A stretch of 64,000 bases of DNA from Rikenella microfusus. Its GTDB lineage: Bacteria; Bacteroidota; Bacteroidia; Bacteroidales; VadinHA17. Both the position numbers and the translations under genes were made by a program. Under the pieces are notes generated by a model. The model saw only the letters and a list, made by a program, of their open reading frames with translations, was not told where the DNA came from and searched no databases. This document shows, one piece after another, positions 1 to 64,000 of this stretch (position 1 is the first letter of the stretch; each line of letters begins with the position of its first letter). The stretch is taken from positions 1 to 64,000 of the forward strand of contig DZBJ01000001.1 of the NCBI GenBank assembly GCA_022736275.1. Direction: 5' to 3'.

Positions 1-54
1 CCGCGACCCTCGGCGTGACAGGCCGATATTCTAACCAAACTGAACTACCGCACC
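1..54 (-). tRNA. tRNA-Asp(GTC), 3' part cut by window edge
   Basis: The reverse complement reads as the 5' two thirds of a tRNA: acceptor strand GGTGCGG, D-arm with GTTCAGTTTGGTTAGAAT, and the anticodon arm CGGCCTGTCACGCCG with anticodon GTC (plus-strand 17-19). The T-arm and 3' acceptor strand lie beyond the left edge. The anticodon stem (CGGCC/GGCCG type pairing with CGCCG) fits bacterial tRNA-Asp. Confidence 0.93.
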
Positions 55-231
55 AAAAGCGATGCAAAATTAGTGCATTTTTCCATTCCTCAAAATATTT
101 CGTCCAAATATATTTGACTTGCCCGTTAAACCTTGAACTCATACTCCCGGAGCCTGCCGGGAGCAATGATATATACCGCTGATCCTTATCTGTATCCGCC
201 AGTTTTCTTATATTTGTTCTGGAGCAGACAA

Positions 232-1296
232 ATGAAAAACATATACTTTCAGATACCAGCGACCGGCACCCAAAGCCCGGGTCTCGTGCTGGCAACCGTA
301 ACCGCCACCAGCGGATCAACACCTCAGAAACCGGGGAGCTCGGCACTGCTTCTTGACGGCAGGCTGATAGCCGGCACAGTGGGCGGAGGGATTGTCGAAC
401 ACAGGGTGCTTGAGTATGCCCGCAACTGCTCCGGGGGATGCCAGTCGGCACTGCTTCACTTCTCCCTCGACAGGGAGACCACCGAACCGGAAGAGGCAGT
501 ATGCGGGGGTACGATAACCATACTTGCAGACAGTAACCCGGGAGCTCACCTGGCAGTATTCAGTGAGATGCAACAGAGCATCACGGCAGGACAGCCGGGT
601 GTGCTCGTTACCAAGGTGATCCCGTGGAACGAAACAAGCGTGATGATAAAACGGTGCTGGACCACGGGAGCAGGTGAGATACCCTTATCATGCAATGCAG
701 ATGCTGACCTGCTGAAAGAGGTCAGAGGCATCCTCACAGCAGGCAGCAGGGGTGATTACAGAGAGATTGAGATGCCGGTAGCAGGTGAAAAACAACCAGC
801 TAAGATATATCTTGAGCCGGTTTTCCCCCTTCCACGCCTGATCATAGGCGGCGCCGGACATATCGGCAAAGCGGTATCACACCAGGGGAAGCTGCTCGGA
901 TTCGAGGTCACCGTCATTGATGACAGGGCGGATTTTGCCAATCCTGTCAACCTGCCGGACGCAGATAACATCATCGTTAAGGACATTGGCGAAGCGATGC
1001 GGGAGATATCAAAGGATATGAATACCTTCATCATCATAGTTACCCGCGGTCACGGACATGATGCTGAGGCGCTTAAGCCATGCATCGGATCACCGGCGGC
1101 ATATGTCGGAATGATGGGGAGCAGGGTAAAGGTGGCCAAGGTTCATGAGGAGTTCATTGCCAGAGGATGGGCAACGGAGGACCAGTGGAAGAAAATATTC
1201 ACACCCATAGGTCTTGACATTGATTCCAAGACAATTGAGGAGATAGCTGTAAGCATCGCGGCACAGCTGGTAATGGTTAGAAGAATTAAGAATTAA
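232..1296 (+). CDS. xdhC: XdhC/CoxI family protein
   Basis: XdhC-family chaperone that hands sulfurated molybdenum cofactor to xanthine-dehydrogenase-type hydroxylases in the cytoplasm. The N-terminal XdhC_CoxI domain is seen as ATVTATSGSTPQKPG and AGTVGGGIVE within the first 70 residues. The C-terminal Rossmann-like XdhC domain begins near residue 203 with LIIGGAGHIGKAV and ends with VGMMGSR and IGLDIDSKTIEEIAVSIAA. I chose ATG 232 (MKNIYFQI), which matches the usual family start; the frame is open further upstream to a TTG at 133, but that part is not family-like. The final residues RIKN and the stop codon are encoded by a heptamer repeat array. The next gene is a MocA-like transferase, the usual partner, but the hydroxylase itself survives only as a remnant. 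Confidence 0.9.
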   Translation: MKNIYFQIPATGTQSPGLVLATVTATSGSTPQKPGSSALLLDGRLIAGTVGGGIVEHRVLEYARNCSGGCQSALLHFSLDRETTEPEEAVCGGTITILADSNPGAHLAVFSEMQQSITAGQPGVLVTKVIPWNETSVMIKRCWTTGAGEIPLSCNADADLLKEVRGILTAGSRGDYREIEMPVAGEKQPAKIYLEPVFPLPRLIIGGAGHIGKAVSHQGKLLGFEVTVIDDRADFANPVNLPDADNIIVKDIGEAMREISKDMNTFIIIVTRGHGHDAEALKPCIGSPAAYVGMMGSRVKVAKVHEEFIARGWATEDQWKKIFTPIGLDIDSKTIEEIAVSIAAQLVMVRRIKN

Positions 1297-1316
1297 GAAA
1301 TAAGAATTAAGAATAG
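1283..1316. repeat. Heptamer array, unit GAATTAA
   Basis: Four near-identical 7-bp units in register: GAATTAA at 1283, GAATTAA at 1290, GAAATAA at 1297, GAATTAA at 1304, then a decayed fifth. The array contains the stop codon of xdhC (1294-1296). Confidence 0.9.
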
Positions 1317-1340
1317 AATAAGCGACCGGGGCGAATTTGA

Positions 1341-2141
1341 ATGAATCAAGGGTCAGGGATGCAGGAGGTATGCGCGATAGTGCTGGCGGCCGGTGAGTCG
1401 AAGCGGATGGGCTCGCCAAAGATGCTGCTGGCATATAACGGTACAACCGTTCTTGGAAAGGTTATAGAAAATGTTCTGGCAGCAGGGATCACTGAACCGC
1501 TGGTAATTTCAGGAGCTGAACGGGATGATATTATTAAGGCTGCAATGAAGTATCCTGTGAAACATTGTTATAATGATAAATACAGAAGCGGCATGCTCTC
1601 CTCGGTGCAGTGCGGACTCACCTCCCTGGCTGACGAATGTCGTGCTGTGCTTGTTATGCCCGGCGACCAGCCGATGATAGGTGAAAGCGAGATTAATAAG
1701 GTGATAAAAGCATGGAGACGGTCCGGGAGGGGAATAGTGATGCCGTCTTTCAATGGCAAACGGGGACATCCGCTGTTAGTTGACATGAAATACCGCCCTG
1801 AGATACTTGCCCTGCCTGAGGAGGAGGGTCTGCGCAGGCTGGCGGAGAGGCACCCTGACGATGTTCTTGAGGCAGAGACTGATGATCCGTCCGTGCTTAG
1901 GGATATCGATACAAAAGAAGATTACCTGAATGAACTAAACATAATCAAAAGAGATGGAAAAGACAATTGCCGGCACCTGGGTGGCGCACATTGCTCAGGT
2001 GGAGGTGAGCCGGCTATCATTGCCGTTGGCGCGGCTGTCGGCAACGCCATATTCGATGCTGTCGGGGCAAGGCTTTTCAGGGTACCATTCACACCGGAGA
2101 GAGTGCTACAGGCAGTCGAAAGTCAAAAGTTGAAAGTCTAA
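1341..2141 (+). CDS. MocA-like molybdenum cofactor nucleotidyltransferase with abnormal 3' extension
   Basis: Nucleotidyltransferase of the MobA-like/MocA family, which transfers CMP (or GMP) from NTP to molybdopterin cofactor for hydroxylases. The signature AIVLAAGESKRMGSPK is at residues 12-28; MPGDQPM and GKRGHPLLV follow in the normal order. The family normally ends soon after the DIDTKEDY motif (near residue 188-195), giving a protein of about 200 residues. Here the frame runs on for about 66 more codons through sequence resembling the C-terminus of a molybdenum hydroxylase large subunit (GGGEPAIIAVGAAVGNAIF) and finally through a heptamer array that supplies QKLKV and the stop. The extension is therefore probably a read-through product of gene decay, not a designed fusion. 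Located 44 bp after xdhC. Confidence 0.82.
   Translation: MNQGSGMQEVCAIVLAAGESKRMGSPKMLLAYNGTTVLGKVIENVLAAGITEPLVISGAERDDIIKAAMKYPVKHCYNDKYRSGMLSSVQCGLTSLADECRAVLVMPGDQPMIGESEINKVIKAWRRSGRGIVMPSFNGKRGHPLLVDMKYRPEILALPEEEGLRRLAERHPDDVLEAETDDPSVLRDIDTKEDYLNELNIIKRDGKDNCRHLGGAHCSGGGEPAIIAVGAAVGNAIFDAVGARLFRVPFTPERVLQAVESQKLKV
1954..2114 (+). pseudogene. Remnant of molybdenum hydroxylase large subunit (XdhA/IorB type)
   Basis: Two pieces of a xanthine-dehydrogenase-type molybdopterin subunit appear in different frames. An ATG at 1954 opens a frame reading MEKTIAGTWVAHIAQVEVS, resembling the VAEVAEV stretch of these subunits. The mocA frame then carries GGGEPAIIAVGAAVGNAIFD and ARLFRVPFTPERVLQ, close to the canonical C-terminal end (GxGEPP...A.ANAI.DATG.R....P.TPE.VL). 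Several hundred codons between and before these pieces are missing. The homology call is by eye, so the exact family (XDH or isoquinoline-1-oxidoreductase-like) is uncertain. Confidence 0.72.
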
Positions 2142-2208
2142 AGGGCTGTTCCCAGTCTACAGTCACCAGTCTTCAGTCCTGCTGACTGCCGACTAACGAC
2201 TGCCGACT
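2115..2208. repeat. Composite heptamer array (GTCNAAA, CAGTCNN, NNNGACT)
   Basis: Three abutting 7-bp-period blocks. GTCGAAA/GTCAAAA/GTTGAAA/GTCTAAA occupy 2115-2142. CAGTCTA/CAGTCAC/CAGTCTT/CAGTCCT occupy 2153-2180. GCTGACT/GCCGACT/AACGACT/GCCGACT occupy 2181-2208. The second and third blocks are approximate reverse complements and could fold into a hairpin. The first block encodes the last codons and the stop of the mocA-like ORF. Confidence 0.9.
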
Positions 2209-2227
2209 GAATCAATAGCATCATGAT

Positions 2228-2263
2228 AAAAAAGGAGGGAAGCATGAGCGACCCTCCTTTTTT
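2228..2263. terminator. Bidirectional intrinsic terminator
   Basis: Perfect 12-bp inverted repeat AAAAAAGGAGGG (2228-2239) / CCCTCCTTTTTT (2252-2263) with a 12-nt loop. The A/T tracts flank a GC core on both sides, as expected between convergent transcription units (mocA-like + and susD -). Confidence 0.85.
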
Positions 2264-2282
2264 ATCAGTTTTCAAACCAGGA

Positions 2283-3731
2283 TTATTTCCCTGAGAGGTA
2301 CCAATCGTTCTGGACAAGCAGATCATTTACTTCCATCTCCCTGAAGGGAATGGGAAGTATAAGGTTGCCGGCATCATAGGGATAGTCGCCGATATTCTGC
2401 TTCCACCTTTTCAGATCATGCAGACGGAAACCCTCCCAGCAGAGTTCGAGATATCTCTCTTCCCTGATCTGATCCCTGGTAACTGGTGCCGTATAAAGGG
2501 GTGCATGTGCCCTGTCACGTATCACATTGATATCTTCTGTGGGGCTGTTAGGCCCGATGTCAGCGCCCGGGTCCTCGAAGTTGGCCTCGGCTCTGACAAG
2601 GTACATCTCAGCAAGCCTTATAAGGTTGAGGTTCGTATAATAATCCCCCCACTTGGAGGTGTTTATACCGTTGCTGTTGACGATAGTGCCAACGCCTTTA
2701 TAGTACATCATGTTAATATTATCGATTGTATAGAAGGACTCAGTATTCTCCTGGAACATTCCGCGCTCGTCGGAGGGATCAAACCTGTCGAGAAAAACCT
2801 GCTGAATTTCATAATCCCCCCTGCCGGCGCCATTGAGTGAGGCGTACATCACAGCAAGCCAGGGGTTGTTTGAAGCAACGTTGTTCTGGAATGCAAAGAT
2901 ATCCTCCGGTGAATTACTGCTATTGTTAAAGGCTTTCAAAGGTGTGTTCGTCAGTGAGAATAACCCGCTTTGAATTACCTGGTTTGCTTCAGTAGCAGCG
3001 CTTGCGTAATTGCCCATTTGCAGATGTATCCTTGCGAGGATTGCACTTGCAGCGAGGGATGAGGCATAGACATCATTTTCTTCCGGCAGTAAATCGCGTG
3101 CAGCTGTCAGGTCATCAAGGGCCTGTGAATAACCCTCTTCAACAGTATTCCTCGGAACATTGACAGCATCGGCCACATCCTTTGTAGGAGTGAGCATAAG
3201 CGGTACAGCCGGCTGACTATTTGCAGCACCGGCTTCATAAGGCAACCCGAAGAGCCTGGTAAGCTCAAAGTAGGTCCACCCTCTTAAGAAACGGGCCTCA
3301 CCCTCAACCATATTACGGTCTTCCTCATCAAGAATGGCAAGTATTTCCGGATCGACAAGCGTGTTGCAGGTGTTTATAACCTCATAAGCCTGGATCCAGG
3401 TGTTTTCAACATAACCGTTGGTTACCGTGGCCTCCTTCTGAATGAATTCACGCGGTTCCTCGAATGTTCCGAGAAAGAGCATATCCCCTTTTGAGGCATA
3501 CAGCTCACTGTATTCATTGAATGCTGTTCCGAAGATCCATTGACTCCTTCCGTCGAGGTAAGTACCAACAAGAGTCGCTTTTATGTTTGCCGGTGTTGTA
3601 AGAGCAACAGCAGCGTCAATGGACTGTTTAGGCATAAGGTCCAGCTTCTCGGTGCAGGAGAAGAGCAGCGTGAATACCGGAACCAGCAGTAACAATTCTT
3701 TGGTATTGATGATTATATTTTTCATGATCAT
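2283..3731 (-). CDS. RagB/SusD family nutrient-binding outer membrane lipoprotein
   Basis: Surface lipoprotein that caps the SusC channel and binds glycans or oligopeptides. The signal peptide ends in the lipobox TLLFSC with Cys at about residue 26. Typical SusD features follow: N-terminal KLDLMPKQSID, TPR-rich helical middle (RFLRGWTYFELTRLFG), and a C-terminal LCWEGFRLHDLKRWK and ILPIPFREMEVN. Length 482 aa is normal. ATG 3731 and ATG 3725 are both possible starts. It follows susC by 12 bp, so the two form one transcription unit. No sensor/regulator or glycoside hydrolase sits next to the pair, so its substrate cannot be inferred. Confidence 0.95.
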   Translation of the reverse strand: MIMKNIIINTKELLLLVPVFTLLFSCTEKLDLMPKQSIDAAVALTTPANIKATLVGTYLDGRSQWIFGTAFNEYSELYASKGDMLFLGTFEEPREFIQKEATVTNGYVENTWIQAYEVINTCNTLVDPEILAILDEEDRNMVEGEARFLRGWTYFELTRLFGLPYEAGAANSQPAVPLMLTPTKDVADAVNVPRNTVEEGYSQALDDLTAARDLLPEENDVYASSLAASAILARIHLQMGNYASAATEANQVIQSGLFSLTNTPLKAFNNSSNSPEDIFAFQNNVASNNPWLAVMYASLNGAGRGDYEIQQVFLDRFDPSDERGMFQENTESFYTIDNINMMYYKGVGTIVNSNGINTSKWGDYYTNLNLIRLAEMYLVRAEANFEDPGADIGPNSPTEDINVIRDRAHAPLYTAPVTRDQIREERYLELCWEGFRLHDLKRWKQNIGDYPYDAGNLILPIPFREMEVNDLLVQNDWYLSGK

Positions 3732-3743
3732 TACTGTTTGGAG

Positions 3744-6700
3744 TTAGAATGAAAGATTTATACCGAGGGTATACGTCCTTGCCTGCGGAGCAGTATAGAA
3801 ATCGTATCCCTGTATGATGTTCGTGTTCTGTGTAGAACGGCCGGTGCCTGTGTAGTTTACCTCGGGGTCCCATCCCTTATAATTTGTAAATGTATAGAGG
3901 TTCTGGACACCTGCGTACAGCCTGATGGATGACATCTTCAGCCTGGAAGTCAGCGATTTTGGCAGACTGTAGCCAAAGTTTACACTTCTGATTCTGATGT
4001 ATGAGCCATCGTAGAGGTACCTGCTTGTCGTTTTTACCCCGTTGTTTTCACCCAAACGTGCCTGCGGAACGTCTGTAATGTCACCCGGCTTCTGCCATCT
4101 GTTCATCTGATCTACAGTCTGGTTGTCAAACCATGCAGCGTTGGCAGACTGATAAATACCGGCGCCATTATAGATCTCGTTACCGTAGACAAAGCTTATC
4201 AGGGCATTCAGATCGAAACCCTTGTATTCAAAGTAGTTGTTAAAACCACCGGTGAATTCCGGGTTGGGTGATCCTACTATCTGAGGTTCAGCAAGGTTGA
4301 AGTTATTTGTTGTTTCATCACTGTCCGGACCGAGGTAATAAAGTGCATCACCGTTGTCAGGATCAACCCCGGCATATTTTACGAGTTTGAAAACCCCGAT
4401 GGGCTGTCCTTCTATAACATAGTTGATTCCATTGGGTGTTATCTCCGGACCATTTATATCAATGATCTTGTTCCTGTTGAAAGACATGTTAAAGTCGGTT
4501 GTCCAGACAAAGGAACCTGCAAAATTATTGGAGTGAATGGAGAATTCGATGCCCTTGTTTTCAAGTTCCCCGACGTTGCTCCACACACCCGTGAATCCGG
4601 AAGTCGAAGGCAGTGTGCGATAGAGCAGCAGGTCAGTCGTTTTCTTATGATAGTAGTCAATTTCACCGGTTACCCTGTTCTTGAAAAAGCCGAAGTCGAG
4701 ACCGATGTCTGCCTGTGCCGTGTTTTCCCAGCCAAGCTCCCGGCTCTGTAGCTGTGTTGCCTCAAGGCCGTTTCTTCCGGCATAGTTAACACCTGTATAA
4801 AGGGCCAGGTGAGCATAGTCAGGTATACCGGAGTTACCCGTTAACCCGTAACTGGCTCTCACTTTAAGATAGCTGAGGAAATTTTTGATTCCTGACATGA
4901 AATCCTCCTGCGTCAGAATCCAGCCTGCTGATACGGCAGGGAAGAAGCCGTAGCGGTTGTCAACGCCAAATCTTGATGATCCGTCAATGCGACCGCTGAG
5001 AGTGAAAAAGTACTTCTCATTGATTTTGTAGTTTGAACGCGCAAAATATGAGAGATACGAGTTGGCATTTTCCCAGCTTGAGAAGACGGTTGCTTCGGCA
5101 GCATTTTCAATATTTTGAAAATCATCAGTGGGGAAACCCTTGGCCTGGATATTTGATCCTGTGGTATTCGACTGCTGGTATGACATACCTCCCACGATGT
5201 TTAAATGGTGTACACCGAAGGTTTTAATATATGTCAGGTAGTTCTCCCAGTTATAGTTCACAACCCTTACCGAGCGGTTCTGTGCTTCACCGGCGGGACC
5301 GCCGGTGATCGTCAGGCGACCCCAGTAGTTCTTCTCTCTCAGGTCCATTATATCAGTTCCGAATTCACTTTTAAAGGAGAGGTCTTTAAAAAGAGCATAT
5401 GAAGCGTAGAAATTTGCCAGGCTCCTGAAGGAAGTCTGATTGTTTGAGCCATCGCGCAATGATATGAGGCCATTATAATAAATTGTATTGGTATTGTACT
5501 CACCCGTTTCAGGATCAATTACCGGAGTGAGTGGCGACTGCGCTACAAGCTGAAGGGGAGTGGAATAGGCATTATCATTTTCAACCCTCAGCATCTCGGT
5601 TCTGATAAGATTCATCTGAACGCCAAAGTTGAGTTTTTCTGTTGCTTTCTGGTCCAGGTTAAGCCTGCCGCTCATCTTTGTCATACTGTTACCCCTCAGT
5701 ATACCTTTAGTGTCGTCAAAACTTACTCCCGAGTAAAAAGTAGTGTTGCCGCTACCGCCTGAGGCAGACAGGTTGACCCTGTTTAACGAACCCTTCTGAA
5801 AGGCTTCCTTCTGCCAGTCTGCATCATATCCGTCGTCCCACAGCGGACCGATAAAATATTCCCAGAACTCATCCTTGGGCAGCCAGTCCCATACGAGTCC
5901 GTCAACGGATACATTGTCCATTGCTTCGTCAAACAGCTCAAAGTACTGGTCTGCATTCAGCCAGTCGATGAGGTTGCTGGGCTCACTTATGCCCGTAGTG
6001 TACTGAAGATCAAATTTCGTGTCTCCTGACTTTCCCCTTTTAGTAGTAATAATTACGACACCGTTCGATGCCCTCGAGCCATAAATTGCAGCTGCTGAAG
6101 CATCTTTGAGGATCTGGATTGACTCGACGTCGGTCATAGCCAGGTCAGACAGGGGGCTTGTGGGCTGGTTGTCGGGGTTCGAGAGGTTTTCAGTAGTGAT
6201 GGGGACTCCGTCGACGACATAAAGAGGCTGGTTGTTTGCCGATACGGATGACGATCCCCTGATCCTCATCTTGATAGTTTCCCCAAGTTTACCGCTGGCC
6301 TGCTCAATGAAAACACCCGAGGTCTTTCCCTGAATAGCTGATTCAAAGCTGGCTGTGGGCATTTCTGCGATACCCTTGGTCTCGACCTTTGTGATGGCCC
6401 CGGTCAGCTCACGCTTGATGGCTGACCCGTAACCAATGACGACAATTTCGTCAAGACCCACGTTGTCGTATTCAAACTCCACGCTGACAACGTTGCCGTC
6501 TCCAACCGGAATTTCCTGTGTCTTCATTCCGATGAACCTGAAGACTAGTATATCGCCGGGTCCGGCGCTTATTGAGTACCTGCCATCCACCCCGGTAGCT
6601 GTACCGATGGATGTGCCTTTTACCTGGACGGTGGCCCCTATAACGGGCTGCCCGTCAGATTTGTCAGTGACCAATCCTGTAGTGGTTCCTGATTGCCCGT

Positions 6701-6755
6701 AGGCACTCATTGACACCACGAACGAAATCACCGCTGTCCAAAGTAATTTTCCCAT
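3744..6755 (-). CDS. SusC/RagA family TonB-dependent outer membrane transporter
   Basis: TonB-dependent outer membrane barrel that imports the ligand captured by its SusD partner. Order of parts: signal peptide (about 20 residues, ending SAYGQ), carboxypeptidase-D regulatory-like domain (GLVTDKSDGQPVIGATVQVKG, about 25-100), the LDEIVVIGYG linker typical of SusC, plug domain with MRIRGSSSVSANNQPLYVVDG, then a beta-barrel ending in ARTYTLGINLSF with the terminal aromatic residue. Length 1003 aa fits. There is no extra N-terminal STN domain, so it is not the FecA-type signalling version. No clear TAnnTTTG box is seen in the 134 bp upstream. Confidence 0.96.
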   Translation of the reverse strand: MGKLLWTAVISFVVSMSAYGQSGTTTGLVTDKSDGQPVIGATVQVKGTSIGTATGVDGRYSISAGPGDILVFRFIGMKTQEIPVGDGNVVSVEFEYDNVGLDEIVVIGYGSAIKRELTGAITKVETKGIAEMPTASFESAIQGKTSGVFIEQASGKLGETIKMRIRGSSSVSANNQPLYVVDGVPITTENLSNPDNQPTSPLSDLAMTDVESIQILKDASAAAIYGSRASNGVVIITTKRGKSGDTKFDLQYTTGISEPSNLIDWLNADQYFELFDEAMDNVSVDGLVWDWLPKDEFWEYFIGPLWDDGYDADWQKEAFQKGSLNRVNLSASGGSGNTTFYSGVSFDDTKGILRGNSMTKMSGRLNLDQKATEKLNFGVQMNLIRTEMLRVENDNAYSTPLQLVAQSPLTPVIDPETGEYNTNTIYYNGLISLRDGSNNQTSFRSLANFYASYALFKDLSFKSEFGTDIMDLREKNYWGRLTITGGPAGEAQNRSVRVVNYNWENYLTYIKTFGVHHLNIVGGMSYQQSNTTGSNIQAKGFPTDDFQNIENAAEATVFSSWENANSYLSYFARSNYKINEKYFFTLSGRIDGSSRFGVDNRYGFFPAVSAGWILTQEDFMSGIKNFLSYLKVRASYGLTGNSGIPDYAHLALYTGVNYAGRNGLEATQLQSRELGWENTAQADIGLDFGFFKNRVTGEIDYYHKKTTDLLLYRTLPSTSGFTGVWSNVGELENKGIEFSIHSNNFAGSFVWTTDFNMSFNRNKIIDINGPEITPNGINYVIEGQPIGVFKLVKYAGVDPDNGDALYYLGPDSDETTNNFNLAEPQIVGSPNPEFTGGFNNYFEYKGFDLNALISFVYGNEIYNGAGIYQSANAAWFDNQTVDQMNRWQKPGDITDVPQARLGENNGVKTTSRYLYDGSYIRIRSVNFGYSLPKSLTSRLKMSSIRLYAGVQNLYTFTNYKGWDPEVNYTGTGRSTQNTNIIQGYDFYTAPQARTYTLGINLSF

Positions 6756-6889
6756 AGCTGAATAGTTTGAGTTAAGTTGTAACCAATCACTAAAAAGACC
6801 GGGAAAGTGACTTAATGCCGCATCAGAATGAGTTATTTTTATGTTAACAGGATAAAAAGATGAGTCTTCAGGCTCGGGAAACGGTTGAT

Positions 6890-7432
6890 TCAGAGCCTTT
6901 CAGGAGTGAAGAAACTGTAGTTCACATTCCCGTAATTACGGTGTTCTGACAATGCCTGATGACCTGAGAAGTCAATTTTTCGCGGATGCTCAAGAATGAA
7001 AAGGGTTGATTCTGTCACCGCTCCCGAGCCGAGGACCATGTCAGGAATCTCCGTCAGCCAGCGGAGGGCATATGGAGGATCGGCAAATATAATATCATAC
7101 TGCTTGTGGCAGATATTAAGCCAGTCGCGAACATCCAGCCTGTGAACCCGCACTGACTTCATCTCAAACTGCCGGAGGGTGTTCCGGATGAAATCACAGT
7201 TTCTTCTGTCAGTCTCAATGATATCAATATCTTCAGTACCCCGTGATGCGAATTCATAGCTTATTGCTCCGGTGCCGCCAAAGAGATCAAGAAATGAGAC
7301 AGATGAGAAGTCATAACGGTTGTTCAGGATATTCATAAGGCTCTCCCGGGCATAGTCGGTTGTGGGCCTTGCCTTGAATCCTTTCGGGGGCACAATGAGC
7401 CGACCCTTGAATCTGCCTCCGATTATTCGCAC
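6890..7432 (-). CDS. rsmD: 16S rRNA (guanine(966)-N(2))-methyltransferase RsmD
   Basis: SAM-dependent methyltransferase modifying G966 of 16S rRNA. RIIGGRFKGR at the N-terminus, RPTTDYARESLMNIL, the SAM motif FLDLFGGTGAISYEFASRG and the catalytic DPPY (FADPPYALRW) are all present. I chose GTG 7432, which yields the family-standard M-RIIGG start and 180 aa. The frame extends to another GTG at 7459, but that would add nine non-family residues and overlap the upstream gene by 37 bp. With GTG 7432 the overlap with the DUF3822 gene is 10 bp, consistent with translational coupling. Confidence 0.93.
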   Translation of the reverse strand: MRIIGGRFKGRLIVPPKGFKARPTTDYARESLMNILNNRYDFSSVSFLDLFGGTGAISYEFASRGTEDIDIIETDRRNCDFIRNTLRQFEMKSVRVHRLDVRDWLNICHKQYDIIFADPPYALRWLTEIPDMVLGSGAVTESTLFILEHPRKIDFSGHQALSEHRNYGNVNYSFFTPERL

Positions 7433-8280
7433 GAAGCTGCAGTGAAAAGGTTCAGCCACCGGTGCAGGTGCACCTCATTCATGACATAGCTGAAGCTCTG
7501 CCTTATGATTGGAGAGGCAAACTTCACATTCGAGGCAAAGCCGAGGAGGGCGATGTGCGCCTCGCCGTAGGGTTCCACGGCACCGCTTACAAATATTGGT
7601 TCGTCATTCTTTATGCCCCTTCGGTCAAGCACATTAAACAGAAAATATGAAGCGTCGGCGGCAGCTGAGCAGGCGAAGCTGTTGCAGAAGACCAGGTTTC
7701 TTTTCTCGGCTATGACGACAGTGACAAAGCTTGTGTCGGCGTGAAGGTGTATGTAACGCTCCTCGGAGGTACGGCATGCTGAAAAGACATGCTGCAGAAG
7801 CGGTTTCAGGTGATGCCACGGTGTCATATCGCGCCAGCGCGAAGAAACTTTTTCAATTCCGTCGTTTCCGGGGGAGAAGAGCACATATGCATCCGGAAAC
7901 GGGAGGCTGTTTGAGAAGATCTGCGAACCGTCAGGTACATTGTGATTGAAACGGAAGTAATCTTCCTTAAGCCTGGGTTCATAGACAGGTGACGGAACCA
8001 GGGTATAAAGCAGTGACGGGGTAATAATGAATACTTTCCTGTAGTGTCTCCTGAGGAAGTCATCGGATTCAATGATCTCTCCCGGTGCCCTGACAGAACC
8101 GTCGGCCGGGTTTTCACGCGGATAGTGTCTGAGCATCACATATTTTCCGCGCAGGAGATCAAGCACGGCAAGAGAGACACCTTCTTCAGAAAGCTCCAGT
8201 GTAAGATCGTAATTTTCGGTCGCGTTTATGTCGAGAGTCTCATCAATGAGCTCAAGAGGATATATCTGCGACGTGGTCAT
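7423..8280 (-). CDS. DUF3822 family protein
   Basis: Bacteroidota-specific protein of about 285 aa, recognised as DUF3822 by its sequence and its usual position just upstream of rsmD. No enzymatic motif is visible; members are thought to have an actin/hexokinase-like ATPase fold, which is family lore and not shown here. Visible features are a repeated FxN/FCNSFACSAAADASYF core and an IFVSGAVEPYGEAH stretch near residue 230. ATG 8280 overlaps the stop of the upstream gene (TGATG), so the three genes 8915-6890 are one coupled operon. A role linked to RNA modification is only inferred from position. Confidence 0.75.
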   Translation of the reverse strand: MTTSQIYPLELIDETLDINATENYDLTLELSEEGVSLAVLDLLRGKYVMLRHYPRENPADGSVRAPGEIIESDDFLRRHYRKVFIITPSLLYTLVPSPVYEPRLKEDYFRFNHNVPDGSQIFSNSLPFPDAYVLFSPGNDGIEKVSSRWRDMTPWHHLKPLLQHVFSACRTSEERYIHLHADTSFVTVVIAEKRNLVFCNSFACSAAADASYFLFNVLDRRGIKNDEPIFVSGAVEPYGEAHIALLGFASNVKFASPIIRQSFSYVMNEVHLHRWLNLFTAASCE

Positions 8281-8915
8281 CAATCCTCCCAGTTCCCGGC
8301 ATTGTTATTGGGTACCCTGACATCACCCACCTTCATGCCCGGGAAGCCGGTGAACTTGGTTCGCTGTTCATTGTAGTTGACCACAAGCTGCCTGTCAAGA
8401 TCACTGAGAAAGACGTCATTGAGGACGTAGGCCTCGAACACGTTGACCAGAACCATTGAGGTTGTCATGACCCTGGCAGCAGACATCTGGAATTCGATGT
8501 TATCAGTCCCCGGAACAAACCGGAGCTGATCGACAGGGTATCCCTCCTTGAATATTGAATCGCGCACTGGAATATAACTCGTATCCCTGCTGATGAGCCC
8601 TTTCTTTACGGCTTCTCTTTCACTTGTAATACCGTCGGCTATCATATCGTCGGTCAATGATCCGCGTTTAAAGACCAGCGGCAGAGAGTCTGTCTTAAGG
8701 AAGGTGATCAGTGTGTCAAAGCTGCCGGTATAATATCCCTTAACAGATTTAAAAGCCTCCTGCGCGGTTCTGATGTCAATCAGCCTCTCCTTGATTTGTG
8801 TCTCTCTGCTATCTTTCTCCCGGTTGAACCGGATTGGCTGCATAATGCTTTCGATGAGAAAATAGATGAGAACGATGATGATAACCGTAAATACAATGTT
8901 GAGGGCCGTTTTCAT
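8280..8915 (-). CDS. Conserved membrane-anchored protein of unknown function
   Basis: About 211 aa, not assigned to a named family. One N-terminal transmembrane segment (IVFTVIIIVLIYFLIESIM, residues about 5-25) is followed by a charged helical stretch (REKDSRETQIKERLIDIRTAQEAFKSVKG) resembling the helix of pilin-like or type II secretion pseudopilin-like proteins, then a periplasmic domain. The start MKTALNIV (ATG 8915) was chosen over an upstream in-frame codon at 8951, because a perfect TAAATTTG promoter element lies at 8949-8956. First gene of the DUF3822-rsmD operon. Confidence 0.7.
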   Translation of the reverse strand: MKTALNIVFTVIIIVLIYFLIESIMQPIRFNREKDSRETQIKERLIDIRTAQEAFKSVKGYYTGSFDTLITFLKTDSLPLVFKRGSLTDDMIADGITSEREAVKKGLISRDTSYIPVRDSIFKEGYPVDQLRFVPGTDNIEFQMSAARVMTTSMVLVNVFEAYVLNDVFLSDLDRQLVVNYNEQRTKFTGFPGMKVGDVRVPNNNAGNWED

Positions 8916-8948
8916 GTCTTTTATGATCGATTGTTGAGTAACTTTGTG

Positions 8949-8956
8949 CAAATTTA
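8949..8956 (-). promoter_or_regulatory. TAnnTTTG promoter element for the 8915-6890 operon
   Basis: Reverse complement reads TAAATTTG, a perfect Bacteroidota -7 box, 33 bp before the chosen ATG 8915. Confidence 0.6.
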
Positions 8957-8994
8957 AAAAAAAAGCAGACTGATTTCCGGATTGTTAAAAGAAA

Positions 8995-10434
8995 ATGAGG
9001 AAGGAGAATATATATACTCTTATGGAGAAGAATCTTGGATATATTCCGACTCAGGATCAGTCTGACTGCATGCGGTTGCTGGCTAACTATGTGACTGATA
9101 ATACAAATGACATCATTTTTTTGCTGACGGGATATGCCGGCACTGGCAAGACAAGCCTTATCGCCTCACTGGTAAGCACTCTCAGCACCCTGCGTCAGAA
9201 GTCTGTTCTTCTTGCACCTACCGGCAGGGCTGCAAAGGTGCTGAGGTCATATACTGGCAGGGAGGCTTATACAATCCACCGCAAGATATACAGGCAGAAA
9301 TCGGCCACTGACGGTATAGGGAAATTCGTTCTTGACAGGAATCTGCACAAGGAGACAGTCTTTATCGTGGATGAGTCATCGATGATCCCTGACGAATCAT
9401 CAGACGGGTCTATGTTCGGCAGCGGAAAGCTGCTCGAGGATCTTCTTGAGTATGTCTACACCGGCACTGACTGCAAGCTTATACTTGTCGGCGATGTGGC
9501 GCAGTTGCCTCCGGTAGGTTCGGTTGTCAGTCCTGCCCTCGATGCCGAGGTGCTTCGTACAACAGGTTTCGGGCTTATGACCTTTGAACTTCGCGAGGTC
9601 ATCAGGCAGAGCGAAGGGTCGGGGATACTTATGAATGCCACCGCCGTCAGGCAGCAGGTTAACGACGGAGATATCTCCGTGCCTGAGATAGTGCTTAAGG
9701 GATACGGTGACATTGAACGTCTCGGCGGCAATGACCTGATTGATTGTCTCAGCGAATCGTATGACAGGTGCGGCACCGACGGGGCCATCGTGGTTGTCAA
9801 CTCCAACAACCTCGCCAACAGGTATAACCAGGGAATACGCAACAGGGTTTTCTTCCGTGAGGAGGAGATCAGCACCGGCGACCTGGTGATGGTTGTGAAG
9901 AACAACTACTACTGGCTTAAGGATGAGGAGAATGGCTCATTCATTGCCAACGGTGACATTGCCGAAGTAAGAAGGATAAGGAGGAGTGAGGAGATGTACG
10001 GGATGCGCTTTGCGGAAATGACCCTCTGGTTCCGTGACACCGAGCTGGAGATAGAGGCTAAAGTTATGCTTGACACTCTTATGATGAGCACTCCGTCACT
10101 CTCACCGGAAAAGTCAAGGGAGCTCTATTTCTCAGTGCTGGCTGACCATCCCGGCATCAAGTCAAAGCGAAAACAGTTTGAGGCGGTCAGGGATGATCGC
10201 TGGTACAACGCCCTGCAGATCAAGTTTGCCTATGCCGTCACCTGTCACAAGGCGCAGGGAGGGCAGTGGGAGAGGGTCTTCATTGATCAGGGCATGTTCA
10301 GCCGCCAGGAGCCGACCATTGACTATCTGAGGTGGTTCTATACAGCACTGACGAGGGCGACGGATAAGGTTTACCTGGTAAATTTTCCGGACAGCTGGTT
10401 CAGTCGGCAGTCGGCAGTCCACAGTCGGCAATGA
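8995..10434 (+). CDS. RecD-like superfamily 1 DNA helicase (AAA_30)
   Basis: ATP-dependent SF1 helicase like the RecD/RecD2 core, without RecD2's long N-terminal region. Walker A GYAGTGKTS is near residues 46-54, APTGRAAKVL is motif Ia, the Walker B is FIVDESSMI, and VGDVAQLPPVGSV is motif III. The C-terminal part has VTCHKAQGGQWERVF and YTALTRATDKVYLV (motifs V/VI). Length 479 aa. No recB or recC is nearby, so it probably acts alone in DNA repair or replication-fork processing. The last eleven residues (FSRQSAVHSRQ) and the stop codon lie in a CAGTCGG heptamer array and look like an acquired tail. Confidence 0.88.
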   Translation: MRKENIYTLMEKNLGYIPTQDQSDCMRLLANYVTDNTNDIIFLLTGYAGTGKTSLIASLVSTLSTLRQKSVLLAPTGRAAKVLRSYTGREAYTIHRKIYRQKSATDGIGKFVLDRNLHKETVFIVDESSMIPDESSDGSMFGSGKLLEDLLEYVYTGTDCKLILVGDVAQLPPVGSVVSPALDAEVLRTTGFGLMTFELREVIRQSEGSGILMNATAVRQQVNDGDISVPEIVLKGYGDIERLGGNDLIDCLSESYDRCGTDGAIVVVNSNNLANRYNQGIRNRVFFREEEISTGDLVMVVKNNYYWLKDEENGSFIANGDIAEVRRIRRSEEMYGMRFAEMTLWFRDTELEIEAKVMLDTLMMSTPSLSPEKSRELYFSVLADHPGIKSKRKQFEAVRDDRWYNALQIKFAYAVTCHKAQGGQWERVFIDQGMFSRQEPTIDYLRWFYTALTRATDKVYLVNFPDSWFSRQSAVHSRQ

Positions 10435-10660
10435 AAATAGGCAGTAGGCAATAGTCAAAAATCAGTTGGCAGTCAGCGGTCTTTAGTATGAAAGAATTAA
10501 GAATTAAGAATTAAGAATCAGGCAGTTAGACTGCACGACTGCCCCGACGCTTCGGTCGGGATCTCCGCTTCGCTACGACATGACTGCAGGACGAAGCGAA
10601 GCGACAGACCTTCAGACATCAGACTTTAGACTTTATGAACTTTACGGACTTTCGACTTTC
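10401..10660. repeat. Composite heptamer arrays and GC-rich hairpins
   Basis: The stretch starts inside the helicase ORF with CAGTCGG, CAGTCGG, CAGTCCA, CAGTCGG (10401-10428). It continues with a decayed CAATAGG/CAGTAGG block and then GAATTAA three times (10494-10514) and GAATCAG. Next come a CCCGAC-GCTTCG-GTCGGG hairpin (10543-10560) and an inverted repeat CGCTTCG (10566-10572) / CGAAGCG (10592-10598). GACTTTA and GACTTTC-type units run from about 10621 to 10660. The unit sequences match those at other sites in the window. Confidence 0.85.
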
Positions 10661-10681
10661 ATCCGGCAAAAGAGGAATGAT

Positions 10682-10689
10682 TATATTTG
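10682..10689 (+). promoter_or_regulatory. TAnnTTTG promoter element for the MATE-like gene
   Basis: Perfect TATATTTG. It overlaps the most upstream possible start (TTG 10687), which argues that translation begins downstream, most likely at TTG 10705. Confidence 0.6.
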
Positions 10690-10704
10690 CGCTTTCTTTT
10701 AGCT

Positions 10705-12027
10705 TTGGACCTCACCAATAAACTTACAAACCGAAGGATATTCCTGTTCTGGGGGCCGCTGGCACTTACCTGGCTGATGATGGCCTTTGAGCAGCCGTTC
10801 CTCATAGCATTTATTGCCCGGCTGGGTGAAGCAAAGCTCAATCTTGCCGCCTTTGGCATTGCGGGGTCATTCGCCATGATCATCGAAGCCCCTGTCATAA
10901 TGCTTATGAGCGCATCCACGGCACTTGTCACGGGTCGCAATTCATACAGGAAGCTGAGAAGGTTTACAGATCTTCTGAATTTCGGGGTGACCATCATCCA
11001 GCTTCTATTCCTCATCCCACCGGTTTTCAGGTTCATCGTCATCAACCTGATGGGGGTACCTGAAGAGGTTTCAGCACTTGCTCATATTGCACTCCTGATC
11101 TTCCTTCCCTGGGCCGCATCGATCGGATACAGGAGGTTCTACCAGGGTATCCTCATCAGGAACAACCTGACAAGGAGGGTAACTTACGGCACGATGGTAC
11201 GATTGACAGTTATTGTTGTGGTGGGATTGCTGCTCTACAGTGCAGGAGTGAAAGGAGCATATGTTGGTGCAGCGGCAATGTCACTGGCAGTGTTTACTGA
11301 AGCCATTGCCACCAGGCTGATGGCATCGCGAACACTGAAGGAACTGCTTAATAAGGAGGACACGGAGAATGGACACATGGGCCTCAGATCGATTACAAAG
11401 TTCTATTATCCCCTGGCACTGACTTCTATCCTCTCACTGGGAGTGCATCCCTTTGTTACATTCTTCCTGGGCAGGAGTTACATGGCTGTTGAGTCACTTG
11501 CCGTTCTTCCGGTTGTGAGCTCACTTGTATTCATTTTCAGAAGCCTGGGGTTGTCATACCAGGAGGTGAATATTGCCCTTATTGGAAAGCAAAGGGAAAA
11601 CTACACTTCACTGCGGAATTTTGCCATTTACTTTGGCATCACGGTCACTGTTCTGATTTTGCTGCTTGCATTCACTCCCCTTGCCGACCTGTGGTTCATC
11701 AATGTCTCGGGACTGAGCAAGGAGCTTGCCGATCTCTCATATCTTCCCCTCAAGATAATGGTCCTGCTGCCTGCCCTGACCGTACTCCTCAATTTCCAGA
11801 GATCACTGCTGTTAATCAACGGCACCACCGGGCCTATATCAACTGCGACGGCAGTGGAACTTATCGTGATAATTGCCGTGTTGCTGGTGTGTGTGATATT
11901 TCTGAACCTGGCTGGCGTGGTTGGCGCTGCCCTCGCTTTTACCATTGGCAAGGGTATGTCGACTCTTTACCTTGCACCTAGGCAGGCAGCTGTTCTGAAG
12001 GGCTGGAAGTCGCTTGTTAAACCGTAG
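10705..12027 (+). CDS. MATE/flippase-superfamily multi-pass transporter
   Basis: About 440 aa inner-membrane protein with about 12 hydrophobic segments in two similar halves; segments such as FLFWGPLALTWLMMAF, FYYPLALTSILSLGVHPFV and LAGVVGAALAFTIGKGM are typical of the MOP (MATE/Wzx/ANK-like) superfamily. The substrate is unknown. No ATG start exists before residue 20; TTG 10705 (M-DLTNKL) is preferred because the TATATTTG promoter box covers the earlier TTG at 10687. The gene stands alone between the helicase and yjbQ, so context does not suggest a pathway. A polysaccharide flippase or a progressive-ankylosis-like (ANKH) transporter are alternatives. Confidence 0.68.
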   Translation: MDLTNKLTNRRIFLFWGPLALTWLMMAFEQPFLIAFIARLGEAKLNLAAFGIAGSFAMIIEAPVIMLMSASTALVTGRNSYRKLRRFTDLLNFGVTIIQLLFLIPPVFRFIVINLMGVPEEVSALAHIALLIFLPWAASIGYRRFYQGILIRNNLTRRVTYGTMVRLTVIVVVGLLLYSAGVKGAYVGAAAMSLAVFTEAIATRLMASRTLKELLNKEDTENGHMGLRSITKFYYPLALTSILSLGVHPFVTFFLGRSYMAVESLAVLPVVSSLVFIFRSLGLSYQEVNIALIGKQRENYTSLRNFAIYFGITVTVLILLLAFTPLADLWFINVSGLSKELADLSYLPLKIMVLLPALTVLLNFQRSLLLINGTTGPISTATAVELIVIIAVLLVCVIFLNLAGVVGAALAFTIGKGMSTLYLAPRQAAVLKGWKSLVKP

Positions 12028-12091
12028 TCGCGGATATTAGTTATTTTTACATCGAAGATTCAGCGATTTAAATACCGAATTACCCGATACA

Positions 12092-12508
12092 ATGAAATCT
12101 TACCGCAAGGAATTATGGATCGAAACACCCCGCCGCAGGGATTACATCAACTTAACGCGGCAGGTGGAACAGTGCATTGCAGAGAGCGGGATCAGGGAGG
12201 GCCTGGTGCTCGTAAACGCGATGCACATCACTTCAAGTGTCTTTATCAATGATGATGAGAGCGGCCTGCATCACGACTTCGAGGTGTGGCTCGAGAAGCT
12301 GGCTCCGGAGAAGCCTCATTCACAATACCGTCACAACGGCTTCGAGGATAATGCGGATGCCCACATGAAACGCCAGCTTATGGGCAGGGAGGTGGTCGCC
12401 GCCATCACTGAAGGCAGGCTTGACTTCGGTCCATGGGAGCAGATATTCTACGGTGAGTATGACGGCATGCGGCGCAAGCGCGTTCTCGTGAAGATAATAG
12501 GAGAGTAG
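12092..12508 (+). CDS. yjbQ: YjbQ family (UPF0047) protein
   Basis: Small (138 aa) protein of the YjbQ/UPF0047 family, whose E. coli member shows weak thiamine-phosphate synthase activity and binds a metal/phosphate site. The conserved [48 protein letters not shown] and [14 protein letters not shown] motifs are all present. ATG start, family-normal length. Ends 3 bp before a heptamer array that separates it from the convergent phosphohexomutase gene. Confidence 0.9.
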
Positions 12509-12510
12509 CT

Positions 12511-12624
12511 GCCAGTCGGCAGTCAGCAGTCAGCAGTCGCCAGAGCCAGATTAGCGAGCAGTTGACAGAACATAAAGACCCGATTTACTGCTGACTGAGG
12601 ACTGTAGACTGAAGACTGAGACCT
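12511..12624. repeat. Inverted heptamer arrays between convergent genes
   Basis: Left arm: GCCAGTC, GGCAGTC, AGCAGTC, AGCAGTC (12511-12538). Right arm: GCTGACT, GAGGACT, GTAGACT, GAAGACT, GAGACCT (12590-12624). The arms are imperfect reverse complements separated by about 50 bp and could form a long hairpin. A further GAACCT-AGAGGTTC inverted repeat at about 12625-12640 reaches the 3' end of the phosphohexomutase gene. Confidence 0.88.
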
Positions 12625-12628
12625 GAAC

Positions 12629-14362
12629 CTAGAGGTTCAGGTCTCTGATGACGGCGTCAATCCTATCGTCAAGCCCCTGCCAGAGCTGCCCGAAGTGGGC
12701 GGTGTCAGGGAGCGAAGTGAAGGCGCTGAAATAGAACTTGATCTTCGGCTCTGTACCTGAGGGGCGCACAGATATCTTCGTCCCGTCTTCAAGGAAGAAC
12801 TGCAGGACGTTTGACTTCTCCAGGTTAAGAGGATGCTTCTTTCCTGTGACAAGGTCAGTTGATACCAGCGACTGGTAATCGTCCGCCCGGACCACCCTGC
12901 TTCCGGCAATTGCCGCCGGAGGGCTTGTCCGGTATCCCTCCATCATCGCCTTAATCTCGGCGGCTCCTTCTGCACCTTTTCTGACCACATTGATCAGCTT
13001 CTCACGATAGAGACCGTATTCAGCATAGATGTCGAGAAGCAACTCCCAGAGGGTCTTCCCCCTGTCACGTGCCCATGCCGCTGCCTCGGCGATGAGGGTT
13101 ATGGCTGAAATGCCATCCTTATCCCTGACATAGTCTCCGGCAAGGTATCCAAAGCTCTCCTCTCCTCCGCCGATGTACTTCTCCCTTCCTTCAAGATCAC
13201 GCATCAGCTCGGCAAAGAACTTGAAGCCCGTCAGCACCTGGTAACTTTTAACGCCGTTCTTTTCAGCTATGCAGCCGAGCAGGTCGGAAGTCACGATTGT
13301 ATAAATAATGTATTCGTTGCCCTTAAGCTCTCCGTTATTTTTTTTCTGTGAGATTATGTACCATGTCAGGATAGCTCCTGTCTGGTTGCCGTTAAGCAGG
13401 ACGAACTCACCTGAGGGTTTCCTGACAGCAACACCCAGCCGGTCGCCGTCAGGGTCTGTTGCCATGACCACGTCAGCTCCCTTTTCTTTCGCCAGTGCGA
13501 CTGCCATTGAGAGGGCATCAGGCTCTTCGGGGTTGGGAGAATGAATTGTGGGGAAGTTGCCGTCCGGCACCGACTGTTCCTTCACCGTGTGCACATTTGT
13601 AAAACCGTATTGAGCCAGCGCCTCGGGAACAAGTTTATAGCCCGTACCATGCAGCGGAGTATAGACGATGCCTATGTCATTGTTCCTCTGGATTACATCG
13701 GGGTTGATGCTCAGGGCCTTCACTTCGGCCAGGTATTTTCCGTCTGTTGATGCACCCAGCATATTGATCCGCGAATCATCACCCCCTGTCTTTATCTCTC
13801 TGACCGATCTGATGCTGCGCACCTCATCAATGATTCCCTTGTCGTGCGGAGAGACCACCTGTCCGCCGTCGTTCCATGAAACCTTGTAGCCGTTGTACTC
13901 TTTCGGGTTGTGCGAGGCGGTGATATTGACACCGGCGTCGCATCCGTAAAGCCTTATGGCGTATGACAGTTCAGGTGTTGGTCTCAGAGCCTCGAACAGG
14001 TATGCTGTAAATCCGTTGGCAGTAAAGATGTCGGATGCCACCTTTGCGAAGTAGCTGCTGTTGTTGCGGCAGTCGTGTGCAATTGCTACCTTTATTGAGG
14101 AGGGATTGGCTGCATGCTTTTTCAGGTAGTTGGCAAGACCCTGTGTTGCCATGCCCAGTGTGTACCGGTTCATCCTGTTAGTGCCCGCACCCATTATCCC
14201 GCGAAGCCCGCCGGTACCAAACTCGAGATCCTGGTAAAAGGCATCAATAAGGCCCTTCTCATCATTGTCAAGCAGGTTTCTGACCTCCTTGCGTGTCGGC
14301 TCATCAAACTCTTCACCCAGCCATGTTTCGGCTTTTTTTCTGATGTCGTCAATGTTGATCAT
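12629..14362 (-). CDS. Phosphoglucomutase/phosphomannomutase (alpha-D-phosphohexomutase)
   Basis: Interconverts hexose 6-phosphate and hexose 1-phosphate; glucose 1-phosphate is the substrate of RfbA encoded in the same operon. The phosphoserine loop TASHNPKEYNGYK is near residue 147, the metal loop DPDGDRLG near 304, the sugar loop GGEESFGY near 395 and the phosphate-binding RPSGTEPKIKF near 532, in normal order. Length 577 aa fits the PGM2/large-type bacterial group. It is the last gene of the rfbA-rfbC-rfbD-pgm unit and overlaps rfbD by 4 bp. Confidence 0.93.
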   Translation of the reverse strand: MINIDDIRKKAETWLGEEFDEPTRKEVRNLLDNDEKGLIDAFYQDLEFGTGGLRGIMGAGTNRMNRYTLGMATQGLANYLKKHAANPSSIKVAIAHDCRNNSSYFAKVASDIFTANGFTAYLFEALRPTPELSYAIRLYGCDAGVNITASHNPKEYNGYKVSWNDGGQVVSPHDKGIIDEVRSIRSVREIKTGGDDSRINMLGASTDGKYLAEVKALSINPDVIQRNNDIGIVYTPLHGTGYKLVPEALAQYGFTNVHTVKEQSVPDGNFPTIHSPNPEEPDALSMAVALAKEKGADVVMATDPDGDRLGVAVRKPSGEFVLLNGNQTGAILTWYIISQKKNNGELKGNEYIIYTIVTSDLLGCIAEKNGVKSYQVLTGFKFFAELMRDLEGREKYIGGGEESFGYLAGDYVRDKDGISAITLIAEAAAWARDRGKTLWELLLDIYAEYGLYREKLINVVRKGAEGAAEIKAMMEGYRTSPPAAIAGSRVVRADDYQSLVSTDLVTGKKHPLNLEKSNVLQFFLEDGTKISVRPSGTEPKIKFYFSAFTSLPDTAHFGQLWQGLDDRIDAVIRDLNL

Positions 14363-15231
14363 ATCCGGTTGATTTTTGAAATGCAGTTATTGAGGCTCAT
14401 ACGCCAGTGCGGAATCTTAAGGTTATAGTGTTCCCTGATCTTGCTTTTGTCAAGGACGCTGTAGGCCGGTCTCTTCACCTTTGAGGGGTAAGCCGAGCTT
14501 CTGACCGGAACAACGGCACATGACGAGCCGGCAGCGGACACTATCTCCGCGGCAAGGTCATACCACGAGCAGACACCTTCGTTGGAGTAGTTGAAGATGC
14601 CCGGCACAAAGAGATGCCTGTTCTGGATGACGCCGCTGATTATCTCCAGTATTGCCGCGGCAAGGTCAGCAGCATATGTGGGTGATCCCGCCTGGTCAAA
14701 GACAACTTTGATACTCTCTTCAGAACCTGCCTTTCGGAGAATTGTTTTGACAAAATTATTGCCGTAAGATGAATAGAGCCAAGAGGTACGTATGGTCAGT
14801 GTCCGGGGCCAGTGCATTGCCGCCTGCTCGCCGGCAAGTTTGCTCCGGCCATAAGCAGAGGCAGGAGAGGGTATCTCATCTTCTGAACAGGGCACAGGAG
14901 TGCTCCCGTCGAAAACGTAGTCTGTGGAAATGTGAATAAGCCTGCAATCAGATCCTTCAATGGCATTGACTATGTTCTCAACACCTTTGCCGTTTATAAG
15001 CGTTGCCAGGTTCTCCTCATCCTCAGCTCTGTCTACCGCGGTATATGCAGCACAGTTTATGATCCATGAGGGTGCCAGCTCAGTTATGAAAGCGGTGGTG
15101 GCACGGGCATCGGTGATATCAAGCTCGCCGGTGTCGGTGAAGACAAAACTGTAGCCGCTGTAGCGGGCAGACAATTCCCTTATTTCACTCCCGAGCTGTC
15201 CGGATGCGCCGGTAACCAGTATGGCTGTCAT
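14359..15231 (-). CDS. rfbD: dTDP-4-dehydrorhamnose reductase
   Basis: Final step of dTDP-L-rhamnose synthesis: NAD(P)H reduction of dTDP-4-dehydro-L-rhamnose. Extended SDR fold with ILVTGASGQLGSEIREL at the N-terminus (GxxGxxG), STDYVFDGS, YGRSKLAGE (the YxxxK pair) and RTSWLYSSYGNNFVKTI. 290 aa. Overlaps rfbC and the phosphohexomutase gene by 4 bp each, so translation is likely coupled. Confidence 0.95.
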   Translation of the reverse strand: MTAILVTGASGQLGSEIRELSARYSGYSFVFTDTGELDITDARATTAFITELAPSWIINCAAYTAVDRAEDEENLATLINGKGVENIVNAIEGSDCRLIHISTDYVFDGSTPVPCSEDEIPSPASAYGRSKLAGEQAAMHWPRTLTIRTSWLYSSYGNNFVKTILRKAGSEESIKVVFDQAGSPTYAADLAAAILEIISGVIQNRHLFVPGIFNYSNEGVCSWYDLAAEIVSAAGSSCAVVPVRSSAYPSKVKRPAYSVLDKSKIREHYNLKIPHWRMSLNNCISKINRI

Positions 15232-15788
15232 AAGGTATATGTGAAATTGGAAATCATATCCTTTAACAGTGGCTGTGCAATATCCTTGGGACTCATTATC
15301 TCGCTTCCCTTTTCAACCATCCAGTTGATGCCGAGAGCCGGGTCCATAGCGTTGATACCCCTCTCATGGGCTGTCGAATAAATGTTGTCGCATTTATAGA
15401 GGACGATGGCCCTCTCGCTCAGAACGGACAAGCCGTGGGCAAATCCCTTCGGGATAAGGAACTGGAGTTTCTTCTCGGAGTCTATTATCAGTCCGAACCA
15501 TCTGCCGAAGGTAGGGGATCCATTGCGCAGATCAAGGGCCACATCGTAGATGCGCCCCTCAATGACCCGAATCAGCTTGGCCTGAGCAAACGGTTCTTCC
15601 TGGTAGTGCAGACCGCGTATCACTCCTTTTGAGGAGCTCGACTCATTATCCTGTACCGGCTCGTATACAATGTTGTTGTTACTGTATTTAAGCTTGTTAT
15701 AACTTTCAAAGAAATACCCGCGTGCATCATTGAATACATCGGGTTCGATGATAAGCAGCCCGGGGAATTCCGTTTTATGCACTTTCAT
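15228..15788 (-). CDS. rfbC: dTDP-4-dehydrorhamnose 3,5-epimerase
   Basis: Cupin epimerase producing dTDP-4-dehydro-L-rhamnose. [22 protein letters not shown], the catalytic-His-containing [29 protein letters not shown] and the Tyr region [16 protein letters not shown] are present. 186 aa, normal length. Four-base overlaps with both rfbA and rfbD. Confidence 0.95.
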
Positions 15789-16663
15789 GATATCTCCTGT
15801 TCTTTCGCCACCTTAAGAAGATACTGTCCGTACTGGCTTTTCGCCAGTGGCCTGGCAAGTTCAAGCAGGTTCTCCCTGGTGATGAATCCGCTCTTGTATG
15901 CTATCTCCTCTATGCATGATGCGCTCAGTCCCTGGCGCTGCTCGAGGGTGGCAATGAAGTTCGATGCCTGCAGAAGGCTGTCGAAGGTTCCGGTATCAAG
16001 CCATGCCATGCCTCTGCCGAGTAGTTTTACCTCCAGCTCTCCTTCATTGAGGTAGAGTCTGTTGAGGTCAGTGATCTCAAACTCACCCCGGGGCGAAGGT
16101 TTCAGGTTCCGCGCCCGCGCTGCCACCGTATTGTCATAAAAGTAGAGGCCTGTCACTGCGTAGTTTGATTTTGGCTTCAGGGGTTTCTCTTCCAGGCTGA
16201 CAGCCCTGTGCATATCATCGAATTCAACCACTCCGTAACGCTCGGGATCAGTGACGGCATAACCGAAGACAACTGCACCCTTCTTCAGTGAGGCAGCCTC
16301 CTTGAGTATGCTGCCGAAGCCATGGCCGTAGAAGATATTGTCTCCAAGGATCATACAGACATTATCGTCGCCGATGAAATCCTCGCCTATGATGAATGCC
16401 TGTGCCAGTCCGTCAGGTGAAGGCTGCTCTCGGTAGGAAAATTTCATCCCGAGCCGGGTGCCGTCGCCGAGAAGAGCCCTGAAACTTGGCAGATCACGCG
16501 GTGTGGAAATCACAAGCACCTCACGTATCCCTGCAAGCATCAGCGCAGAGAGAGGATAATAAATCATCGGCTTGTCGTAGACCGGCAACAGCTGTTTGGA
16601 TATCGCCTCGGTAATCGGGTGAAGCCTGGTGCCGGATCCGCCGGCCAGGATTATACCTTTCAT
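15785..16663 (-). CDS. rfbA: Glucose-1-phosphate thymidylyltransferase
   Basis: Makes dTDP-glucose from glucose 1-phosphate and d[19 protein letters not shown] at the N-terminus, [17 protein letters not shown], the metal-binding ILGDNIFYG and the [20 protein letters not shown] motif are canonical. 292 aa. First gene of the operon, behind a perfect TATTTTTG promoter box. The 4,6-dehydratase rfbB that should follow in the pathway is absent here. Confidence 0.96.
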
Positions 16664-16689
16664 CAGAAAATTTTTAGTTACACAAAAGA

Positions 16690-16697
16690 CAAAAATA
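16690..16697 (-). promoter_or_regulatory. TAnnTTTG promoter element for the rfbACD-pgm operon
   Basis: Reverse complement reads TATTTTTG, perfect match to the -7 consensus, 27 bp before the rfbA ATG; a TTTA at about 17 bp further upstream could be the -33 element. Confidence 0.65.
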
Positions 16698-16776
16698 GAA
16701 AAAATGCATCAATCTAAACAGTGCCCTTCCCCTGACCGCTGCTTTAAATTCTTACACTCTGAAAATCTGCTTCTTG

Positions 16777-16808
16777 TTGATGTCTGAAATAAAAAAACAC
16801 TATCTTTG
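16777..16808 (+). promoter_or_regulatory. rpsA promoter (TTG ... TATCTTTG)
   Basis: Perfect TATCTTTG at 16801-16808 with TTG at 16777-16779 as the likely -33 element, leaving about 50 nt of leader before rpsA. Confidence 0.7.
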
Positions 16809-16866
16809 CAAGCAATTTTTAAACAACATAATGTCTAACTTATTAATTTTCAATTAATTTATTAAG

Positions 16867-18849
16867 ATGAGTGAAAATAATGAAAAGGTCGGCGACATCG
16901 CGAATGAAGACCTGAATGTGACCGGGACCGGTGCGGAAGATGTAAAACCAGTTGAGGTTGTTACAGAATCAGCAGGTGAAATGGTTGCTGAAGAAAAACC
17001 AATTCTCAGGGAGAAAAAAGACAAAAAGGCAAAGGCTGAAGCAAAGGCAGCAGCAGCAAAAGCATCGCCGGAGGAGTTTGACTGGGAGTCATATGAAAAG
17101 GATGGCTTCTTTACCAGTTCCAGTTTTACTGATCAGCAGAAGCTTTATGAAGAGACACTTTCAACCGTAGCCGTTGATGAGGTGGTTGAAGGAAAAGTAA
17201 TTTCAATGAATAGCCGCGAAGTGGTTATTAACATCGGACAGAAGTCCGAAGGCGTTGTCAGCCTTAACGAATTCCGTTATAATCCTGACCTCAAGATAGG
17301 CGACATGGTTGAGGTCTATGTTGAGAGCCAGGAAGACAAGAAGGGACAGCTTGTCCTTTCGCACAAGAAGGCCAGGGCCTACAACTCATGGGACAGGGTT
17401 AATTCAGCCCTTGAAAACAATGAGATTATTACCGGATACATCAAATGCCGCACCAAGGGCGGTATGATTGTTGACGTGTTCGGAATCGAATCGTTCCTGC
17501 CCGGATCGCAGATTGACGTCAAACCCATCCGTGACTATGACGTGTATGTTGGCAAGACCATGGAGTTCAGGGTTGTAAAGATCAACCAGGAGTTCAAGAA
17601 CGTGGTTGTTTCGCACAAGGCTCTCATCGAGGCTGAGCTTGAACAGCAGAAGAAGGAGATTATTTCCAAGCTTGAAAAGGGACAGGTCCTTGAAGGTACT
17701 GTCAAGAACATAACCTCATACGGTGTCTTTATTGATCTCGGCGGTGTGGACGGACTGGTTCACATCACTGATCTCTCATGGGGCAGGGTGAACCATCCCG
17801 AAGAGATCGTGCAGCTTGATCAGAAGCTCAACGTGGTGATTCTTGACTTTGATGATGACAAGAAGAGGATTGCCCTTGGTCTCAAGCAGCTGACACCTCA
17901 TCCGTGGGATTCTCTCAGTGAGACACTCAAGGTAGGAGACAAGGTCAAAGGCAAGGTTGTTGTAATGGCCGATTACGGTGCATTTGTTGAGATAAACACC
18001 GGTGTTGAGGGACTTATCCACGTATCTGAGATGTCATGGTCACAGCACCTTCGCAGTGCCCAGGAGTTCATGAAAGTGGGAGACGAAATTGAGGCGGTGA
18101 TACTTACCCTTGACCGTGAAGAGCGCAAGATGTCGCTTGGCATCAAACAGCTTAAGTCCGATCCGTGGGAAAATATCGATCAGAAATACAGTCTCAACTC
18201 ACGCCACAAGGCACGTGTCCGCAACTTCACCAACTTCGGTGTCTTCGTTGAGATCGAAGAGGGTGTTGACGGCCTGATTCATATATCAGACCTGTCATGG
18301 ACAAAGAAGATCAAGCATCCTGCTGAGTTCACATCAATAGACGCTGAGATCGATGTCGTTGTACTGGAGATAGACAAGGACAACAGGAGACTGAGCCTCG
18401 GCCACAAGCAGCTGGAAGAGAACCCCTGGGATGTGTTTGAAGATTTCTTCACGGTCGATTCCATACATGAGGGAACTGTCATCGAGGTCTTTGACAAGGG
18501 AGCCATCATAGCTCTTCCTTACGGCGTGGAAGGTTTTGCCACACCCAAGCATCTTGTCAAGGAGGATGGTAACCCGGCAGTGGTTGAAGACAAGCTGAAC
18601 TTCAAGGTGATTGAGTTCAACAAGGGAGCCAAGAAGATCATCGTCTCACACAGCCGCGTATTTGAGGATGAGAAGAAAGGTTCCGAGACAGCCTCGAAGC
18701 GTGCAGAGTCTGATAATACGAAGAAGGCAGCCCGCAAGCTGAAATCCAGCCTTGAGAAAACCACTCTGGGTGATATATCTGAACTTCAGGCTCTCAAGGA
18801 TGAGATGGAAGAAAAAGAGGCTAAAAGTATAGGTAAAAAGAAAAAATAA
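16867..18849 (+). CDS. rpsA: 30S ribosomal protein S1
   Basis: mRNA-binding protein of the small ribosomal subunit. A Bacteroidota-type acidic and Lys/Ala-rich leader (about 1-75) is followed by six S1 (OB-fold) repeats, recognised by recurring G-x-V (EGKVISMNSREVVINIG, EGTVKNITSYGVFIDLGG, KGKVVVMADYGAFVEI, KARVRNFTNFGVFVEIEEG) and DGLIHISDLSW units. The tail is Lys-rich. 660 aa is larger than the E. coli protein because of the leader. A perfect TATCTTTG promoter lies upstream. Confidence 0.95.
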   Translation: MSENNEKVGDIANEDLNVTGTGAEDVKPVEVVTESAGEMVAEEKPILREKKDKKAKAEAKAAAAKASPEEFDWESYEKDGFFTSSSFTDQQKLYEETLSTVAVDEVVEGKVISMNSREVVINIGQKSEGVVSLNEFRYNPDLKIGDMVEVYVESQEDKKGQLVLSHKKARAYNSWDRVNSALENNEIITGYIKCRTKGGMIVDVFGIESFLPGSQIDVKPIRDYDVYVGKTMEFRVVKINQEFKNVVVSHKALIEAELEQQKKEIISKLEKGQVLEGTVKNITSYGVFIDLGGVDGLVHITDLSWGRVNHPEEIVQLDQKLNVVILDFDDDKKRIALGLKQLTPHPWDSLSETLKVGDKVKGKVVVMADYGAFVEINTGVEGLIHVSEMSWSQHLRSAQEFMKVGDEIEAVILTLDREERKMSLGIKQLKSDPWENIDQKYSLNSRHKARVRNFTNFGVFVEIEEGVDGLIHISDLSWTKKIKHPAEFTSIDAEIDVVVLEIDKDNRRLSLGHKQLEENPWDVFEDFFTVDSIHEGTVIEVFDKGAIIALPYGVEGFATPKHLVKEDGNPAVVEDKLNFKVIEFNKGAKKIIVSHSRVFEDEKKGSETASKRAESDNTKKAARKLKSSLEKTTLGDISELQALKDEMEEKEAKSIGKKKK

Positions 18850-18879
18850 CCTTACATTTATTTGCCAAAATAATCAGCC

Positions 18880-19218
18880 ATGGACTTCAACATTGAAAAC
18901 AAAAAGCAATGCACTGTAATAAGCATTGAGACTGAAAAACTTGATACCCACATTGCTCCATCCCTCAAGTCGGAGCTGGTGCTCATCTCAGGCAAAGGAG
19001 AAAGAAACATCATTCTTGATCTGAAGAGGTGCCAGTATTGCGATTCCTCAGGTCTGAGCGCCATCCTGGTAGCGAACAGGCTCTGCAAGAACGCAGGCGG
19101 AACCTTTGTTCTGTGTGGTCTCAATGAAGCTGTAGAGCGTCTTATAACCATCTCTCAGCTTGACACTGTGCTATCCATAACCGCTGATACCGAGGAGGCA
19201 GAGAAGCTCATCTCCTGA
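18880..19218 (+). CDS. STAS domain protein (anti-sigma factor antagonist-like)
   Basis: A single STAS domain of 112 aa. The phosphorylatable serine motif is CDSSGLSAILVANRLC (DSSG) near residues 51-54, the position of the SpoIIAA/RsbV phospho-serine. No RsbW-type kinase is adjacent; a SiaB-type kinase lies 5.8 kb away, and pairing with it would be speculation. It sits 30 bp after rpsA and 14 bp before the RNase Z gene, so the three may be co-transcribed. Confidence 0.85.
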   Translation: MDFNIENKKQCTVISIETEKLDTHIAPSLKSELVLISGKGERNIILDLKRCQYCDSSGLSAILVANRLCKNAGGTFVLCGLNEAVERLITISQLDTVLSITADTEEAEKLIS

Positions 19219-19232
19219 GGAAGGCCGGCAGA

Positions 19233-20147
19233 ATGTCGTTCAGGCTGACCATACTTGGAACAAGCTCTGCGCTGCCCACTTCAGACCGATATCCAACCGC
19301 TCATGTACTCAATGTTCATGAGCGGTTGTTTTTGATAGACTGCGGTGAGGGGACGCAGATGCAGATGCGCCGCTACAAGATTCGTTTCGGCCGGATAAAC
19401 CACATTTTCATCAGTCACCTGCACGGCGATCATTTCTTCGGGCTTTACCCCCTGCTTTCGACATTCAACCTTATGGGCAGGAAGACACCACTCCACCTGT
19501 ATGCTCCGGCGCCGGCTGATGAGCTTATTGCCCGTCATCTTAAAGATTTTGACATTAACCTTGCTTACGGGCTTGAGGTGCACACAATATCAGGGAAGAG
19601 CGTCAGGCATCTGCTTGACGACAAACGGCTCGATGTCTATTCCTTTCCCCTTAAGCACAGGGTGAAATCCTACGGTTTTCTCTTTCGTGAGAAGATGGCT
19701 GACCGCAATATTATCCGCGAGGAGATTGCCGGGCACAACCTGAGTATCTCTGAGATAGGCAGGCTTAAAAAGGGAGAAGACATCACCAGGGAGGGAGGAG
19801 AGGTTATTCTATGCAATGAGGTTACCGTCATGGCGCATCAGCCGGTATCATATGCATTCTGCAGTGATACCGGATGGTTCCCGAAGCTCTCATCATATGT
19901 CAGAGGAGTTGATCTGCTCTATCATGAAGCTACATTCGGGGATGACAATGAGGAGCTGGCAATGAAGACCGGTCACTCCACTGCCAGGCAGGCAGCAGCG
20001 GTAGCACGCGATGCCGGTGTGGGGCGACTTATCCTGGGTCATTTCTCAGCCCGGTACAGGAGCCCCGCGATGCTCGAGGAGGAGGCCCGTCAGGTATTCC
20101 CGCTGTCGGAGGCAGCCCGGGAAGGGTCCATTTATGATATCAGTTGA
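19233..20147 (+). CDS. rnz: Ribonuclease Z
   Basis: tRNA 3'-end endonuclease of the metallo-beta-lactamase fold. The family start FRLTILGTSSALPTSDRYPTA is present, followed by the zinc-binding FISHLHGDHFFGLYPLL (HxHxDH), HRVKSYGFLF, SDTGW, LLYHEATF, HSTARQAAAVA and the last zinc histidine in LILGHFSARY. 304 aa, full length. Confidence 0.95.
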   Translation: MSFRLTILGTSSALPTSDRYPTAHVLNVHERLFLIDCGEGTQMQMRRYKIRFGRINHIFISHLHGDHFFGLYPLLSTFNLMGRKTPLHLYAPAPADELIARHLKDFDINLAYGLEVHTISGKSVRHLLDDKRLDVYSFPLKHRVKSYGFLFREKMADRNIIREEIAGHNLSISEIGRLKKGEDITREGGEVILCNEVTVMAHQPVSYAFCSDTGWFPKLSSYVRGVDLLYHEATFGDDNEELAMKTGHSTARQAAAVARDAGVGRLILGHFSARYRSPAMLEEEARQVFPLSEAAREGSIYDIS

Positions 20148-20173
20148 TGATGATGATGATGCCGCAGATTGAT

Positions 20174-20181
20174 TATCTTTG
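20174..20181 (+). promoter_or_regulatory. TAnnTTTG promoter element for guaA
   Basis: Perfect TATCTTTG 32 bp upstream of the GTG start codon of guaA. A clearly spaced -33 TTG is not seen. Confidence 0.6.
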
Positions 20182-20212
20182 AGCCGAACTTTTTAATTCA
20201 AATTATCCCCGC

Positions 20213-21742
20213 GTGCAGGAAAAGATTCTGATCCTCGATTTTGGATCTCAGTATACGCAGCTTATCGCCAGACGTGTCAGAGAGCTAAATGTATATTGTG
20301 AAATATTCCCCTTCAACCATTTCCCGGCTCCGGATGAGACCCTGAAGGGAGTCATACTCTCCGGCAGCCCTTATTCGGTCCGTGACGCCATGGCCCCGTT
20401 CCCCGACCTTTCAGGTCTTAAGGGCAGGCTGCCTCTTCTGGGGGTATGCTACGGCGCCCAGTTCCTCACCCACAACTTCGGAGGAGAGGTGTTGCCTTCA
20501 AACACCCGTGAATATGGCCGTGCAAAACTGGTTACGGTTGATCATGATGATCCTCTCTTTGCGGGGGTGACACCTGGCAGCCAGGTGTGGATGTCGCACG
20601 GTGACACCATAGCCCGCATCCCCGACGGATACCGTATCACCGGCTCAACGGAGGATGTAAAGGTGGCGGCATTCCGCATTGAAGCGGAGAAGAGCTGGGG
20701 AATACAGTTTCACCCCGAGGTCTATCACACAACGGAAGGGCTCACGATACTGGTCAATTTCGTCAGGGGCATCTGCGGGTGCAAGGCCGACTGGACCCCC
20801 GAATCATTCGTCGACATGACTGTAAGATCGCTCAGGGAACAGATCGGTGATGACAGGGTGGTGCTTGGCCTGTCGGGCGGAGTAGACTCATCCGTCGCTG
20901 CCATACTGCTTGACAGGGCCATAGGTAAAAGACTGACTTCAATATTTGTTGACAACGGGCTCCTCCGTAAAAATGAGTATGAGGCCGTGCTGGAAGCATA
21001 CAGGAGAATGGGCCTTAATGTCGTTGGTGTTGATGCCTCGGCAGATTTTGTCAAAGGACTCAGCGGAGTGGATGACCCTGAAAAGAAGCGCAAGATCATC
21101 GGCCGCATCTTCATCGAGGTGTTCGACCGTGAAGCCCACAGGGTGCAGGAGGTGAAATGGCTTGCACAGGGAACAATTTATCCTGACGTTATCGAATCCG
21201 TCTCAGTTAACGGTCCGTCGGCAACAATAAAATCTCATCATAACGTTGGCGGACTTCCTGAAAAGATGCATCTGAAGGTGATTGAACCCCTGCGTCTTCT
21301 CTTCAAGGATGAGGTCCGGAGGGTGGGTCATGCCCTGAATATGCCCGGAGAGATTCTCAACCGGCACCCCTTTCCGGGTCCGGGACTGGCAATACGAATT
21401 GTGGGTGCGGTGACGCCGGAGAAGCTTGATATCCTGAGGGAGGCGGATGAGATTTTCATTTCCGGACTCAAAAGGAGCGGCCATTATGATAAGGTATGGC
21501 AGGCTGCAGTCATTCTGCTGCCTGTGCAGTCGGTAGGCGTCATGGGTGATGAGAGGACTTATGAGAATGCCGTTGTGCTCAGGGCAGTCACCTCCACTGA
21601 CGGCATGACGGCTGACTGGAGTCATCTGCCTCACGAGTTCCTTGCTGAGATATCAAATCAGATCATCAACAGGGTGAAAGGCATTAACAGGGTTGTATAT
21701 GATATCAGCTCCAAACCCCCTTCAACAATTGAGTGGGAATAG
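20213..21742 (+). CDS. guaA: GMP synthase (glutamine-hydrolysing)
   Basis: Converts XMP to GMP using glutamine amide nitrogen and ATP. The GATase domain starts at [20 protein letters not shown]; its nucleophile Cys is in [17 protein letters not shown] and the His/Glu pair in [12 protein letters not shown]. The ATP pyrophosphatase P-loop is [14 protein letters not shown] near residue 222. The C-terminal dimerisation domain ends [17 protein letters not shown]. Starts with GTG, not ATG. 509 aa, full length. Confidence 0.96.
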
Positions 21743-21773
21743 AGTGCATTAATCGGAAACAGACTAAAATGAC

Positions 21774-23381
21774 ATGGTAAAGAGACTTATAATCATTCTT
21801 GCGGTTCTGGCAATGGGCCCGGCCACGTTGCTCAGAGCCCAGGGGCTTACTCAGGAGACTTTCAAGATTGGCAAGACACTGGCCCTGCTTGAGGCGGTGT
21901 ATGTTGACAGTGTTGACATATCGGCTATCACGGAGCAGATGATAATCACAACGTTACGCAACCTTGATCCCCATTCCGTCTATATACCCGCCAAGGATGT
22001 CCAGGAGGAACGTGAGCCGCTGCAGGGAAACTTTGAGGGCGTTGGTATTCAGTTCAATGTGCTCAATGATACAATTATAATAATATCACCCACTCCCGGC
22101 GGACCATCGGAGAAGGTCGGCATCCAGTCTGGTGACCGGATCATAACGATTGACGGCGAAATAGTTACCGGGATAGGCATGTCAACCACCGGAGTGCAGA
22201 AGCGGCTCCGGGGGCCCAAAGGCACCAGGGTGGTGGTAACCATTTTCAGAAAGGGTGTAAATGAGCTACTGGAGTTCACCATCACCCGTGACAAGATACC
22301 GGTCACAAGCCTCGATGCAGCCTATATAATATCTGATGGCGTAGGATACATCAAGCTGAGCCGTTTCTCGGAACAGACCGCGATGGAGTTTGCCCAGTCT
22401 GTCGATCAGTTGAAGCTTGAAAGAATGGAGAACCTCATCATCGACCTGCGCGGCAACTCCGGCGGCTATATGATTCCCGCGGTACAGATAGCAGACGAGC
22501 TCCTCCCCATGGAAGAACTGATTGTCTATATCGAAGGCCTCCATACCTCAAGGCAGGAGTACCGGTCAACACCCTCCGGCAAGCTGACCATGGCTAAAAT
22601 AGCCGTGCTTATTGACGAGGGTTCAGCCTCGTCAAGCGAGATACTTGCAGGTGCCGTCCAGGACTGGGACAGGGGAGTGGTGATTGGCCGCAGAAGCTTC
22701 GGCAAGGGATTGGTGCAGAATGGCTTCCCGCTGCCCGACGGATCTGAGGTCAGGCTGACCATAGCCCGTTATTTCACTCCATCAGGGCGCTCAATACAAA
22801 CACCATACAATGAGGGATTTGACAAGTATTTCCAGACATACTACTCCAGGTATTTCAACGGTGAGCTGATTCATCCCGACAGCCTTAACCTGCCTGACTC
22901 CCTCAGGGCTTATACAATCACCAACAGGAGAGTGGTTTATGGCGGCGGAGGCATCACCCCCGATATCTTTATACCCATCGATACAACCTATTATTCTGAC
23001 TATTACCGTGATATCATCAGAACATCAACCCTGACAAATTTTATGGTCGCCTACACAGACCGCAACCGGAAGGAACTTTTGCGCAGGTACAGGTCTTTCG
23101 AGTCTTTTAACAGGGAATTCACCTTTGATAATGCAACCATTGAAACCCTGATAGCGGCCGGGGAGAAGAACAAGGTTAAGTTTGACCAGGCGCAATTTGA
23201 TATCTCTGCACCGGAAATGAAGAGGGTGATGAAGGCTGTCGTGGCCCGCGACCTCTGGGACCTGAATGAGTATTATAAGGTTGTCAACGAGGATGACTAT
23301 GCCATCGCCAGGGCTCTTACTATACTGACAGACCCACTGCTTTACCAAACGCTTCTGGGCTACCGGAAGGATGTGCAATGA
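21774..23381 (+). CDS. S41 family C-terminal processing peptidase
   Basis: Exported serine protease of the CtpA/tail-specific type. Signal peptide of about 23 residues (ends LLRAQG), PDZ domain about residues 85-165 (GVGIQFNVLNDTIIIISPTPGGPSEKV is interrupted only by normal variation), then the S41 core: NLIIDLRGNSGGY, the catalytic Ser in DEGSASSSEILAGA and the catalytic Lys in GRRSFGKGLVQ. The C-terminal part beyond about residue 390 is family-typical for Bacteroidota. Overlaps the next gene by 4 bp. Confidence 0.92.
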   Translation: MVKRLIIILAVLAMGPATLLRAQGLTQETFKIGKTLALLEAVYVDSVDISAITEQMIITTLRNLDPHSVYIPAKDVQEEREPLQGNFEGVGIQFNVLNDTIIIISPTPGGPSEKVGIQSGDRIITIDGEIVTGIGMSTTGVQKRLRGPKGTRVVVTIFRKGVNELLEFTITRDKIPVTSLDAAYIISDGVGYIKLSRFSEQTAMEFAQSVDQLKLERMENLIIDLRGNSGGYMIPAVQIADELLPMEELIVYIEGLHTSRQEYRSTPSGKLTMAKIAVLIDEGSASSSEILAGAVQDWDRGVVIGRRSFGKGLVQNGFPLPDGSEVRLTIARYFTPSGRSIQTPYNEGFDKYFQTYYSRYFNGELIHPDSLNLPDSLRAYTITNRRVVYGGGGITPDIFIPIDTTYYSDYYRDIIRTSTLTNFMVAYTDRNRKELLRRYRSFESFNREFTFDNATIETLIAAGEKNKVKFDQAQFDISAPEMKRVMKAVVARDLWDLNEYYKVVNEDDYAIARALTILTDPLLYQTLLGYRKDVQ

Positions 23382-24529
23382 AGCTTCTGGCGAAGACCCT
23401 GTTCGGGCTGGAGGATGTGCTGGCAACCGAGCTCAGGGAGATGGGCGCAGGAGGAGTCACAGTACTTAACAGGGCAGTTGCCTTTGAAGGCACCAAATCG
23501 CTTCTCTATGCAGTCAACTACCGGAGCCGGCTGGCATTGTCAGTCCTGCTGCCTGTTGCGGGTTTCAGCATAGCCGGCCAGAAAGACCTTTATAACGGAG
23601 CCGTGTCAGTTGATTGGGATCATTATCTCGATACGGGAAAGACTTATGCAGTGACAGCTGTAGTCAACTCCAGGCACTTCACCCATTCGGGTTATGCGGC
23701 TCTGCTGGTCAAGGATGCCATTGCAGATTTCTTCAGAAGGCTAACAAGGGAGAGACCCTCAGTTGACCAGAAGGAGCCCGATCTTCTTGTGAATGTTCAT
23801 ATCAGCAATGATAAGGTCACCATCTCTCTTGACTCAACCGTTACCCCACTCTACAAAAGGGGCTACCGCCGGGGTCAGTCCGAAGCACCCCTGAGTGAAG
23901 TCCTGGCCGCAGGCCTGATAACCCTGGCAGGATGGAAGGCGGAGACGCCCCTGGCAGACGGTATGTGTGGCTCGGGAACCATTGTTGCTGAGGCTGGACT
24001 GATTGCCCGCAACATCGCTCCCGGTAAATTCAGGAAGAGTTTTGGATTCATGAAGTGGAAAGATTATGATCCTGCGCTTTTCAGGTCGGTAAAGTTTGAG
24101 GCTGAGAAAAAAGAGAGAAGATCACCGGTAAGGATCTACGGAAGAGACATGTCACCGGATGCCTGCGCGACAGCGACAGTTAATATTGGGGAGGCGGGAC
24201 TTTCTGACACCGTTGAGATAGCTGAGTGTGATTTTTTCACCACTCCGCCGCCGGCAGAAGAGGGGACACTTATCATCAATCCGCCATATGGACGTCGTAT
24301 CGGCACATCTGATTCAGGGGAGTTTTATGGTGCTGTAGGATCAGCATTCAAACATCATTACACGGGTTATACCGCATGGATTCTTTCCGGTAACCCTGCA
24401 AGCCTCAAGTCGGTAGCACTCAAGCCTTTCCGCAAATTTGCCCTTCTTAACGGCGATATTGAATGCCGGTACCTTGGCTACGAACTCTATGGCGGGAGCA
24501 GGAAAAAAAAAGCATCCGACCTGCCTTAG
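23378..24529 (+). CDS. THUMP-domain class I SAM RNA methyltransferase (RlmL N-terminal-like)
   Basis: Putative 23S rRNA guanine-N2 methyltransferase. The N-terminal THUMP domain covers about residues 1-160 (LAKTLFGLEDVLATELREMG at the start, LYKRGYR as the exit). The Rossmann methyltransferase domain has PLADGMCGSGTIVAEA (SAM loop) and the catalytic LIINPPYGRRIG near residue 302. 383 aa, matching the RlmL N-terminal half and the many Bacteroidota homologues. Overlaps the S41 gene by 4 bp. Confidence 0.9.
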   Translation: MKLLAKTLFGLEDVLATELREMGAGGVTVLNRAVAFEGTKSLLYAVNYRSRLALSVLLPVAGFSIAGQKDLYNGAVSVDWDHYLDTGKTYAVTAVVNSRHFTHSGYAALLVKDAIADFFRRLTRERPSVDQKEPDLLVNVHISNDKVTISLDSTVTPLYKRGYRRGQSEAPLSEVLAAGLITLAGWKAETPLADGMCGSGTIVAEAGLIARNIAPGKFRKSFGFMKWKDYDPALFRSVKFEAEKKERRSPVRIYGRDMSPDACATATVNIGEAGLSDTVEIAECDFFTTPPPAEEGTLIINPPYGRRIGTSDSGEFYGAVGSAFKHHYTGYTAWILSGNPASLKSVALKPFRKFALLNGDIECRYLGYELYGGSRKKKASDLP

Positions 24530-24626
24530 AACGGTATTTGCCGTTCATCATGCAACCTTGGTCAAAAAATGGTTGTCATAGCTTAAAATAATAAGATCAG
24601 TATGTTGCCTATTAACAACAAACCTC

Positions 24627-24634
24627 TATTTTTG
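24627..24634 (+). promoter_or_regulatory. TAnnTTTG promoter element for siaB-siaC
   Basis: Perfect TATTTTTG, 39 bp before the chosen ATG of the SiaB-like gene. Confidence 0.6.
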
Positions 24635-24672
24635 TTACTTGTTTTTGCTTTTGATACTTGCACAGGAGCCCG

Positions 24673-25227
24673 ATGAGCTTTGATCTTGAAAATCTTGTGA
24701 GTGACCTTGACATCAGAGGTGCGATCCTTTACTTTAAAGGAAATGTTGACTCGGAGGTTATCAACAAAGCTCTCGACCTGGTGGAGGGAAAGTTACTGAA
24801 GACGCGTGAAACACCCAGACTGAGGAAGAAGGTCTACAACGTACTCGTGGAGAGTCTGCAGAACCTTTACCATCATGCTGACCGGATTCCGAGGGGTTAC
24901 CATGCCTCCAGGCCTGACAGGTTCGGACTGGTGGTATTGGAAAAGATCGGAAAGGGATACAGGGTGACGACATGTAACTTCGTGGGAGCAGCAGGAGTGA
25001 AAGAGCTTGAAGAGAAACTGACGAGGATTAACCGTTCGACGCCTGAGGAGATAAAAGAGCTCTACAAGGAGATTCTTAATCACCAGGAGATAACGGCAAA
25101 GGGGCTCGGAGGACTGGGATTGCTTGACATTGCAAGAAAAACCGGTCACCGTATTGATTTCAGGTTTAAAAGATATGACGACCTGAATACAGCTTTCCGA
25201 CTCAGTGCAGTAGTAGCACCGGCATAA
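24673..25227 (+). CDS. SiaB family protein kinase (DUF6272)
   Basis: GHKL-fold kinase resembling Pseudomonas SiaB, which phosphorylates SiaC. About 184 aa. The ATPase N-box is VESLQNLYHHAD near residue 62, and a glycine-rich lid/G-box is GLGGLGLLDIARKTG near residue 152. ATG 24673 (MSFDLENL) was chosen over the in-frame TTG 24658. The next gene, 25 bp downstream, is the SiaC-like substrate, so the kinase-substrate pair is intact. The SiaA phosphatase and SiaD diguanylate cyclase of the Pseudomonas system are not in the window. Confidence 0.85.
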   Translation: MSFDLENLVSDLDIRGAILYFKGNVDSEVINKALDLVEGKLLKTRETPRLRKKVYNVLVESLQNLYHHADRIPRGYHASRPDRFGLVVLEKIGKGYRVTTCNFVGAAGVKELEEKLTRINRSTPEEIKELYKEILNHQEITAKGLGGLGLLDIARKTGHRIDFRFKRYDDLNTAFRLSAVVAPA

Positions 25228-25252
25228 GACACCTAACAAAAAACAGATAATT

Positions 25253-25633
25253 ATGGAACCGATCATCATTGAAGGAACACCTAAAACTCCGTCGATTAAA
25301 TTTGATGCCAGGGATGGAGTGTTTGAGATTAAGGGGAGATCAATCCCGGAGAATTCAGTTGAGTTCTATAAGCCGCTGAATGAATGGCTTGATAATTATA
25401 TGCAGGGACCTCTTGACAAAACAGTGGTGAATATCAGGCTGGAGTATTTCAATACCAGCTCTTCAAAATGCATCCTTGACGTCTTCAAACGTCTTGAGGC
25501 CATACACAGGTCGAAGCATGACGTTGAGATCAACTGGTTCTACGAGGAGGATGACGAGGACATGCTTGAAGCCGGAGAAGATTATGACTCCATCATCAAG
25601 GTGCCTTTCAAGATGATTGAAATAGTAGAATGA
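25253..25633 (+). CDS. SiaC family regulatory phosphoprotein (DUF1987)
   Basis: 126 aa protein of the DUF1987/SiaC family. The phospho-acceptor motif YFNTSSSKCILD places a threonine at residue 68, the same number as the Thr phosphorylated in Pseudomonas SiaC. In Pseudomonas, unphosphorylated SiaC activates the diguanylate cyclase SiaD; here no GGDEF gene is nearby, so the output is unknown. Directly downstream of the kinase gene, followed by a strong hairpin terminator. Confidence 0.88.
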   Translation: MEPIIIEGTPKTPSIKFDARDGVFEIKGRSIPENSVEFYKPLNEWLDNYMQGPLDKTVVNIRLEYFNTSSSKCILDVFKRLEAIHRSKHDVEINWFYEEDDEDMLEAGEDYDSIIKVPFKMIEIVE

Positions 25634-25674
25634 TCCCTTGCCTGGAAGCATAGAGATCGGTCGATAAATACATC

Positions 25675-25706
25675 TGAGGGTGTCTGCCAAACGGCAGACA
25701 CCCTCA
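25675..25706. terminator. Bidirectional hairpin terminator
   Basis: Perfect 14-bp stem TGAGGGTGTCTGCC / GGCAGACACCCTCA with an AAAC loop, between siaC (+) and the ABC transporter gene (-). No long T-tract follows, so termination strength is uncertain. Confidence 0.75.
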
Positions 25707-25728
25707 GTCATTTATAAGCCTGAAGGTC

Positions 25729-28700
25729 TCACCGTTCGTTGCGCCGCTTGTCGAGCATGCCCATCCTGAACTTGTTTGATGATTCAAGAATCGTGTGCAG
25801 TACTCTGAAATAAAGCAGAATGTAAAGAATAATGGTCATTAGCCAGATGACTCCGGTGTTCACCGCAAGGGTGCTGGCATACACTCCAAACAGCTGTTTG
25901 CGCGGAGCATAGAAGTGGGCTTTGACGAGTGGGTTCACAGGGTCAAAAAAGATCTGGTCATAGTTCTGATACAACCTGTTTTTATACCTTTTTATCTTGT
26001 TCTTTTCGTTGTCGTTTCTGACGAACTCCTCCAGTGATTCATTCGTATGCTGCTTCTTCATCCTGATAAAGCCATCCCTGTCGGCCCGCTCGTATGCCAT
26101 AATGAGCTGATCACGGGCGTCCACGGTATTCTTTGACACTTCGATATAATACCTTCTTACCCTTTCAATATAGCTGCGTGCCGCCTCTATCGTCTCCATC
26201 GTAACAGCACCGCTGTTAATAAGGCTCAGATCAAAGGGGATAGCCGGAGTGAACCCAAGCTCCTCTTCAATCTCGTTGCAGATGAGGGTCATGTCGCACC
26301 TGTCCGATTCAGTGAGTCTCTCCCTGTCAACATTGCTCTCGAGCCTTGAGAGAATACTTTTCATCTCATTGAACCAGATGTCCTTCTTGAACTTGGCGAT
26401 GCTGATGACCTTGTCATACTGGTAGAACTGCTTCTCAAACCTGTTGTTCATGAACTGGTCAACTGCCAGCGCCTCGTAACCCCAGCGTGCCGCTATGATC
26501 TCCCCGTACACAGGTATTGATACCGGTGATGAGATGGTTGGATTGAGTTTGTCATACTTGACTATTATACCGCTGAGGATTATCTGCGGAATAACCAGGA
26601 ATGGTATAAGGATATAAATTGTTACCACTGTTTTGAAGCTGTCGGAGATTAGCAACCCCATCATATTTGAGGTGGCCCAGCAGCTGAAGAGCACAAGCCA
26701 GTACTCGAACCACATCCCCCTGATTCCAAAGATGGAGTTACCCACAGCCACGAATGTAGCAGCCTGAATGGCTGAGATAAGGAACTGCACACCTATTTTC
26801 GAGAGGAGGTAACTGTTCCAGCTCAGGTTCAGAAAGGCTTCCCGCCGCAGGATCTTTCTGTCTTTTATTATCTCCTCGGCGCTGACAGTCAGTCCCATGA
26901 AAATGGCAACAATGACTGACATGAAGATGTATACCGGGAGGTTACTGTTCTGCAGAAGGGTATATGACGGCTGGCTGACGCTCTCGTCGAAGTAGCGTAT
27001 GATAAATGCAAGGAAGAGAGCCAGTACCGGCGCCTCAAGCAGGGTTATCACCAGGTATTGGCTGTCTGAGAGCTTGGCAAGCATGTCACGGGTGACGAAC
27101 ACAAGGAACTGCTTCAGTTTGCCGGGGGTCTTGAGCGTTATCTCCGGGATGCCGTTGCCGGGCCCCGGCGGAGCAGGAGACTCCTCCCTTCTCGACTTGT
27201 AGAAAGCGCTCCATTCGGAGGGAGAGACCTTGCGTGTCCCTGTCGGCCGCCCGAATTCGTCCAGTACCTTTGATTCGACAATACTGAAGATCTGTTCGGG
27301 GTTCACATTGCCGCAGGCGTGACACTCGGAGTCGTTGTACTTTGGGAGTTGCATCCTGTCCTTAAAGTAACCGATCGAACCGATCGGGATCCCGTAATAG
27401 ATCATGTATCCTCCGGTGTCAAGGAAGATAAGCCTGTCAAACATCTTGAAGATATCCGATGAAGGCTGATGGATGACGACGAATATGAGCTTACCCTTCA
27501 GCTTCAGGTCATTGAGGAGGTCGAGAATATTTTCCGAATCCAGTGATGACAGTCCGGATGTAGGCTCATCCAGGAAGAGTATCGACGGCTCCCTGATCAG
27601 CTCCAGGGAGATGTTAAGTCTTTTGCGTTGTCCTCCTGAAATCTTCTTGTTGAGAGGAGTACCCACCTTCATATCCTTGATATCATAGAGGCCGAGGCTG
27701 TGAAGGACATTCTCAACCCTCAGGGTTATCTCCTCATCCTTCAGGTTGCCGAAGCAGAGCTTGGCATTGTAGAACAGGTTCTCGAAAACAGTCAGTTCCT
27801 CTATCAGAAGGTCGTCCTGTGATACATATCCTATCAGTCCCTTGACCTTGTCGGGATCCTTGTGGATGTTGACCCCGTTGATCAGAACCTCACCATTGTC
27901 AGGTTTGTTCGTGCCGTTCAGAACGCTTAACAGCGTTGATTTACCTGCTCCCGAGGCCCCCATGATACCGACCAGACGTCCTGACTCTTCGGCGAAACTC
28001 ATGCGGTGCAGGCCAACCTGCCCCCCCTTGAACTTGTATTCAAGATCCCTGACCACATATACGACCCTTGAGGCCAGGACGCTCTCATCAAGGAACTGCC
28101 GTATCACTTCAGAATAGTATATAGGCTTGCTGCTCATGAACTTGAGTGAAGCGCCGCGCTCAAAGAGATAAACCTTGTCCTCATGCCTGAGCTGGCCGCT
28201 GAGCAGCAGTTCTCCCGTTCCGAACGACCTGACGAAGAGCATTTCAGCCTGGTGCAGGTTCAGAACCCTGACGTGTCCCCTGAATGTGTCATTTACAATG
28301 TGATGTGTCTTTTCATATTTGCGCTTGCGGTCATTGTCAATTACCAGCACCTGGGAAGATTCAGGCACCTCTGTCCGTGTGGAAAGCACGAACTGCCGGA
28401 TGAGCTGATAGTCGTCAGAATTGACATTGAACCCTTCGGCAGCCGTGATGATGAACTCAAGTTCTGTGTCGCTCACCTCAGCTCCGTCTGACCGGCAGTA
28501 TTCAAGGAGCTGCACCAGCACGATAATCTTCTGGTTAAGTGTAAGCTGAGCTCCGATGTCAAAGCATATCTTTATGATTCTTACTGATATAGCTGCGTTC
28601 CTGCGGGCTTCGTTGCCCTTTTTCAGCCTTTGCTGGGCTTCAGCATAGTAGGTGTCGAAGATCCTCAGATAGGCATCAACGCCCTCCTGGTTGAGCTGGG

Positions 28701-28806
28701 GTCTGAGAAAGGCCTCAACAACCCTGCGCCTGTCTGACTCATTGCCCTGGGCAGGTGCAATGATGGCAAAGAGATGCATCAGGGTGTTAAGTATCTTCTC
28801 ATTCAT
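25729..28806 (-). CDS. ABCG-type ABC transporter fusion with TerB-like N-terminus
   Basis: Single polypeptide of 1025 aa. Residues about 1-160 are helical and resemble a TerB-like domain (QKIIVLVQLLEYCRSDGAEVSDTELEFI). About 165-260 is a linker with repeated short beta segments (EKTHHIVNDTFRGHVRVLNL). The ABC domain follows: Walker A MGASGAGKSTLLSVLNG, signature KISGGQRKRLNISLELI, Walker B SILFLDEPTSGL and the H-loop VVIHQPSS, giving the ABCG/White-type order (ATPase before membrane domain). An ABC2-type membrane domain with about six segments occupies the rest (ILSGIIVKYDKLNP). Substrate unknown. Convergent with siaBC. Confidence 0.85.
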   Translation of the reverse strand: MNEKILNTLMHLFAIIAPAQGNESDRRRVVEAFLRPQLNQEGVDAYLRIFDTYYAEAQQRLKKGNEARRNAAISVRIIKICFDIGAQLTLNQKIIVLVQLLEYCRSDGAEVSDTELEFIITAAEGFNVNSDDYQLIRQFVLSTRTEVPESSQVLVIDNDRKRKYEKTHHIVNDTFRGHVRVLNLHQAEMLFVRSFGTGELLLSGQLRHEDKVYLFERGASLKFMSSKPIYYSEVIRQFLDESVLASRVVYVVRDLEYKFKGGQVGLHRMSFAEESGRLVGIMGASGAGKSTLLSVLNGTNKPDNGEVLINGVNIHKDPDKVKGLIGYVSQDDLLIEELTVFENLFYNAKLCFGNLKDEEITLRVENVLHSLGLYDIKDMKVGTPLNKKISGGQRKRLNISLELIREPSILFLDEPTSGLSSLDSENILDLLNDLKLKGKLIFVVIHQPSSDIFKMFDRLIFLDTGGYMIYYGIPIGSIGYFKDRMQLPKYNDSECHACGNVNPEQIFSIVESKVLDEFGRPTGTRKVSPSEWSAFYKSRREESPAPPGPGNGIPEITLKTPGKLKQFLVFVTRDMLAKLSDSQYLVITLLEAPVLALFLAFIIRYFDESVSQPSYTLLQNSNLPVYIFMSVIVAIFMGLTVSAEEIIKDRKILRREAFLNLSWNSYLLSKIGVQFLISAIQAATFVAVGNSIFGIRGMWFEYWLVLFSCWATSNMMGLLISDSFKTVVTIYILIPFLVIPQIILSGIIVKYDKLNPTISSPVSIPVYGEIIAARWGYEALAVDQFMNNRFEKQFYQYDKVISIAKFKKDIWFNEMKSILSRLESNVDRERLTESDRCDMTLICNEIEEELGFTPAIPFDLSLINSGAVTMETIEAARSYIERVRRYYIEVSKNTVDARDQLIMAYERADRDGFIRMKKQHTNESLEEFVRNDNEKNKIKRYKNRLYQNYDQIFFDPVNPLVKAHFYAPRKQLFGVYASTLAVNTGVIWLMTIILYILLYFRVLHTILESSNKFRMGMLDKRRNER

Positions 28807-28960
28807 CCGGTACCGGAATTATATCAATGTATTACAGTTGCTGAATTATTAATAACGAAGCATGATCTCCTATATTATCCATCACATGTCATATTGGCAT
28901 GAAAAACCGGCTATAAAACCTGTGGCAAAAAAAATGAAGTTTCAGAGAAAAAACGAACAG

Positions 28961-29053
28961 ATGAACTTCGAAAATTTTACCATAAAGGCACAGGAGTCGG
29001 TGCAGAAGGCCCTGACCATTGCCGGTGGCAGGCTGGTGATGATAAATGTCTAG
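28961..29053 (+). pseudogene. clpB: 5' stub of clpB
   Basis: ATG 28961 begins MNFENFTIKAQESVQKALTIAGG, which is the characteristic N-terminus of Bacteroidota ClpB disaggregase. Homology ends after about 23 codons; a non-homologous RLVMINV and a stop follow. More than 800 codons are missing, and the following DNA is the 3' end of a STAS gene on the other strand. The frame is open upstream to 28862, but those residues are not ClpB-like. Confidence 0.82.
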
Positions 29054-29400
29054 GAGGGACCGCTCTGCCTGAAACTCTCAATGCAGCTTTCGCGGTCAGG
29101 ATAGATTTCGAGGGCGGTGTGAAGCTGCAACAGTTCAAAGAGTTCCCTGGCACGCGGTGTCAGTGCGCAGAGTCTTATGGTACAGTAATTTGACCGCGCG
29201 ACACGCATGGAGTGCAGAATCATTGCAAAAGCTGTGCTGTCAAGAAGGTCAACACCGCCAAGATCTATTATCACCCTGGTATAGGGCAGATCAAAAAGCC
29301 GCATTATTGCCGGCCTGATTTCATCTACGTTCAGAGCACTGATCCTGTCTGTGGTGAAGCCGATGATCTCAACACCATCCTCTTTTTCATGATAAACCAT
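29050..29400 (-). CDS. STAS domain protein
   Basis: 116 aa single STAS domain. The core reads VIIDLGGVDLLDSTAFAMILHSMRVARS, with the phosphorylatable Ser in DSTAF (compare DSSG in the other STAS protein at 18.9 kb). ATG 29400, preceded 6 bp away by the Hpt gene, so the two are one unit. Its 3' end abuts the broken clpB stub on the opposite strand. Confidence 0.85.
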   Translation of the reverse strand: MVYHEKEDGVEIIGFTTDRISALNVDEIRPAIMRLFDLPYTRVIIDLGGVDLLDSTAFAMILHSMRVARSNYCTIRLCALTPRARELFELLQLHTALEIYPDRESCIESFRQSGPS

Positions 29401-29406
29401 GCCTGA

Positions 29407-29763
29407 TCACCTTTTTTTGCTGAGATAATCGTTGATCTCAGCCATAACTGTAGTGGTATCCTTTTCAAACCGGGCAATGAAACCCTCATATCTTTCCTTC
29501 TGCTCTCCGGTTTTGGTGAGAAGTTCGAACTCCTTCAGCATCTTTGAAGTCTCCTCCATACCCATCACGGTAACCGATCCCTTGGCCTTGTGCGCCAGGA
29601 GACCAAGTTCCAGGTACTTACCTGCTCCGAGAAGCTGCCTCATCTCTGTCACGAATTCCGGGATCTGACTGCCGAAGATGCCGGATATCTCTTCCATGGT
29701 GGCCATATCTCCGCCGGTAATATCCACCAGGTAGTCAGGATTGAATATGGTATATTCCATCAT
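29407..29763 (-). CDS. Hpt domain phosphotransfer protein
   Basis: 118 aa four-helix Hpt domain. The phospho-accepting histidine is in LGLLAHKAKGSVTVMGM (HxxKGS), near residue 57. ATG 29763 or 29760; the GTG at 29766 is less likely. Expressed with the downstream STAS gene from a perfect TATATTTG promoter. Such Hpt proteins relay phosphate between a hybrid kinase and a response regulator; no kinase is in the window. Confidence 0.85.
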   Translation of the reverse strand: MMEYTIFNPDYLVDITGGDMATMEEISGIFGSQIPEFVTEMRQLLGAGKYLELGLLAHKAKGSVTVMGMEETSKMLKEFELLTKTGEQKERYEGFIARFEKDTTTVMAEINDYLSKKR

Positions 29764-29783
29764 CACAGATTTATTAATGTTTA

Positions 29784-29791
29784 CAAATATA
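29784..29791 (-). promoter_or_regulatory. TAnnTTTG promoter element for hpt-STAS
   Basis: Reverse complement reads TATATTTG, perfect match, 21 bp before the Hpt start. Confidence 0.6.
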
Positions 29792-29880
29792 GGAATATTG
29801 AAAACTTCAGGGTATAATTAATGTCCGAAAGAGGTTAGCTAAAAATGATTTATTGCAGCTTTTTATCACCCAAAAAATCC

Positions 29881-29888
29881 TACTTTTG
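29881..29888 (+). promoter_or_regulatory. TAnnTTTG promoter element for gcvT
   Basis: Perfect TACTTTTG, 24 bp before gcvT ATG 29912; TTG at 29853-29855 is a possible upstream element. No glycine riboswitch fits in this short leader. Confidence 0.6.
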
Positions 29889-29911
29889 CTTTGTATCCAA
29901 AACCTTTTAAG

Positions 29912-31024
29912 ATGAAAAAGACGCCGTTTCTTGAGTTCCATGAGGCCATGGGAGCCAGAATAATACCCTTTGCCGGTTATAATATGCCTGTAGAATATGC
30001 GGGTATAACAGAAGAGCATGTTACAGTGCGTGAGAAGGCAGGGGTTTTCGATGTCTCACATATGGGTGAATTCTGGGTTAACGGTCCGCGTGCCCTCGAT
30101 TTTCTTCAGCATATTACCACAAATGATGTTTCGGCTCTGACTGACGGTAAGGTGCAGTACACCTGCTTCCCGAACGGCAGGGGCGGCATCGTTGACGATC
30201 TGCTCATATACCGTCTGAACGCTGAAAAGTACCTTCTCGTGGTCAATGCCGCGAACATTGATAAGGACTGGGAGTGGTGCGTGAAGCACGCAGGAAGGTT
30301 CGGCATTGAGACCGGGCCGGGCAAAGCCATGCACAATGCCTCGGATTGGACGGCACAGCTGGCTGTACAGGGCCCGCTGGCACTTAAGGCCATGCAGAAG
30401 CTGACTGACGAGCCGGTAACAGGCATGGAGTATTACACCTTTAAGGTTTTGAAATTTGCAGGAATAGATAATGTTATCTTCTCAACCACAGGCTATACCG
30501 GCTCCGGCGGCTGCGAGATCTATGTCCGTAATGAAGATGCCCACAGGCTCTGGGAAGAGGTTTTCAGGGCAGGCGAAGAGTTTGGTATCAGGCCGGTAGG
30601 ATTGGGTGCAAGGGATACTCTTCGCCTGGAGATGGGCTTCTGTCTCTACGGTAATGACATCAATGACACTACATCCCCTATTGAAGCCGGGCTTGGCTGG
30701 ATCACGAAATTTGTACCGGGCAAGGATTTCATTGACAGGGAACTGCTCCTTAAGCAGAAGGAAGAAGGGACGGACAGGCGTCTCAAGGGCTTCGTGATGA
30801 TAGACAGGGGCATCCCCAGACAGCATTATGAGGTTGCGGATGCAGCAGGCAATATCATTGGTGAGGTCACCTCCGGTACCATGTCGCCGATGCTGAAGCA
30901 GGGAATCGGAATGGCCTACCTGAACAAGGGTTTCTGGAAGAACGATTCAGAGATTTTTATTCGAGTAAGGGGCAGGGACCTGAAGGCGAAGGTTGTTGCC
31001 CTGCCGTTCTATAAACTGGGATAA
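29912..31024 (+). CDS. gcvT: Glycine cleavage system aminomethyltransferase (T protein)
   Basis: Transfers the methylene group from aminomethyl-H-protein to tetrahydrofolate. [42 protein letters not shown], the [11 protein letters not shown] loop and [21 protein letters not shown] are conserved. ATG 29912 gives 370 aa, the usual length, and agrees with the promoter box at 29881. gcvH and gcvP are not in the window, so the system is split. Serine biosynthesis genes follow, which fits one-carbon metabolism. Confidence 0.95.
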
Positions 31025-31046
31025 GCAACGGATATCTCTTCACATT

Positions 31047-31763
31047 ATGGCCAGGAGCGATCTTGAAATATGTTTTTCTCCCGCTATTTTCGAAGCGCAT
31101 GCCGACAGGGATGCCGTGGTGGTTGTCATTGACATCCTCCGGGCAACAAGTTCGATATGCACCGCTTTTGCCAACGGTGTGAAAGAGATTATTCCCGTAG
31201 CCACCGTTGAGGAGGCCAGGGAGATGAAAGGCAGGGGCTACCTTCTTGCTGCCGAACGTGACGGTTTTGTACTTGACTTTGCCGACTTCGGTAACTCCCC
31301 CTATAATTTCACTGTTGAAAAAGTCAGGGGTATGACTGTTGCATACAGCACCACCAACGGAACAGGTATCATGAAACGGGCAGCGGAGTGTCATGATGTG
31401 GTGATAGGCTCATATCTCAATTTTTCAGCCCTGTGCAGCTGGCTTGAGCATCAGGAGAGAAAAGTGGTCATTGTCTGTGCCGGGTGGAAGACACGCTTCA
31501 GTCTTGAGGATGCTGTCTGTGCCGGCGCTATGGCTGAGAGACTTCTCCTGGGTGGCAGGTTCTCAACGATGTGCGACTCGGTGCATGCCGCGACAGACCT
31601 GTGGAAAACCGCAAAGGATGATCTTATGGGCTATATCGATAAGTCGGCTCAGAGATCGAGGCTGAGAGACAAGGGACTGGATGACTGTTTGCAATATTGT
31701 CTTACATTTGATGTAACGGAGATAATACCGGTGCTCCGCAACGGCCGGCTGGTCAGCCTCTGA
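31047..31763 (+). CDS. comB: 2-phosphosulfolactate phosphatase family protein
   Basis: ComB-family phosphatase, known from coenzyme M synthesis in archaea and widespread in bacteria of unclear role. VVVVIDILRATSSICTAFANG, AERDGFVLDFADFGNSPYNF, AYSTTNGTG and VCAGWKTRFSLEDAVCAGAM are family motifs. ATG 31047 (MARSDLEICFSP) gives 238 aa; the 18 upstream in-frame codons are not family-like. Lies 22 bp after gcvT. A sulfonate-related role is possible but unsupported by neighbours. Confidence 0.88.
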   Translation: MARSDLEICFSPAIFEAHADRDAVVVVIDILRATSSICTAFANGVKEIIPVATVEEAREMKGRGYLLAAERDGFVLDFADFGNSPYNFTVEKVRGMTVAYSTTNGTGIMKRAAECHDVVIGSYLNFSALCSWLEHQERKVVIVCAGWKTRFSLEDAVCAGAMAERLLLGGRFSTMCDSVHAATDLWKTAKDDLMGYIDKSAQRSRLRDKGLDDCLQYCLTFDVTEIIPVLRNGRLVSL

Positions 31764-31847
31764 CCCTCGCACGGCGACTTGCTGACCGGTTTCTGCTAAT
31801 TTGATGGAAACATAAGAGACATACAAAACAAAATAAATCTATCGGAA

Positions 31848-32918
31848 ATGAAAAAACACAATTTTTATGCAGGGCCTTCAATCATGCCTCAGTACACCAA
31901 TGAGAAGGTGATTGAAGCTATTAAGGATTTTGCAGGCACGGGCCTGTCAATCATGGAGGTATCACATCGCAGCAAGGAGTTCGTGGCCGTAATGGACAGT
32001 GCCGTTGCACATGTGAAAGAACTGCTCGACGTCCCGTCAGGCTATTCGGTCATCTTCATCGGAGGAGGCGCAAGTCAGCAGTTCTCAATGGTACCGATGA
32101 ACATGCTCGAGAAGAAGGCTGCCTACATCAATACCGGCGAATGGGCAGGCAAAGCCCTGAAAGAGGCCAAAATGTTCGGGGAGGTGATTGAGGTTGCATC
32201 ATCAAAGGACCGCAATTTCAACTATATTCCCAAGGGTTATGTGGTTCCGTCTGATGCCGATTATTTTCACATAACCACCAACAACACCATTTTCGGTACA
32301 GAATGGAAAAAGGATCCTGATGTCGCTGTACCTGTTGTGGCAGATATGTCATCTGACATCTTCAGCCGTCCCCTCGATGTTTCGAAATATGCAGTAATCT
32401 ACGGCGGGGCACAGAAGAACCTCGCACCGGCAGGTGTCACCCTCGTTATCATCAGGGATTCAGTCCTTGGAAAGGTCACCCGTCCCATACCCACAATGCT
32501 GAACTACAAGACACATATTGAAAAGGAATCAATGTTCAACACACCGCCGGTTCTTCCTGTCTTTGCAGCACTTAAGACACTTGAGTGGCTCAGGCAGAAA
32601 GGCGGTGTTAACGCTATGCACCTGATCAACCTCGAGAAGGCTGCCCTGCTCTATGATGAGATTGAGCGCAATAAACTCTTCATGGCCACGGTTCCGGATC
32701 ATGAAGACAGATCGCTCATGAACGTATGCTTCGTCATGTCTGACAGTTACAGGGAGCTGGAGAAGGAGTTTGCAACTTTCGCAAAAGAGCGTGGCATGGT
32801 AGGTATTGAAGGGCACCGGTCAGTGGGAGGCTTCCGCGCGTCACTGTATAACGCCCTGCCCATCGAGAGTGTCAGGGCGCTTGTCGAGTGCATGAAGGAA
32901 TTTGAGAAAAAATACTAA
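31848..32918 (+). CDS. serC: Phosphoserine aminotransferase
   Basis: PLP enzyme making 3-phosphoserine from 3-phosphohydroxypyruvate. [11 protein letters not shown] at the N-terminus, [35 protein letters not shown] and the PLP lysine in [14 protein letters not shown] are present; the C-terminal [18 protein letters not shown] substrate loop is intact. 356 aa. Twelve bp ahead of the dehydrogenase gene for the preceding step. Confidence 0.96.
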
Positions 32919-32930
32919 TAGATAGGTATC

Positions 32931-33857
32931 ATGAAAATACTTGTTGCTACAGACAAACCGTTTGCACCTGTTGCCATAGAGCAGATTCGTGAGGTTGCAG
33001 TGAAGGCCGGGCACACCCTGGTCCTTCTGGAGAAGTACAAGACTCCGCAGGAGCTGCATGTGGCAGCAGCGGATGCCGATGCCATGATAGTTCGTTCTGA
33101 CATTGTGGATGCAGCAGTAATTGCTGCTGCACAGAAGCTGCGGATAGTTGTGAGAGCCGGCGCAGGTTATGACAACCTTGATCTCAGTGCATGTACTGCC
33201 AGCAATATTGTGGCAATGAATACTCCGGGCCAGAACTCCAATGCGGTGGCCGAGCTGGCGTTCGGGATGATGGTCTGGTCTGCCCGCGGCGGATATGACG
33301 GTAAGACCGGTTCAGAACTGCTGGGCAAGAGTCTTGGCCTGCATGCCTTCGGCAATGTCAGCAAATGCATGGCTCTTATCGCATCAGGCTTCGGCATGAA
33401 GTGCTATGCCTTTGATCCCTTTGTTGATAAGAAAGTGATCGCCGGTGCCGGGGTCACTCCCGTGGATACACTTGAAGAGCTCTATTCCACCTGCCAGTAC
33501 GTGTCGCTCCATATACCGGCGAACGACAAAACGAAAAACTCCATAGGTGAGAAACTGCTTTCACTCATGCCACAGGGAGCCGTGCTGGTCAACACTGCCC
33601 GCAAGGAGGTTATCAACGAGGCTGAGCTGGTATCAGTGATGGAGAAAAGAAGTGACCTGAAATACCTTTCTGACATTGCTCCCGATAATGCAGCTCTTTT
33701 TGCGGAGAGGTTCCAGGGGAGGTTTTTCTTTACCCCGAAAAAGATGGGAGCACAGACGGAAGAGGCAAATATAAATGCCGGAGTGGCCGCCGCGAAGCAG
33801 ATTGTTGCTTTCTTTGCAACAGGGGACGAAACCTTCAGAGTGAACAAACCCAAATAG
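32931..33857 (+). CDS. serA: D-3-phosphoglycerate dehydrogenase, short type
   Basis: First step of serine synthesis. About 308 aa, without ACT domain, as usual in Bacteroidota. Motifs: RAGAGYDNLD, TPGQNSNAVAELAFGMM, ARKEVINEAEL and the C-terminal FTPKKMGAQTEEANINAG. The nucleotide-binding glycine loop reads LGLHAFGNVSKCMA, with Ser where a third Gly is common, and no canonical catalytic His is visible in the last motif; I believe the latter is normal for this subgroup. Confidence 0.88.
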   Translation: MKILVATDKPFAPVAIEQIREVAVKAGHTLVLLEKYKTPQELHVAAADADAMIVRSDIVDAAVIAAAQKLRIVVRAGAGYDNLDLSACTASNIVAMNTPGQNSNAVAELAFGMMVWSARGGYDGKTGSELLGKSLGLHAFGNVSKCMALIASGFGMKCYAFDPFVDKKVIAGAGVTPVDTLEELYSTCQYVSLHIPANDKTKNSIGEKLLSLMPQGAVLVNTARKEVINEAELVSVMEKRSDLKYLSDIAPDNAALFAERFQGRFFFTPKKMGAQTEEANINAGVAAAKQIVAFFATGDETFRVNKPK

Positions 33858-33875
33858 AAACGCTAATCTTTCAAT

Positions 33876-35126
33876 ATGGCTGTTGTTAAACCTTTCCGGG
33901 GGCTCAGACCTCCGGCCCATTTGGCGTCGGAAATTGCCTGCCTGCCATATGACGTCATGAATTCACAGGAAGCCGCGGTAATGGCTCAGGGTAATGAAAA
34001 ATCGCTGCTTCATATTACCAAATCGGAGATAGACCTGCCTGAAGGCACTGACGTCCATTCTGAAGAGGTTTACAGCAAGGCAAGGGAGAACTTCGAGGCA
34101 TGGCAGAAGAGAGGCTGGCTTGTGCAGGATCAGGAGCCCCACTATTATATCTGTGCCCAGACAATGAAGGGCCGAACGCAGTATGGCGTAGCCGGAGCCG
34201 CTGCAGTGAGCGATTATCTCTCTGGTGTAATAAAAAAACATGAACTGACCCGCCCCGATAAGGAAGAGGACCGCATGGTCCATGTCAGAGCCAGTAATGC
34301 CAATATCGAGCCTGTCTTTTTTGCCTACCCTTCAGTAAGGGAGCTCGATAAGATTGTTGCCCGGATCGTTAAGAAGGAGAAGCCGGAATATGATTTTGTG
34401 GCTGAAGATGGCATCGGCCATCATTTCTGGGTGGTGTGGGATCAGAAGACGAATGATGCAATTGAAAAAATCTTCATTGAAAAGGTTCCGTTCATGTATG
34501 TGGCTGACGGCCATCACCGCACGGCGGCAGCAGCTCTGGTGGGCAAGGAAAAGAGAGAGAAGAACCCCTCACACAGGGGAGATGAGGAATACAACTTCTT
34601 CCTGGCAGTGCATTTCCCGGACGATCAGCTCAGGATACTCGATTATAACCGACTGGTGAAGGATATCAACGGTCTGCCGCCCGGGGATTTTGTGGCCAGG
34701 CTGAACGAGTCATTTGAGGTTAAGGAGAAAGGAACCAAGACCTACAGGCCCCGCAGTCTGCACAATTTCGGGATGTATATCGAAGGGAAATGGTACAGTC
34801 TTTCTGCCAGGAAGGGGACCTATGATGATTCGGATCCGATAGGGGTGCTCGATGTGACTATCCTGACCGAGAAGGTTTTGAAGCCACTGCTTGACATTCA
34901 GGACATGAGGCGTTCAAAGAGGATAGACTTTGTGGGAGGGATAAGAGGTCTGGGCGAACTTAAGAAAAGGGTTGACAGCGGTGAGATGAAAGTGGCGTTT
35001 GCCCTGTATCCCGTATCGATGAAGCAACTTATCACAATAGCCGATACCGGGAACATAATGCCTCCCAAGACTACATGGTTCGAGCCGAAGCTCAGGAGCG
35101 GGCTGGTGATACACAAACTCGAATGA
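33876..35126 (+). CDS. DUF1015 domain-containing protein
   Basis: 416 aa cytosolic protein of the DUF1015 family, often found next to serC/serA in Bacteroidota. Family motifs VKPFRGLRPP, CLPYDVMNSQEA, YICAQTMKGRTQYGVAGAA, KKHELTRPDKEEDRM, YVADGHHRTAAA and FVGGIRGLGEL are clear. Some homologues have been proposed to phosphorylate serine (SerK-like, ParB-related); the DGHHR motif fits that group, but the activity is inferred. Overlaps yggS by 4 bp (ATGA). Confidence 0.88.
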   Translation: MAVVKPFRGLRPPAHLASEIACLPYDVMNSQEAAVMAQGNEKSLLHITKSEIDLPEGTDVHSEEVYSKARENFEAWQKRGWLVQDQEPHYYICAQTMKGRTQYGVAGAAAVSDYLSGVIKKHELTRPDKEEDRMVHVRASNANIEPVFFAYPSVRELDKIVARIVKKEKPEYDFVAEDGIGHHFWVVWDQKTNDAIEKIFIEKVPFMYVADGHHRTAAAALVGKEKREKNPSHRGDEEYNFFLAVHFPDDQLRILDYNRLVKDINGLPPGDFVARLNESFEVKEKGTKTYRPRSLHNFGMYIEGKWYSLSARKGTYDDSDPIGVLDVTILTEKVLKPLLDIQDMRRSKRIDFVGGIRGLGELKKRVDSGEMKVAFALYPVSMKQLITIADTGNIMPPKTTWFEPKLRSGLVIHKLE

Positions 35127-35818
35127 AAGGACAGAAGGCCCTGATGCACAATATAGCGGAGAACATAAACAGACTGATGGCAGATCTCCACCGGGAGGTC
35201 ACTGTGGTTGCCGTAACAAAAACCCGTACTCCGGAAGAGGCCCTGGAGGCGTATAATGCGGGCCTGCGCATATTCGGAGAGAACCGGGTGCAGGAGCTGG
35301 CATCAAAAAAGGCCCTTCTTCCGCTTGACATAACCTGGCACCTAATCGGACACCTTCAGTCAAATAAGGTAAAACAGGCGGTGGCCGCCGCCTCGGTGAT
35401 TGAATCGGTTGACTCGGTTCGGCTTCTCAGGATTATTGACAACGAGGCTGCGGCACAGGGTAAGGTGACGGACTGTCTTCTGCAGATTCATATTGCAGAG
35501 GAGGAGACGAAGACGGGCTTCAGCCTGGCTGAAGCCACTGAGACAGACTGGGGTATGATTGCCGCTTCACTGAGGTCAGCCAGGATATGCGGTGTGATGG
35601 GGATTGCTTCCTTCACCGGAGATATGGTGACGGTCCGTAACGAATTCAAAACCCTTGCCGGCCTGTTCAGACAGATGCGCGAACGGTACTTTGCCCGTTG
35701 CAGCCATTTCCGGGAGATATCTATGGGTATGTCAGGTGACTGGCAGGTGGCAGTGGAGGAGGGCAGCACAATTATACGGGTAGGTACACTTATATTTGGA
35801 GAACGAATAAAAAAATAA
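35123..35818 (+). CDS. yggS: YggS family PLP-binding homeostasis protein
   Basis: Type III PLP protein (PLPBP) that buffers pyridoxal phosphate. The PLP lysine lies in VTVVAVTKTRTPEEAL, followed by FGENRVQELASK, WHLIGHLQSNKVK and the phosphate-binding GMSGDWQVAVEEGSTIIRVG. ATG 35123 overlaps the DUF1015 stop by 4 bp and gives 231 aa. Confidence 0.93.
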   Translation: MKGQKALMHNIAENINRLMADLHREVTVVAVTKTRTPEEALEAYNAGLRIFGENRVQELASKKALLPLDITWHLIGHLQSNKVKQAVAAASVIESVDSVRLLRIIDNEAAAQGKVTDCLLQIHIAEEETKTGFSLAEATETDWGMIAASLRSARICGVMGIASFTGDMVTVRNEFKTLAGLFRQMRERYFARCSHFREISMGMSGDWQVAVEEGSTIIRVGTLIFGERIKK

Positions 35819-35819
35819 G

Positions 35820-36797
35820 ATGAGCAGAATAAACACACGTTATCTGGGTCTCGAACTGGAGAGTCCTGTTATAGCCGGCAGTTCAAATTTCACATCCAGG
35901 CTTGAATCAATAGTCGAAGCAGAGGCAGCCGGTGCCGGTGCTGTTGTACTGAAGTCCCTCTTCGAGGAGCAGATTGTATCAATGGCCCATTCTATGTCGT
36001 CAAGGGAGACATACCCTGAGGCTGACGATTACCTGCAGTACTATACCCGTACCAACAGTGTGGAAACCTACCTTGACCTGGTGGCGCGTGCCCGAAAAAG
36101 TGTCAGAATTCCTGTTATTGCCAGTATAAACTGCTTTTCACCAAAGGGGTGGATTGATTTTGCACTGGAGATCGAAAAGGCCGGCGCCAGCGCACTGGAG
36201 GTGAATATCTTCTTCATGCCTGTAGACAAGCACCAGAGCAGTGCTGACTCTGAAGCAGTTTACTTTAAGATTATCGATAACCTCAGAAAAAAACTTACAA
36301 TACCCATAAGTGTAAAGATTGGCCTGCGTTTCTCAAATCTCCTCAATTTCGCATGGCAGATGAATAACCACGGAGCCTCGGGAATCGTCATGTTCAACAG
36401 GTTCTATGAGCCCGACTTTGATATAAACAACCTGAATGTGGTTCCCGCATCCGTACTTTCCAACCCGGTTGAACAGCGCTATGTCCTCCGCTGGGTGGGC
36501 ATGCTGAGCTCTCAGGACACGAAGCTGGACATATCTGCCACAACCGGTGTTTACACCGGGGAGGATGCCATTAAGTATCTGCTGGCAGGGGCGACAACAG
36601 TTCAGGTTTGCTCGGCGCTATACAAACGCGGTTTCACTGTCATCACCGAGATCAACGAAGCCATGCATAAGTGGATGGATGGCAAGGATTTTAAAACATT
36701 AAGTGATTTCAGGGGAAAGCTCAATTACAAAAACATTGATAACCCCTCACTATTTGAGAGGTCTCAGTTCATGAAGCACTACAGCTCCTATATTTAG
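35820..36797 (+). CDS. Dihydroorotate dehydrogenase-like flavoprotein
   Basis: TIM-barrel FMN protein of the DHOD family but of the 'dihydroorotate dehydrogenase-like' group with unknown substrate. Conserved pieces: NTRYLGLELESPVIAGSS, the SINCFSPKGWIDFA strand, EVNIFFMP in place of the NISCPN of true DHOD, PISVKIGLRFSN and LAGATTVQVCSALYKRG. The usual catalytic Ser/Cys region is altered, so pyrimidine synthesis is doubtful. Two bases after yggS. Confidence 0.82.
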   Translation: MSRINTRYLGLELESPVIAGSSNFTSRLESIVEAEAAGAGAVVLKSLFEEQIVSMAHSMSSRETYPEADDYLQYYTRTNSVETYLDLVARARKSVRIPVIASINCFSPKGWIDFALEIEKAGASALEVNIFFMPVDKHQSSADSEAVYFKIIDNLRKKLTIPISVKIGLRFSNLLNFAWQMNNHGASGIVMFNRFYEPDFDINNLNVVPASVLSNPVEQRYVLRWVGMLSSQDTKLDISATTGVYTGEDAIKYLLAGATTVQVCSALYKRGFTVITEINEAMHKWMDGKDFKTLSDFRGKLNYKNIDNPSLFERSQFMKHYSSYI

Positions 36798-36805
36798 CGG
36801 CAGCT

Positions 36806-37321
36806 TTATCCTTTCAACACGGTGATCAGCTCACCGGTAAGCTTTTGTTTGGGAGCGTCATATTGCCTGACCTCCTTCTGCAGCCTGATAAGTATGGTTT
36901 TCCGGTCATTGTCACTTATGGATCCCGAACAGGTGTCAAGCACGGTGTAACATTCGAGCGAGGTGAGGTAGTCGCCTTCCATGAACGCATCTGCCAGCGG
37001 AACGGCAAATTCGGAGTAATCGAGCCCTGACTGCCAGCATGATGAGGCAAGCATGGCTTTCGAAGAGGGCCTGGTGGCTGACGATATTGACGCTATCACC
37101 TCGGCTTGTCCCGATCGCTCCTTCATGTCATTGAAGAAAGCCGCTATTTCAGGTTTCAGACCCTCATTACCGGTCTCATCGTAGAAACGGGCAAGTAGTC
37201 TTATTGCTCCTTCGAAAGGTTCTTCTGACCGGAGCATACTAATCCGGTCATGTATTTCGTTATACTTTCCGCTGAGGAGAAGATTTTTCAGTTCAGCCAG
37301 TCTCTTTGCAGACTTTAACAT
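36806..37321 (-). CDS. Hypothetical helical protein
   Basis: 171 aa, no family recognised. Predicted all-helical, with repeated paired-helix character (AKRLAELKNLLLSGKYNEIHDRI; RLLARFYDETGNEGL), suggesting HEAT/TPR-like repeats. No signal peptide. A perfect TAATTTTG promoter box is 17 bp upstream of ATG 37321, so the gene is likely real. Convergent with the DHOD-like gene, only 8 bp apart. Confidence 0.65.
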   Translation of the reverse strand: MLKSAKRLAELKNLLLSGKYNEIHDRISMLRSEEPFEGAIRLLARFYDETGNEGLKPEIAAFFNDMKERSGQAEVIASISSATRPSSKAMLASSCWQSGLDYSEFAVPLADAFMEGDYLTSLECYTVLDTCSGSISDNDRKTILIRLQKEVRQYDAPKQKLTGELITVLKG

Positions 37322-37337
37322 GTTGGTAAGTTTTGAA

Positions 37338-37345
37338 CAAAATTA
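37338..37345 (-). promoter_or_regulatory. TAnnTTTG promoter element
   Basis: Reverse complement reads TAATTTTG, perfect match, 17 bp before the 171-aa hypothetical gene. Confidence 0.6.
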
Positions 37346-37427
37346 GGTCTAATAATAAATTAAGGGCACATTGATTAGTAAAAAAAAGGTAATTTGGTCA
37401 GTTGTATGCCTGTGAACTCTAAAAATA

Positions 37428-38354
37428 ATGAATATGAACAGTAAGCTTAAAATTCTGCCACTGATCGTGGGAGTGACAGCTCTCTCGGTCATTCTGGCTG
37501 CTACCTCATGCAAAGGTAAAACCAGGGGCGAGGGGTCTAAGGATAATGTTGAGACCGTCAGTGCCGATGAGCAGACGATGGAGCAGATCAAAAGTGCCGA
37601 GAAGGTATTCAATGCTCTGCCCACTCCGCTTGAGGTGGCTCAGCTTATCAAGGAAGCAGGGGCGAAGTTCGACGCTACACTGCTTAACCCGGTTGAGAAC
37701 AAAAGCAACTACACCACAAGCAAGAGCATGGCGCTTAACCTGGGTATCTTCGTCTGTGACCTTAGTTTTGCCAGCATGTATGATGAAACATCACTTCTGG
37801 TAAATTATATGGAGGCGGCAGAAGACATGGCCACCGGCCTCGGGATACTTGATGCCATTGACGAGACAACCATTGAGAGGCTCGAGCAGAATATCAATAA
37901 CCGTGACGTGATCATGGAGATCGTCTCGGAGACTTTCCTGAATTCACAGGCTTATCTTGATGACGATGATCAGCATGCTGTTGCTGCAACCATTATCACG
38001 GGTGGTTTCATCGAGGGCCTTTACATTTCGACCAACATGGTTGACATGGAAGATTTCAGGGGCAACAAGCTTGTTGGAACCATAGCTGACCAGAAGATGT
38101 CAGTTGACGACCTTATCCGGCTCCTCGAAACATATAATGACAATACTGCCATCCGCGAGCTTTTAGGCCCCATCCGCGAGCTGAAGACCCTTTTTGACAA
38201 AATTGAGCGCTCAACCGCACCCTCATCGGCACAGTACAATGAGACGACAGGTGTGACAGAGATATCCGGTTCGGTAAGGACTGCACTGAAACCGGAGACT
38301 TTCCTGACAATCAAGGAAAAGGTAGCAGAGATCAGAAACCTATATGTAAACTAG
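37428..38354 (+). CDS. Conserved lipoprotein of unknown function
   Basis: 308 aa. Signal peptide with lipobox LAATSC (Cys near residue 28), followed by a Lys/Glu-rich linker and an all-helical domain (DEETTIERLEQNINNRDVI-like segments; VAATIITGGFIEGLYISTNM). Both ATG 37428 and 37434 are possible. It probably faces the periplasm or surface. Paired with the exported 147-aa protein 6 bp downstream. No function can be assigned. Confidence 0.78.
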   Translation: MNMNSKLKILPLIVGVTALSVILAATSCKGKTRGEGSKDNVETVSADEQTMEQIKSAEKVFNALPTPLEVAQLIKEAGAKFDATLLNPVENKSNYTTSKSMALNLGIFVCDLSFASMYDETSLLVNYMEAAEDMATGLGILDAIDETTIERLEQNINNRDVIMEIVSETFLNSQAYLDDDDQHAVAATIITGGFIEGLYISTNMVDMEDFRGNKLVGTIADQKMSVDDLIRLLETYNDNTAIRELLGPIRELKTLFDKIERSTAPSSAQYNETTGVTEISGSVRTALKPETFLTIKEKVAEIRNLYVN

Positions 38355-38360
38355 ATACCG

Positions 38361-38804
38361 ATGAGACAGTTTATTCAGACATTACTGATAACAGTGCTCC
38401 TTTCCCTGCTTGGGCCGGGGGAAGCTGCCGCCCAATGCAAGGGGTTTGCCAAGTCGCTCTGCAAAAAAGAACTGGGCGTCTATCTTCATGACGGCAACTA
38501 CCATGCTGCCGTGCTTGTTGAAGGCGAGGAGGCTGAGCTATACAAGACATTCTATTCTGACCTGGAATATCGTCTTGCCATCTGCGGTGCTGACGGAATG
38601 CCCCCTATTGAGTTTTCCGTGATGGATGCAACAGGCAAGCTGCTCTATTCAAACAAGGAGGGAGGACTGACCAACATCTGGGACTTCAAGCTCGAGGCCA
38701 GCCAGCAGCTTAAGATAGTGGTGAAGGTATCAACCTTCGGCACGAGGGACCAGCTCCCTGCAAGCGGCTGCGTGGCAATCATGTTCGGATTCAAGGCGAA
38801 ATAG
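38361..38804 (+). CDS. Exported hypothetical protein
   Basis: 147 aa with a Sec signal peptide cleaved after about residue 24 (GEAAAQ). The mature part is a small beta-rich domain with four cysteines (CKGF, LCKK, AICG, SGCV), which could form two disulfides. Co-transcribed with the upstream lipoprotein gene and ended by an intrinsic terminator. No family recognised. Confidence 0.72.
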   Translation: MRQFIQTLLITVLLSLLGPGEAAAQCKGFAKSLCKKELGVYLHDGNYHAAVLVEGEEAELYKTFYSDLEYRLAICGADGMPPIEFSVMDATGKLLYSNKEGGLTNIWDFKLEASQQLKIVVKVSTFGTRDQLPASGCVAIMFGFKAK

Positions 38805-38824
38805 AAGAGCGCAAGATTTAGTAA

Positions 38825-38860
38825 GAGGGTGTCTCATCAATGAACGGACACCCTTTTTTT
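38825..38860 (+). terminator. Intrinsic terminator
   Basis: GGGTGTC (38827-38833) / GACACCC (38847-38853) stem with 13-nt loop, followed by seven T residues. Confidence 0.85.
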
Positions 38861-39164
38861 ATTTGCCTCCTACTTCAAACAGCGTCCGGCACCTGGCACA
38901 CAGGCTGCTGCTCTTCAGGTCTGCTGCGTTGCGTATCAGGTGTGACAGGTCGTCAGGGTCAAAGGGCTTTGTGACATAGTCAAAGGCCCCGTCTTTCAGC
39001 GCCTGCAGTGCAGTGTCAACGGATGCGAATGCTGTCATAATGATCACAATGGAGTCCTTGTTCAGGGCCCTTATGCACCTGTGCATCTCCAGAAGAGCTG
39101 TCTGGAGCACCAGAAGCGGGATCATAAACGTTATTAATCTTTTCATTTTACACCTGGTTTTCAT
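38859..39164 (-). pseudogene. Truncated response regulator receiver domain
   Basis: The frame encodes the second half of a NtrC-type receiver domain: RALNKDSIVIIMTAFASVDTA (with the conserved Thr of MTAF), LKDGAFDYVTKPFDPDDL (conserved Lys of KPF). The first half with the acidic pocket and phospho-acceptor Asp is absent; instead about 25 hydrophobic residues without REC similarity precede it. After the domain is a short CxxC tail (SSLCARCRTLFEVGG). The protein cannot be phosphorylated in the usual way, so this is most likely a broken gene. Confidence 0.72.
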
Positions 39165-39497
39165 TTTTAAACAAAATACATGGGGCGTAAGTCAATTAAT
39201 GTGCCAATTAATTTAAATATCAGATAATGAAGTATATAATACGGCTATTGGGTATCATTGCCATTTCTTTCATGTTGAAATAGTATACACTATTAATTAT
39301 CAGCACCCGTAAATAACATTATATGAGATAGATAAATGAAAGTTGAAAACATATACATATGTTGATAAATTAAACAGTCGTATTGACTGACTACAATAAC
39401 AATATGATAATCAACTGCATATGTTCGGGATAAGTTATCCCTGAAATTGAATCTCATCTATTTTACTGGACTAGGTGCTCCTGAGAATTGCTTTAGT
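39165..39497. other. AT-rich gene-free region with two perfect palindromes
   Basis: About 330 bp, clearly more AT-rich than its surroundings, with no credible ORF. It contains two perfect short inverted repeats: AACATAT-AC-ATATGTT (39348-39363) and GGGATAA-G-TTATCCC (39427-39441). The second is about 57 bp upstream of the zwf -7 box and could be an operator. The region also holds the lost 5' part of the receiver-domain gene's surroundings. Confidence 0.6.
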
Positions 39498-39505
39498 TAT
39501 ATTTG
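39498..39505 (+). promoter_or_regulatory. TAnnTTTG promoter element for zwf
   Basis: Perfect TATATTTG. It implies a leader of about 100 nt before zwf ATG 39611. That leader has a CTGAAA-AGAGC-TTTCAG hairpin at about 39536-39552. Confidence 0.62.
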
Positions 39506-39610
39506 TTACAGTTGACAAATCCCGGTAGCTTCAGGCTGAAAAGAGCTTTCAGCTCCAGCGGAGTGAAACGGACAGTTAAAAGAGAAAGAACAGCAGATTT
39601 AAAAGCCTTG

Positions 39611-41131
39611 ATGAAAAGAACTGACAATCAGATAATAGTGATCTTTGGCGGGCGTGGCGACCTTGCCATGAGAAAGATTGTGCCTGCATTGTTGGCACTT
39701 CACAGGCAGGGTCTTATGCCTGCGGGTTATGCTGTACTGGCAACCGGCAGGAGTAAAATCACTGATGAGGCTTACCGGGAGGAGATTCGCAACGCGCTGA
39801 AAGAGCCGGATAACGGAGATAATGGCAACGATTTATCTGCTTTTCTATCCGCATTTTATTATACTGACATTGACCCCTCTGTTTCAGGAGATTACAACAC
39901 CCTGCCAGACAAATTGGAGATGTTAAGGCAGAAGAGCGGGTCACGTGGCAACACCCTCTTTTATCTCTCCGTCCCTCCGGAGCTCTACAGGGTTATCCCC
40001 CGTAATCTTGCGCTGCAGGGACTAAACAATGAGGGTGACGGATGGAAGCGGATGATAATTGAAAAACCTTTCGGTTATGATTATGCCAGTGCCGTAGCCC
40101 TTAACAAGATACTGCTGGAACACTGGAATGAGAGCCAGGTATACCGCATTGATCATTACCTGGGGAAGGAGACCGTTCAGAATATCCTGGTTACCCGGTT
40201 TTCCAACGGCATTTTTGAGCCTTTATGGAACCGCAACTACGTTCATCATGTTGAGATAACCTCATCAGAGAGCCTTGGTGTGGAGATGCGCGGAGCCTAT
40301 TATGAAGGTGCCGGGGCATTGCGTGACATGATCCAGAATCACCTCCTTCACCTGGTGGGATTCATTGCCATGGAACCGCCCTCATCAATGGATTCCACAT
40401 CAATCAGAAATGAACTGGTAAAGGTTTTTGACTCGCTCAGACCATACAAGAATAAAGAGATAAGCAGAATGTCCATCCGCGGACAGTATACATCGGCTCA
40501 TGTAAGGGGGGAGTGGCAGAAGGGATACCGCGAGGAAGACAATGTGAACCCCACCTCCATGACAGAGACCTTCGCGGCGTTGAAACTGCATATTGACAAC
40601 TGGAGATGGGGCGGAGTACCGTTTTACATCAGAACGGGCAAGCGACTGCCGACACGGGTAACGGAGGCAGTCATCCACTTCAAGCCTACACCACACTACC
40701 TCTTCTCGGGTGAGAATGTATGTGATGGATGCAATCAGCTGATAATAAGGATACAACCGGATGAAGGAATACTTCTCAAATTCGGAATGAAGATTCCCGG
40801 CGCCGGTTTCAAGGTAAAGAATGTCAATATGGATTTTCATTACTCTGACCTGGCGGTTGAGAGGATCCCGGATGCTTATGAGCGGCTCCTGTACGACTGC
40901 ATGAACGGTGATTCAACCCTCTACACGAGGTCTGATGCCGTACTTGCTGCCTGGAGATTCCTTGATCCTGTAATTAAGGCATGGCGGAATGATCACTCGG
41001 TCCCTCTTTACGGCTATCCGGCCGGCACCTGGGGACCCGAACATGCTGACGATCTGATTGAGGAGCCTGAGCTCACCTGGAGGTATCCCTGTAAAAATCT
41101 TGCCGATGATGGTGTTTATTGCGAATTATAA
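39611..41131 (+). CDS. zwf: Glucose-6-phosphate 1-dehydrogenase
   Basis: Oxidises glucose 6-phosphate to 6-phosphogluconolactone, producing NADPH. Nucleotide loop IFGGRGDLAMRKIVPALLAL, substrate/active site RIDHYLGKETVQNIL, and EKPFGYDYASA are conserved. ATG 39611 (MKRTDNQIIVIFG) gives 506 aa; the open frame extends upstream to a TTG at 39503, but that lies inside the promoter box. Followed 29 bp later by the lactonase gene. Confidence 0.95.
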   Translation: MKRTDNQIIVIFGGRGDLAMRKIVPALLALHRQGLMPAGYAVLATGRSKITDEAYREEIRNALKEPDNGDNGNDLSAFLSAFYYTDIDPSVSGDYNTLPDKLEMLRQKSGSRGNTLFYLSVPPELYRVIPRNLALQGLNNEGDGWKRMIIEKPFGYDYASAVALNKILLEHWNESQVYRIDHYLGKETVQNILVTRFSNGIFEPLWNRNYVHHVEITSSESLGVEMRGAYYEGAGALRDMIQNHLLHLVGFIAMEPPSSMDSTSIRNELVKVFDSLRPYKNKEISRMSIRGQYTSAHVRGEWQKGYREEDNVNPTSMTETFAALKLHIDNWRWGGVPFYIRTGKRLPTRVTEAVIHFKPTPHYLFSGENVCDGCNQLIIRIQPDEGILLKFGMKIPGAGFKVKNVNMDFHYSDLAVERIPDAYERLLYDCMNGDSTLYTRSDAVLAAWRFLDPVIKAWRNDHSVPLYGYPAGTWGPEHADDLIEEPELTWRYPCKNLADDGVYCEL

Positions 41132-41160
41132 TTAGTTTTATGTCCTGATTAAAACTGATT

Positions 41161-41892
41161 ATGGCACATTCAGTCAGAGTATTCCCTACTCGTGAAGCCC
41201 TGGCTCAAACTATTGCAGCGATACTGATCAAGGATCTTGACCGTATCGAACCGGATCATTTCTATTCGATTGCTCTTTCCGGAGGATCGACACCGGAATA
41301 CATTTTTCAATATCTCTCGGATAATTATGCAGGCAGGATTAGCTGGGAGAAACTGCTTGTGTTCTGGGGAGACGAGAGATGTGTGCCCCCGGAGGACAAG
41401 GAGAGCAATTACCGGATGGCTTATGAAAACCTGTTGCAGAATGTCCCTATACCTGATGCCAATGTTTTCAGGATACGCGGCGAGGATGACCCGGAGGTGG
41501 AGGCACGCCAGTATGCCGGGCTGGTAAGCAGCATGGTACCATTCTTTAACGGTATCCCTCAGTTTGACCTGATGTTTCTCGGTCTCGGCGATGACGGACA
41601 CACCGCATCCATTTTTCCTGACAGGCCTGATCTGTTCACCACAACTCAGCTGTTTGAGGTGGCTGTAAAACCGGGTACACGTCAGAAACGGATCACGGTG
41701 ACAGGCAAACTGATAAATAACTCCTCCAAAATATATTTTATCGTGACCGGAAAAGGGAAGACCTCCATTGTGGCTGAGATAATTGAGGGACGGAGCGGAC
41801 CTGACAGGTATCCCGCAGCAAAAGTTAACCCGGGATCAGGCCATATTGTCTGGATGCTTGACAGCGAGGCTTCATCAATGCTTAAGAAATAA
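41161..41892 (+). CDS. pgl: 6-phosphogluconolactonase (DevB type)
   Basis: Hydrolyses the product of Zwf. FYSIALSGGSTPEYIFQYL, WEKLLVFWGDERCVPPEDKESNY, LMFLGLGDDGHTASIFPD (split by normal family residues) and the C-terminal region are typical of the NagB-fold lactonase. 243 aa. Together with zwf it forms the oxidative pentose phosphate entry; no 6-phosphogluconate dehydrogenase is present here. Confidence 0.94.
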   Translation: MAHSVRVFPTREALAQTIAAILIKDLDRIEPDHFYSIALSGGSTPEYIFQYLSDNYAGRISWEKLLVFWGDERCVPPEDKESNYRMAYENLLQNVPIPDANVFRIRGEDDPEVEARQYAGLVSSMVPFFNGIPQFDLMFLGLGDDGHTASIFPDRPDLFTTTQLFEVAVKPGTRQKRITVTGKLINNSSKIYFIVTGKGKTSIVAEIIEGRSGPDRYPAAKVNPGSGHIVWMLDSEASSMLKK

Positions 41893-41922
41893 TCTGAATT
41901 ATATAATTGAAAAACTACAGGT

Positions 41923-43062
41923 ATGATCGCAGGAATCCTCAGGGAAACAGGTAATGAAAACAGGGTGGCGCTTCTACCCTGCGAAACAGAAGCCTTAAGA
42001 AAACTAGGGCTCGAAGTAATGGTGGAAGAGGGCGCCGGTGAAAAAGCCTTTGCCTCAGACGCCCAATACATTTCTGCGGGTGCAGTGACAGCCGGACGAA
42101 AGGAGATCCTCTCAAAGAGCGATCTGCTTCTCACGGTGAATCCTCCTCCTGGGGATGATATCAGCTCCTTCAGGGAGGGCCAGATTCTCCTGACGGTTCT
42201 CGACCCGGTGGAGAACCGCGAATGGCTTGAGAGGGCTCGTCTAAGGGGGATTACAGTACTGGCGCTCGATCTTGTCCCGAGGATCACCAGGGCACAGTCG
42301 ATGGACATTCTCTCATCAATGGCCACTGTATCAGGTTACAAGGCAGTACTTGAGGCAGCTTCCCGGCTGCCGAGGTTCTTCCCTATGTTCATGTCAGCTG
42401 CGGGTACCATCAAACCGGCCCGGATGCTTATCCTGGGTGCCGGGGTGGCCGGCCTGCAGGCTGTAGCCGTTGCCCGGAAGCTTGGTGCAGTTGTGGAGGT
42501 CTTTGACGTAAGGTCAGCGGTGAAGGAGGAGGTCAAAAGCCTGGGAGGCAAATTTGTTGAGGTGGAAGGCGCAGTGGAGGACGCTGCCGCAGGCGGATAC
42601 GCCGTGGAACAGACTGAGGATTTCAAGAGGAGACAGCAGGAGCTCATTCAGCAGCGGGCGGCAGCATCTGACGTGATCATAGCCACAGCCCAGATACCTG
42701 GGAAAAGAGCCCCGGTGCTGGTCCTGAAGGAGACGGTTTCGAAAATGAAGCCAGGCTCAGTGATAATTGACCTGGCAGCCTCGTCGGGAGGCAACTGCGA
42801 ACTGACTCAGAACGGCAAAACGGTTGTTGTCAACGGGGTCAGTATTATCGGTAAATCGGATTACCCCTCAGCCATGCCCGCCGATGCCAGCAAAATGTTC
42901 GGGAACAATATCATCAATCTCCTGAAGATAATGGTCGACAAACAGGGCAGCGTAGTGCCCGATATGTCCGACGAAATAATTAAGGGAACAACTGCCGTTC
43001 ACGGAAAGGAATACGTCAGCCCGAGAGCAAAGCAAATACTTGAAATAAAACAGACTGTATAA
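41923..43062 (+). CDS. pntAA: NAD(P) transhydrogenase subunit alpha, domain I
   Basis: NAD(H)-binding dI component of proton-translocating transhydrogenase. GILRETGNENRVALLPC start, VPRITRAQSMDILSSMATVSGYKAV, the Rossmann loop LILGAGVAGLQAVAVARKLGA and IPGKRAPVL are present. 379 aa; the trailing membrane part typical of fused E. coli PntA is encoded separately by the next gene, whose ATG overlaps this stop by one base. Confidence 0.95.
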   Translation: MIAGILRETGNENRVALLPCETEALRKLGLEVMVEEGAGEKAFASDAQYISAGAVTAGRKEILSKSDLLLTVNPPPGDDISSFREGQILLTVLDPVENREWLERARLRGITVLALDLVPRITRAQSMDILSSMATVSGYKAVLEAASRLPRFFPMFMSAAGTIKPARMLILGAGVAGLQAVAVARKLGAVVEVFDVRSAVKEEVKSLGGKFVEVEGAVEDAAAGGYAVEQTEDFKRRQQELIQQRAAASDVIIATAQIPGKRAPVLVLKETVSKMKPGSVIIDLAASSGGNCELTQNGKTVVVNGVSIIGKSDYPSAMPADASKMFGNNIINLLKIMVDKQGSVVPDMSDEIIKGTTAVHGKEYVSPRAKQILEIKQTV

Positions 43063-43364
43063 TGGAAGGATTTCTTGAATTTTTTATGGCAAACAAAGGC
43101 ACCATTTTTATGGTGATACTTTCGATTTTTCTTGGCATTGAGGTGATAAGCCACGTGCCGGCTATCCTTCACACCCCCCTGATGTCCGGTGCCAACGCCA
43201 TCCACGGGGTTGTGATCATCGGAGCGATCATCGTCATGGGACATGCCGAGACCACCGGTGCAATGATACTGGGATTTCTTGCCGTGGTTCTGGGCACCCT
43301 CAATGTTGTCGGCGGTTTCGTAGTCACCGACAGGATGCTCGAGATGTTTAAAAAGAAGAAATAA
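43062..43364 (+). CDS. pntAB: NAD(P) transhydrogenase subunit alpha, membrane part
   Basis: 100 aa with three or four membrane segments (FMVILSIFLGIEVISHVP, VVIIGAIIVMGHAETTGA, ILGFLAVVLGTLNVVGGFVVTDRML). The VVGGFVVTDRMLEMFK end is the normal signature of PntAB. Confidence 0.95.
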   Translation: MEGFLEFFMANKGTIFMVILSIFLGIEVISHVPAILHTPLMSGANAIHGVVIIGAIIVMGHAETTGAMILGFLAVVLGTLNVVGGFVVTDRMLEMFKKKK

Positions 43365-43400
43365 ATTAATATCTCACTGATATTTCCAAATGCTTTCCCG

Positions 43401-44837
43401 ATGAATGATGTTTCTCAGTTTTCAGCAGGCATCTCGGTGCTCGAGATAACCTATATCCTTGCCTCAGTACTATTTATCATGGGACTCAAGATGCTCAGCC
43501 ATCCGCTGACGGCAAGACGTGGTAATATCCTTGCTGCCATTGGCATGATAATGGCCATTCTGGCAACCATTCTCTTTCACAGGAAGGATGGGATGCAGAT
43601 CGGCAATATAGGATGGATAATACTTGCCATTGTAATCGGAACGGCCATAGGCTGGGTGATTGCAAAAAGGGTGAAAATGACTGCAATGCCCCAGCTTGTA
43701 TCTTTCTTCAACGGTATGGGAGGGGCTGCTGCTGCTCTTATCTCCATTATGGAATTTCCGCATGTCAGTCAGGAACTTATTGCGAGAACAGGCATGGCCA
43801 ACGGACATGTGCTGGCAATACTCCTCGGACTGGTGATCGGAACCGTCTCATGGGCCGGAAGCATGATAGCCTTCGGTAAACTTGACGGATGGATAGGTGA
43901 TCTGAGGGTCAGGGCAATGAAGTATGTCAACCTTACCATTATGGCGGTGATAATCGGATTTGTGGTTTACATCATGACCCGTGACGTACAGGCCTCAGCC
44001 GAGCTGATGCCGCTGGTAATCATTCTTTTTGTTATTGCGGTTGCTTACGGAGTTCTCTTCGTTATGCCGATAGGTGGTGCTGACATGCCCGTCGTTATCT
44101 CCCTCCTTAACAGTTTCACCGGAGTGGCTGCAGCCATGGGCGGATTTCTTTACAATAACCAGGCGATGCTTACCGGAGGTATTCTTGTCGGTTCTGCAGG
44201 TACAATCCTTACAATTCTCATGTGCAGGGCAATGAACCGCTCACTTCTCAATGTAATAATCGGCGTGTTTGGCGGAGGAGGTCAGGCAGCCGAGTCTGCA
44301 GGAGGCGCAATAAAGGAGATAACGGTTTCAGATGCGGCCGTACTGCTCAGTTATTCAAAGAAGGTTGTCGTTGTTCCGGGCTACGGACTGGCGGTGGCAC
44401 AGGCGCAGCATATATGTCATGAGCTCGATAAGCTGCTTGATGAGAAAGGGGTGGAGGTGAAGTATGCAATTCACCCTGTCGCCGGACGCATGCCGGGCCA
44501 TATGAATGTGCTTATGGCAGAGGCCGATGTGCCTTATGAACAGCTGGTGGAGAGTGACGAGATCAATCCTGATCTTCCAAATACCGATGTCATTGTTGTG
44601 ATAGGTGCCAATGATGTGGTCAACCCGGCCGCCGAAGATGACCCTTCAAGCCCGATCTACGGTATGCCTATCGTGAAAGCCCGCGATGCCAGGAACATAA
44701 TAGTCATGAAGAGGGGAATGGGGAAGGGCTATGCTGCCATAGAGAACATGCTCTTCTTCAATGACAAAACACGCATGCTCTTCGGTGATGCCAAGAGCAC
44801 CCTGCAGGCACTGGTCAATGAGGTGAAAGCACTGTAA
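43401..44837 (+). CDS. pntB: NAD(P) transhydrogenase subunit beta
   Basis: Membrane domain (about 9 segments) plus the C-terminal NADP(H)-binding dIII. FFNGMGGAAAALISIME, SLLNSFTGVAAAMGGFL, then VVVPGYGLAVAQAQH and HPVAGRMPGHMNVLMAEADVPYE in dIII, ending FGDAKSTLQALVNEVKAL. 478 aa. With zwf and pgl, the operon couples two NADPH sources. Confidence 0.96.
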   Translation: MNDVSQFSAGISVLEITYILASVLFIMGLKMLSHPLTARRGNILAAIGMIMAILATILFHRKDGMQIGNIGWIILAIVIGTAIGWVIAKRVKMTAMPQLVSFFNGMGGAAAALISIMEFPHVSQELIARTGMANGHVLAILLGLVIGTVSWAGSMIAFGKLDGWIGDLRVRAMKYVNLTIMAVIIGFVVYIMTRDVQASAELMPLVIILFVIAVAYGVLFVMPIGGADMPVVISLLNSFTGVAAAMGGFLYNNQAMLTGGILVGSAGTILTILMCRAMNRSLLNVIIGVFGGGGQAAESAGGAIKEITVSDAAVLLSYSKKVVVVPGYGLAVAQAQHICHELDKLLDEKGVEVKYAIHPVAGRMPGHMNVLMAEADVPYEQLVESDEINPDLPNTDVIVVIGANDVVNPAAEDDPSSPIYGMPIVKARDARNIIVMKRGMGKGYAAIENMLFFNDKTRMLFGDAKSTLQALVNEVKAL

Positions 44838-44843
44838 ATGAGG

Positions 44844-44964
44844 CAATAGGGAATAGGCAATAGTCAAGATACTGTTATACATGCAGTTGGTGCAATGTTT
44901 ATGTCAACACTACTGCCTACTGCCTACTGTCTACTGCCTGCTGGTTTTGACTGCCGACTGATTC
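44844..44964. repeat. Heptamer arrays at a convergent junction
   Basis: Left part: CAATAGG, GAATAGG, CAATAGT (44844-44864). Right part: CTACTGC, CTACTGC, CTACTGT, CTACTGC, CTGCTGG (44910-44944), then GCCGACT-type units to about 44985. The CTACTGC block pairs in inverted sense with GCAGTAG/GCAATAG-type units seen here and at 10.44 kb. Confidence 0.88.
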
Positions 44965-44985
44965 TGACTGGCAACTGCTGACTCT

Positions 44986-46092
44986 CTATTTTGTTTGCCC
45001 CATTATCACGGCGGAGATATCCCCCCAGTACTTTTTATGGAACTTCAGACTGTTCTTGTCAAGCATTGAATGAAGCGTCTTTGGAACATCTTCCGGGGCG
45101 AATTTAACCTTTGAGCGGTCTTCATAGAGTGCTGACACCTCAGGGTGAAACTGCACGGAGAAGACATTAGGATACTTCAGATGCCGAATGCCTTCAATCA
45201 CCTTTCCGTCATCCGAGAGTGCCGTCACCTCGAAACAGGCGGCCACATCCTTCAGCGACTGGTGGTGGCTGCTGTAAACCAGTGGCCGGAGCTTCCTTGA
45301 AACCTTCACGTTACCACCGAAGAAACTGTCGTCAGAGAACTGCACCGGATGGATGTTTGTGCCCATGAAATCCTTGTCCTCCCGGATATTCTGCCAGTAA
45401 TTGCGGTGAAGGTTGGGACGGTCAATTTTTACATTCGTCTCCGGACTGAAGCTTTCGTATAACTGAGCGGGTATATCCTGATAGAGAGTCCCGCCTGCCG
45501 CCACATTCATCGACTGCATGCCGAGGCAGAAGCCGGTGACCACATAATCAGGGTTTTCTTTAAGCAGAGGAGTGAAGGCTGTATTCCGGGTTCCCCCAAG
45601 GAGATGGAACAGGAAGCTCACCTCAAAATAGTGGCGCCCCGGATCGGTTGTTTCAGAATACCAGTTCTCCTCACCGTACACGGCAGGAGGAATGTCCTGT
45701 CCGCCGAAGAAGATCACCCCGACGGAGTTTTCAAAAATCTTTCTGAAATCGTCGCTGCAGGGATTAGGTTTATATACCATATCTTCCTTCAGTGAACCCT
45801 TCACCTCATGCAGGTGCCACCAGGTCAACCCGTTCGTGGCAATATGCTCCGCCGACTTTGAAAAATCATACTCCTGGCTTGAATGGTAGACTCCAACGAG
45901 GCTTATCTCTTCCGGATTGATGTTCAGAAGCTTGTTTTTCACCAGGAATTCGACCACTCCGATATTCCCGACTGTAGGGTTCATCAGGATAAGATACTCC
46001 TGCTCGCGGCTGAAATCCTCCCTGAAAAAGTCCTGTGGGTAAAGTGAGATTACAAGGGCGAGAAATGCAAGGGTTAGAAGCAGTTTTTTCAT
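44986..46092 (-). CDS. Exported gamma-glutamyl-hydrolase-like (C26) glutamine amidotransferase-fold protein
   Basis: 368 aa with a Sec signal peptide (LLLTLAFLALVISLYPQ). The class I glutamine amidotransferase fold is seen from VIFFGGQDIPP onward; the nucleophile elbow GFCLGMQSMNVAAGGTLYQDIP and the HxE end VQFHPEVSAL are intact, so it is probably catalytically competent. Peptidase C26 members cleave gamma-glutamyl bonds (for example gamma-Glu-GABA or folate polyglutamate); the extracytoplasmic location points to a cell-wall or polyglutamate substrate. Fifty bp downstream of a lipoprotein glutamate-racemase homologue. Confidence 0.8.
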   Translation of the reverse strand: MKKLLLTLAFLALVISLYPQDFFREDFSREQEYLILMNPTVGNIGVVEFLVKNKLLNINPEEISLVGVYHSSQEYDFSKSAEHIATNGLTWWHLHEVKGSLKEDMVYKPNPCSDDFRKIFENSVGVIFFGGQDIPPAVYGEENWYSETTDPGRHYFEVSFLFHLLGGTRNTAFTPLLKENPDYVVTGFCLGMQSMNVAAGGTLYQDIPAQLYESFSPETNVKIDRPNLHRNYWQNIREDKDFMGTNIHPVQFSDDSFFGGNVKVSRKLRPLVYSSHHQSLKDVAACFEVTALSDDGKVIEGIRHLKYPNVFSVQFHPEVSALYEDRSKVKFAPEDVPKTLHSMLDKNSLKFHKKYWGDISAVIMGQTK

Positions 46093-46142
46093 GGTGAGGC
46101 TAATTTATAATGAGATGCTTGTTTATATTGTAAATGTAAATC

Positions 46143-47618
46143 TTAATCCATTACTATCCGCTTCTCGGAGGTGAGATATTCCGTTTTGGGGTTATCGCGA
46201 TTGAAAGAGACCATCATATCATAGATGGCAGGAACCTGGTGCGACAGCCGGGTGAGAATATCGCCGGGGATGGTGCTGCGGCTGAAGGGGACAACCCTGA
46301 CATATTCCTGGATTTCACCTGCACTACGGCCGTACTTGTACTCGTAGGTAAACGTCCAGTCATCGCGGAGTTCGACATTCTTATTGGGAGCGTTCGGCAC
46401 GCTGATATAGAATTCGCTGACCCTGTCCGGGCTACTGTTCAGGAGTCCTTTTTCAGAGAGGTGGCTGCAGAGCTGGTCTGCAACAACCGAAGCCGGGTTG
46501 ACGATGATCATATCCTCAGCTATGAGTGACCGGTATATGAACTCTCCGTTCTCAGTGTAATCTCTCAGACGGTTGAATTCATTCCTGAATGTCTCTTCGA
46601 AGAAAGGATAATGAGTACAGGCCATCACGACCGAGTTCAGCGGCAGGGCTCCCGGGGTATTCCTGATCTTTTCCATGAGGCTGACAACGTGAAATGCGAT
46701 GTAATTTTCAACGGAGTTGATCTGAACATTATGAGGGGAGGAGGCACCTCCTTCAAACAGGACTGCGCCGTTTGCAAGGTCAAAGTTGTAGCGGCTCCAC
46801 AGAGCCAGGTCTATCTTCAGTTCACCCGTGCCGGTATCTGAGGGTCCCCTGTACTCTGACCTCGGGACAGTTGCACTCCTGTCGATTGCGTCGGCGCTCT
46901 CGTCTATTGCCTCAGCTATCCCTATTCCTGCCTGCTGGAAAACATTGATTGTCTCCTCCTGACCGTCAGCACGGTTGACTTTATGCAGGGTCTCCGGGTA
47001 GGCGCCTGACTTGACTGTGCCGTCAGTAGCCATGACGGCTATGCTTCCGTTCTCACCGGGTGAGAAATTGGCGAAGGCTCCCTCTGCCCCGGCATCGATA
47101 ACCCCGATGACACCGATATCGGAACCTGCCTCTGCAAGAAAGGTCTTTATTGTGTCAAGAGCATATGCTGTAGCCGTGTTGCATGCGACAACTATTGCCT
47201 TGACAGGACTCTTGTCAGTCTGGTACCTTCGTGATGCAGCCGTCCTGTAATATTTGTTCCCGAGCAGAAACTGAACATCCTTCATCACGTGTTCAATCAG
47301 GAGGGCGATGTTGTTCTCAAGGGCATAATTGCCATACGGCATGTTGGCGAGGTCACCAAGGAAGATATATGATTCCTTTGTCAGTCCTTCATGCTCAATA
47401 ATATCAGCCAGCACCGAAAGTCCACCTGTCCCTGAGTCGAATACTCCAATGGGAAGTGTACAGTTGCCGTCAGGATAGTTTTCAAAATCGACATAATAGA
47501 AACTCCTTTTATCATCCTTGATGGCATTGCTGATGGTAGCAGGACCAATGCATGAGATGACAAGGAGCAGGAGCAAACCTGTGATGAGGGCGAATTTCCG
47601 GATGGGTATGATTTTCAT
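46143..47618 (-). CDS. Lipoprotein of the Asp/Glu racemase (MurI-like) family
   Basis: 491 aa starting at ATG 47618 (MKIIPIRKFAL). The signal peptide ends in LLVISC, a lipobox. The racemase fold begins at LPIGVFDSGTGGLSVLADI, and both catalytic cysteines are present: VVACNTATAYALDTI and VVMACTHYPFFEETF. YIFLGDLANMPYGNYALE replaces the usual YFGDxxxxPYG. Two inserts, one near residues 200-260 (RADGQEETINVFQQAG) and a C-terminal extension of about 100 residues, make it almost twice as long as MurI. Cytoplasmic MurI makes D-glutamate; a surface or periplasmic version has no known role that I can name. Paired with the C26 gene. Confidence 0.8.
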   Translation of the reverse strand: MKIIPIRKFALITGLLLLLVISCIGPATISNAIKDDKRSFYYVDFENYPDGNCTLPIGVFDSGTGGLSVLADIIEHEGLTKESYIFLGDLANMPYGNYALENNIALLIEHVMKDVQFLLGNKYYRTAASRRYQTDKSPVKAIVVACNTATAYALDTIKTFLAEAGSDIGVIGVIDAGAEGAFANFSPGENGSIAVMATDGTVKSGAYPETLHKVNRADGQEETINVFQQAGIGIAEAIDESADAIDRSATVPRSEYRGPSDTGTGELKIDLALWSRYNFDLANGAVLFEGGASSPHNVQINSVENYIAFHVVSLMEKIRNTPGALPLNSVVMACTHYPFFEETFRNEFNRLRDYTENGEFIYRSLIAEDMIIVNPASVVADQLCSHLSEKGLLNSSPDRVSEFYISVPNAPNKNVELRDDWTFTYEYKYGRSAGEIQEYVRVVPFSRSTIPGDILTRLSHQVPAIYDMMVSFNRDNPKTEYLTSEKRIVMD

Positions 47619-47752
47619 ATCCGCGGTATTATTGAAATTTAAAGAGTATGAATTTAGCATCTTGCCCCGATATTATCAATCATTTATGCTGAGGAACAAT
47701 TAACGGTCAGAAATTAAATTGCCGGTATGTGCAGTATAAATCAAAAAACCAC

Positions 47753-47760
47753 TATTTTTG
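47753..47760 (+). promoter_or_regulatory. TAnnTTTG promoter element for arsR
   Basis: Perfect TATTTTTG, directly abutting the palindromic operator at 47761. Confidence 0.7.
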
Positions 47761-47778
47761 TTTCGTCATTTCCCGAAA
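47761..47778. promoter_or_regulatory. Ars operator 1 (TTTCG-N8-CGAAA)
   Basis: TTTCG, 8-nt spacer, CGAAA. It starts at the base after the -7 box and ends 4 bp before arsR ATG 47783, so a bound repressor would cover the transcription start and autoregulate arsR. Confidence 0.78.
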
Positions 47779-47782
47779 TGAA

Positions 47783-48100
47783 ATGGAAATAAAGCAGGCA
47801 AAGAAAAAATATTACACCACTGACCAGGAGAAACTTGCGAAGTATGCCAAGGTCCTGTCACATCCGGTTCGGGTTTTTGTGATGGATTTCCTGGCCAACA
47901 ATCTTGATAAATGCTGTTACAGCGGCGACATGGCAGAAGAGTTGCCGATCGCACGATCAACCCTGTCTGAGCATCTGAAGGAGCTCAAGAAGGCGGGACT
48001 GATACAGGGAGAGATAAATCCGCCGTACATCAAGTATTGCATAAACCGTGAAAATTGGGATGAGGCAAAATTGTTACTAAATAATTTTTTCAAGCGATAA
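47783..48100 (+). CDS. arsR: ArsR/SmtB family metalloregulator
   Basis: 105 aa winged-helix repressor that releases DNA on binding arsenite or a related thiophilic compound. The fold begins AKVLSHPVRVFVMDFLANN; the recognition helix is ARSTLSEHLKELKKAGLI near residues 58-75. Candidate metal ligands are the vicinal Cys-Cys in LDKCCYSGDM (about residues 37-38) plus the Cys in KYCINRENW. The start ATG 47783 follows the operator; an upstream in-frame start at 47729 would put the promoter inside the gene. Four operators with the same half-site lie in the next 3.3 kb. Confidence 0.9.
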   Translation: MEIKQAKKKYYTTDQEKLAKYAKVLSHPVRVFVMDFLANNLDKCCYSGDMAEELPIARSTLSEHLKELKKAGLIQGEINPPYIKYCINRENWDEAKLLLNNFFKR

Positions 48101-48115
48101 AAATTTATTATTGTA

Positions 48116-48133
48116 TTTCGACGTTTTACGAAA
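48116..48133. promoter_or_regulatory. Ars operator 2 (TTTCG-N8-CGAAA)
   Basis: TTTCG (48116-48120), spacer ACGTTTTA, CGAAA (48129-48133), flanked by A and T to give ATTTCG...CGAAAT. A near-consensus TATTATTG box lies at 48106-48113. Confidence 0.8.
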
Positions 48134-48152
48134 TGAAAGGAGAATAACAGAT

Positions 48153-48386
48153 ATGGAGATTAAAATTCTGGGCCCGGGGTGCCCGAAATGCAAATCCCTG
48201 GAAAAAATGACTCGTGAAGTAGTGGAGCAGAACGGAATAGAAGCTACTGTTTCAAAAGTTGAGGATATCGTAGCCATTATGAACTGCGGTGTGTTGTCAA
48301 CCCCGGCCCTTGTGGTCAATGAGAAGGTTGTTTTAAAGGGACGTGTGCCTACTGTCGATGAACTTAAAAAGTTATTAGTCAACTAA
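48153..48386 (+). CDS. Small thioredoxin-family protein (redox-active disulfide protein 2 type)
   Basis: 77 aa cytosolic thioredoxin-like domain with the CPKC redox motif in ILGPGCPKCKSLEKM and the cis-proline loop VLSTPALVVNEKVVLKG. ATG 48153 has an AAAGGAGA ribosome-binding site 10 bp upstream, which is unusual strength for this phylum; the frame's upstream codons overlap operator 2 and are not coding. First gene of the group behind operator 2. Likely supplies reducing equivalents or a thiol carrier for arsenical handling. Confidence 0.88.
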   Translation: MEIKILGPGCPKCKSLEKMTREVVEQNGIEATVSKVEDIVAIMNCGVLSTPALVVNEKVVLKGRVPTVDELKKLLVN

Positions 48387-48400
48387 ACAATGATAGAGCA

Positions 48401-48841
48401 ATGAAAAAGGTAATCTGGATTTCAATAATTGTTGTCGCTCTGGTCGCTTTTTTGGCATTCCGGCCGGATAGCAAAGCCGATGTAAGTTCTGACGCTGCCA
48501 TAATTTCGGCTGATAAAATAGAGGTATATTATTTTCACTTCTCGCGCAGGTGCGTGACATGCCTTGCTGTAGAGAACAAAACGCAGGAGGCTATTGTTGC
48601 TCTGTATCCTGAAGCATACAGTAAGGGCAAGATCACCTTCGCCTCGGTTAATCTGGAGGATGAGAAGAGTAAACCGGTTGCTGAAAGAGTAAATGTCACT
48701 GGTCAGGCACTGATAATCATGAGCGGAGAATTCAAAAAGGATCTTACAGCCGAGGGTTTCTTGTATGCCAACAACAATTTTGAGAAGCTCAAGTCTGAGA
48801 TCAAAAAGGTGATGGACCCCCTTGTCAAAGACCTAAACTAA
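48401..48841 (+). CDS. Membrane-anchored thioredoxin-like protein with CxxC
   Basis: 146 aa: one N-terminal membrane segment (VIWISIIVVALVAFLAF), then a periplasmic thioredoxin-like domain with the CVTC motif in FHFSRRCVTCLAVENK. Similar proteins often sit with ArsG-type permeases. Lies 14 bp after the small thioredoxin gene and 5 bp before the permease gene, so the three are one unit. ArsE/ArsF-like role is inferred from this arrangement. Confidence 0.75.
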   Translation: MKKVIWISIIVVALVAFLAFRPDSKADVSSDAAIISADKIEVYYFHFSRRCVTCLAVENKTQEAIVALYPEAYSKGKITFASVNLEDEKSKPVAERVNVTGQALIIMSGEFKKDLTAEGFLYANNNFEKLKSEIKKVMDPLVKDLN

Positions 48842-48846
48842 TCCTC

Positions 48847-49548
48847 ATGGAACTGCTTCAGAGGATTCTTGAGAATTCTCAGTACTCATTTATAACGGCG
48901 GCTATATTGGGGCTGATGACTGCCATCAGCCCATGTCCGCTGGCAACGAACATATCTGCAATCGGTTTTATCAGTCGTGATCTGACTGACCGCAGGAGGG
49001 TCTTTCTCAACGGGTTGGTTTATACTCTGGGTAGGGCCATAACATATGTTGGTATTGCGTTGATCATATTTTTTGGCGCCAGCCAGATGGATATCTCAGG
49101 ATTGTTCCAGAAATGGGGAGAGAAACTGCTGGGCCCTGTACTGATCCTGATAGGCCTCTTTATGCTCGACTTCATCAAAATTAAGCTTCCGGGCGGAATG
49201 GGTTCATTCACAGAGAAGATAGGAGAGAGGGGCAGAAAGAGTTATCTGAACACACTGCTGCTTGGTATTCTGTTTGCCATGGCCTTCTGCCCATACAGCG
49301 GTGTTTTATATTTCGTTATGCTTATGCCTATGACAGTTGCAAGTACTGTAGGGTTATATCTGCCTCTGATATTTGCCATTGCAACAGGTATACCAGTGAT
49401 CATATTTGCATGGCTGCTGGCCTATGCCGTCAGCAATGTAGGCAAAATGTACAGCCGGATCAAAACCTTTGAGATATGGTTCAGGAGGGTGGTTGCTGTA
49501 CTGTTCATCGGAGTGGGAATATACTATATAATAAAAGCCATATTTTAG
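48847..49548 (+). CDS. ArsG-type permease (CcdA/DsbD-like membrane protein)
   Basis: 233 aa with six membrane segments. The cysteine-proline pairs GLMTAISPCPLATNISAIGF (segment 1) and FAMAFCPYSGVLYF (segment 4) are the CcdA/DsbD-type conserved cysteines. Proteins with the ISPCPLATN signature are annotated as ArsG-family efflux permeases for aromatic aminobenzylarsenicals. Together with the two upstream thioredoxin-like genes it resembles the arsEFG arrangement described in Shewanella. A general role in moving electrons across the membrane is the alternative. Confidence 0.78.
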   Translation: MELLQRILENSQYSFITAAILGLMTAISPCPLATNISAIGFISRDLTDRRRVFLNGLVYTLGRAITYVGIALIIFFGASQMDISGLFQKWGEKLLGPVLILIGLFMLDFIKIKLPGGMGSFTEKIGERGRKSYLNTLLLGILFAMAFCPYSGVLYFVMLMPMTVASTVGLYLPLIFAIATGIPVIIFAWLLAYAVSNVGKMYSRIKTFEIWFRRVVAVLFIGVGIYYIIKAIF

Positions 49549-49567
49549 AAAAAAAATTATGCATGTA

Positions 49568-49585
49568 TTTCGGGTTTTTACGAAA
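49568..49585. promoter_or_regulatory. Ars operator 3 (TTTCG-N8-CGAAA)
   Basis: TTTCG (49568-49572), spacer GGTTTTTA, CGAAA (49581-49585), again as ATTTCG...CGAAAT. It ends 19 bp before the permease start. The adjoining -7 box is weak (TATGCATG). Confidence 0.8.
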
Positions 49586-49604
49586 TGATAATAGATAAAT
49601 TAAA

Positions 49605-50954
49605 ATGGAATTAAAGAAAGAACTGAAGATCCTGTTATGGATCACCGTAGTGTTTGTTTTTGCGTTTTTCATGCCGATTGAAAGTGTCCGTTTCAACACT
49701 GCAGTCACGGCTACCTTTGATCTGGTGAAATGGTATGCCAGGGAACATGTGATTCTATGTCTGTTGCCTGCATTCTTTATTGCCGGTGTTATCTCGGTAT
49801 TTGTCAGTCAGGGTTCGGTCATCAAATATTTTGGAGCAAATGCCAAGAAGTGGCTGGCCTATACGGTCGCTGCAGGTTCGGGAACATTACTGGCTGTATG
49901 CTCCTGTACCATTCTTCCGCTTTTTTCAAGCATTCACAAGCGTGGCGCAGGCCTCGGCCCGGCAATAGCTTTCCTCTATTCCGGTCCGGCCATAAATATT
50001 CTTGCCATCATCCTTACTGCCCGGATACTTGGGTTTGAAATGGGTGTTGCCCGGGTCATCGGAGCAGTCTCCTTCAGCATTATAATCGGATTGATGATGT
50101 CGCTGATTTACAGGAAGGAAGAGAAGATCAAAAGGGAAGATCAGATGAATGTTATTCCGGAACCTGAAAAGAGACCTATGTGGCAGACAATGACACACTT
50201 CTTTACCCTGGTCATCATCCTGGTCTTTGCCAACTGGGGTAGTCCGTCAGCAGATGACACTTCAAGTGCATGGTACTATATCTTTACATACAAGTGGTAC
50301 ATAACGGGATTTTTCAGCCTGGTGCTTGCATGGTCTCTGATTAAGATCCTTAAGATTAAATGGCAGTGGGTATTGGCTGCAGCAGTTGTGACTGTGGTAT
50401 CTGTGCTCTTGTCTAATGCTCTGATTGATAGTGATAAGCTCAGGCCACTGGTGCCAATGATAGTGGGAATAACTGCGCTCAGCGTAATTACACTGCTTGA
50501 TAAGGAGGATGATGAAAACCGCGAGTGGACACTCTCCACATGGGGATTCGCCAAGCAGATAATTCCTCTTCTTGGAATCGGTGTTGTAATTGCCGGTTTC
50601 CTACTTGGTTCAACACACGACGGTCAAAGCATACCGGGTGTAGTCCCGAATGAGTGGATCGCAAAACTGGTTGGAGGAAATTCAGTATTTTCAAACTTCT
50701 TCGCCTCCATTGTAGGAGCTTTCATGTACTTTGCCACGCTTACCGAGGTTCCTATACTGCAGGGACTGCTATCTTCCGGGATGGGTAAGGGTCCTGCCCT
50801 TGCTCTTCTCCTTGCCGGCCCTTCTCTCTCGCTGCCCAATATGCTTGTTATAAGAGGTATTATAGGAAATCAAAAGACTGCAGTATACGTCAGTCTTGTT
50901 GTTGTAATGGCGACAATTTCAGGACTGATCTATGGAGCAATTTTTCAGCATTGA
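49605..50954 (+). CDS. ArsP_1/DUF318 family permease
   Basis: 449 aa with about ten membrane segments; two homologous halves contain LLPAFFIAGVISVF / LLGIGVVIAGFLLG and GPAIAFLYSGPAINILAI / GPALALLLAGPSLSLPNM. A cysteine pair in VCSCTILPLF near residue 98 matches the arsenical-binding cysteines of ArsP trivalent organoarsenical permeases. Behind its own copy of the ArsR operator, so induction by arsenicals is likely. Longer than the approximately 310-residue Campylobacter ArsP; it fits the larger permease subgroup often seen with arsR in Bacteroidota. Confidence 0.83.
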   Translation: MELKKELKILLWITVVFVFAFFMPIESVRFNTAVTATFDLVKWYAREHVILCLLPAFFIAGVISVFVSQGSVIKYFGANAKKWLAYTVAAGSGTLLAVCSCTILPLFSSIHKRGAGLGPAIAFLYSGPAINILAIILTARILGFEMGVARVIGAVSFSIIIGLMMSLIYRKEEKIKREDQMNVIPEPEKRPMWQTMTHFFTLVIILVFANWGSPSADDTSSAWYYIFTYKWYITGFFSLVLAWSLIKILKIKWQWVLAAAVVTVVSVLLSNALIDSDKLRPLVPMIVGITALSVITLLDKEDDENREWTLSTWGFAKQIIPLLGIGVVIAGFLLGSTHDGQSIPGVVPNEWIAKLVGGNSVFSNFFASIVGAFMYFATLTEVPILQGLLSSGMGKGPALALLLAGPSLSLPNMLVIRGIIGNQKTAVYVSLVVVMATISGLIYGAIFQH

Positions 50955-51007
50955 CATTGTCTTTTCCAGTATCTGCGACACCGGGCCCCGGAATATTAAA
51001 AATTACA

Positions 51008-51025
51008 TTTCGTAAATATACGAAA
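51008..51025. promoter_or_regulatory. Ars operator 4 (TTTCG-N8-CGAAA)
   Basis: TTTCG (51008-51012), spacer TAAATATA, CGAAA (51021-51025). Unlike site 1 it sits upstream of the -7 box, in the -33/-7 spacer. Confidence 0.8.
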
Positions 51026-51029
51026 CGAT

Positions 51030-51037
51030 TATCTTTG
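51030..51037 (+). promoter_or_regulatory. TAnnTTTG promoter element for arsC
   Basis: Perfect TATCTTTG only 4 bp before arsC ATG 51042; the transcript probably starts at or next to the ATG (leaderless). Confidence 0.7.
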
Positions 51038-51041
51038 ACAG

Positions 51042-51467
51042 ATGAAAATACTGATTCTTTGTACGGGAAACAGCTGCCGGAGCCAGATGGCTCACGGCTT
51101 TCTGCAGTCGTTTGATGAAACGATTTATGTGAGATCCGGCGGTACTGAGCCTGCAGCCCGTCTTAATCCAAAAGCCGTTAAGGTCATGGCTGACCTTGGG
51201 ATTGACATCAGCCATCACACTCCTCACCTGGTTGATGAATACCTCGATGAGGAGTGGGATTACGTGATCACCGTATGCGATCACGCCAATGAAACATGTC
51301 CGGCCTTCTTCGGTAAGGTGAAGCACCGTCTCCACCTCGGGTTCGAAGACCCCTCGCACGCTACCGGTACTCCCGAATTCATTCACAGCGAGTATATCAG
51401 GGTCCGTGATGAAATAAAGACGACTTTTCAGAAATTTTACGGCGAACACCTGCAGAACATTAACTGA
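51042..51467 (+). CDS. arsC: Arsenate reductase, thioredoxin-coupled (LMW-phosphatase type)
   Basis: Reduces arsenate to arsenite. 141 aa. The P-loop with nucleophile is ILCTGNSCRSQMAHGF (Cys 7), and the second/third redox cysteines are in ITVCDHANETCPAF near residues 79-86, the spacing of the S. aureus-type enzyme. The catalytic Asp is in LGFEDPSHATG. Start ATG 51042 is certain from homology. Downstream acr3 completes the reduction-and-efflux pathway. Confidence 0.95.
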   Translation: MKILILCTGNSCRSQMAHGFLQSFDETIYVRSGGTEPAARLNPKAVKVMADLGIDISHHTPHLVDEYLDEEWDYVITVCDHANETCPAFFGKVKHRLHLGFEDPSHATGTPEFIHSEYIRVRDEIKTTFQKFYGEHLQNIN

Positions 51468-51533
51468 ATCCGGTATTTACAGTATCACAGTTTCAGACAT
51501 TAAGCCACACATCAACGGTTGACAGCCCTAGTC

Positions 51534-51561
51534 GCAAATCGCAAATCACAAATCTCAAATC
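51534..51561. repeat. Heptamer array, unit NCAAATC
   Basis: GCAAATC, GCAAATC, ACAAATC, TCAAATC in perfect 7-bp register, immediately upstream of acr3. It separates arsC and acr3, which are otherwise co-directional. Confidence 0.9.
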
Positions 51562-51567
51562 CTGATT

Positions 51568-52638
51568 ATGCCCTCAAAGAAACGTCTCAGATTGCTCGAC
51601 AGGTACCTTACACTATGGATAATTCTGGCTATGGCGGCCGGAGTGGTTATTGGCTGGATCAGTCCTGAAATTGCCGGTTTCTGGAACAGCCTTTCCAGCG
51701 GGACAACCAACATACCCATTGCCATAGGCCTGATAGTAATGATGTACCCGCCCCTGGCCAAGGTAAAGTATGAGGAGTTGCCTGATGTCTTCAGGAACAC
51801 GAAGATACTGGGACTCTCTCTTGTGCAGAACTGGGTCATCGGACCCATCCTGATGTTTTTCCTGGCAATCCTGTTCCTGAGGTTAAACACTGATTATATG
51901 TACGGCCTGATCCTGATCGGGCTTGCCCGGTGTATCGCCATGGTGATCGTCTGGAATGATCTGGCAAAGGGTGACACCCAGTACGCAGCAGGACTGGTTG
52001 CCTTCAACTCAATTTTCCAGGTTCTCTTCTTCTCTGTTTATGCCTATGTTTTCATAGCCGTCCTACCCGGATGGTTCGGTCTGCCGGTTAATGATGCCGT
52101 CGAGCAGATAACGATAGGCCAGATTGCAGAAAGTGTCTTTATATACCTCGGAATACCCTTCATAGCAGGGTTCCTTACCAGGTTTGTCCTGATCAGGGTA
52201 AAGAGCAAGGAGTGGTATCATACCAAATTCATTCCGAAGATCAGCCCGCTTACACTGGTAGCACTGCTGTTCACCATTTTCGTCATGTTCTCCCTTAAGG
52301 GCGAGTATATTGTGAAAATACCGCTTGACGTTGTACGCATTGCGATCCCGCTTGTAATTTATTTCGTTGTTATGTTCTTTGTCTCCTTCTTCATGAGCAG
52401 GAGGGCAGGTGCAAATTATGAGCAGACAACAACTTTATCATTCACGGCAGCCAGCAATAATTTCGAACTGGCAATTGCTGTAGCTATCGCGGTCTTCGGC
52501 ATCAATTCAGGCGAAGCCTTTGCGGCAGTGATAGGCCCGCTGATCGAGGTGCCGGTGATGATAGCCCTGGTCAATGTTGCTCTCCGGATGAAAATAAAAT
52601 ATTTCCGGTCAGGCGGGGGAATACTTATTTCCTCCTGA
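51568..52638 (+). CDS. acr3: ACR3 family arsenite efflux transporter
   Basis: 356 aa, ten membrane segments; exports As(III) using the proton gradient. The conserved cysteine is in [22 protein letters not shown], and [20 protein letters not shown] plus [17 protein letters not shown] are the ACR3 signature regions. It has no operator copy of its own and is separated from arsC by a heptamer array, so it is probably co-transcribed from the arsC promoter. The 3' end overlaps by 14 bp the end of the convergent DUF1295 pseudogene. Confidence 0.94.
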
Positions 52639-53347
52639 AGAGCCGGGGGATGAACTTGGGAACCTCCTTCTGATAGGTTGAATAATCAGGGTACTTACCG
52701 CTACCGATCTTCTCTGTCATCACCGAACTGCCGATGAACAGAAGAACCAGGAGAATCGGCCCGATAAGCGTGAAATTGATCCATTGGCCTGAAGCGGCGA
52801 CACTGAAGAGAAAGAAACTTATCCAGATACCCTGTTCAGAGGCAAAGTTGGGGTGCCGGACATGTCTGAAAAGCCCCTCGGTGAGAAATCCCTTTCTTAG
52901 CGACTAGGCATATACCGGTTCATTTTCCCCCGATTTGCGCTTTGCGTTCTGGAACCTGTACTGCTGGTTGTCGGCTATGGTTTCGGTTATTATGAAAAGC
53001 AGCATCATTCCAGCAGCAACAAGGTCAGTCACACCTATAGGTGAATCGCTGTAGAGCGCAGCCATCAGCAGGGGGGTGGAGAAGAGCAGGATAAGCAGAT
53101 TCTGGTAGAATGAGATGAAAAAGAGGTTGAAGAGACCGAACCTGAATCTTCCGTTCAGTACGGGGCTCTCCCTCAGAATCTTCCACCTGTAATCTTCCTC
53201 TCCCTTCCACGGTATAATGTTGTAACCCCCCTTGCGGTAGAAGTTATAGGTCAGCCTTAAGCCCCAAATTGTCACAAGCGACGCCATGAGAAATAACCTG
53301 GGAGTTGGATATGCTGCAGCTGCAAGCCATCCGTAGGTCAGCGGCAC
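52625..53347 (-). pseudogene. DUF1295/steroid 5-alpha-reductase-family gene, truncated and with internal stop
   Basis: Membrane reductase/methyltransferase-like family of DUF1295. The upstream 147 codons (RLFLMASLVTIWGLRLTYNF, GGYNIIPWKGEEDYRW) end in a TAG at 52904-52906. Translation in the SAME frame resumes with SLRKGFLTEGLFRHVRHPNF and continues to [14 protein letters not shown] at 52625, the normal family C-terminus. So this is an in-frame nonsense change, not a frameshift. The N-terminal first membrane segments are also missing: the frame is closed by a stop just upstream of GTG 53347, and the next sequence belongs to a peptidase gene on the other strand. Confidence 0.85.
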
Positions 53348-54374
53348 TCCGGTCTACATCGATTTCAAGGACAGAGCGTTAAGAGGCAGCCTGCTGTCTG
53401 AAGCTGAAAAGCAGCGCACGCCGGAGACTCTCGTCAGGGACATCGGACCTGTGATTGAAGAGATGAGGGTGTTCAAGGATGAGGTTGAGATTTCAAGAAT
53501 GCAAAAGGCCATTGATATTAAAGGGGAGGCTTTTGTAAATGCATGTGATATCTGCCTGCCGGGAATGAACGAGTTTGAGATCGAGGCCATGATTGAATAC
53601 ACCTTCCGCCGGAACGGTTCGGACAGGCCGGCTATTTCATCAATCATTGGCTCCGGCCCCAATACTGTAACGCTCCACTACTCAGACAACAACAGGACAA
53701 TGAAGGATGGCGAACTGCTTCTGATGGATATCGGGGCGGAATATGGTTATTATGCCGCAGACATCTCCAGGACAATACCGGTTAACGGCAGATTCACGAA
53801 GGAGCAGCGGGAGATTTATGACCTGGCATTAAGGGCACAGAAGGCGGCCATCGATGAGCTGCAACCCGGTAAACCGCTCTATTCCGGGCACCCGAAAGCT
53901 GCCTCCGTGATTGCCCGCGGACTCTTTGACCTCGGATTGCTGACAGATACAACATCTGTCTGGCAGAAGGAGTTCTATACCATCTACCAGATAAATCATT
54001 ACCTGGGCCCGGGAGTTCATGATGCCGGTGACTACGGACTTCCGGGAGCCTTTATACGCGATCTCATTGCAGTTGACACTGCCGTCGGAAGGCCGCTTGA
54101 AAAGGGCATGGTTCTGTCTGTGGAACCCGGAATCTACCTGAGGGAAAACGGGCTGGCACAGATCAATGAAACGTTTGGAGACAGGGTCAGCGATGAAGAG
54201 ATAAAGGAATTTATCGACCGCGTTTTCCCGGTTTATGAGAAATATGAAAACATCGGCGTCAGGATAGAGGATGATGTCCTGATCACGGAAGACGGAAATG
54301 TGGTCCTCTCGAAAGGCATCCCAAAGGAGCCTGAAGAGATTGAAAGGATTATGAACAGTAAGAGAATCCGTTGA
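53343..54374 (+). pseudogene. Xaa-Pro aminopeptidase (M24) gene lacking its 5' part
   Basis: The catalytic pita-bread domain is complete: metal ligands Asp/Asp in LLMDIGAEYGYYAADISRTIP, His in HYLGPGVHDAG, Glu in LSVEPGIYL and Glu in NIGVRIEDDVL. The whole N-terminal creatinase-like domain is missing (about 150 residues or more). Coding similarity can be followed upstream only to about 53343 (TPVYIDFKD), where a stop closes the frame; the first usable start is GTG 53451. It meets the 5'-truncated DUF1295 gene head to head at about 53340-53355. A shortened but active peptidase cannot be excluded. Confidence 0.8.
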
Positions 54375-54390
54375 TTAACAACCTGAAAAC

Positions 54391-55305
54391 ATGAAGTTAA
54401 TTTTTTCTTTTATGGCAGCTTTGTCGCTGGCTGCTTATGGCAGCGTGGAAACCGCAGCACCAACAGGTACCCTGGAGAAGCTGATGAACTTTTCATCCGA
54501 AAATATCGCTCCCCGGAATGTTGAAGTCTGGCTTCCTGAAAACTACGATCCCTCGCAAAAGTATGCGGTAATATACATGCATGACGGACAGATGCTCTTT
54601 GACAGCACTACAACCTGGAACAGGCAGGAGTGGGGCGCTGATGAAGTTGCCGCCAGTCTCATAGCAGCGAATAAAATCCGGCCATGCATAATTGTTGGAA
54701 TCTGGAACCGAGATAAATTCAGGTATTCTGAATATTTCCCGGAAAAGGCTCTGGAGGGCCTCTCGAAAAGGAAAAGAGACAAAATCATTCGCAAATCAAT
54801 GATGAGCAAGGCACTGGGTGATGAATACCTTCGTTTCATTGTCAGTGAACTGAAACCGTTCATTGATTCCAAATATTCAACTTATACGGACCGGGAAAAC
54901 ACTGTCATCATGGGTGCAAGCATGGGTGGACTGATATCTCTTTATGCCCTGTGCGAGTATCCTGAGGTTTTTGGAGGTGCCGGGTGTCTGTCAACTCATC
55001 TCCCGATGAAGGGGGTTAACTTCCTTACTCGCAATGACAATCGTGTTGCCAGGGCCTTCCGTAATTACCTCAAAGCAAGTCTGCCTTCCCCAGAAGATCA
55101 CAGGATATATTTTGATTACGGAACTGAGACGCTCGACAAATGGTATGAGCCTTACCAGGAAAAGGTTGATGCAGTTGTTGCCGAAGCGTGGTATGAAAGC
55201 GGTAATCAATGGACAACACTGAAGTTTGAAGGCGATGACCATTCGGAAAAATCATGGTCAAAAAGGCTTCATCTTCCGCTGCAATTCCTCCTTGGCAATG
55301 ACTGA
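54391..55305 (+). CDS. Exported esterase (Fes/EntF-like alpha/beta hydrolase)
   Basis: 304 aa with a signal peptide (FSFMAALSLAAYGSV). Alpha/beta-hydrolase of the putative esterase D-like family: VWLPENYDPSQKYAVIYMHDGQMLF, nucleophile elbow VIMGASMGGLISLYAL near residue 172, Asp region HRIYFDYGTETLD and His in FEGDDHSEKSW. Likely cleaves an acyl or siderophore ester in the periplasm. 16 bp downstream of the truncated aminopeptidase. Its 3' end meets a composite heptamer array. Confidence 0.85.
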   Translation: MKLIFSFMAALSLAAYGSVETAAPTGTLEKLMNFSSENIAPRNVEVWLPENYDPSQKYAVIYMHDGQMLFDSTTTWNRQEWGADEVAASLIAANKIRPCIIVGIWNRDKFRYSEYFPEKALEGLSKRKRDKIIRKSMMSKALGDEYLRFIVSELKPFIDSKYSTYTDRENTVIMGASMGGLISLYALCEYPEVFGGAGCLSTHLPMKGVNFLTRNDNRVARAFRNYLKASLPSPEDHRIYFDYGTETLDKWYEPYQEKVDAVVAEAWYESGNQWTTLKFEGDDHSEKSWSKRLHLPLQFLLGND

Positions 55306-55401
55306 ACAATGCAGATTGCCTACAATATTATATCCTCTCCGAGGAATAAATTGGTTGTCTAACTATCTTATCTACAATACTATATGCGCTAAGCGCAATT
55401 T

Positions 55402-55583
55402 TCAGTCGTCAGTCGCCAGTTGCCATTATACAATCTCAATCCGCAGTTAATCAATTGTCTGTGGACTTCTGACTCCGATTGCTGACTGCTGACAGTGAAC
55501 TCTAAACATAGGGCCTATTGCCTTTACCCTTTAACCTTTACCCTTTAACCTTTACCCTTTACCCTTTAACCCTAACCCTTAAG
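55402..55583. repeat. Composite heptamer arrays entering the 3' end of uvrA
   Basis: TCAGTCG, TCAGTCG, CCAGTTG (55402-55422); GACTTCT, GACTCCG, then ATTGCTG, ACTGCTG (about 55464-55491) as inverted partners; and a ten-unit run from 55514: CCTATTG, CCTTTAC, CCTTTAA, CCTTTAC, CCTTTAA, CCTTTAC, CCTTTAC, CCTTTAA, CCCTAAC, CCTTAAG. The last units encode the final residues and stop codon (55559-55561) of uvrA on the minus strand. Confidence 0.92.
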
Positions 55584-58345
55584 TACCTGGCAGTATATGA
55601 TTTATCGTACTCTTCCAGCTGGTCAGGTGTGCCCTCGAAGACAACATATCCGCCCTCTTCTCCTCCTTCCGGTCCGAGATCTATTACCCAGTCGGCACAC
55701 TTGATAACCTCGACGTTGTGTTCGATGAGTATCACTGAGTGACCGTGATCCACCAGGGCATTAAGTGACTTCATCAGCTTATTGATATCGTGAAAATGCA
55801 GGCCTGTGGTAGGCTCATCGAAAATGAACAGCATCTTTTCGCTTGTCTTCTCCTGGCTGAGGTAAAACGCCAGCTTCACCCTCTGGCTCTCTCCGCCGGA
55901 GAGGGTTGACGACGACTGTCCCAGCCGCACGTATCCCAGTCCCACGTCAGCCAGTGGCCTCAGCTTGTCTGCTATCTTCTTGCAGGCCTTGTCATTGCAT
56001 CTGCCGAAGAACTCTATCGCCTCGTCGATGGTCATCTCAAGGACTTCGAAAATATTCTTTCCCCGGAACTTCACGTCGAGAATGTCACGTTTGAAGCGCA
56101 TGCCCTTGCAAGCCTCGCATGTCAGCTCCACATCAGCCATGAACTGCATCTCGACCCTGATGACTCCTTCGCCCTGGCACTCTTCGCACCGGCCGCCTTC
56201 GACGTTGAAAGAAAAGTGAGCGGGCTTGAAGCCTGACTGCACTGAAGCCTGTTGTTCAGCGTAGAGCTTTCGAATCTCATCGTATGCCTTCAGGTAGGTC
56301 ACCGGGTTTGATCGGCTCGACTTGCCAATCGGGTTCTGGTCTATCAGCTCCACCGCCGTGATGCTGGCAATATCACCCTCCAGGGCTGCATGGCGGCCAG
56401 CCCTGATTGCGTTATCACCCAGTCCTGATGCCAGGGAATTAAAGAGAATGTCATGCACAAGCGTGCTCTTCCCCGAGCCGCTTACCCCTGTGACGGCAGT
56501 AATGGTATGCAGGGGGAATTTTACATCGATGTCCTTCAGGTTATTTTCACGTGCACCCCTGACGGCAATGTAACTGTGCCATTTACGGCGAACCGCCGGC
56601 TCCTCTATGCGCAAAGCCCCGGTCATATAGGCGGCGGTGAGCGACTTGTTCTTCACTGAGAAGTCGACGCCTCCCTGGTAAATGACCTCTCCACCGTGAG
56701 TGCCTGCTTCAGGACCCATATCTATTATATGGTCTGCCGCCCTGATCACCTCCTCCTCGTGTTCGACTACAATGACGGTATTGCCCAGGTCACGCAGCTC
56801 CTTCAGCACACTGACAAGCAGGTTTGTGTCGCGGGGGTGCAGCCCGATACTTGGTTCATCAAGAATATATAGTGAACCCACCAGGCTGCTGCCAAGCGAG
56901 GTGGCCAGGTTGATGCGCTGAGACTCGCCTCCGGAGAGTGTGTTTGAGAGCCTGTCGAGGGTCAGGTAGGAGAGGCCCACGCTCATCAGGAACCCGAGTC
57001 TCTGTTGTATCTCCTTCAGAAGCCGTCCGGCGGTCTCCCTCTCTTCTCCGTTAAGTGTAAGGTGTCCGAAGAACTCATGAGCTTCGCTGACAGGCATTGA
57101 GGATATATCGGTTATTGACCTGCCTCCGATCTTTACCCATTCGGCCTCCCTGCGCAGTCGTTTCCCGCCGCAGGAAGGACAGGTGCGCTTGCCGCGGTAA
57201 CGGCTGAGCATGACCCTGTACTGTATCTTGTATTTTTTCTCCTCAAGATGTTCGAAGAACTGATTCAGGCCGAAGAAGTACCTGTTGCCGCTCCAAACCA
57301 GCGCCTTCTGTTCGGGTGACAGCTTGTACCATGGTTTATGGATAGGGAAGTCAAACTTGTCAGCGCTGTAGATCAGTCTTTCCTTCCATTGCTTCATTGT
57401 CTCTCCTCTCCAGCAGGCAATTGCATCATCATATACCGAGATATTTTCGTCAGGGATGACCAGGTTCTCGTCTATGCCTATGATTTTTCCGTAGCCCTCG
57501 CATACGGGACATGCGCCCAACGGCGAGTTGAAGCTGAAGAGGTGTTCCGTTGGTTCCTCAAAGGTTATACCGTCCTCCTCGAACTTATCCGAGAACCTTA
57601 TGGTCTGAGTTGTCTCCTCGTCAGTGACAGTGATGCTCAGGTAGCCACGCCCCGTCATGAATGCAGTCTGCACTGAGTCAGCAGCGCGACTGAGATCCTC
57701 AGGCGTATTCCCTGCTGCGAACCTGTCGATTATCAGATCAACAGATTTCAGGGTGCCTGCAAGCAGGGCGGAGCTTTCGTCATCAAGGCGGATGATACCC
57801 TTTTCGGTGCTTATACGGTTATATCCCTGCTGTATGAGAAACTTGACAAAATCGGCCGGCACCACATTCTCAGGCACTGCCAGGGGTGCCATTAAGACCA
57901 CCCGGGTTCCTGTTGTGAGCGTTGAAAGGTAATTCACCACGTCATCAACAGTATGCTTCCGTACCTCGCGCCCGGAGACAGGTGAGATAGTTCGTCCCAC
58001 CCGCGCCCAGAGGAGTCTCAGGTAGTCATTTATCTCCGTTGAAGTACCCACCGTGGAGCGGGGATTCCGGGTGTTTACCTTCTGCTCAATGGCTATGGCG
58101 GGAGGTATACCATTGATAAAGTCAACGTCGGGTTTGTTCATTCGGCCGAGGAACTGGCGGGCATAGGAGGAGAGGCTCTCCACGTAGCGTCTCTGGCCCT
58201 CGGCGTAGATTGTGTCAAAGGCAAGCGAAGATTTTCCCGAGCCTGACACTCCGGTGATGACAACCAGGTTGTTCCTTGGTATCGTCAGGGTAATATCCTT
58301 CAGGTTATGAACACGCGCTCCCTTTATCTCAATATTACCCTTCAT
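55559..58345 (-). CDS. uvrA: Excinuclease ABC subunit A
   Basis: DNA-damage recognition ATPase of nucleotide excision repair. Two ABC modules: Walker A VITGVSGSGKSSLAFDTIYAEG is interrupted only by family-normal residues near 30, the second VTGVSGSGKSTLVHDIL near 620; signatures LSGGESQRINLATSLGS and LSGGESQRVKLAFYLS; zinc fingers CPVC/CPSC and CEEC/CEAC. 928 aa, normal. The C-terminal residues LRVRVKG are encoded by CCTTTAA-type heptamers, not conserved sequence. Confidence 0.97.
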   Translation of the reverse strand: MKGNIEIKGARVHNLKDITLTIPRNNLVVITGVSGSGKSSLAFDTIYAEGQRRYVESLSSYARQFLGRMNKPDVDFINGIPPAIAIEQKVNTRNPRSTVGTSTEINDYLRLLWARVGRTISPVSGREVRKHTVDDVVNYLSTLTTGTRVVLMAPLAVPENVVPADFVKFLIQQGYNRISTEKGIIRLDDESSALLAGTLKSVDLIIDRFAAGNTPEDLSRAADSVQTAFMTGRGYLSITVTDEETTQTIRFSDKFEEDGITFEEPTEHLFSFNSPLGACPVCEGYGKIIGIDENLVIPDENISVYDDAIACWRGETMKQWKERLIYSADKFDFPIHKPWYKLSPEQKALVWSGNRYFFGLNQFFEHLEEKKYKIQYRVMLSRYRGKRTCPSCGGKRLRREAEWVKIGGRSITDISSMPVSEAHEFFGHLTLNGEERETAGRLLKEIQQRLGFLMSVGLSYLTLDRLSNTLSGGESQRINLATSLGSSLVGSLYILDEPSIGLHPRDTNLLVSVLKELRDLGNTVIVVEHEEEVIRAADHIIDMGPEAGTHGGEVIYQGGVDFSVKNKSLTAAYMTGALRIEEPAVRRKWHSYIAVRGARENNLKDIDVKFPLHTITAVTGVSGSGKSTLVHDILFNSLASGLGDNAIRAGRHAALEGDIASITAVELIDQNPIGKSSRSNPVTYLKAYDEIRKLYAEQQASVQSGFKPAHFSFNVEGGRCEECQGEGVIRVEMQFMADVELTCEACKGMRFKRDILDVKFRGKNIFEVLEMTIDEAIEFFGRCNDKACKKIADKLRPLADVGLGYVRLGQSSSTLSGGESQRVKLAFYLSQEKTSEKMLFIFDEPTTGLHFHDINKLMKSLNALVDHGHSVILIEHNVEVIKCADWVIDLGPEGGEEGGYVVFEGTPDQLEEYDKSYTARYLRVRVKG

Positions 58346-58367
58346 TCAGTCTCCGTTGATAAGTTGG

Positions 58368-58375
58368 CAAAATTA
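58368..58375 (-). promoter_or_regulatory. TAnnTTTG promoter element for uvrA
   Basis: Reverse complement reads TAATTTTG, perfect, 23 bp before ATG 58345. I see no obvious LexA-type palindrome beside it. Confidence 0.6.
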
Positions 58376-58530
58376 ATGATTTTGGATTTAGGATTTTTTG
58401 TTTTCTTTGTCTAAGTCAGAAATGAAACAAAGCGGGGTCATGCTGCGTATAAGACACCAGTAACAAACAAACGAAACAAAGGAGGACCGCCTATCGTATA
58501 ACTGTACTCGCAACCAAAAAAGAGTTAGTT

Positions 58531-59118
58531 ATGAAGAGCAAATTAACCGATTATGAGCTTATTACAAGCTACATGAACGGTAACGAGAGAAGCATTGAGC
58601 TGCTCATCCTCCGACACAAAAGTAAGGTCTATTCCTATATCAGCCTTTACATTCGAAACCGGGATCTGGCTGATGATATTTTCCAGGATACTTTTCTGAA
58701 AGTAGTTCAGTCAATCCGTGCCAAACGTTACCAGGATGACGGAAAGTTCATATCATGGGTAATGAGAATTGCACACAACCTTATCATAGACCACTTCAGG
58801 CATGAGAAGCAGATGGGAATCGTGCTCAACGATGACTATGAAACTGACCTCTTTAATTCACAAAGGCTTTCAGATGACAATGTTGAGGATGCTTTAGTCC
58901 GCCGCCAGGTGATGCGCGACGTAAGGCGCCTTATAGGAGGACTGCCTGAGGATCAGCGGGAGGTGGTGATCATGCGCCATTATGCAGGCATGAGCTTCAA
59001 GGAGATAGCTGACATGACAGGAGTGAGCATCAACACTGCGCTGGGAAGGATGAGGTATGCACTTATCAACATGCGCAAGATAATGACTGAAAAAAATATA
59101 ACCCTTTCAATAAGCTGA
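58531..59118 (+). CDS. ECF-type RNA polymerase sigma factor
   Basis: 195 aa. Sigma-2 region (VYSYISLYIRNRDLADDIFQDTFLKVVQ, then KFISWVMRIAHNLIIDHFRHEK) and sigma-4 region (LPEDQREVVIMRHYAGMSFKEIADMTGVSINTALGRMRYAL) are both complete, joined by a linker of about 30 residues. Region 3 is absent, as in ECF sigmas. No FecR-type anti-sigma follows; instead a 62-aa ORF is 53 bp downstream. Confidence 0.92.
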   Translation: MKSKLTDYELITSYMNGNERSIELLILRHKSKVYSYISLYIRNRDLADDIFQDTFLKVVQSIRAKRYQDDGKFISWVMRIAHNLIIDHFRHEKQMGIVLNDDYETDLFNSQRLSDDNVEDALVRRQVMRDVRRLIGGLPEDQREVVIMRHYAGMSFKEIADMTGVSINTALGRMRYALINMRKIMTEKNITLSIS

Positions 59119-59171
59119 TACAATTTTCCGAGTAAGAGTGGCGTTTCTCTAGTATGAGAACAAGAACGCCT

Positions 59172-59360
59172 ATGGATAAGAATTCTACCCTCTTACTCTC
59201 TTATCTTGAAATAACAAACACCCCGTCAGACCTGATAGCAGATGCTTTTGGCATTGATGTTGCCCTCGGCATCCTGCTTCCTGACCTGGAGGATCAGCCT
59301 TCTGATGAGGTAATAAACAGGTTGTTCGAAAAGATCAGGAAAGACAAGACTGTGCACTGA
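59172..59360 (+). CDS. Small protein downstream of ECF sigma factor
   Basis: 62 aa from ATG 59172; ATG 59154 would add six residues (RTRTPM-like). No named family. Predicted helical with an amphipathic N-terminus (STLLLSYLEITNTPSDLIADAFGIDVALGILL) and a charged tail (DEVINRLFEKIRKDKTVH); acidic DLEDQPSDE in the middle. Placement suggests it is co-transcribed with the sigma gene and may act on it, but this is inference only. Confidence 0.62.
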   Translation: MDKNSTLLLSYLEITNTPSDLIADAFGIDVALGILLPDLEDQPSDEVINRLFEKIRKDKTVH

Positions 59361-59391
59361 GCCGGATATATTATTCGGCTTGAATATAATG

Positions 59392-59411
59392 AGGCTTTCT
59401 ACGGGAAGCCT
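59392..59411 (+). terminator. Possible terminator hairpin
   Basis: AGGCTT (59392-59397) / AAGCCT (59406-59411) with an 8-nt loop, followed by a T-rich stretch; weak stem. Confidence 0.4.
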
Positions 59412-59461
59412 TATTTGTTATATCCCTGTCACAAGTCATTATTTATCTGAAGTGATTTTTC

Positions 59462-59469
59462 TACCTTCG
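59462..59469 (+). promoter_or_regulatory. Promoter element TACCTTCG for the peptidase operon
   Basis: TACCTTCG differs from TAnnTTTG at one base; it ends 31 bp before the M2-like peptidase ATG. Confidence 0.5.
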
Positions 59470-59500
59470 CAAAACCCAATCAGGTCAAATTTAATTTATC

Positions 59501-61171
59501 ATGAAAATAAATGTAATCTTATTAACGGTTATCATGACTATGTTCTGGTCATGCACTTCAAAACAGGAGCAGATGGAAAGGAAGATGAGCGAGTTCATCG
59601 GCAGCTATGAAGCCACGATAATACCACTCTATAAGGAGTATACCCTTGCTGACTGGGATGCCAACGTCACCGGCACTGATGAGGCCTGGGCCCGGAGAGA
59701 GAAGGCTTCATTTGCTTTTATGAGCTTCTATACTGACAAGGAGGCCTATTCCGGGCTTACCCGTCTGAAGGAATCGGGACTTGTGAAAGAGCCACTGCTG
59801 GCCCGCCAGCTTGAACTGCTGCACAACATGTACCTGCAGGGTCAGATTGATACCAGCCTGATCTCGGAGCAGGTGAAGATGGAGACTGAAATTACCAAAA
59901 AATATACAACATTCAGGGCTACGGTAAACGGGAAACAGCTCAGCGACAATGAGATCGAAAATATCCTCCGTACTTCGACAGTCAGCACAGACCTGAAGGC
60001 AGCATGGGAGGGACACAAGATGATCGGACCCGTGGTGGCAGATGATATCCTGATGCTGGTCAGGCACCGCAATAAGATTGCACGGGAGCTTGGGTTTGAC
60101 AACTATCACCAGATGAGTCTGAAACTGTCAGGCCAGGATCCTGAGGAGATAACCCGGATTTTTGATGAGCTTGATAACCTTACACGTGACAACTTCGCTC
60201 AGTTGAAGGCAGACATTGACTCTTATTACGCAAAGCGCTACGGTCTGGATCCGGATCAGTTGCAACCATGGCATTATCAGAACAGGTACTTCCAGGAGGC
60301 ACCTGAGATATACTCTGTCAATTTCGACGGGTATTACAGGGAGCAGGACCCGGTTAAGCTGGCGTCGGAATTCTATGCCGGTATATCCATCCCGGTAGAT
60401 GCCATCCTTGAAAAAAGCGATCTCTACGAAAAACCGGGTAAGAACCAGCACGCATTCTGCATTGACATAGACAGGGAGGGCGATGTACGCACCCTTAATA
60501 ACATTAAGCCTGAAGCAGGCTGGATGGGCACCCTCCTGCATGAGCTCGGACACGGCGTCTACTCGTACTATAACGACAGGTCTCTGCCCTTTACCTTAAG
60601 GGATGCCGCCCACACCTTCACCACTGAAGCCATTGCCAATTACTTCGGCCGGATGGCAACGGATCCCGCCTGGATGAATTATATGGGCATCATTGATGAG
60701 AAGGAGATGAATGCGATTAAGGATGACAGCTTCAGGGCACTCAGGCTTCAGCAGCTTGTCTTCAGCCGCTGGGCCCAGGTTATGTACCGCTTTGAGAAGG
60801 CGATGTATGAAGATCCTGACCAGGACCTGAACCAGATCTGGTGGGATGTGGTTGAAAGATATCAAATGATCAGTAAACCGGAGGGACGTGACATGCCCGA
60901 CTGGGCGACCAAGATCCATGTTGCACTCTATCCGTGCTATTACCATAATTATCTGCTGGGTGAACTGCTGGCCTCACAGCTGGGGAATTATGTTCAGACC
61001 GCAGTTATGACAAGCGGCGACACTGATGCTGACATGAAGGCTGCCGGCGAATATTTTAAGACCATGGTATTCATGCCGGGTGCAAGGTATCAGTGGAATG
61101 ACATGATAGAAACAGCCACCGGCGAAAAGCTCACAGCAAGACATTATGCCGCCCAGTTTGTTCAAAATTAA
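59501..61171 (+). CDS. M2-like (ACE family) zinc metallopeptidase, lipoprotein
   Basis: 556 aa exported lipoprotein (Cys 18 in MFWSC). Zinc site HELGH in TLLHELGHGVYSYYN near residue 349, with the third ligand Glu downstream in TTEAIANYFGRMA; substrate-side features match the M2/angiotensin-converting-enzyme family (DAAHTFTTEAIA, YDRSLPF-like region). Probably a dipeptidyl carboxypeptidase in the periplasm. Behind a TACCTTCG promoter and 22 bp before the second metallopeptidase gene. Confidence 0.85.
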   Translation: MKINVILLTVIMTMFWSCTSKQEQMERKMSEFIGSYEATIIPLYKEYTLADWDANVTGTDEAWARREKASFAFMSFYTDKEAYSGLTRLKESGLVKEPLLARQLELLHNMYLQGQIDTSLISEQVKMETEITKKYTTFRATVNGKQLSDNEIENILRTSTVSTDLKAAWEGHKMIGPVVADDILMLVRHRNKIARELGFDNYHQMSLKLSGQDPEEITRIFDELDNLTRDNFAQLKADIDSYYAKRYGLDPDQLQPWHYQNRYFQEAPEIYSVNFDGYYREQDPVKLASEFYAGISIPVDAILEKSDLYEKPGKNQHAFCIDIDREGDVRTLNNIKPEAGWMGTLLHELGHGVYSYYNDRSLPFTLRDAAHTFTTEAIANYFGRMATDPAWMNYMGIIDEKEMNAIKDDSFRALRLQQLVFSRWAQVMYRFEKAMYEDPDQDLNQIWWDVVERYQMISKPEGRDMPDWATKIHVALYPCYYHNYLLGELLASQLGNYVQTAVMTSGDTDADMKAAGEYFKTMVFMPGARYQWNDMIETATGEKLTARHYAAQFVQN

Positions 61172-61193
61172 TCAGTCCGAAAAAACCGATAAT

Positions 61194-63227
61194 ATGAAAA
61201 AGTACCTGTTCCTTATGATCGCCGTTCTTACCGCCTGTTCGACCCCTGAGAAGAAGGGTAACGGGTCTGTCGCAGGCTTCATCGATGAAGCCATGATCAG
61301 CAGCTCAATTGAGAAGATCAGGGCGGCACAACCCTCTGCAGATCCGCAGCTCCTTGAAAGAGGAGTAAAGCATGCCGCCTCCCTCTGGAGGGCAGAAGAC
61401 GGAACCCCGGCGGAGTTTTCCGGGTTTGTTGCAGCAAACTATATCTCCGATCCGGAAAAACGGAAGGTTGTCTTTCTGAAGGTAAGCAGCTATTTCGAAT
61501 CGCTGGGAGGCAACATGAATGAGATAACCCTCGATCTGCGGAAAGTACTTGATGAGGCAGCCGGGGAGATCGATGAGATTGACCGCATGTTCGGCAACTA
61601 CTCAGTTGGATCGCATGTGCAGACCGACTTCTACGACAACAAGATTGCCTTTGTGATCGCCCTCAACTTCCCCTACTATACGCTTGCAGAGAAGGAGGAG
61701 ATGGGTGTGGCATGGAGCCGTGAAGAGTGGGCTATGGCCCGTCTCGGCGACCAGTTTGTATCACGCGTGCCTGCCGAGCTCAACCAGGCGGCCGGAGTGG
61801 CCATGGGCAACGCGGAGATGTATATCGCCGAATACAACATCCACATGGGGAAACTGAGGACTGATGAGGGTCAGCAGCTCTTCCCGGATGACATGATTCT
61901 CCTTTCTCACTGGAACCTGCGCGATGAGATCAAGTCAAATTACGCCGACAGCATAAACGGACCGCAGAAGCAGGAGATGGTTTATAAGGTCATGGAGCGC
62001 ATCATCCGTCAGGAGATCCCTGCAAAGGTTATCAACAACTCTGATTATGAGTGGGCACCCTGGTCAAACAAGGCTACAAAGGATGGCGCCCAGGTTGAAT
62101 CCGAAGCAGAACCGGATACACGCTATTCGCACATTATGAATATTTTCAACTCGGAGAGGGCTATCGATCCTTTCAGTCCGGGCATGAACACTGCCATACT
62201 CCGCAGCTTCTCGGGCGGTATGGAGATTTCACAGGAGGATGCCGAGGCGCTGTTTGATGAGTATCTGCGCTCTCCCCAGCTAAAGGTGCTTGGGAAGATG
62301 ATCAGCGAGAGGCTGGGAAGGGAACTGAGGCCATATGATATCTGGTATGACGGATTCAAGTCTAGGAGCTCAATACCGGAGAGCCTTCTCACATCAAAGA
62401 CCTCAGCTCTTTACCCTGACCCTGAAGCCTTCAGGGCAGCCATGCCGGGCATGCTGGTAAAGCTGGGATGGTCTCCTGAAAGAGCAAAGTATCTCGCTGA
62501 CAAGATCGTTGTCGACCCTGCCAGGGGATCGGGCCATGCATGGGGCGCCGGTATGAAGGGGTCTGTATCACACCTCAGGACGCGTATCTCAGACAAGGGC
62601 ATGGACTATAAAGGATATAATATCGCCGTACATGAGTTCGGCCACAACATCGAGCAGACCATATCGCTCTACGATGTTGACTATAACATGCTCTCCGGAG
62701 TTCCGAACACTGCCTTCACGGAGGCTACCGCATTCCTGTTCCAGGACCGCGACATGATGCTGCTGGGCATTAAGGAAGATAATCCTGAAAAAGAGAAGCT
62801 GCAAACACTTGATGCTGCATGGTCACTGATGGAGATTATGGGAGTGAGCATGGTTGAGATGAAGGTATGGAAGTGGCTCTATGAGAATCCGCAGGCAACG
62901 CCAATCATGCTTAAGGATCAGGTAATAAACATTGCGGTTGAGGTATGGAATAAATATTTTGCTCCGGTGACGGGTGTGAGCGACTCACCTTTGCTGGCCA
63001 TCTATTCGCATATGGTCAACGGGCCTCTCTACCTGCAGAACTATGCCTTTGGGCAGATAATCCAGTTCCAGATAGAAGACTACCTGAAAGGAAAGGATTT
63101 TTCAGATGAGATTGACCGTATGTACAGCCTCGGACGCCTGACACCTCAGCACTGGATGAATCAGGCCGCAGGAGTAAGGGTCTCGGCCCAGCCTGTTCTC
63201 AGGGCTCTCGATGAGGCACTGAAATAA
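61194..63227 (+). CDS. Lipoprotein zinc metallopeptidase of unclear family
   Basis: 677 aa from ATG 61194 (MKKYLFLMIAVLTACSTPE; lipobox LTAC). The gluzincin-type zinc motif HEFGHNIEQTI is near residue 483, with a Glu ligand candidate about 40 residues later in NTAFTEATAFLFQ. The large N-terminal region (about 40-400) is helical and not recognised. It is not M49 (no HELLGH) or M3 (no M3 motif). It overlaps by 29 bp the end of the convergent methyltransferase gene. Co-transcribed with the M2-like gene. Confidence 0.72.
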   Translation: MKKYLFLMIAVLTACSTPEKKGNGSVAGFIDEAMISSSIEKIRAAQPSADPQLLERGVKHAASLWRAEDGTPAEFSGFVAANYISDPEKRKVVFLKVSSYFESLGGNMNEITLDLRKVLDEAAGEIDEIDRMFGNYSVGSHVQTDFYDNKIAFVIALNFPYYTLAEKEEMGVAWSREEWAMARLGDQFVSRVPAELNQAAGVAMGNAEMYIAEYNIHMGKLRTDEGQQLFPDDMILLSHWNLRDEIKSNYADSINGPQKQEMVYKVMERIIRQEIPAKVINNSDYEWAPWSNKATKDGAQVESEAEPDTRYSHIMNIFNSERAIDPFSPGMNTAILRSFSGGMEISQEDAEALFDEYLRSPQLKVLGKMISERLGRELRPYDIWYDGFKSRSSIPESLLTSKTSALYPDPEAFRAAMPGMLVKLGWSPERAKYLADKIVVDPARGSGHAWGAGMKGSVSHLRTRISDKGMDYKGYNIAVHEFGHNIEQTISLYDVDYNMLSGVPNTAFTEATAFLFQDRDMMLLGIKEDNPEKEKLQTLDAAWSLMEIMGVSMVEMKVWKWLYENPQATPIMLKDQVINIAVEVWNKYFAPVTGVSDSPLLAIYSHMVNGPLYLQNYAFGQIIQFQIEDYLKGKDFSDEIDRMYSLGRLTPQHWMNQAAGVRVSAQPVLRALDEALK

Positions 63228-63996
63228 TATAGTAGCCTGTGGTGGTGATGAAGTTCCGCAGGAAGGGTATTCTTCCGGGGAACTGAGGCAGCCGCCTGGG
63301 CTTGAGTCCGAATTTGATTTCAAAGTTCGGGTTGATGAGCCAGAGGGATTTATTCTCTAGGAAAAATCCCTCTTTTTTTATTGCTCTCTCGAACCTTCCA
63401 ATGTTTATACCGGTATCCTTAATCTCGAGAAGCCCGTCAGTGCGGGTCTGACTCTCACCTGCAGCGAGCAGCAGCCGGCGGTACAGGCGACGCGGAAGGA
63501 GGTGTATCCATGGCATTTTTGAAAGCAGCCTGCTGTCGCACATCTGCTGGTGCCCTCCGAAGGGATTGTTCCACGGAGGGAAGGCAATGAAGAGAATCCC
63601 TCCGGGATTCAAAAACCTCTTTACAAATCCAATGAACCTCTCCTGGTCATGAATATGCTCAAGAACATCTCGCATCATGACAATGTCAAAGGTGCCAGCT
63701 GATGCTGAGTCATAGATGTCTGCCGCGATGAATTCAACCCTGTCACCACCCGGGATGGCGGAATAGAAACTACGTGCATTCTCAATCTTGCTTTCTGAAA
63801 GGTCGATTCCTGCCAGCCGGGAGCATCCCGCTTCGAGAAAGGGGAGGAGATTGCCACCCTCACCGCACCCGATCTCAAGCACAGAGAGGGAACCGGTTGC
63901 TGGTAAAACGCTCTCAATGAACGGAATGACGTACTTCGAGGTGGTGTGTGCCTGCTCCCTGAAGTAAAGTTCCCTGTCAACGTGACGCTCATGCAT
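63199..63996 (-). CDS. Class I SAM-dependent methyltransferase
   Basis: 265 aa, UbiE/COQ5-like Rossmann methyltransferase: motif I VLEIGCGEGGNLLPFLEAGC near residue 41, acidic loop GIDLSESKIENA, motif II/III FDIVMMRDVLEHIHDQERFIGF, and a long C-terminal part. The target is unknown. The ATG lies 4 bp from the right edge; the frame could extend beyond it, so the start is provisional. Confidence 0.82.
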   Translation of the reverse strand: MHERHVDRELYFREQAHTTSKYVIPFIESVLPATGSLSVLEIGCGEGGNLLPFLEAGCSRLAGIDLSESKIENARSFYSAIPGGDRVEFIAADIYDSASAGTFDIVMMRDVLEHIHDQERFIGFVKRFLNPGGILFIAFPPWNNPFGGHQQMCDSRLLSKMPWIHLLPRRLYRRLLLAAGESQTRTDGLLEIKDTGINIGRFERAIKKEGFFLENKSLWLINPNFEIKFGLKPRRLPQFPGRIPFLRNFITTTGYYIISVPHREP

Positions 63997-64000
63997 GGGC

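Follow-up and report, generated by a model that had tools for sequence, protein, structure and literature searches.

The window analysed here, a stretch of 64,000 nucleotides from Rikenella microfusus, carries near its start an intact xdhC frame, followed by an open reading frame of 266 amino acids (1341–2141, plus strand; present in the window's ORF list) in which a MocA-like protein is joined to the end of a molybdenum hydroxylase subunit (Table 1). XdhC belongs to its family by both domains, XdhC_CoxI and XdhC_C (PF02625, E = 1e-14, and PF13478, E = 6e-37, respectively; both over cut-off), and scores 258 bits against NF045664, under the cut-off of 350 bits. The MobA-like NTP transferase domain of the fused frame is intact (residues 12–173; PF12804, E = 6.6e-37, 127.6 bits against a cut-off of 27), and AlphaFold2 models it with confidence, the block means of pLDDT being above 90 for residues 11–190. 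Since its score against the NCBIfam equivalog TIGR03310 is 174.9 bits, under the cut-off of 186.45, we call the protein MocA-like. For what XdhC and MocA do, we follow a published account (PMC2997495). ARAGORN found no tRNA within positions 1–3000.

Beyond the 209 residues of native MocA, the frame continues for 57 more, made up of nine junction codons, which lie in the frame of no gene and are meaningless, and 48 codons of IorB that run to the iorB stop. The sequence-only reading had claimed that the mocA-like frame enters the C-terminus of an XDH-type large subunit, and this is borne out. The tail alone matches NCBIfam NF045668 (E = 1.2e-7, positions 854–904 of 905) and the C-termini of solved hydroxylases among PDB sequences (8gy3_C, E = 2.4e-5; 1sij_A, E = 3.1e-4), although a Pfam search of the tail matched no family. 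With IorB of congener G013 as query, the genome yields one single match, at window positions 1995–2138 (E = 1.4e-20; 92% identity over 48 amino acids to residues 670–717 of 717), and 1998–2190 matches locus L021 at 82% in blastn. The hydroxylase similarity expected at about residues 205–255 is therefore real, but it occupies residues 219–266. The natural end of MocA had been placed at DIDTKEDY (residue 195), which does not hold: MocA of congeners G013 and G015 continues past this motif (DELNIITRDGRDDPI and NEINLIERDGRDNQV, respectively), and native sequence extends to residue 209 (base 1967), about 14 residues later. With about 60 codons in two frames and no Pfam match, the hydroxylase sequence is a remnant and not a member of the XDH-type large-subunit family. 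AlphaFold2 gives residues 213–250 a pLDDT below 50, which is weak evidence since the alignment rows lack the tail.

Table 1. Features of the xdhC–mocA locus and further scars, as read from comparison with congeners
Feature	Position	Strand	Remarks
xdhC (Moco chaperone/sulfuration factor), intact frame	232–1296	+	PF13478 and PF02625
Native part of mocA, 209 codons, own stop deleted	1341–1967	+	PF12804; collinear with congeners to 1967
First five codons of iorA (MEKTI), one base short	1954–1967	+	Overlaps the end of mocA as in G013 and G015
Deletion junction D1	1967–1969	+	iorA codon 5 continues in frame at iorB codon ~572; ~2.18 kb missing
Internal iorB fragment	1968–2010	+	AGTWVAHIAQVEVS, in the frame of ATG 1954
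Deletion junction D2	1998–2010	+	268 bp missing; ~13-bp stretch largely matching both donors
iorB 3' end, native stop codon included	1998–2141	+	Read in the mocA frame (SGGGEPAIIAVGAAVGNAIFDAVGARLFRVPFTPERVLQAVESQKLKV); last ~47 codons at ~1998–2138
clpB scar	28961–29053		First ~23 and last ~8 codons fused in one frame; 2499 bp missing
101-aa mixed frame	38859–39164	minus	Pieces resembling three genes; four intact genes in G003, G018 and G006
Scars in congener G018	L132, about 9171–9183; G018:C51, about 167879		712 and 1533 bp

We searched the fused protein against 60 genomes (its own included), 21 of them congeners; the named relatives are Bacteroidales MAGs such as UBA4772, Prado082 and C14-10. 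Most congeners give two separate matches, one to MocA and another to the end of a large frame about 2.5 kb downstream. A mocA of this kind is present in 15 of the 21 congeners (53–66% identity; G007 gives a distant match only), and in 12 of these 15 the order xdhC–mocA–iorA ([2Fe-2S] subunit)–iorB (molybdenum subunit) is found on one contig. The locus is cut by a contig end in two of the 15 (G015 and G020). In G005, iorAB is absent, the end of susD lies within about 200 bp after mocA (L040, 791–991), and blastn reveals no iorAB remnant between the two genes; the G005 genome still has a second hydroxylase locus. The order xdhC–mocA–iorA–iorB is also intact in a Bacteroidia MAG from Lac Pavin (L115).

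Between mocA and the downstream end, the congener frames encode two proteins, one of 160 aa with the domains Fer2 and Fer2_2 and one of 717 aa in which MoCoBD_2 (in two stretches) and MoCoBD_1 are found. Together they make up a two-subunit hydroxylase, which we take to be of the IorA/IorB type. These domains are like those of IorA/IorB-type enzymes, whose molybdenum subunit has about 720 amino acids and an RRxFF start; neither congener subunit reaches an NCBIfam equivalog cut-off. The window, in contrast, retains five iorA codons and about 60 iorB codons, most of them fused to the end of mocA. Relatives have intact copies at this position and the flanks are collinear, which marks these remains as a deletion pseudogene and bears out the earlier proposal that the enzyme served by XdhC and MocA has been deleted here while both helpers were kept. 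The genomes G010 and G011 (L033 and L034) have the 3' part of iorB, in G010 at a contig end, and no xdhC, mocA or Fer2_2 match, a pattern that reflects either a contig break or a different course of loss.

Both gaps are measurable in 10 congeners (11 loci were compared; L023 stops before the end of iorB). The D1 gap amounts to 2159–2187 bp across these congeners, and the D2 gap is exactly 268 bp relative to each of them. The window agrees with iorB from 1968/1969 and with the iorB 3' end from about 1998. As judged by the congener donors, about 13 bp at D2 largely agree with both sides, and D1 shares 0–2 bp. In blastn, the internal iorB fragment is 82–87% identical to iorB over 38–46 bp at eight congener loci; when compared with large subunits, both remnant pieces thus match iorB or hydroxylases. 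The subunit piece seen in a second frame at 1954 needs correction in one respect: it does contain iorB sequence, but its ATG is the start of iorA, and iorB begins at 1968–1969. Since the mocA stop of G013 and G015 lies nine bases past the D1 position, D1 removed mocA's own stop. At the level of sequence, these comparisons establish the congener gene order, the two deletions, the removal of the mocA stop and the open MocA–IorB frame.

The assembly is a draft of 3.15 Mb in 187 contigs, 96.25% complete. Searches of it with PF20256, PF02738 and PF01799 gave no match each, and the remnant is the sole match to a congener IorB protein. No other hydroxylase large or [2Fe-2S] subunit was found in this assembly, which, as far as the draft reaches, answers the question of another intact client raised by the sequence-only reading. 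MoCoBD_2 occurs in 20 of 22 genomes of the genus; G002 is also without it. A second locus, found in many congeners (e.g. G018:C22), encodes XDH-type subunits and YgfK-, YgeW-, YgeY- and SsnA-like proteins. Both flanks of this locus lie on contig C182 of the present assembly, with 13.3 kb missing between them and 4 bp shared (2221–2224). On the same contig (L131, 192–2492), a 319-bp deletion with a 10-bp overlap has brought the larger part of YgeY and YgeW into a single 766-aa frame, which scores over the curated cut-off of each family; the adjoining 13.3-kb deletion took out the purine-type hydroxylase cluster. Both hydroxylase loci were thus lost through deletion. The genome retains a MoaA-type match, three PF00384 (DMSO-reductase-type) proteins and a MobA-like gene; it is therefore likely to go on producing Moco for other enzymes. 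We considered MocA as the only remaining MobA and dropped the idea, since the MobA-like gene is a separate one on contig C134 (best NCBIfam score 98.9, under the MobA cut-off of 151.85).

The window is for the most part collinear with congeners, and besides iorAB it contains at least two more scars. One lies in clpB, which is full-length (863 aa) in G003, G018, G006 and G021. In the other, the 101-aa frame, the opening of a 563-aa protein is apparently combined with a receiver fragment from an NtrC-type regulator and the last part of a metzincin-like protein; the receiver fragment alone gave a database-style match, and the two ends were assigned by reading the peptides. Congener G018 has two genes with deletions at 11–19-bp overlaps, both intact in the genome studied here. 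A strict scar scan of stretches of G003, G001, G009, G006 and G021 found none. Since clpB and two G018 genes are scarred too, we gave up the idea that only molybdenum genes are affected, and these similar scars suggest that the iorAB scar is one of several left by an ordinary deletion process. The clpB (2499 bp) and one G018 deletion (1533 bp) are multiples of three and those of 268 and 712 bp are not, too few cases to say whether the frame tends to be kept.

We therefore regard the locus as very probably a scar left when two deletions destroyed a two-subunit molybdenum hydroxylase of the iorA–iorB type, with a functionless tail on MocA. Selection for the hydroxylases would have ended before the deletions, which may have been produced by illegitimate (RecA-independent, slippage-type) recombination. 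D1 took out about 2.18 kb, from iorA codon 5 to about iorB codon 572, together with the mocA stop, and D2 removed 268 bp at what looks like an imperfect repeat of about 13 bp. Since D1 has almost no shared bases, repeat slippage fits D2 only. MocA now reads through nine codons into the end of IorB, the fusion being a by-product and its tail most likely doing nothing. In Streptococcus agalactiae ST260-261, a study of reductive evolution describes large deletions located at repeats whose median length is 8 nt, ascribes them to RecA-independent recombination and mentions consecutive deletions at one place (PMC3637634). The scars reported here are like those intragenic and multi-gene deletions in that they include large deletions, some of them apparently at short repeats. 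Unlike them, they come from an uncultured Bacteroidales genus and are seen by comparison with congeners only 65–75% alike in DNA, which leaves the events undated. In B. subtilis pucAB–pucCDE, XdhC-like and MocA-like genes adjoin the enzyme they mature (PMC2997495); in contrast to such xdhC–mocA–hydroxylase clusters, the locus described here has lost the enzyme genes, and its MocA carries part of the large subunit as a fusion. A limited literature search found no paper on this scar, which says little.

An assembly chimera or a strain mixture, in which the population keeps iorAB and the contig misjoins distant pieces, is improbable. The genome is a draft judged from the assembly alone, the locus lies 2 kb from the contig start, and several congener contigs break near the same locus; however, searches with the three families and the IorB query find the missing iorAB nowhere else in the assembly, the rest of the window is mostly collinear with congeners, and the separately assembled congener G018 has the same kind of scars. 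Assemblers usually work with word lengths above 0–2 and about 13 bp, so the sequence shared at the junctions is short for a misjoin. It is even harder to credit that the IorB tail has conferred a function on the fused MocA, making it a new accessory protein, and we consider this very unlikely indeed. The frame is open up to the iorB stop and its IorB part is highly conserved, but the fusion is seen in this genome only, with MocA and the IorB end as separate matches in congeners, its nine junction codons belong to no gene's frame, and the low pLDDT of residues 213–250 points the same way within the limit given above.

XdhC and MocA might still serve a hydroxylase outside the bin, which seems unlikely, if slightly less so than a chimera. 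The completeness falls short of 100%, and the two proteins are well preserved: changes affect 2 of 117 conserved columns in XdhC (columns invariant in 12 congeners; congeners 1 to 12 of 116–127, 13 sequences) and 3 of 63 in MocA (congeners 0 to 4 of 60–64, 14 sequences, leaving out G019 and G008, which the script's motif missed), both inside the congener range. Against this reading, the usual second locus was located as a deletion whose two flanks share a contig, and the three family searches were empty. Decay sought at conserved positions of XdhC and MocA thus showed no excess change relative to congeners, so that the loss looks recent, and under the deletion reading the two would be recent orphans on their way out; the lack of decay also agrees with continued use. 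One form of such use, that the whole molybdenum hydroxylase branch, two loci with up to three enzymes, was lost and XdhC and the tailed MocA were kept for a second role, e.g. Moco handling for the remaining molybdoenzymes, is less probable than either a chimera or a client outside the bin.

The iorAB scar is a case of ordinary gene decay, well resolved, that leaves helper genes without a visible client. The 266-aa frame had been called a probable artefactual fusion, which is right for its annotation, while the open frame itself exists in the assembly. Gene loss can create false 'intact' genes, as automatic annotation would accept both the 266-aa MocA and the 766-aa YgeY–YgeW chimera. The locus is a well-resolved example of orphaned maturation genes and false fusion genes. 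The presence of xdhC and mocA is no proof of a molybdenum hydroxylase, which matters for metabolism predicted from draft genomes.

Follow-up and report, generated by a model that had tools for sequence, protein, structure and literature searches.

A lipoprotein branch of the glutamate racemase family in Bacteroidota and its possible place in D-glutamate salvage outside the cytoplasm

Why would a bacterium carry a glutamate racemase that appears to be built for export? Bacterial cell walls and poly-gamma-glutamate both contain D-glutamate as a major D-amino acid, and to our knowledge its reclaiming by bacteria is only partly known. The question is raised by a 64,000-nt stretch of a Rikenella microfusus genome (GenBank assembly GCA_022736275.1, contig DZBJ01000001.1; hereafter, the window). 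Here a gene for a MurI-type glutamate racemase with a lipoprotein signal (P0001; 46143..47618, minus strand, complete ORF, 491 aa) lies beside one for a predicted exported peptidase C26/PuuD-SpuA-like gamma-glutamyl amidohydrolase (P0002; 44986..46092, minus strand, complete ORF, 368 aa). A first interpretation made from the sequence alone (hereafter, the sequence-only reading) had joined the two products in one pathway of racemization and gamma-glutamyl cleavage.

The signal peptide II region of P0001 spans residues 1-23 (47550..47618, minus strand) and ends in the lipobox VISC (residues 20-23), as seen in the sequence, by pattern scan and by alignment. The lipobox cysteine, Cys23, was invariant in 12 relatives and at least 90% conserved in 25 homologues; cytoplasmic MurI, unlike this family, has no lipobox-type N-terminus. 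By its signal peptide, P0001 is a predicted bacterial lipoprotein. In Bacteroidota, an acidic run after the lipobox cysteine is a described signal for surface export. The residues following Cys23 (IGPATI) contain no such run and therefore favour the periplasmic face, and P0001 is probably anchored in the outer membrane and turned towards the periplasm.

The sequence-only reading had described a 491-aa lipoprotein with both MurI catalytic cysteines, and this was borne out by the coordinates, the complete ORF, Cys23, Cys146 and Cys334. Its two large insertions were roughly right: relative to MurI, we found three (residues 120-135, 245-300 and 347-364) and a C-terminal extension (448-491). Because of these insertions and sequence divergence, P0001 scored significantly, yet below the cut-offs, against PF01177 (26.1 bits, cut-off 31) and NCBIfam TIGR00067 (98.6 bits, cut-off 146.65); we therefore call it MurI-like rather than a MurI equivalog. 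Annotation by curated families would overlook it or rank it low; a phmmer search of the PDB matched glutamate racemases (1ZUW, E 1e-20).

To evaluate the active site, we aligned 36 full-length lipoprotein homologues with 13 cytoplasmic MurI from relatives. The MurI catalytic residues were intact in 35 of the 36 lipoprotein homologues, down to ~35% identity. In P0001 the motifs are D61/S62, P94-Y95-G96, C146-N147-T148, T198/T201 and C334-T335-H336, and each of these residues was kept in at least 35 of the 36. Position 239 is Asp in all 36 lipoprotein homologues and Glu in all 13 cytoplasmic MurI, the Glu being presumably E152 of RacE, and the exchange could alter specificity or rate. Six further residues (Y98, N301, Y306, K428, Y429 and R431), some of them in or beside the insertions, were invariant in the lipoprotein clade only.

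The AlphaFold model of P0001, based on a 25-sequence alignment, had a pLDDT of 91.3 and a pTM of 0.88. When it was searched against the PDB with Foldseek, ranks 1-47 were glutamate racemases. With VIA-align, ranks 1-31 were glutamate racemases, RacE1 matched with Z 29.0 (2.2 A over 258 residues), and the best aspartate racemase reached Z 17.6. Motifs and model together place P0001 in the two-domain Asp/Glu racemase fold, predicted to be nearest to glutamate racemases; identity as an aspartate or hydantoin racemase was ruled out by Z 29 against at most 17.6 and by the MurI-type CTH. Between congeners, dN/dS was 0.08-0.19 for the racemase gene and 0.03-0.16 for the C26 gene where computable, with some dS values saturated and no YN00 value for four pairs; both genes are thus under purifying selection. 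The intact motifs and dN/dS also rule out a pseudogene. That P0001 is an exported MurI-type racemase, and apparently an active one, is well supported. The single exception among the 36 homologues, that of the 1.5-Mb genome G628 (L102:6899-8431), has an open frame, with S and D in place of the two catalytic cysteines and the T-H pair lost, and is apparently a dead racemase fold that has been retained.

P0001 is separate from the genome's supply of D-Glu for peptidoglycan. An ordinary cytoplasmic MurI of 268 aa is encoded elsewhere in the window genome (G000:C18), which rules out that P0001 is a duplicate or a misread cytoplasmic MurI; this separate enzyme and the lipobox both set P0001 apart from cytoplasmic D-Glu supply. 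In a maximum-likelihood tree the lipoprotein racemases formed one side of a branch with 100/100 support, apart from cytoplasmic MurI. This exported branch of the family is real and looks new. It is sparse: it was found in 24/117 genomes of the window's family, 10/393 sampled genomes of the order and 2/395 sampled genomes of the class (the window genome being one of these two), with 10/148 genomes in family f44 and 4/16 in family f114; a scan of genome contigs with P0001 returned near relatives only. The racemase tree follows taxonomy only loosely, f1 sequences being scattered among those of f44, f114 and f9, a pattern that points to a degree of horizontal transfer or to numerous losses. A 3.9-kb contig of G504 (L096) has a racemase whose surrounding gene order is that of the window's genus, though the genome belongs to another genus, and the contig is probably mis-binned. 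The f9 homologues (L099, L100 and L102) sit in a conserved housekeeping setting with PurM-like and 3'-5' exonuclease-like genes and, in L099 and L100, a glutamine synthetase III gene close by; perhaps their role differs from that of racemases in scavenging contexts.

The C26 neighbour was as the sequence-only reading had portrayed it, signal-peptide-bearing with Cys and His/Glu intact. P0002 has a hydrophobic, signal-like N-terminus, its C189, H316 and E318 were invariant in 17 relatives, and SSHHQ is intact. It scored 90.1 bits against PF07722 (Peptidase_C26; cut-off 20.5), has the Cys-His-Glu triad of that family, and is structurally nearest to PuuD, Lin1909 and SpuA. The gene lies downstream of, and co-oriented with, the racemase gene, and the spacing of 50 bp that had been claimed is exact (46093..46142, minus strand). 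The only terminator-like site on the minus strand of the pair is inside the C26 gene, and such sites were no commoner than expected by chance.

Within the window's genus, C26 was present in 19/22 genomes (the window's own counted) and the racemase in 12/22, one of the latter (G019) as a degraded remnant. The two genes were adjacent in all 11 genomes in which the contig spans enough for the test, the G019 remnant included. Seven congeners have C26 without the racemase (G001, G003, G004, G008, G014, G015 and G018); in six of them it occupies the same syntenic place near a pntB or ArsR gene, and G014 differs. About half of the congeners have lost the racemase, or have it in decayed form, and kept C26. 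The window also encodes, on the plus strand (47729-52638), an ArsR-type regulator, a thioredoxin-like protein, DsbD_2, an ArsP permease, a low-molecular-weight phosphatase/ArsC-like protein and an SBF (Acr3-like) transporter, an arsenic-resistance-like operon that in the congeners examined is largely syntenic beside the C26 gene.

Outside the genus, the racemase occurred without C26 in G025, G031, G034 and G049, C26 without the racemase in G059 and G044, and both genes unlinked in G030 and G042; in none of the loci read there did the racemase stand beside C26. Given this restricted adjacency and the seven congeners with C26 alone, we regard the pair as a genus-level arrangement of which C26 is the steadier member. 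As to the co-occurrence in other Bacteroidota that the sequence-only reading proposed to test, linkage was seen in the testable congeners and in no locus read outside the genus, where the pair as a general module is unsupported. The proposal of one shared pathway is weaker than that of an exported racemase: adjacency within the genus speaks for it, whereas C26 alone in seven congeners, and single or unlinked genes elsewhere, speak against it.

Outside the genus, another partner came into view. In three groups the racemase adjoins a homologue of D-aminoacylase or N-acyl-D-glutamate deacylase. The two genes are directly side by side in G368, G971, G1035, G940, G1003, G942, G1032, G815, G891 and G487, and two genes apart in G467 (f1). 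In the PDB these amidohydrolases come closest to D-aminoacylase (1M7J) and N-acyl-D-glutamate deacylase (3GIP), with E values of 1e-59 to 1e-78, and the linked copies fall in at least three branches of their tree (f44; f114 with G487; G467). Genomes have 1-5 D-aminoacylase-type genes each, and a rough Poisson estimate puts chance proximity, at a distance of up to two genes, in three or more of 12 hand-picked lineages at ~2.8e-6, shared descent inside groups having been removed by hand only. D-aminoacylase is a better-supported partner of the racemase than C26.

The neighbourhoods share further genes. Seven of the ten racemase-bearing f44 genomes have the order PF00144 serine hydrolase, racemase, D-aminoacylase-type amidohydrolase; the shared f44 operons have SusC and SusD upstream, and several also a small lipoprotein. 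In G368, G971 and G1032 there is a 4-bp overlap between the racemase gene and that of the amidohydrolase. A gene for gamma-glutamyltranspeptidase (GGT) lies directly downstream in the racemase operon of G1032, after a frame-broken racemase in G933, and adjacent to but divergent from the racemase in G031. The f114 genomes G815 and G891 have D-aminoacylase next to the racemase; in G876 and G886 of the same family, PF00144 genes run divergently from it; the racemase-bearing G876 also has three D-aminoacylase homologues in tandem (L157:1589-6537). Among f1 genomes, G487 has the order racemase, D-aminoacylase; G467 has a racemase split between contig ends, a PF00144 fragment, D-aminoacylase and a GltP-like symporter; in G030 a GltP-like symporter adjoins the racemase, and in G468 a PF00144 gene. 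In G025 (f1) an enolase-superfamily gene resembling L-Ala-D/L-Glu epimerase is two genes away. That locus (L104:1354-10887), a possible cluster for D-Glu peptide metabolism, also encodes a peptidase C69, a class III aminotransferase, a DUF6206 protein and a BioF/Kbl-like PLP enzyme. In G042 (L103:6291-7902), a racemase with an in-frame loss of its middle, including the first catalytic Cys, lies beside a truncated D-aminoacylase, and the two seem to decay together. The loci read in G049, G945, G530 and the f9 genomes showed no D-amino-acid-related neighbour.

In the window genome (G000), single searches for partners turned up a GltP-like symporter (C81), two homologues of GGT (C95 and C156) and a D-aminoacylase (C11) whose gene diverges from a SusCD pair, all unlinked to the racemase. 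The D-aminoacylase of the window's genus is likewise unlinked and belongs to another tree branch than the linked copies, so extrapolation of the pathway to the window genome is indirect. The gamma-glutamyl and D-Glu theme of the sequence-only reading survives, carried by genes other than C26.

A theme shared by the neighbours is that amino acids are freed from D-amino or glutamyl compounds, acylated or gamma-linked, and then imported; salvage is the simplest account. With moderate confidence, we propose that P0001 is an exported, MurI-derived, cofactor-independent glutamate racemase that serves the scavenging of D-Glu-containing amides and not cell-wall synthesis. Exported amidohydrolases would free D-Glu from such amides in the periplasm, D-aminoacylase homologues cleaving N-acyl-D-Glu, and GGT (or, in the window's genus, the C26 hydrolase) cleaving gamma-glutamyl bonds. 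The lipoprotein racemase, if active and oriented as predicted, would then turn D-Glu into L-Glu in the periplasm for uptake by a glutamate symporter, and in some relatives the SusC/SusD pair of the same operon may carry the substrate across the outer membrane. Muropeptides, poly-gamma-glutamate or N-acyl-D-Glu could be the natural source. More tentatively, we suggest a periplasmic pathway of Bacteroidota in which an exported MurI-type racemase converts D-Glu freed by D-aminoacylase and gamma-glutamyl hydrolases to L-Glu for uptake, SusCD-fed and polysaccharide-utilisation-locus-like in some lineages, so that D-Glu of cell walls or poly-gamma-glutamate is recycled outside the cytoplasm.

Other explanations were weighed against salvage. 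The exported enzyme might racemize or epimerize N-acyl-, gamma-glutamyl- or peptide-bound Glu (or Asp) instead of free Glu, with the insertions forming an altered pocket. The clade-only invariant residues and the universal E-to-D exchange at 239 would fit this, as would the neighbours, whose substrates are in every case amino acids in acylated or gamma-linked form; but the MurI substrate-contact motifs DSG, PYG, CNT and CTH are all unchanged, the whole core matches glutamate racemase well above aspartate racemases, and an adjoining deacylase would itself yield the free amino acid, and we consider this rather unlikely. That the racemase and C26 form a dedicated two-enzyme module for gamma-glutamyl substrates, for example muropeptides or poly-gamma-glutamate, draws on their consistent adjacency in the genus, the intact C26 triad, a fold nearest to the gamma-glutamyl hydrolases PuuD and SpuA, and the comparable neighbour role of GGT in G1032, G933 and G031. 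The congeners that keep C26 alone, the unlinked genes of G030 and G042 and the lack of any linkage outside the genus make it improbable.

The reactions of MurI are reversible, and the enzyme could, in analogy to periplasmic broad-spectrum racemases, run in the synthetic direction and make periplasmic D-Glu for cell-wall editing, signalling or an exopolymer. Periplasmic racemases of another fold do release D-amino acids (PMC7890096, PMC5898190), but the neighbours here are hydrolases and importers (D-aminoacylase, GGT, SusCD and GltP) with no synthetases or exporters, and the periplasmic racemase of P. putida itself works in catabolism (PMC6034422), so we hold this to be quite improbable. The lipoprotein might also keep the racemase fold for binding or structure, as the open frame of the G628 homologue could indicate, but the conservation of every catalytic residue in 35 of 36 homologues across deep divergence, together with purifying selection in the genus, leaves this extremely improbable.

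An exported MurI copy that in relatives shares operons with exported enzymes able to liberate D-amino acids suggests D-Glu salvage outside the cytoplasm in Bacteroidota. If true, such a racemase, exported and with an operon of its own, would offer a direct route for D-Glu that needs no cofactor, and the reading makes a testable prediction for species with the whole operon. It is also a warning: D-amino acid metabolism is miscounted when cell-wall biosynthesis is the label given to all MurI-like genes. In the open-licence literature we found no description of an exported or periplasmic MurI-type racemase or of its operon with D-aminoacylase (weak evidence of absence), and nothing on poly-gamma-glutamate in Bacteroidetes that describes such a racemase pathway.

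Among known systems, cytoplasmic MurI/RacE (PDB 1ZUW, 2DWU) shares with P0001 the whole-core fold, the two-Cys active site and the substrate motifs. P0001 differs in its lipoprotein signal, length (491 against ~270 aa), insertions and Asp at 239, in being additional to the genome's cytoplasmic MurI, in belonging to a clade with scavenging-type gene neighbours, and in falling below the NCBIfam and Pfam cut-offs. BsrV and P. putida Alr depend on PLP and have the alanine racemase fold. They resemble P0001 as racemases outside the cytoplasm, BsrV being the periplasmic broad-spectrum racemase of Vibrio (PMC7890096) and Alr a periplasmic enzyme serving Lys/Arg catabolism (PMC6034422), whereas they act on Lys/Arg and others and P0001 has the cofactor-independent MurI fold. 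PuuD and SpuA (PDB 6VTV, 7D4R) have the triad and fold of P0002, which is exported and larger (368 aa), has N- and C-terminal additions and is 16-18% identical to them. Homologues of D-aminoacylase and N-acyl-D-glutamate deacylase (1M7J, 3GIP), neighbours of the racemase in relatives and unlinked in the window genome, differ from those enzymes by sharing an operon with an exported racemase. DgcN-DgcA, like the proposed pathway, leads from D-Glu to L-Glu for catabolism, but by an irreversible, multi-step racemisation via dgcN with no direct racemase (PMC12363236); DgcA, named N-acetyl-D-Glu racemase in NCBIfam, belongs to the enolase superfamily, unlike the MurI-type P0001.
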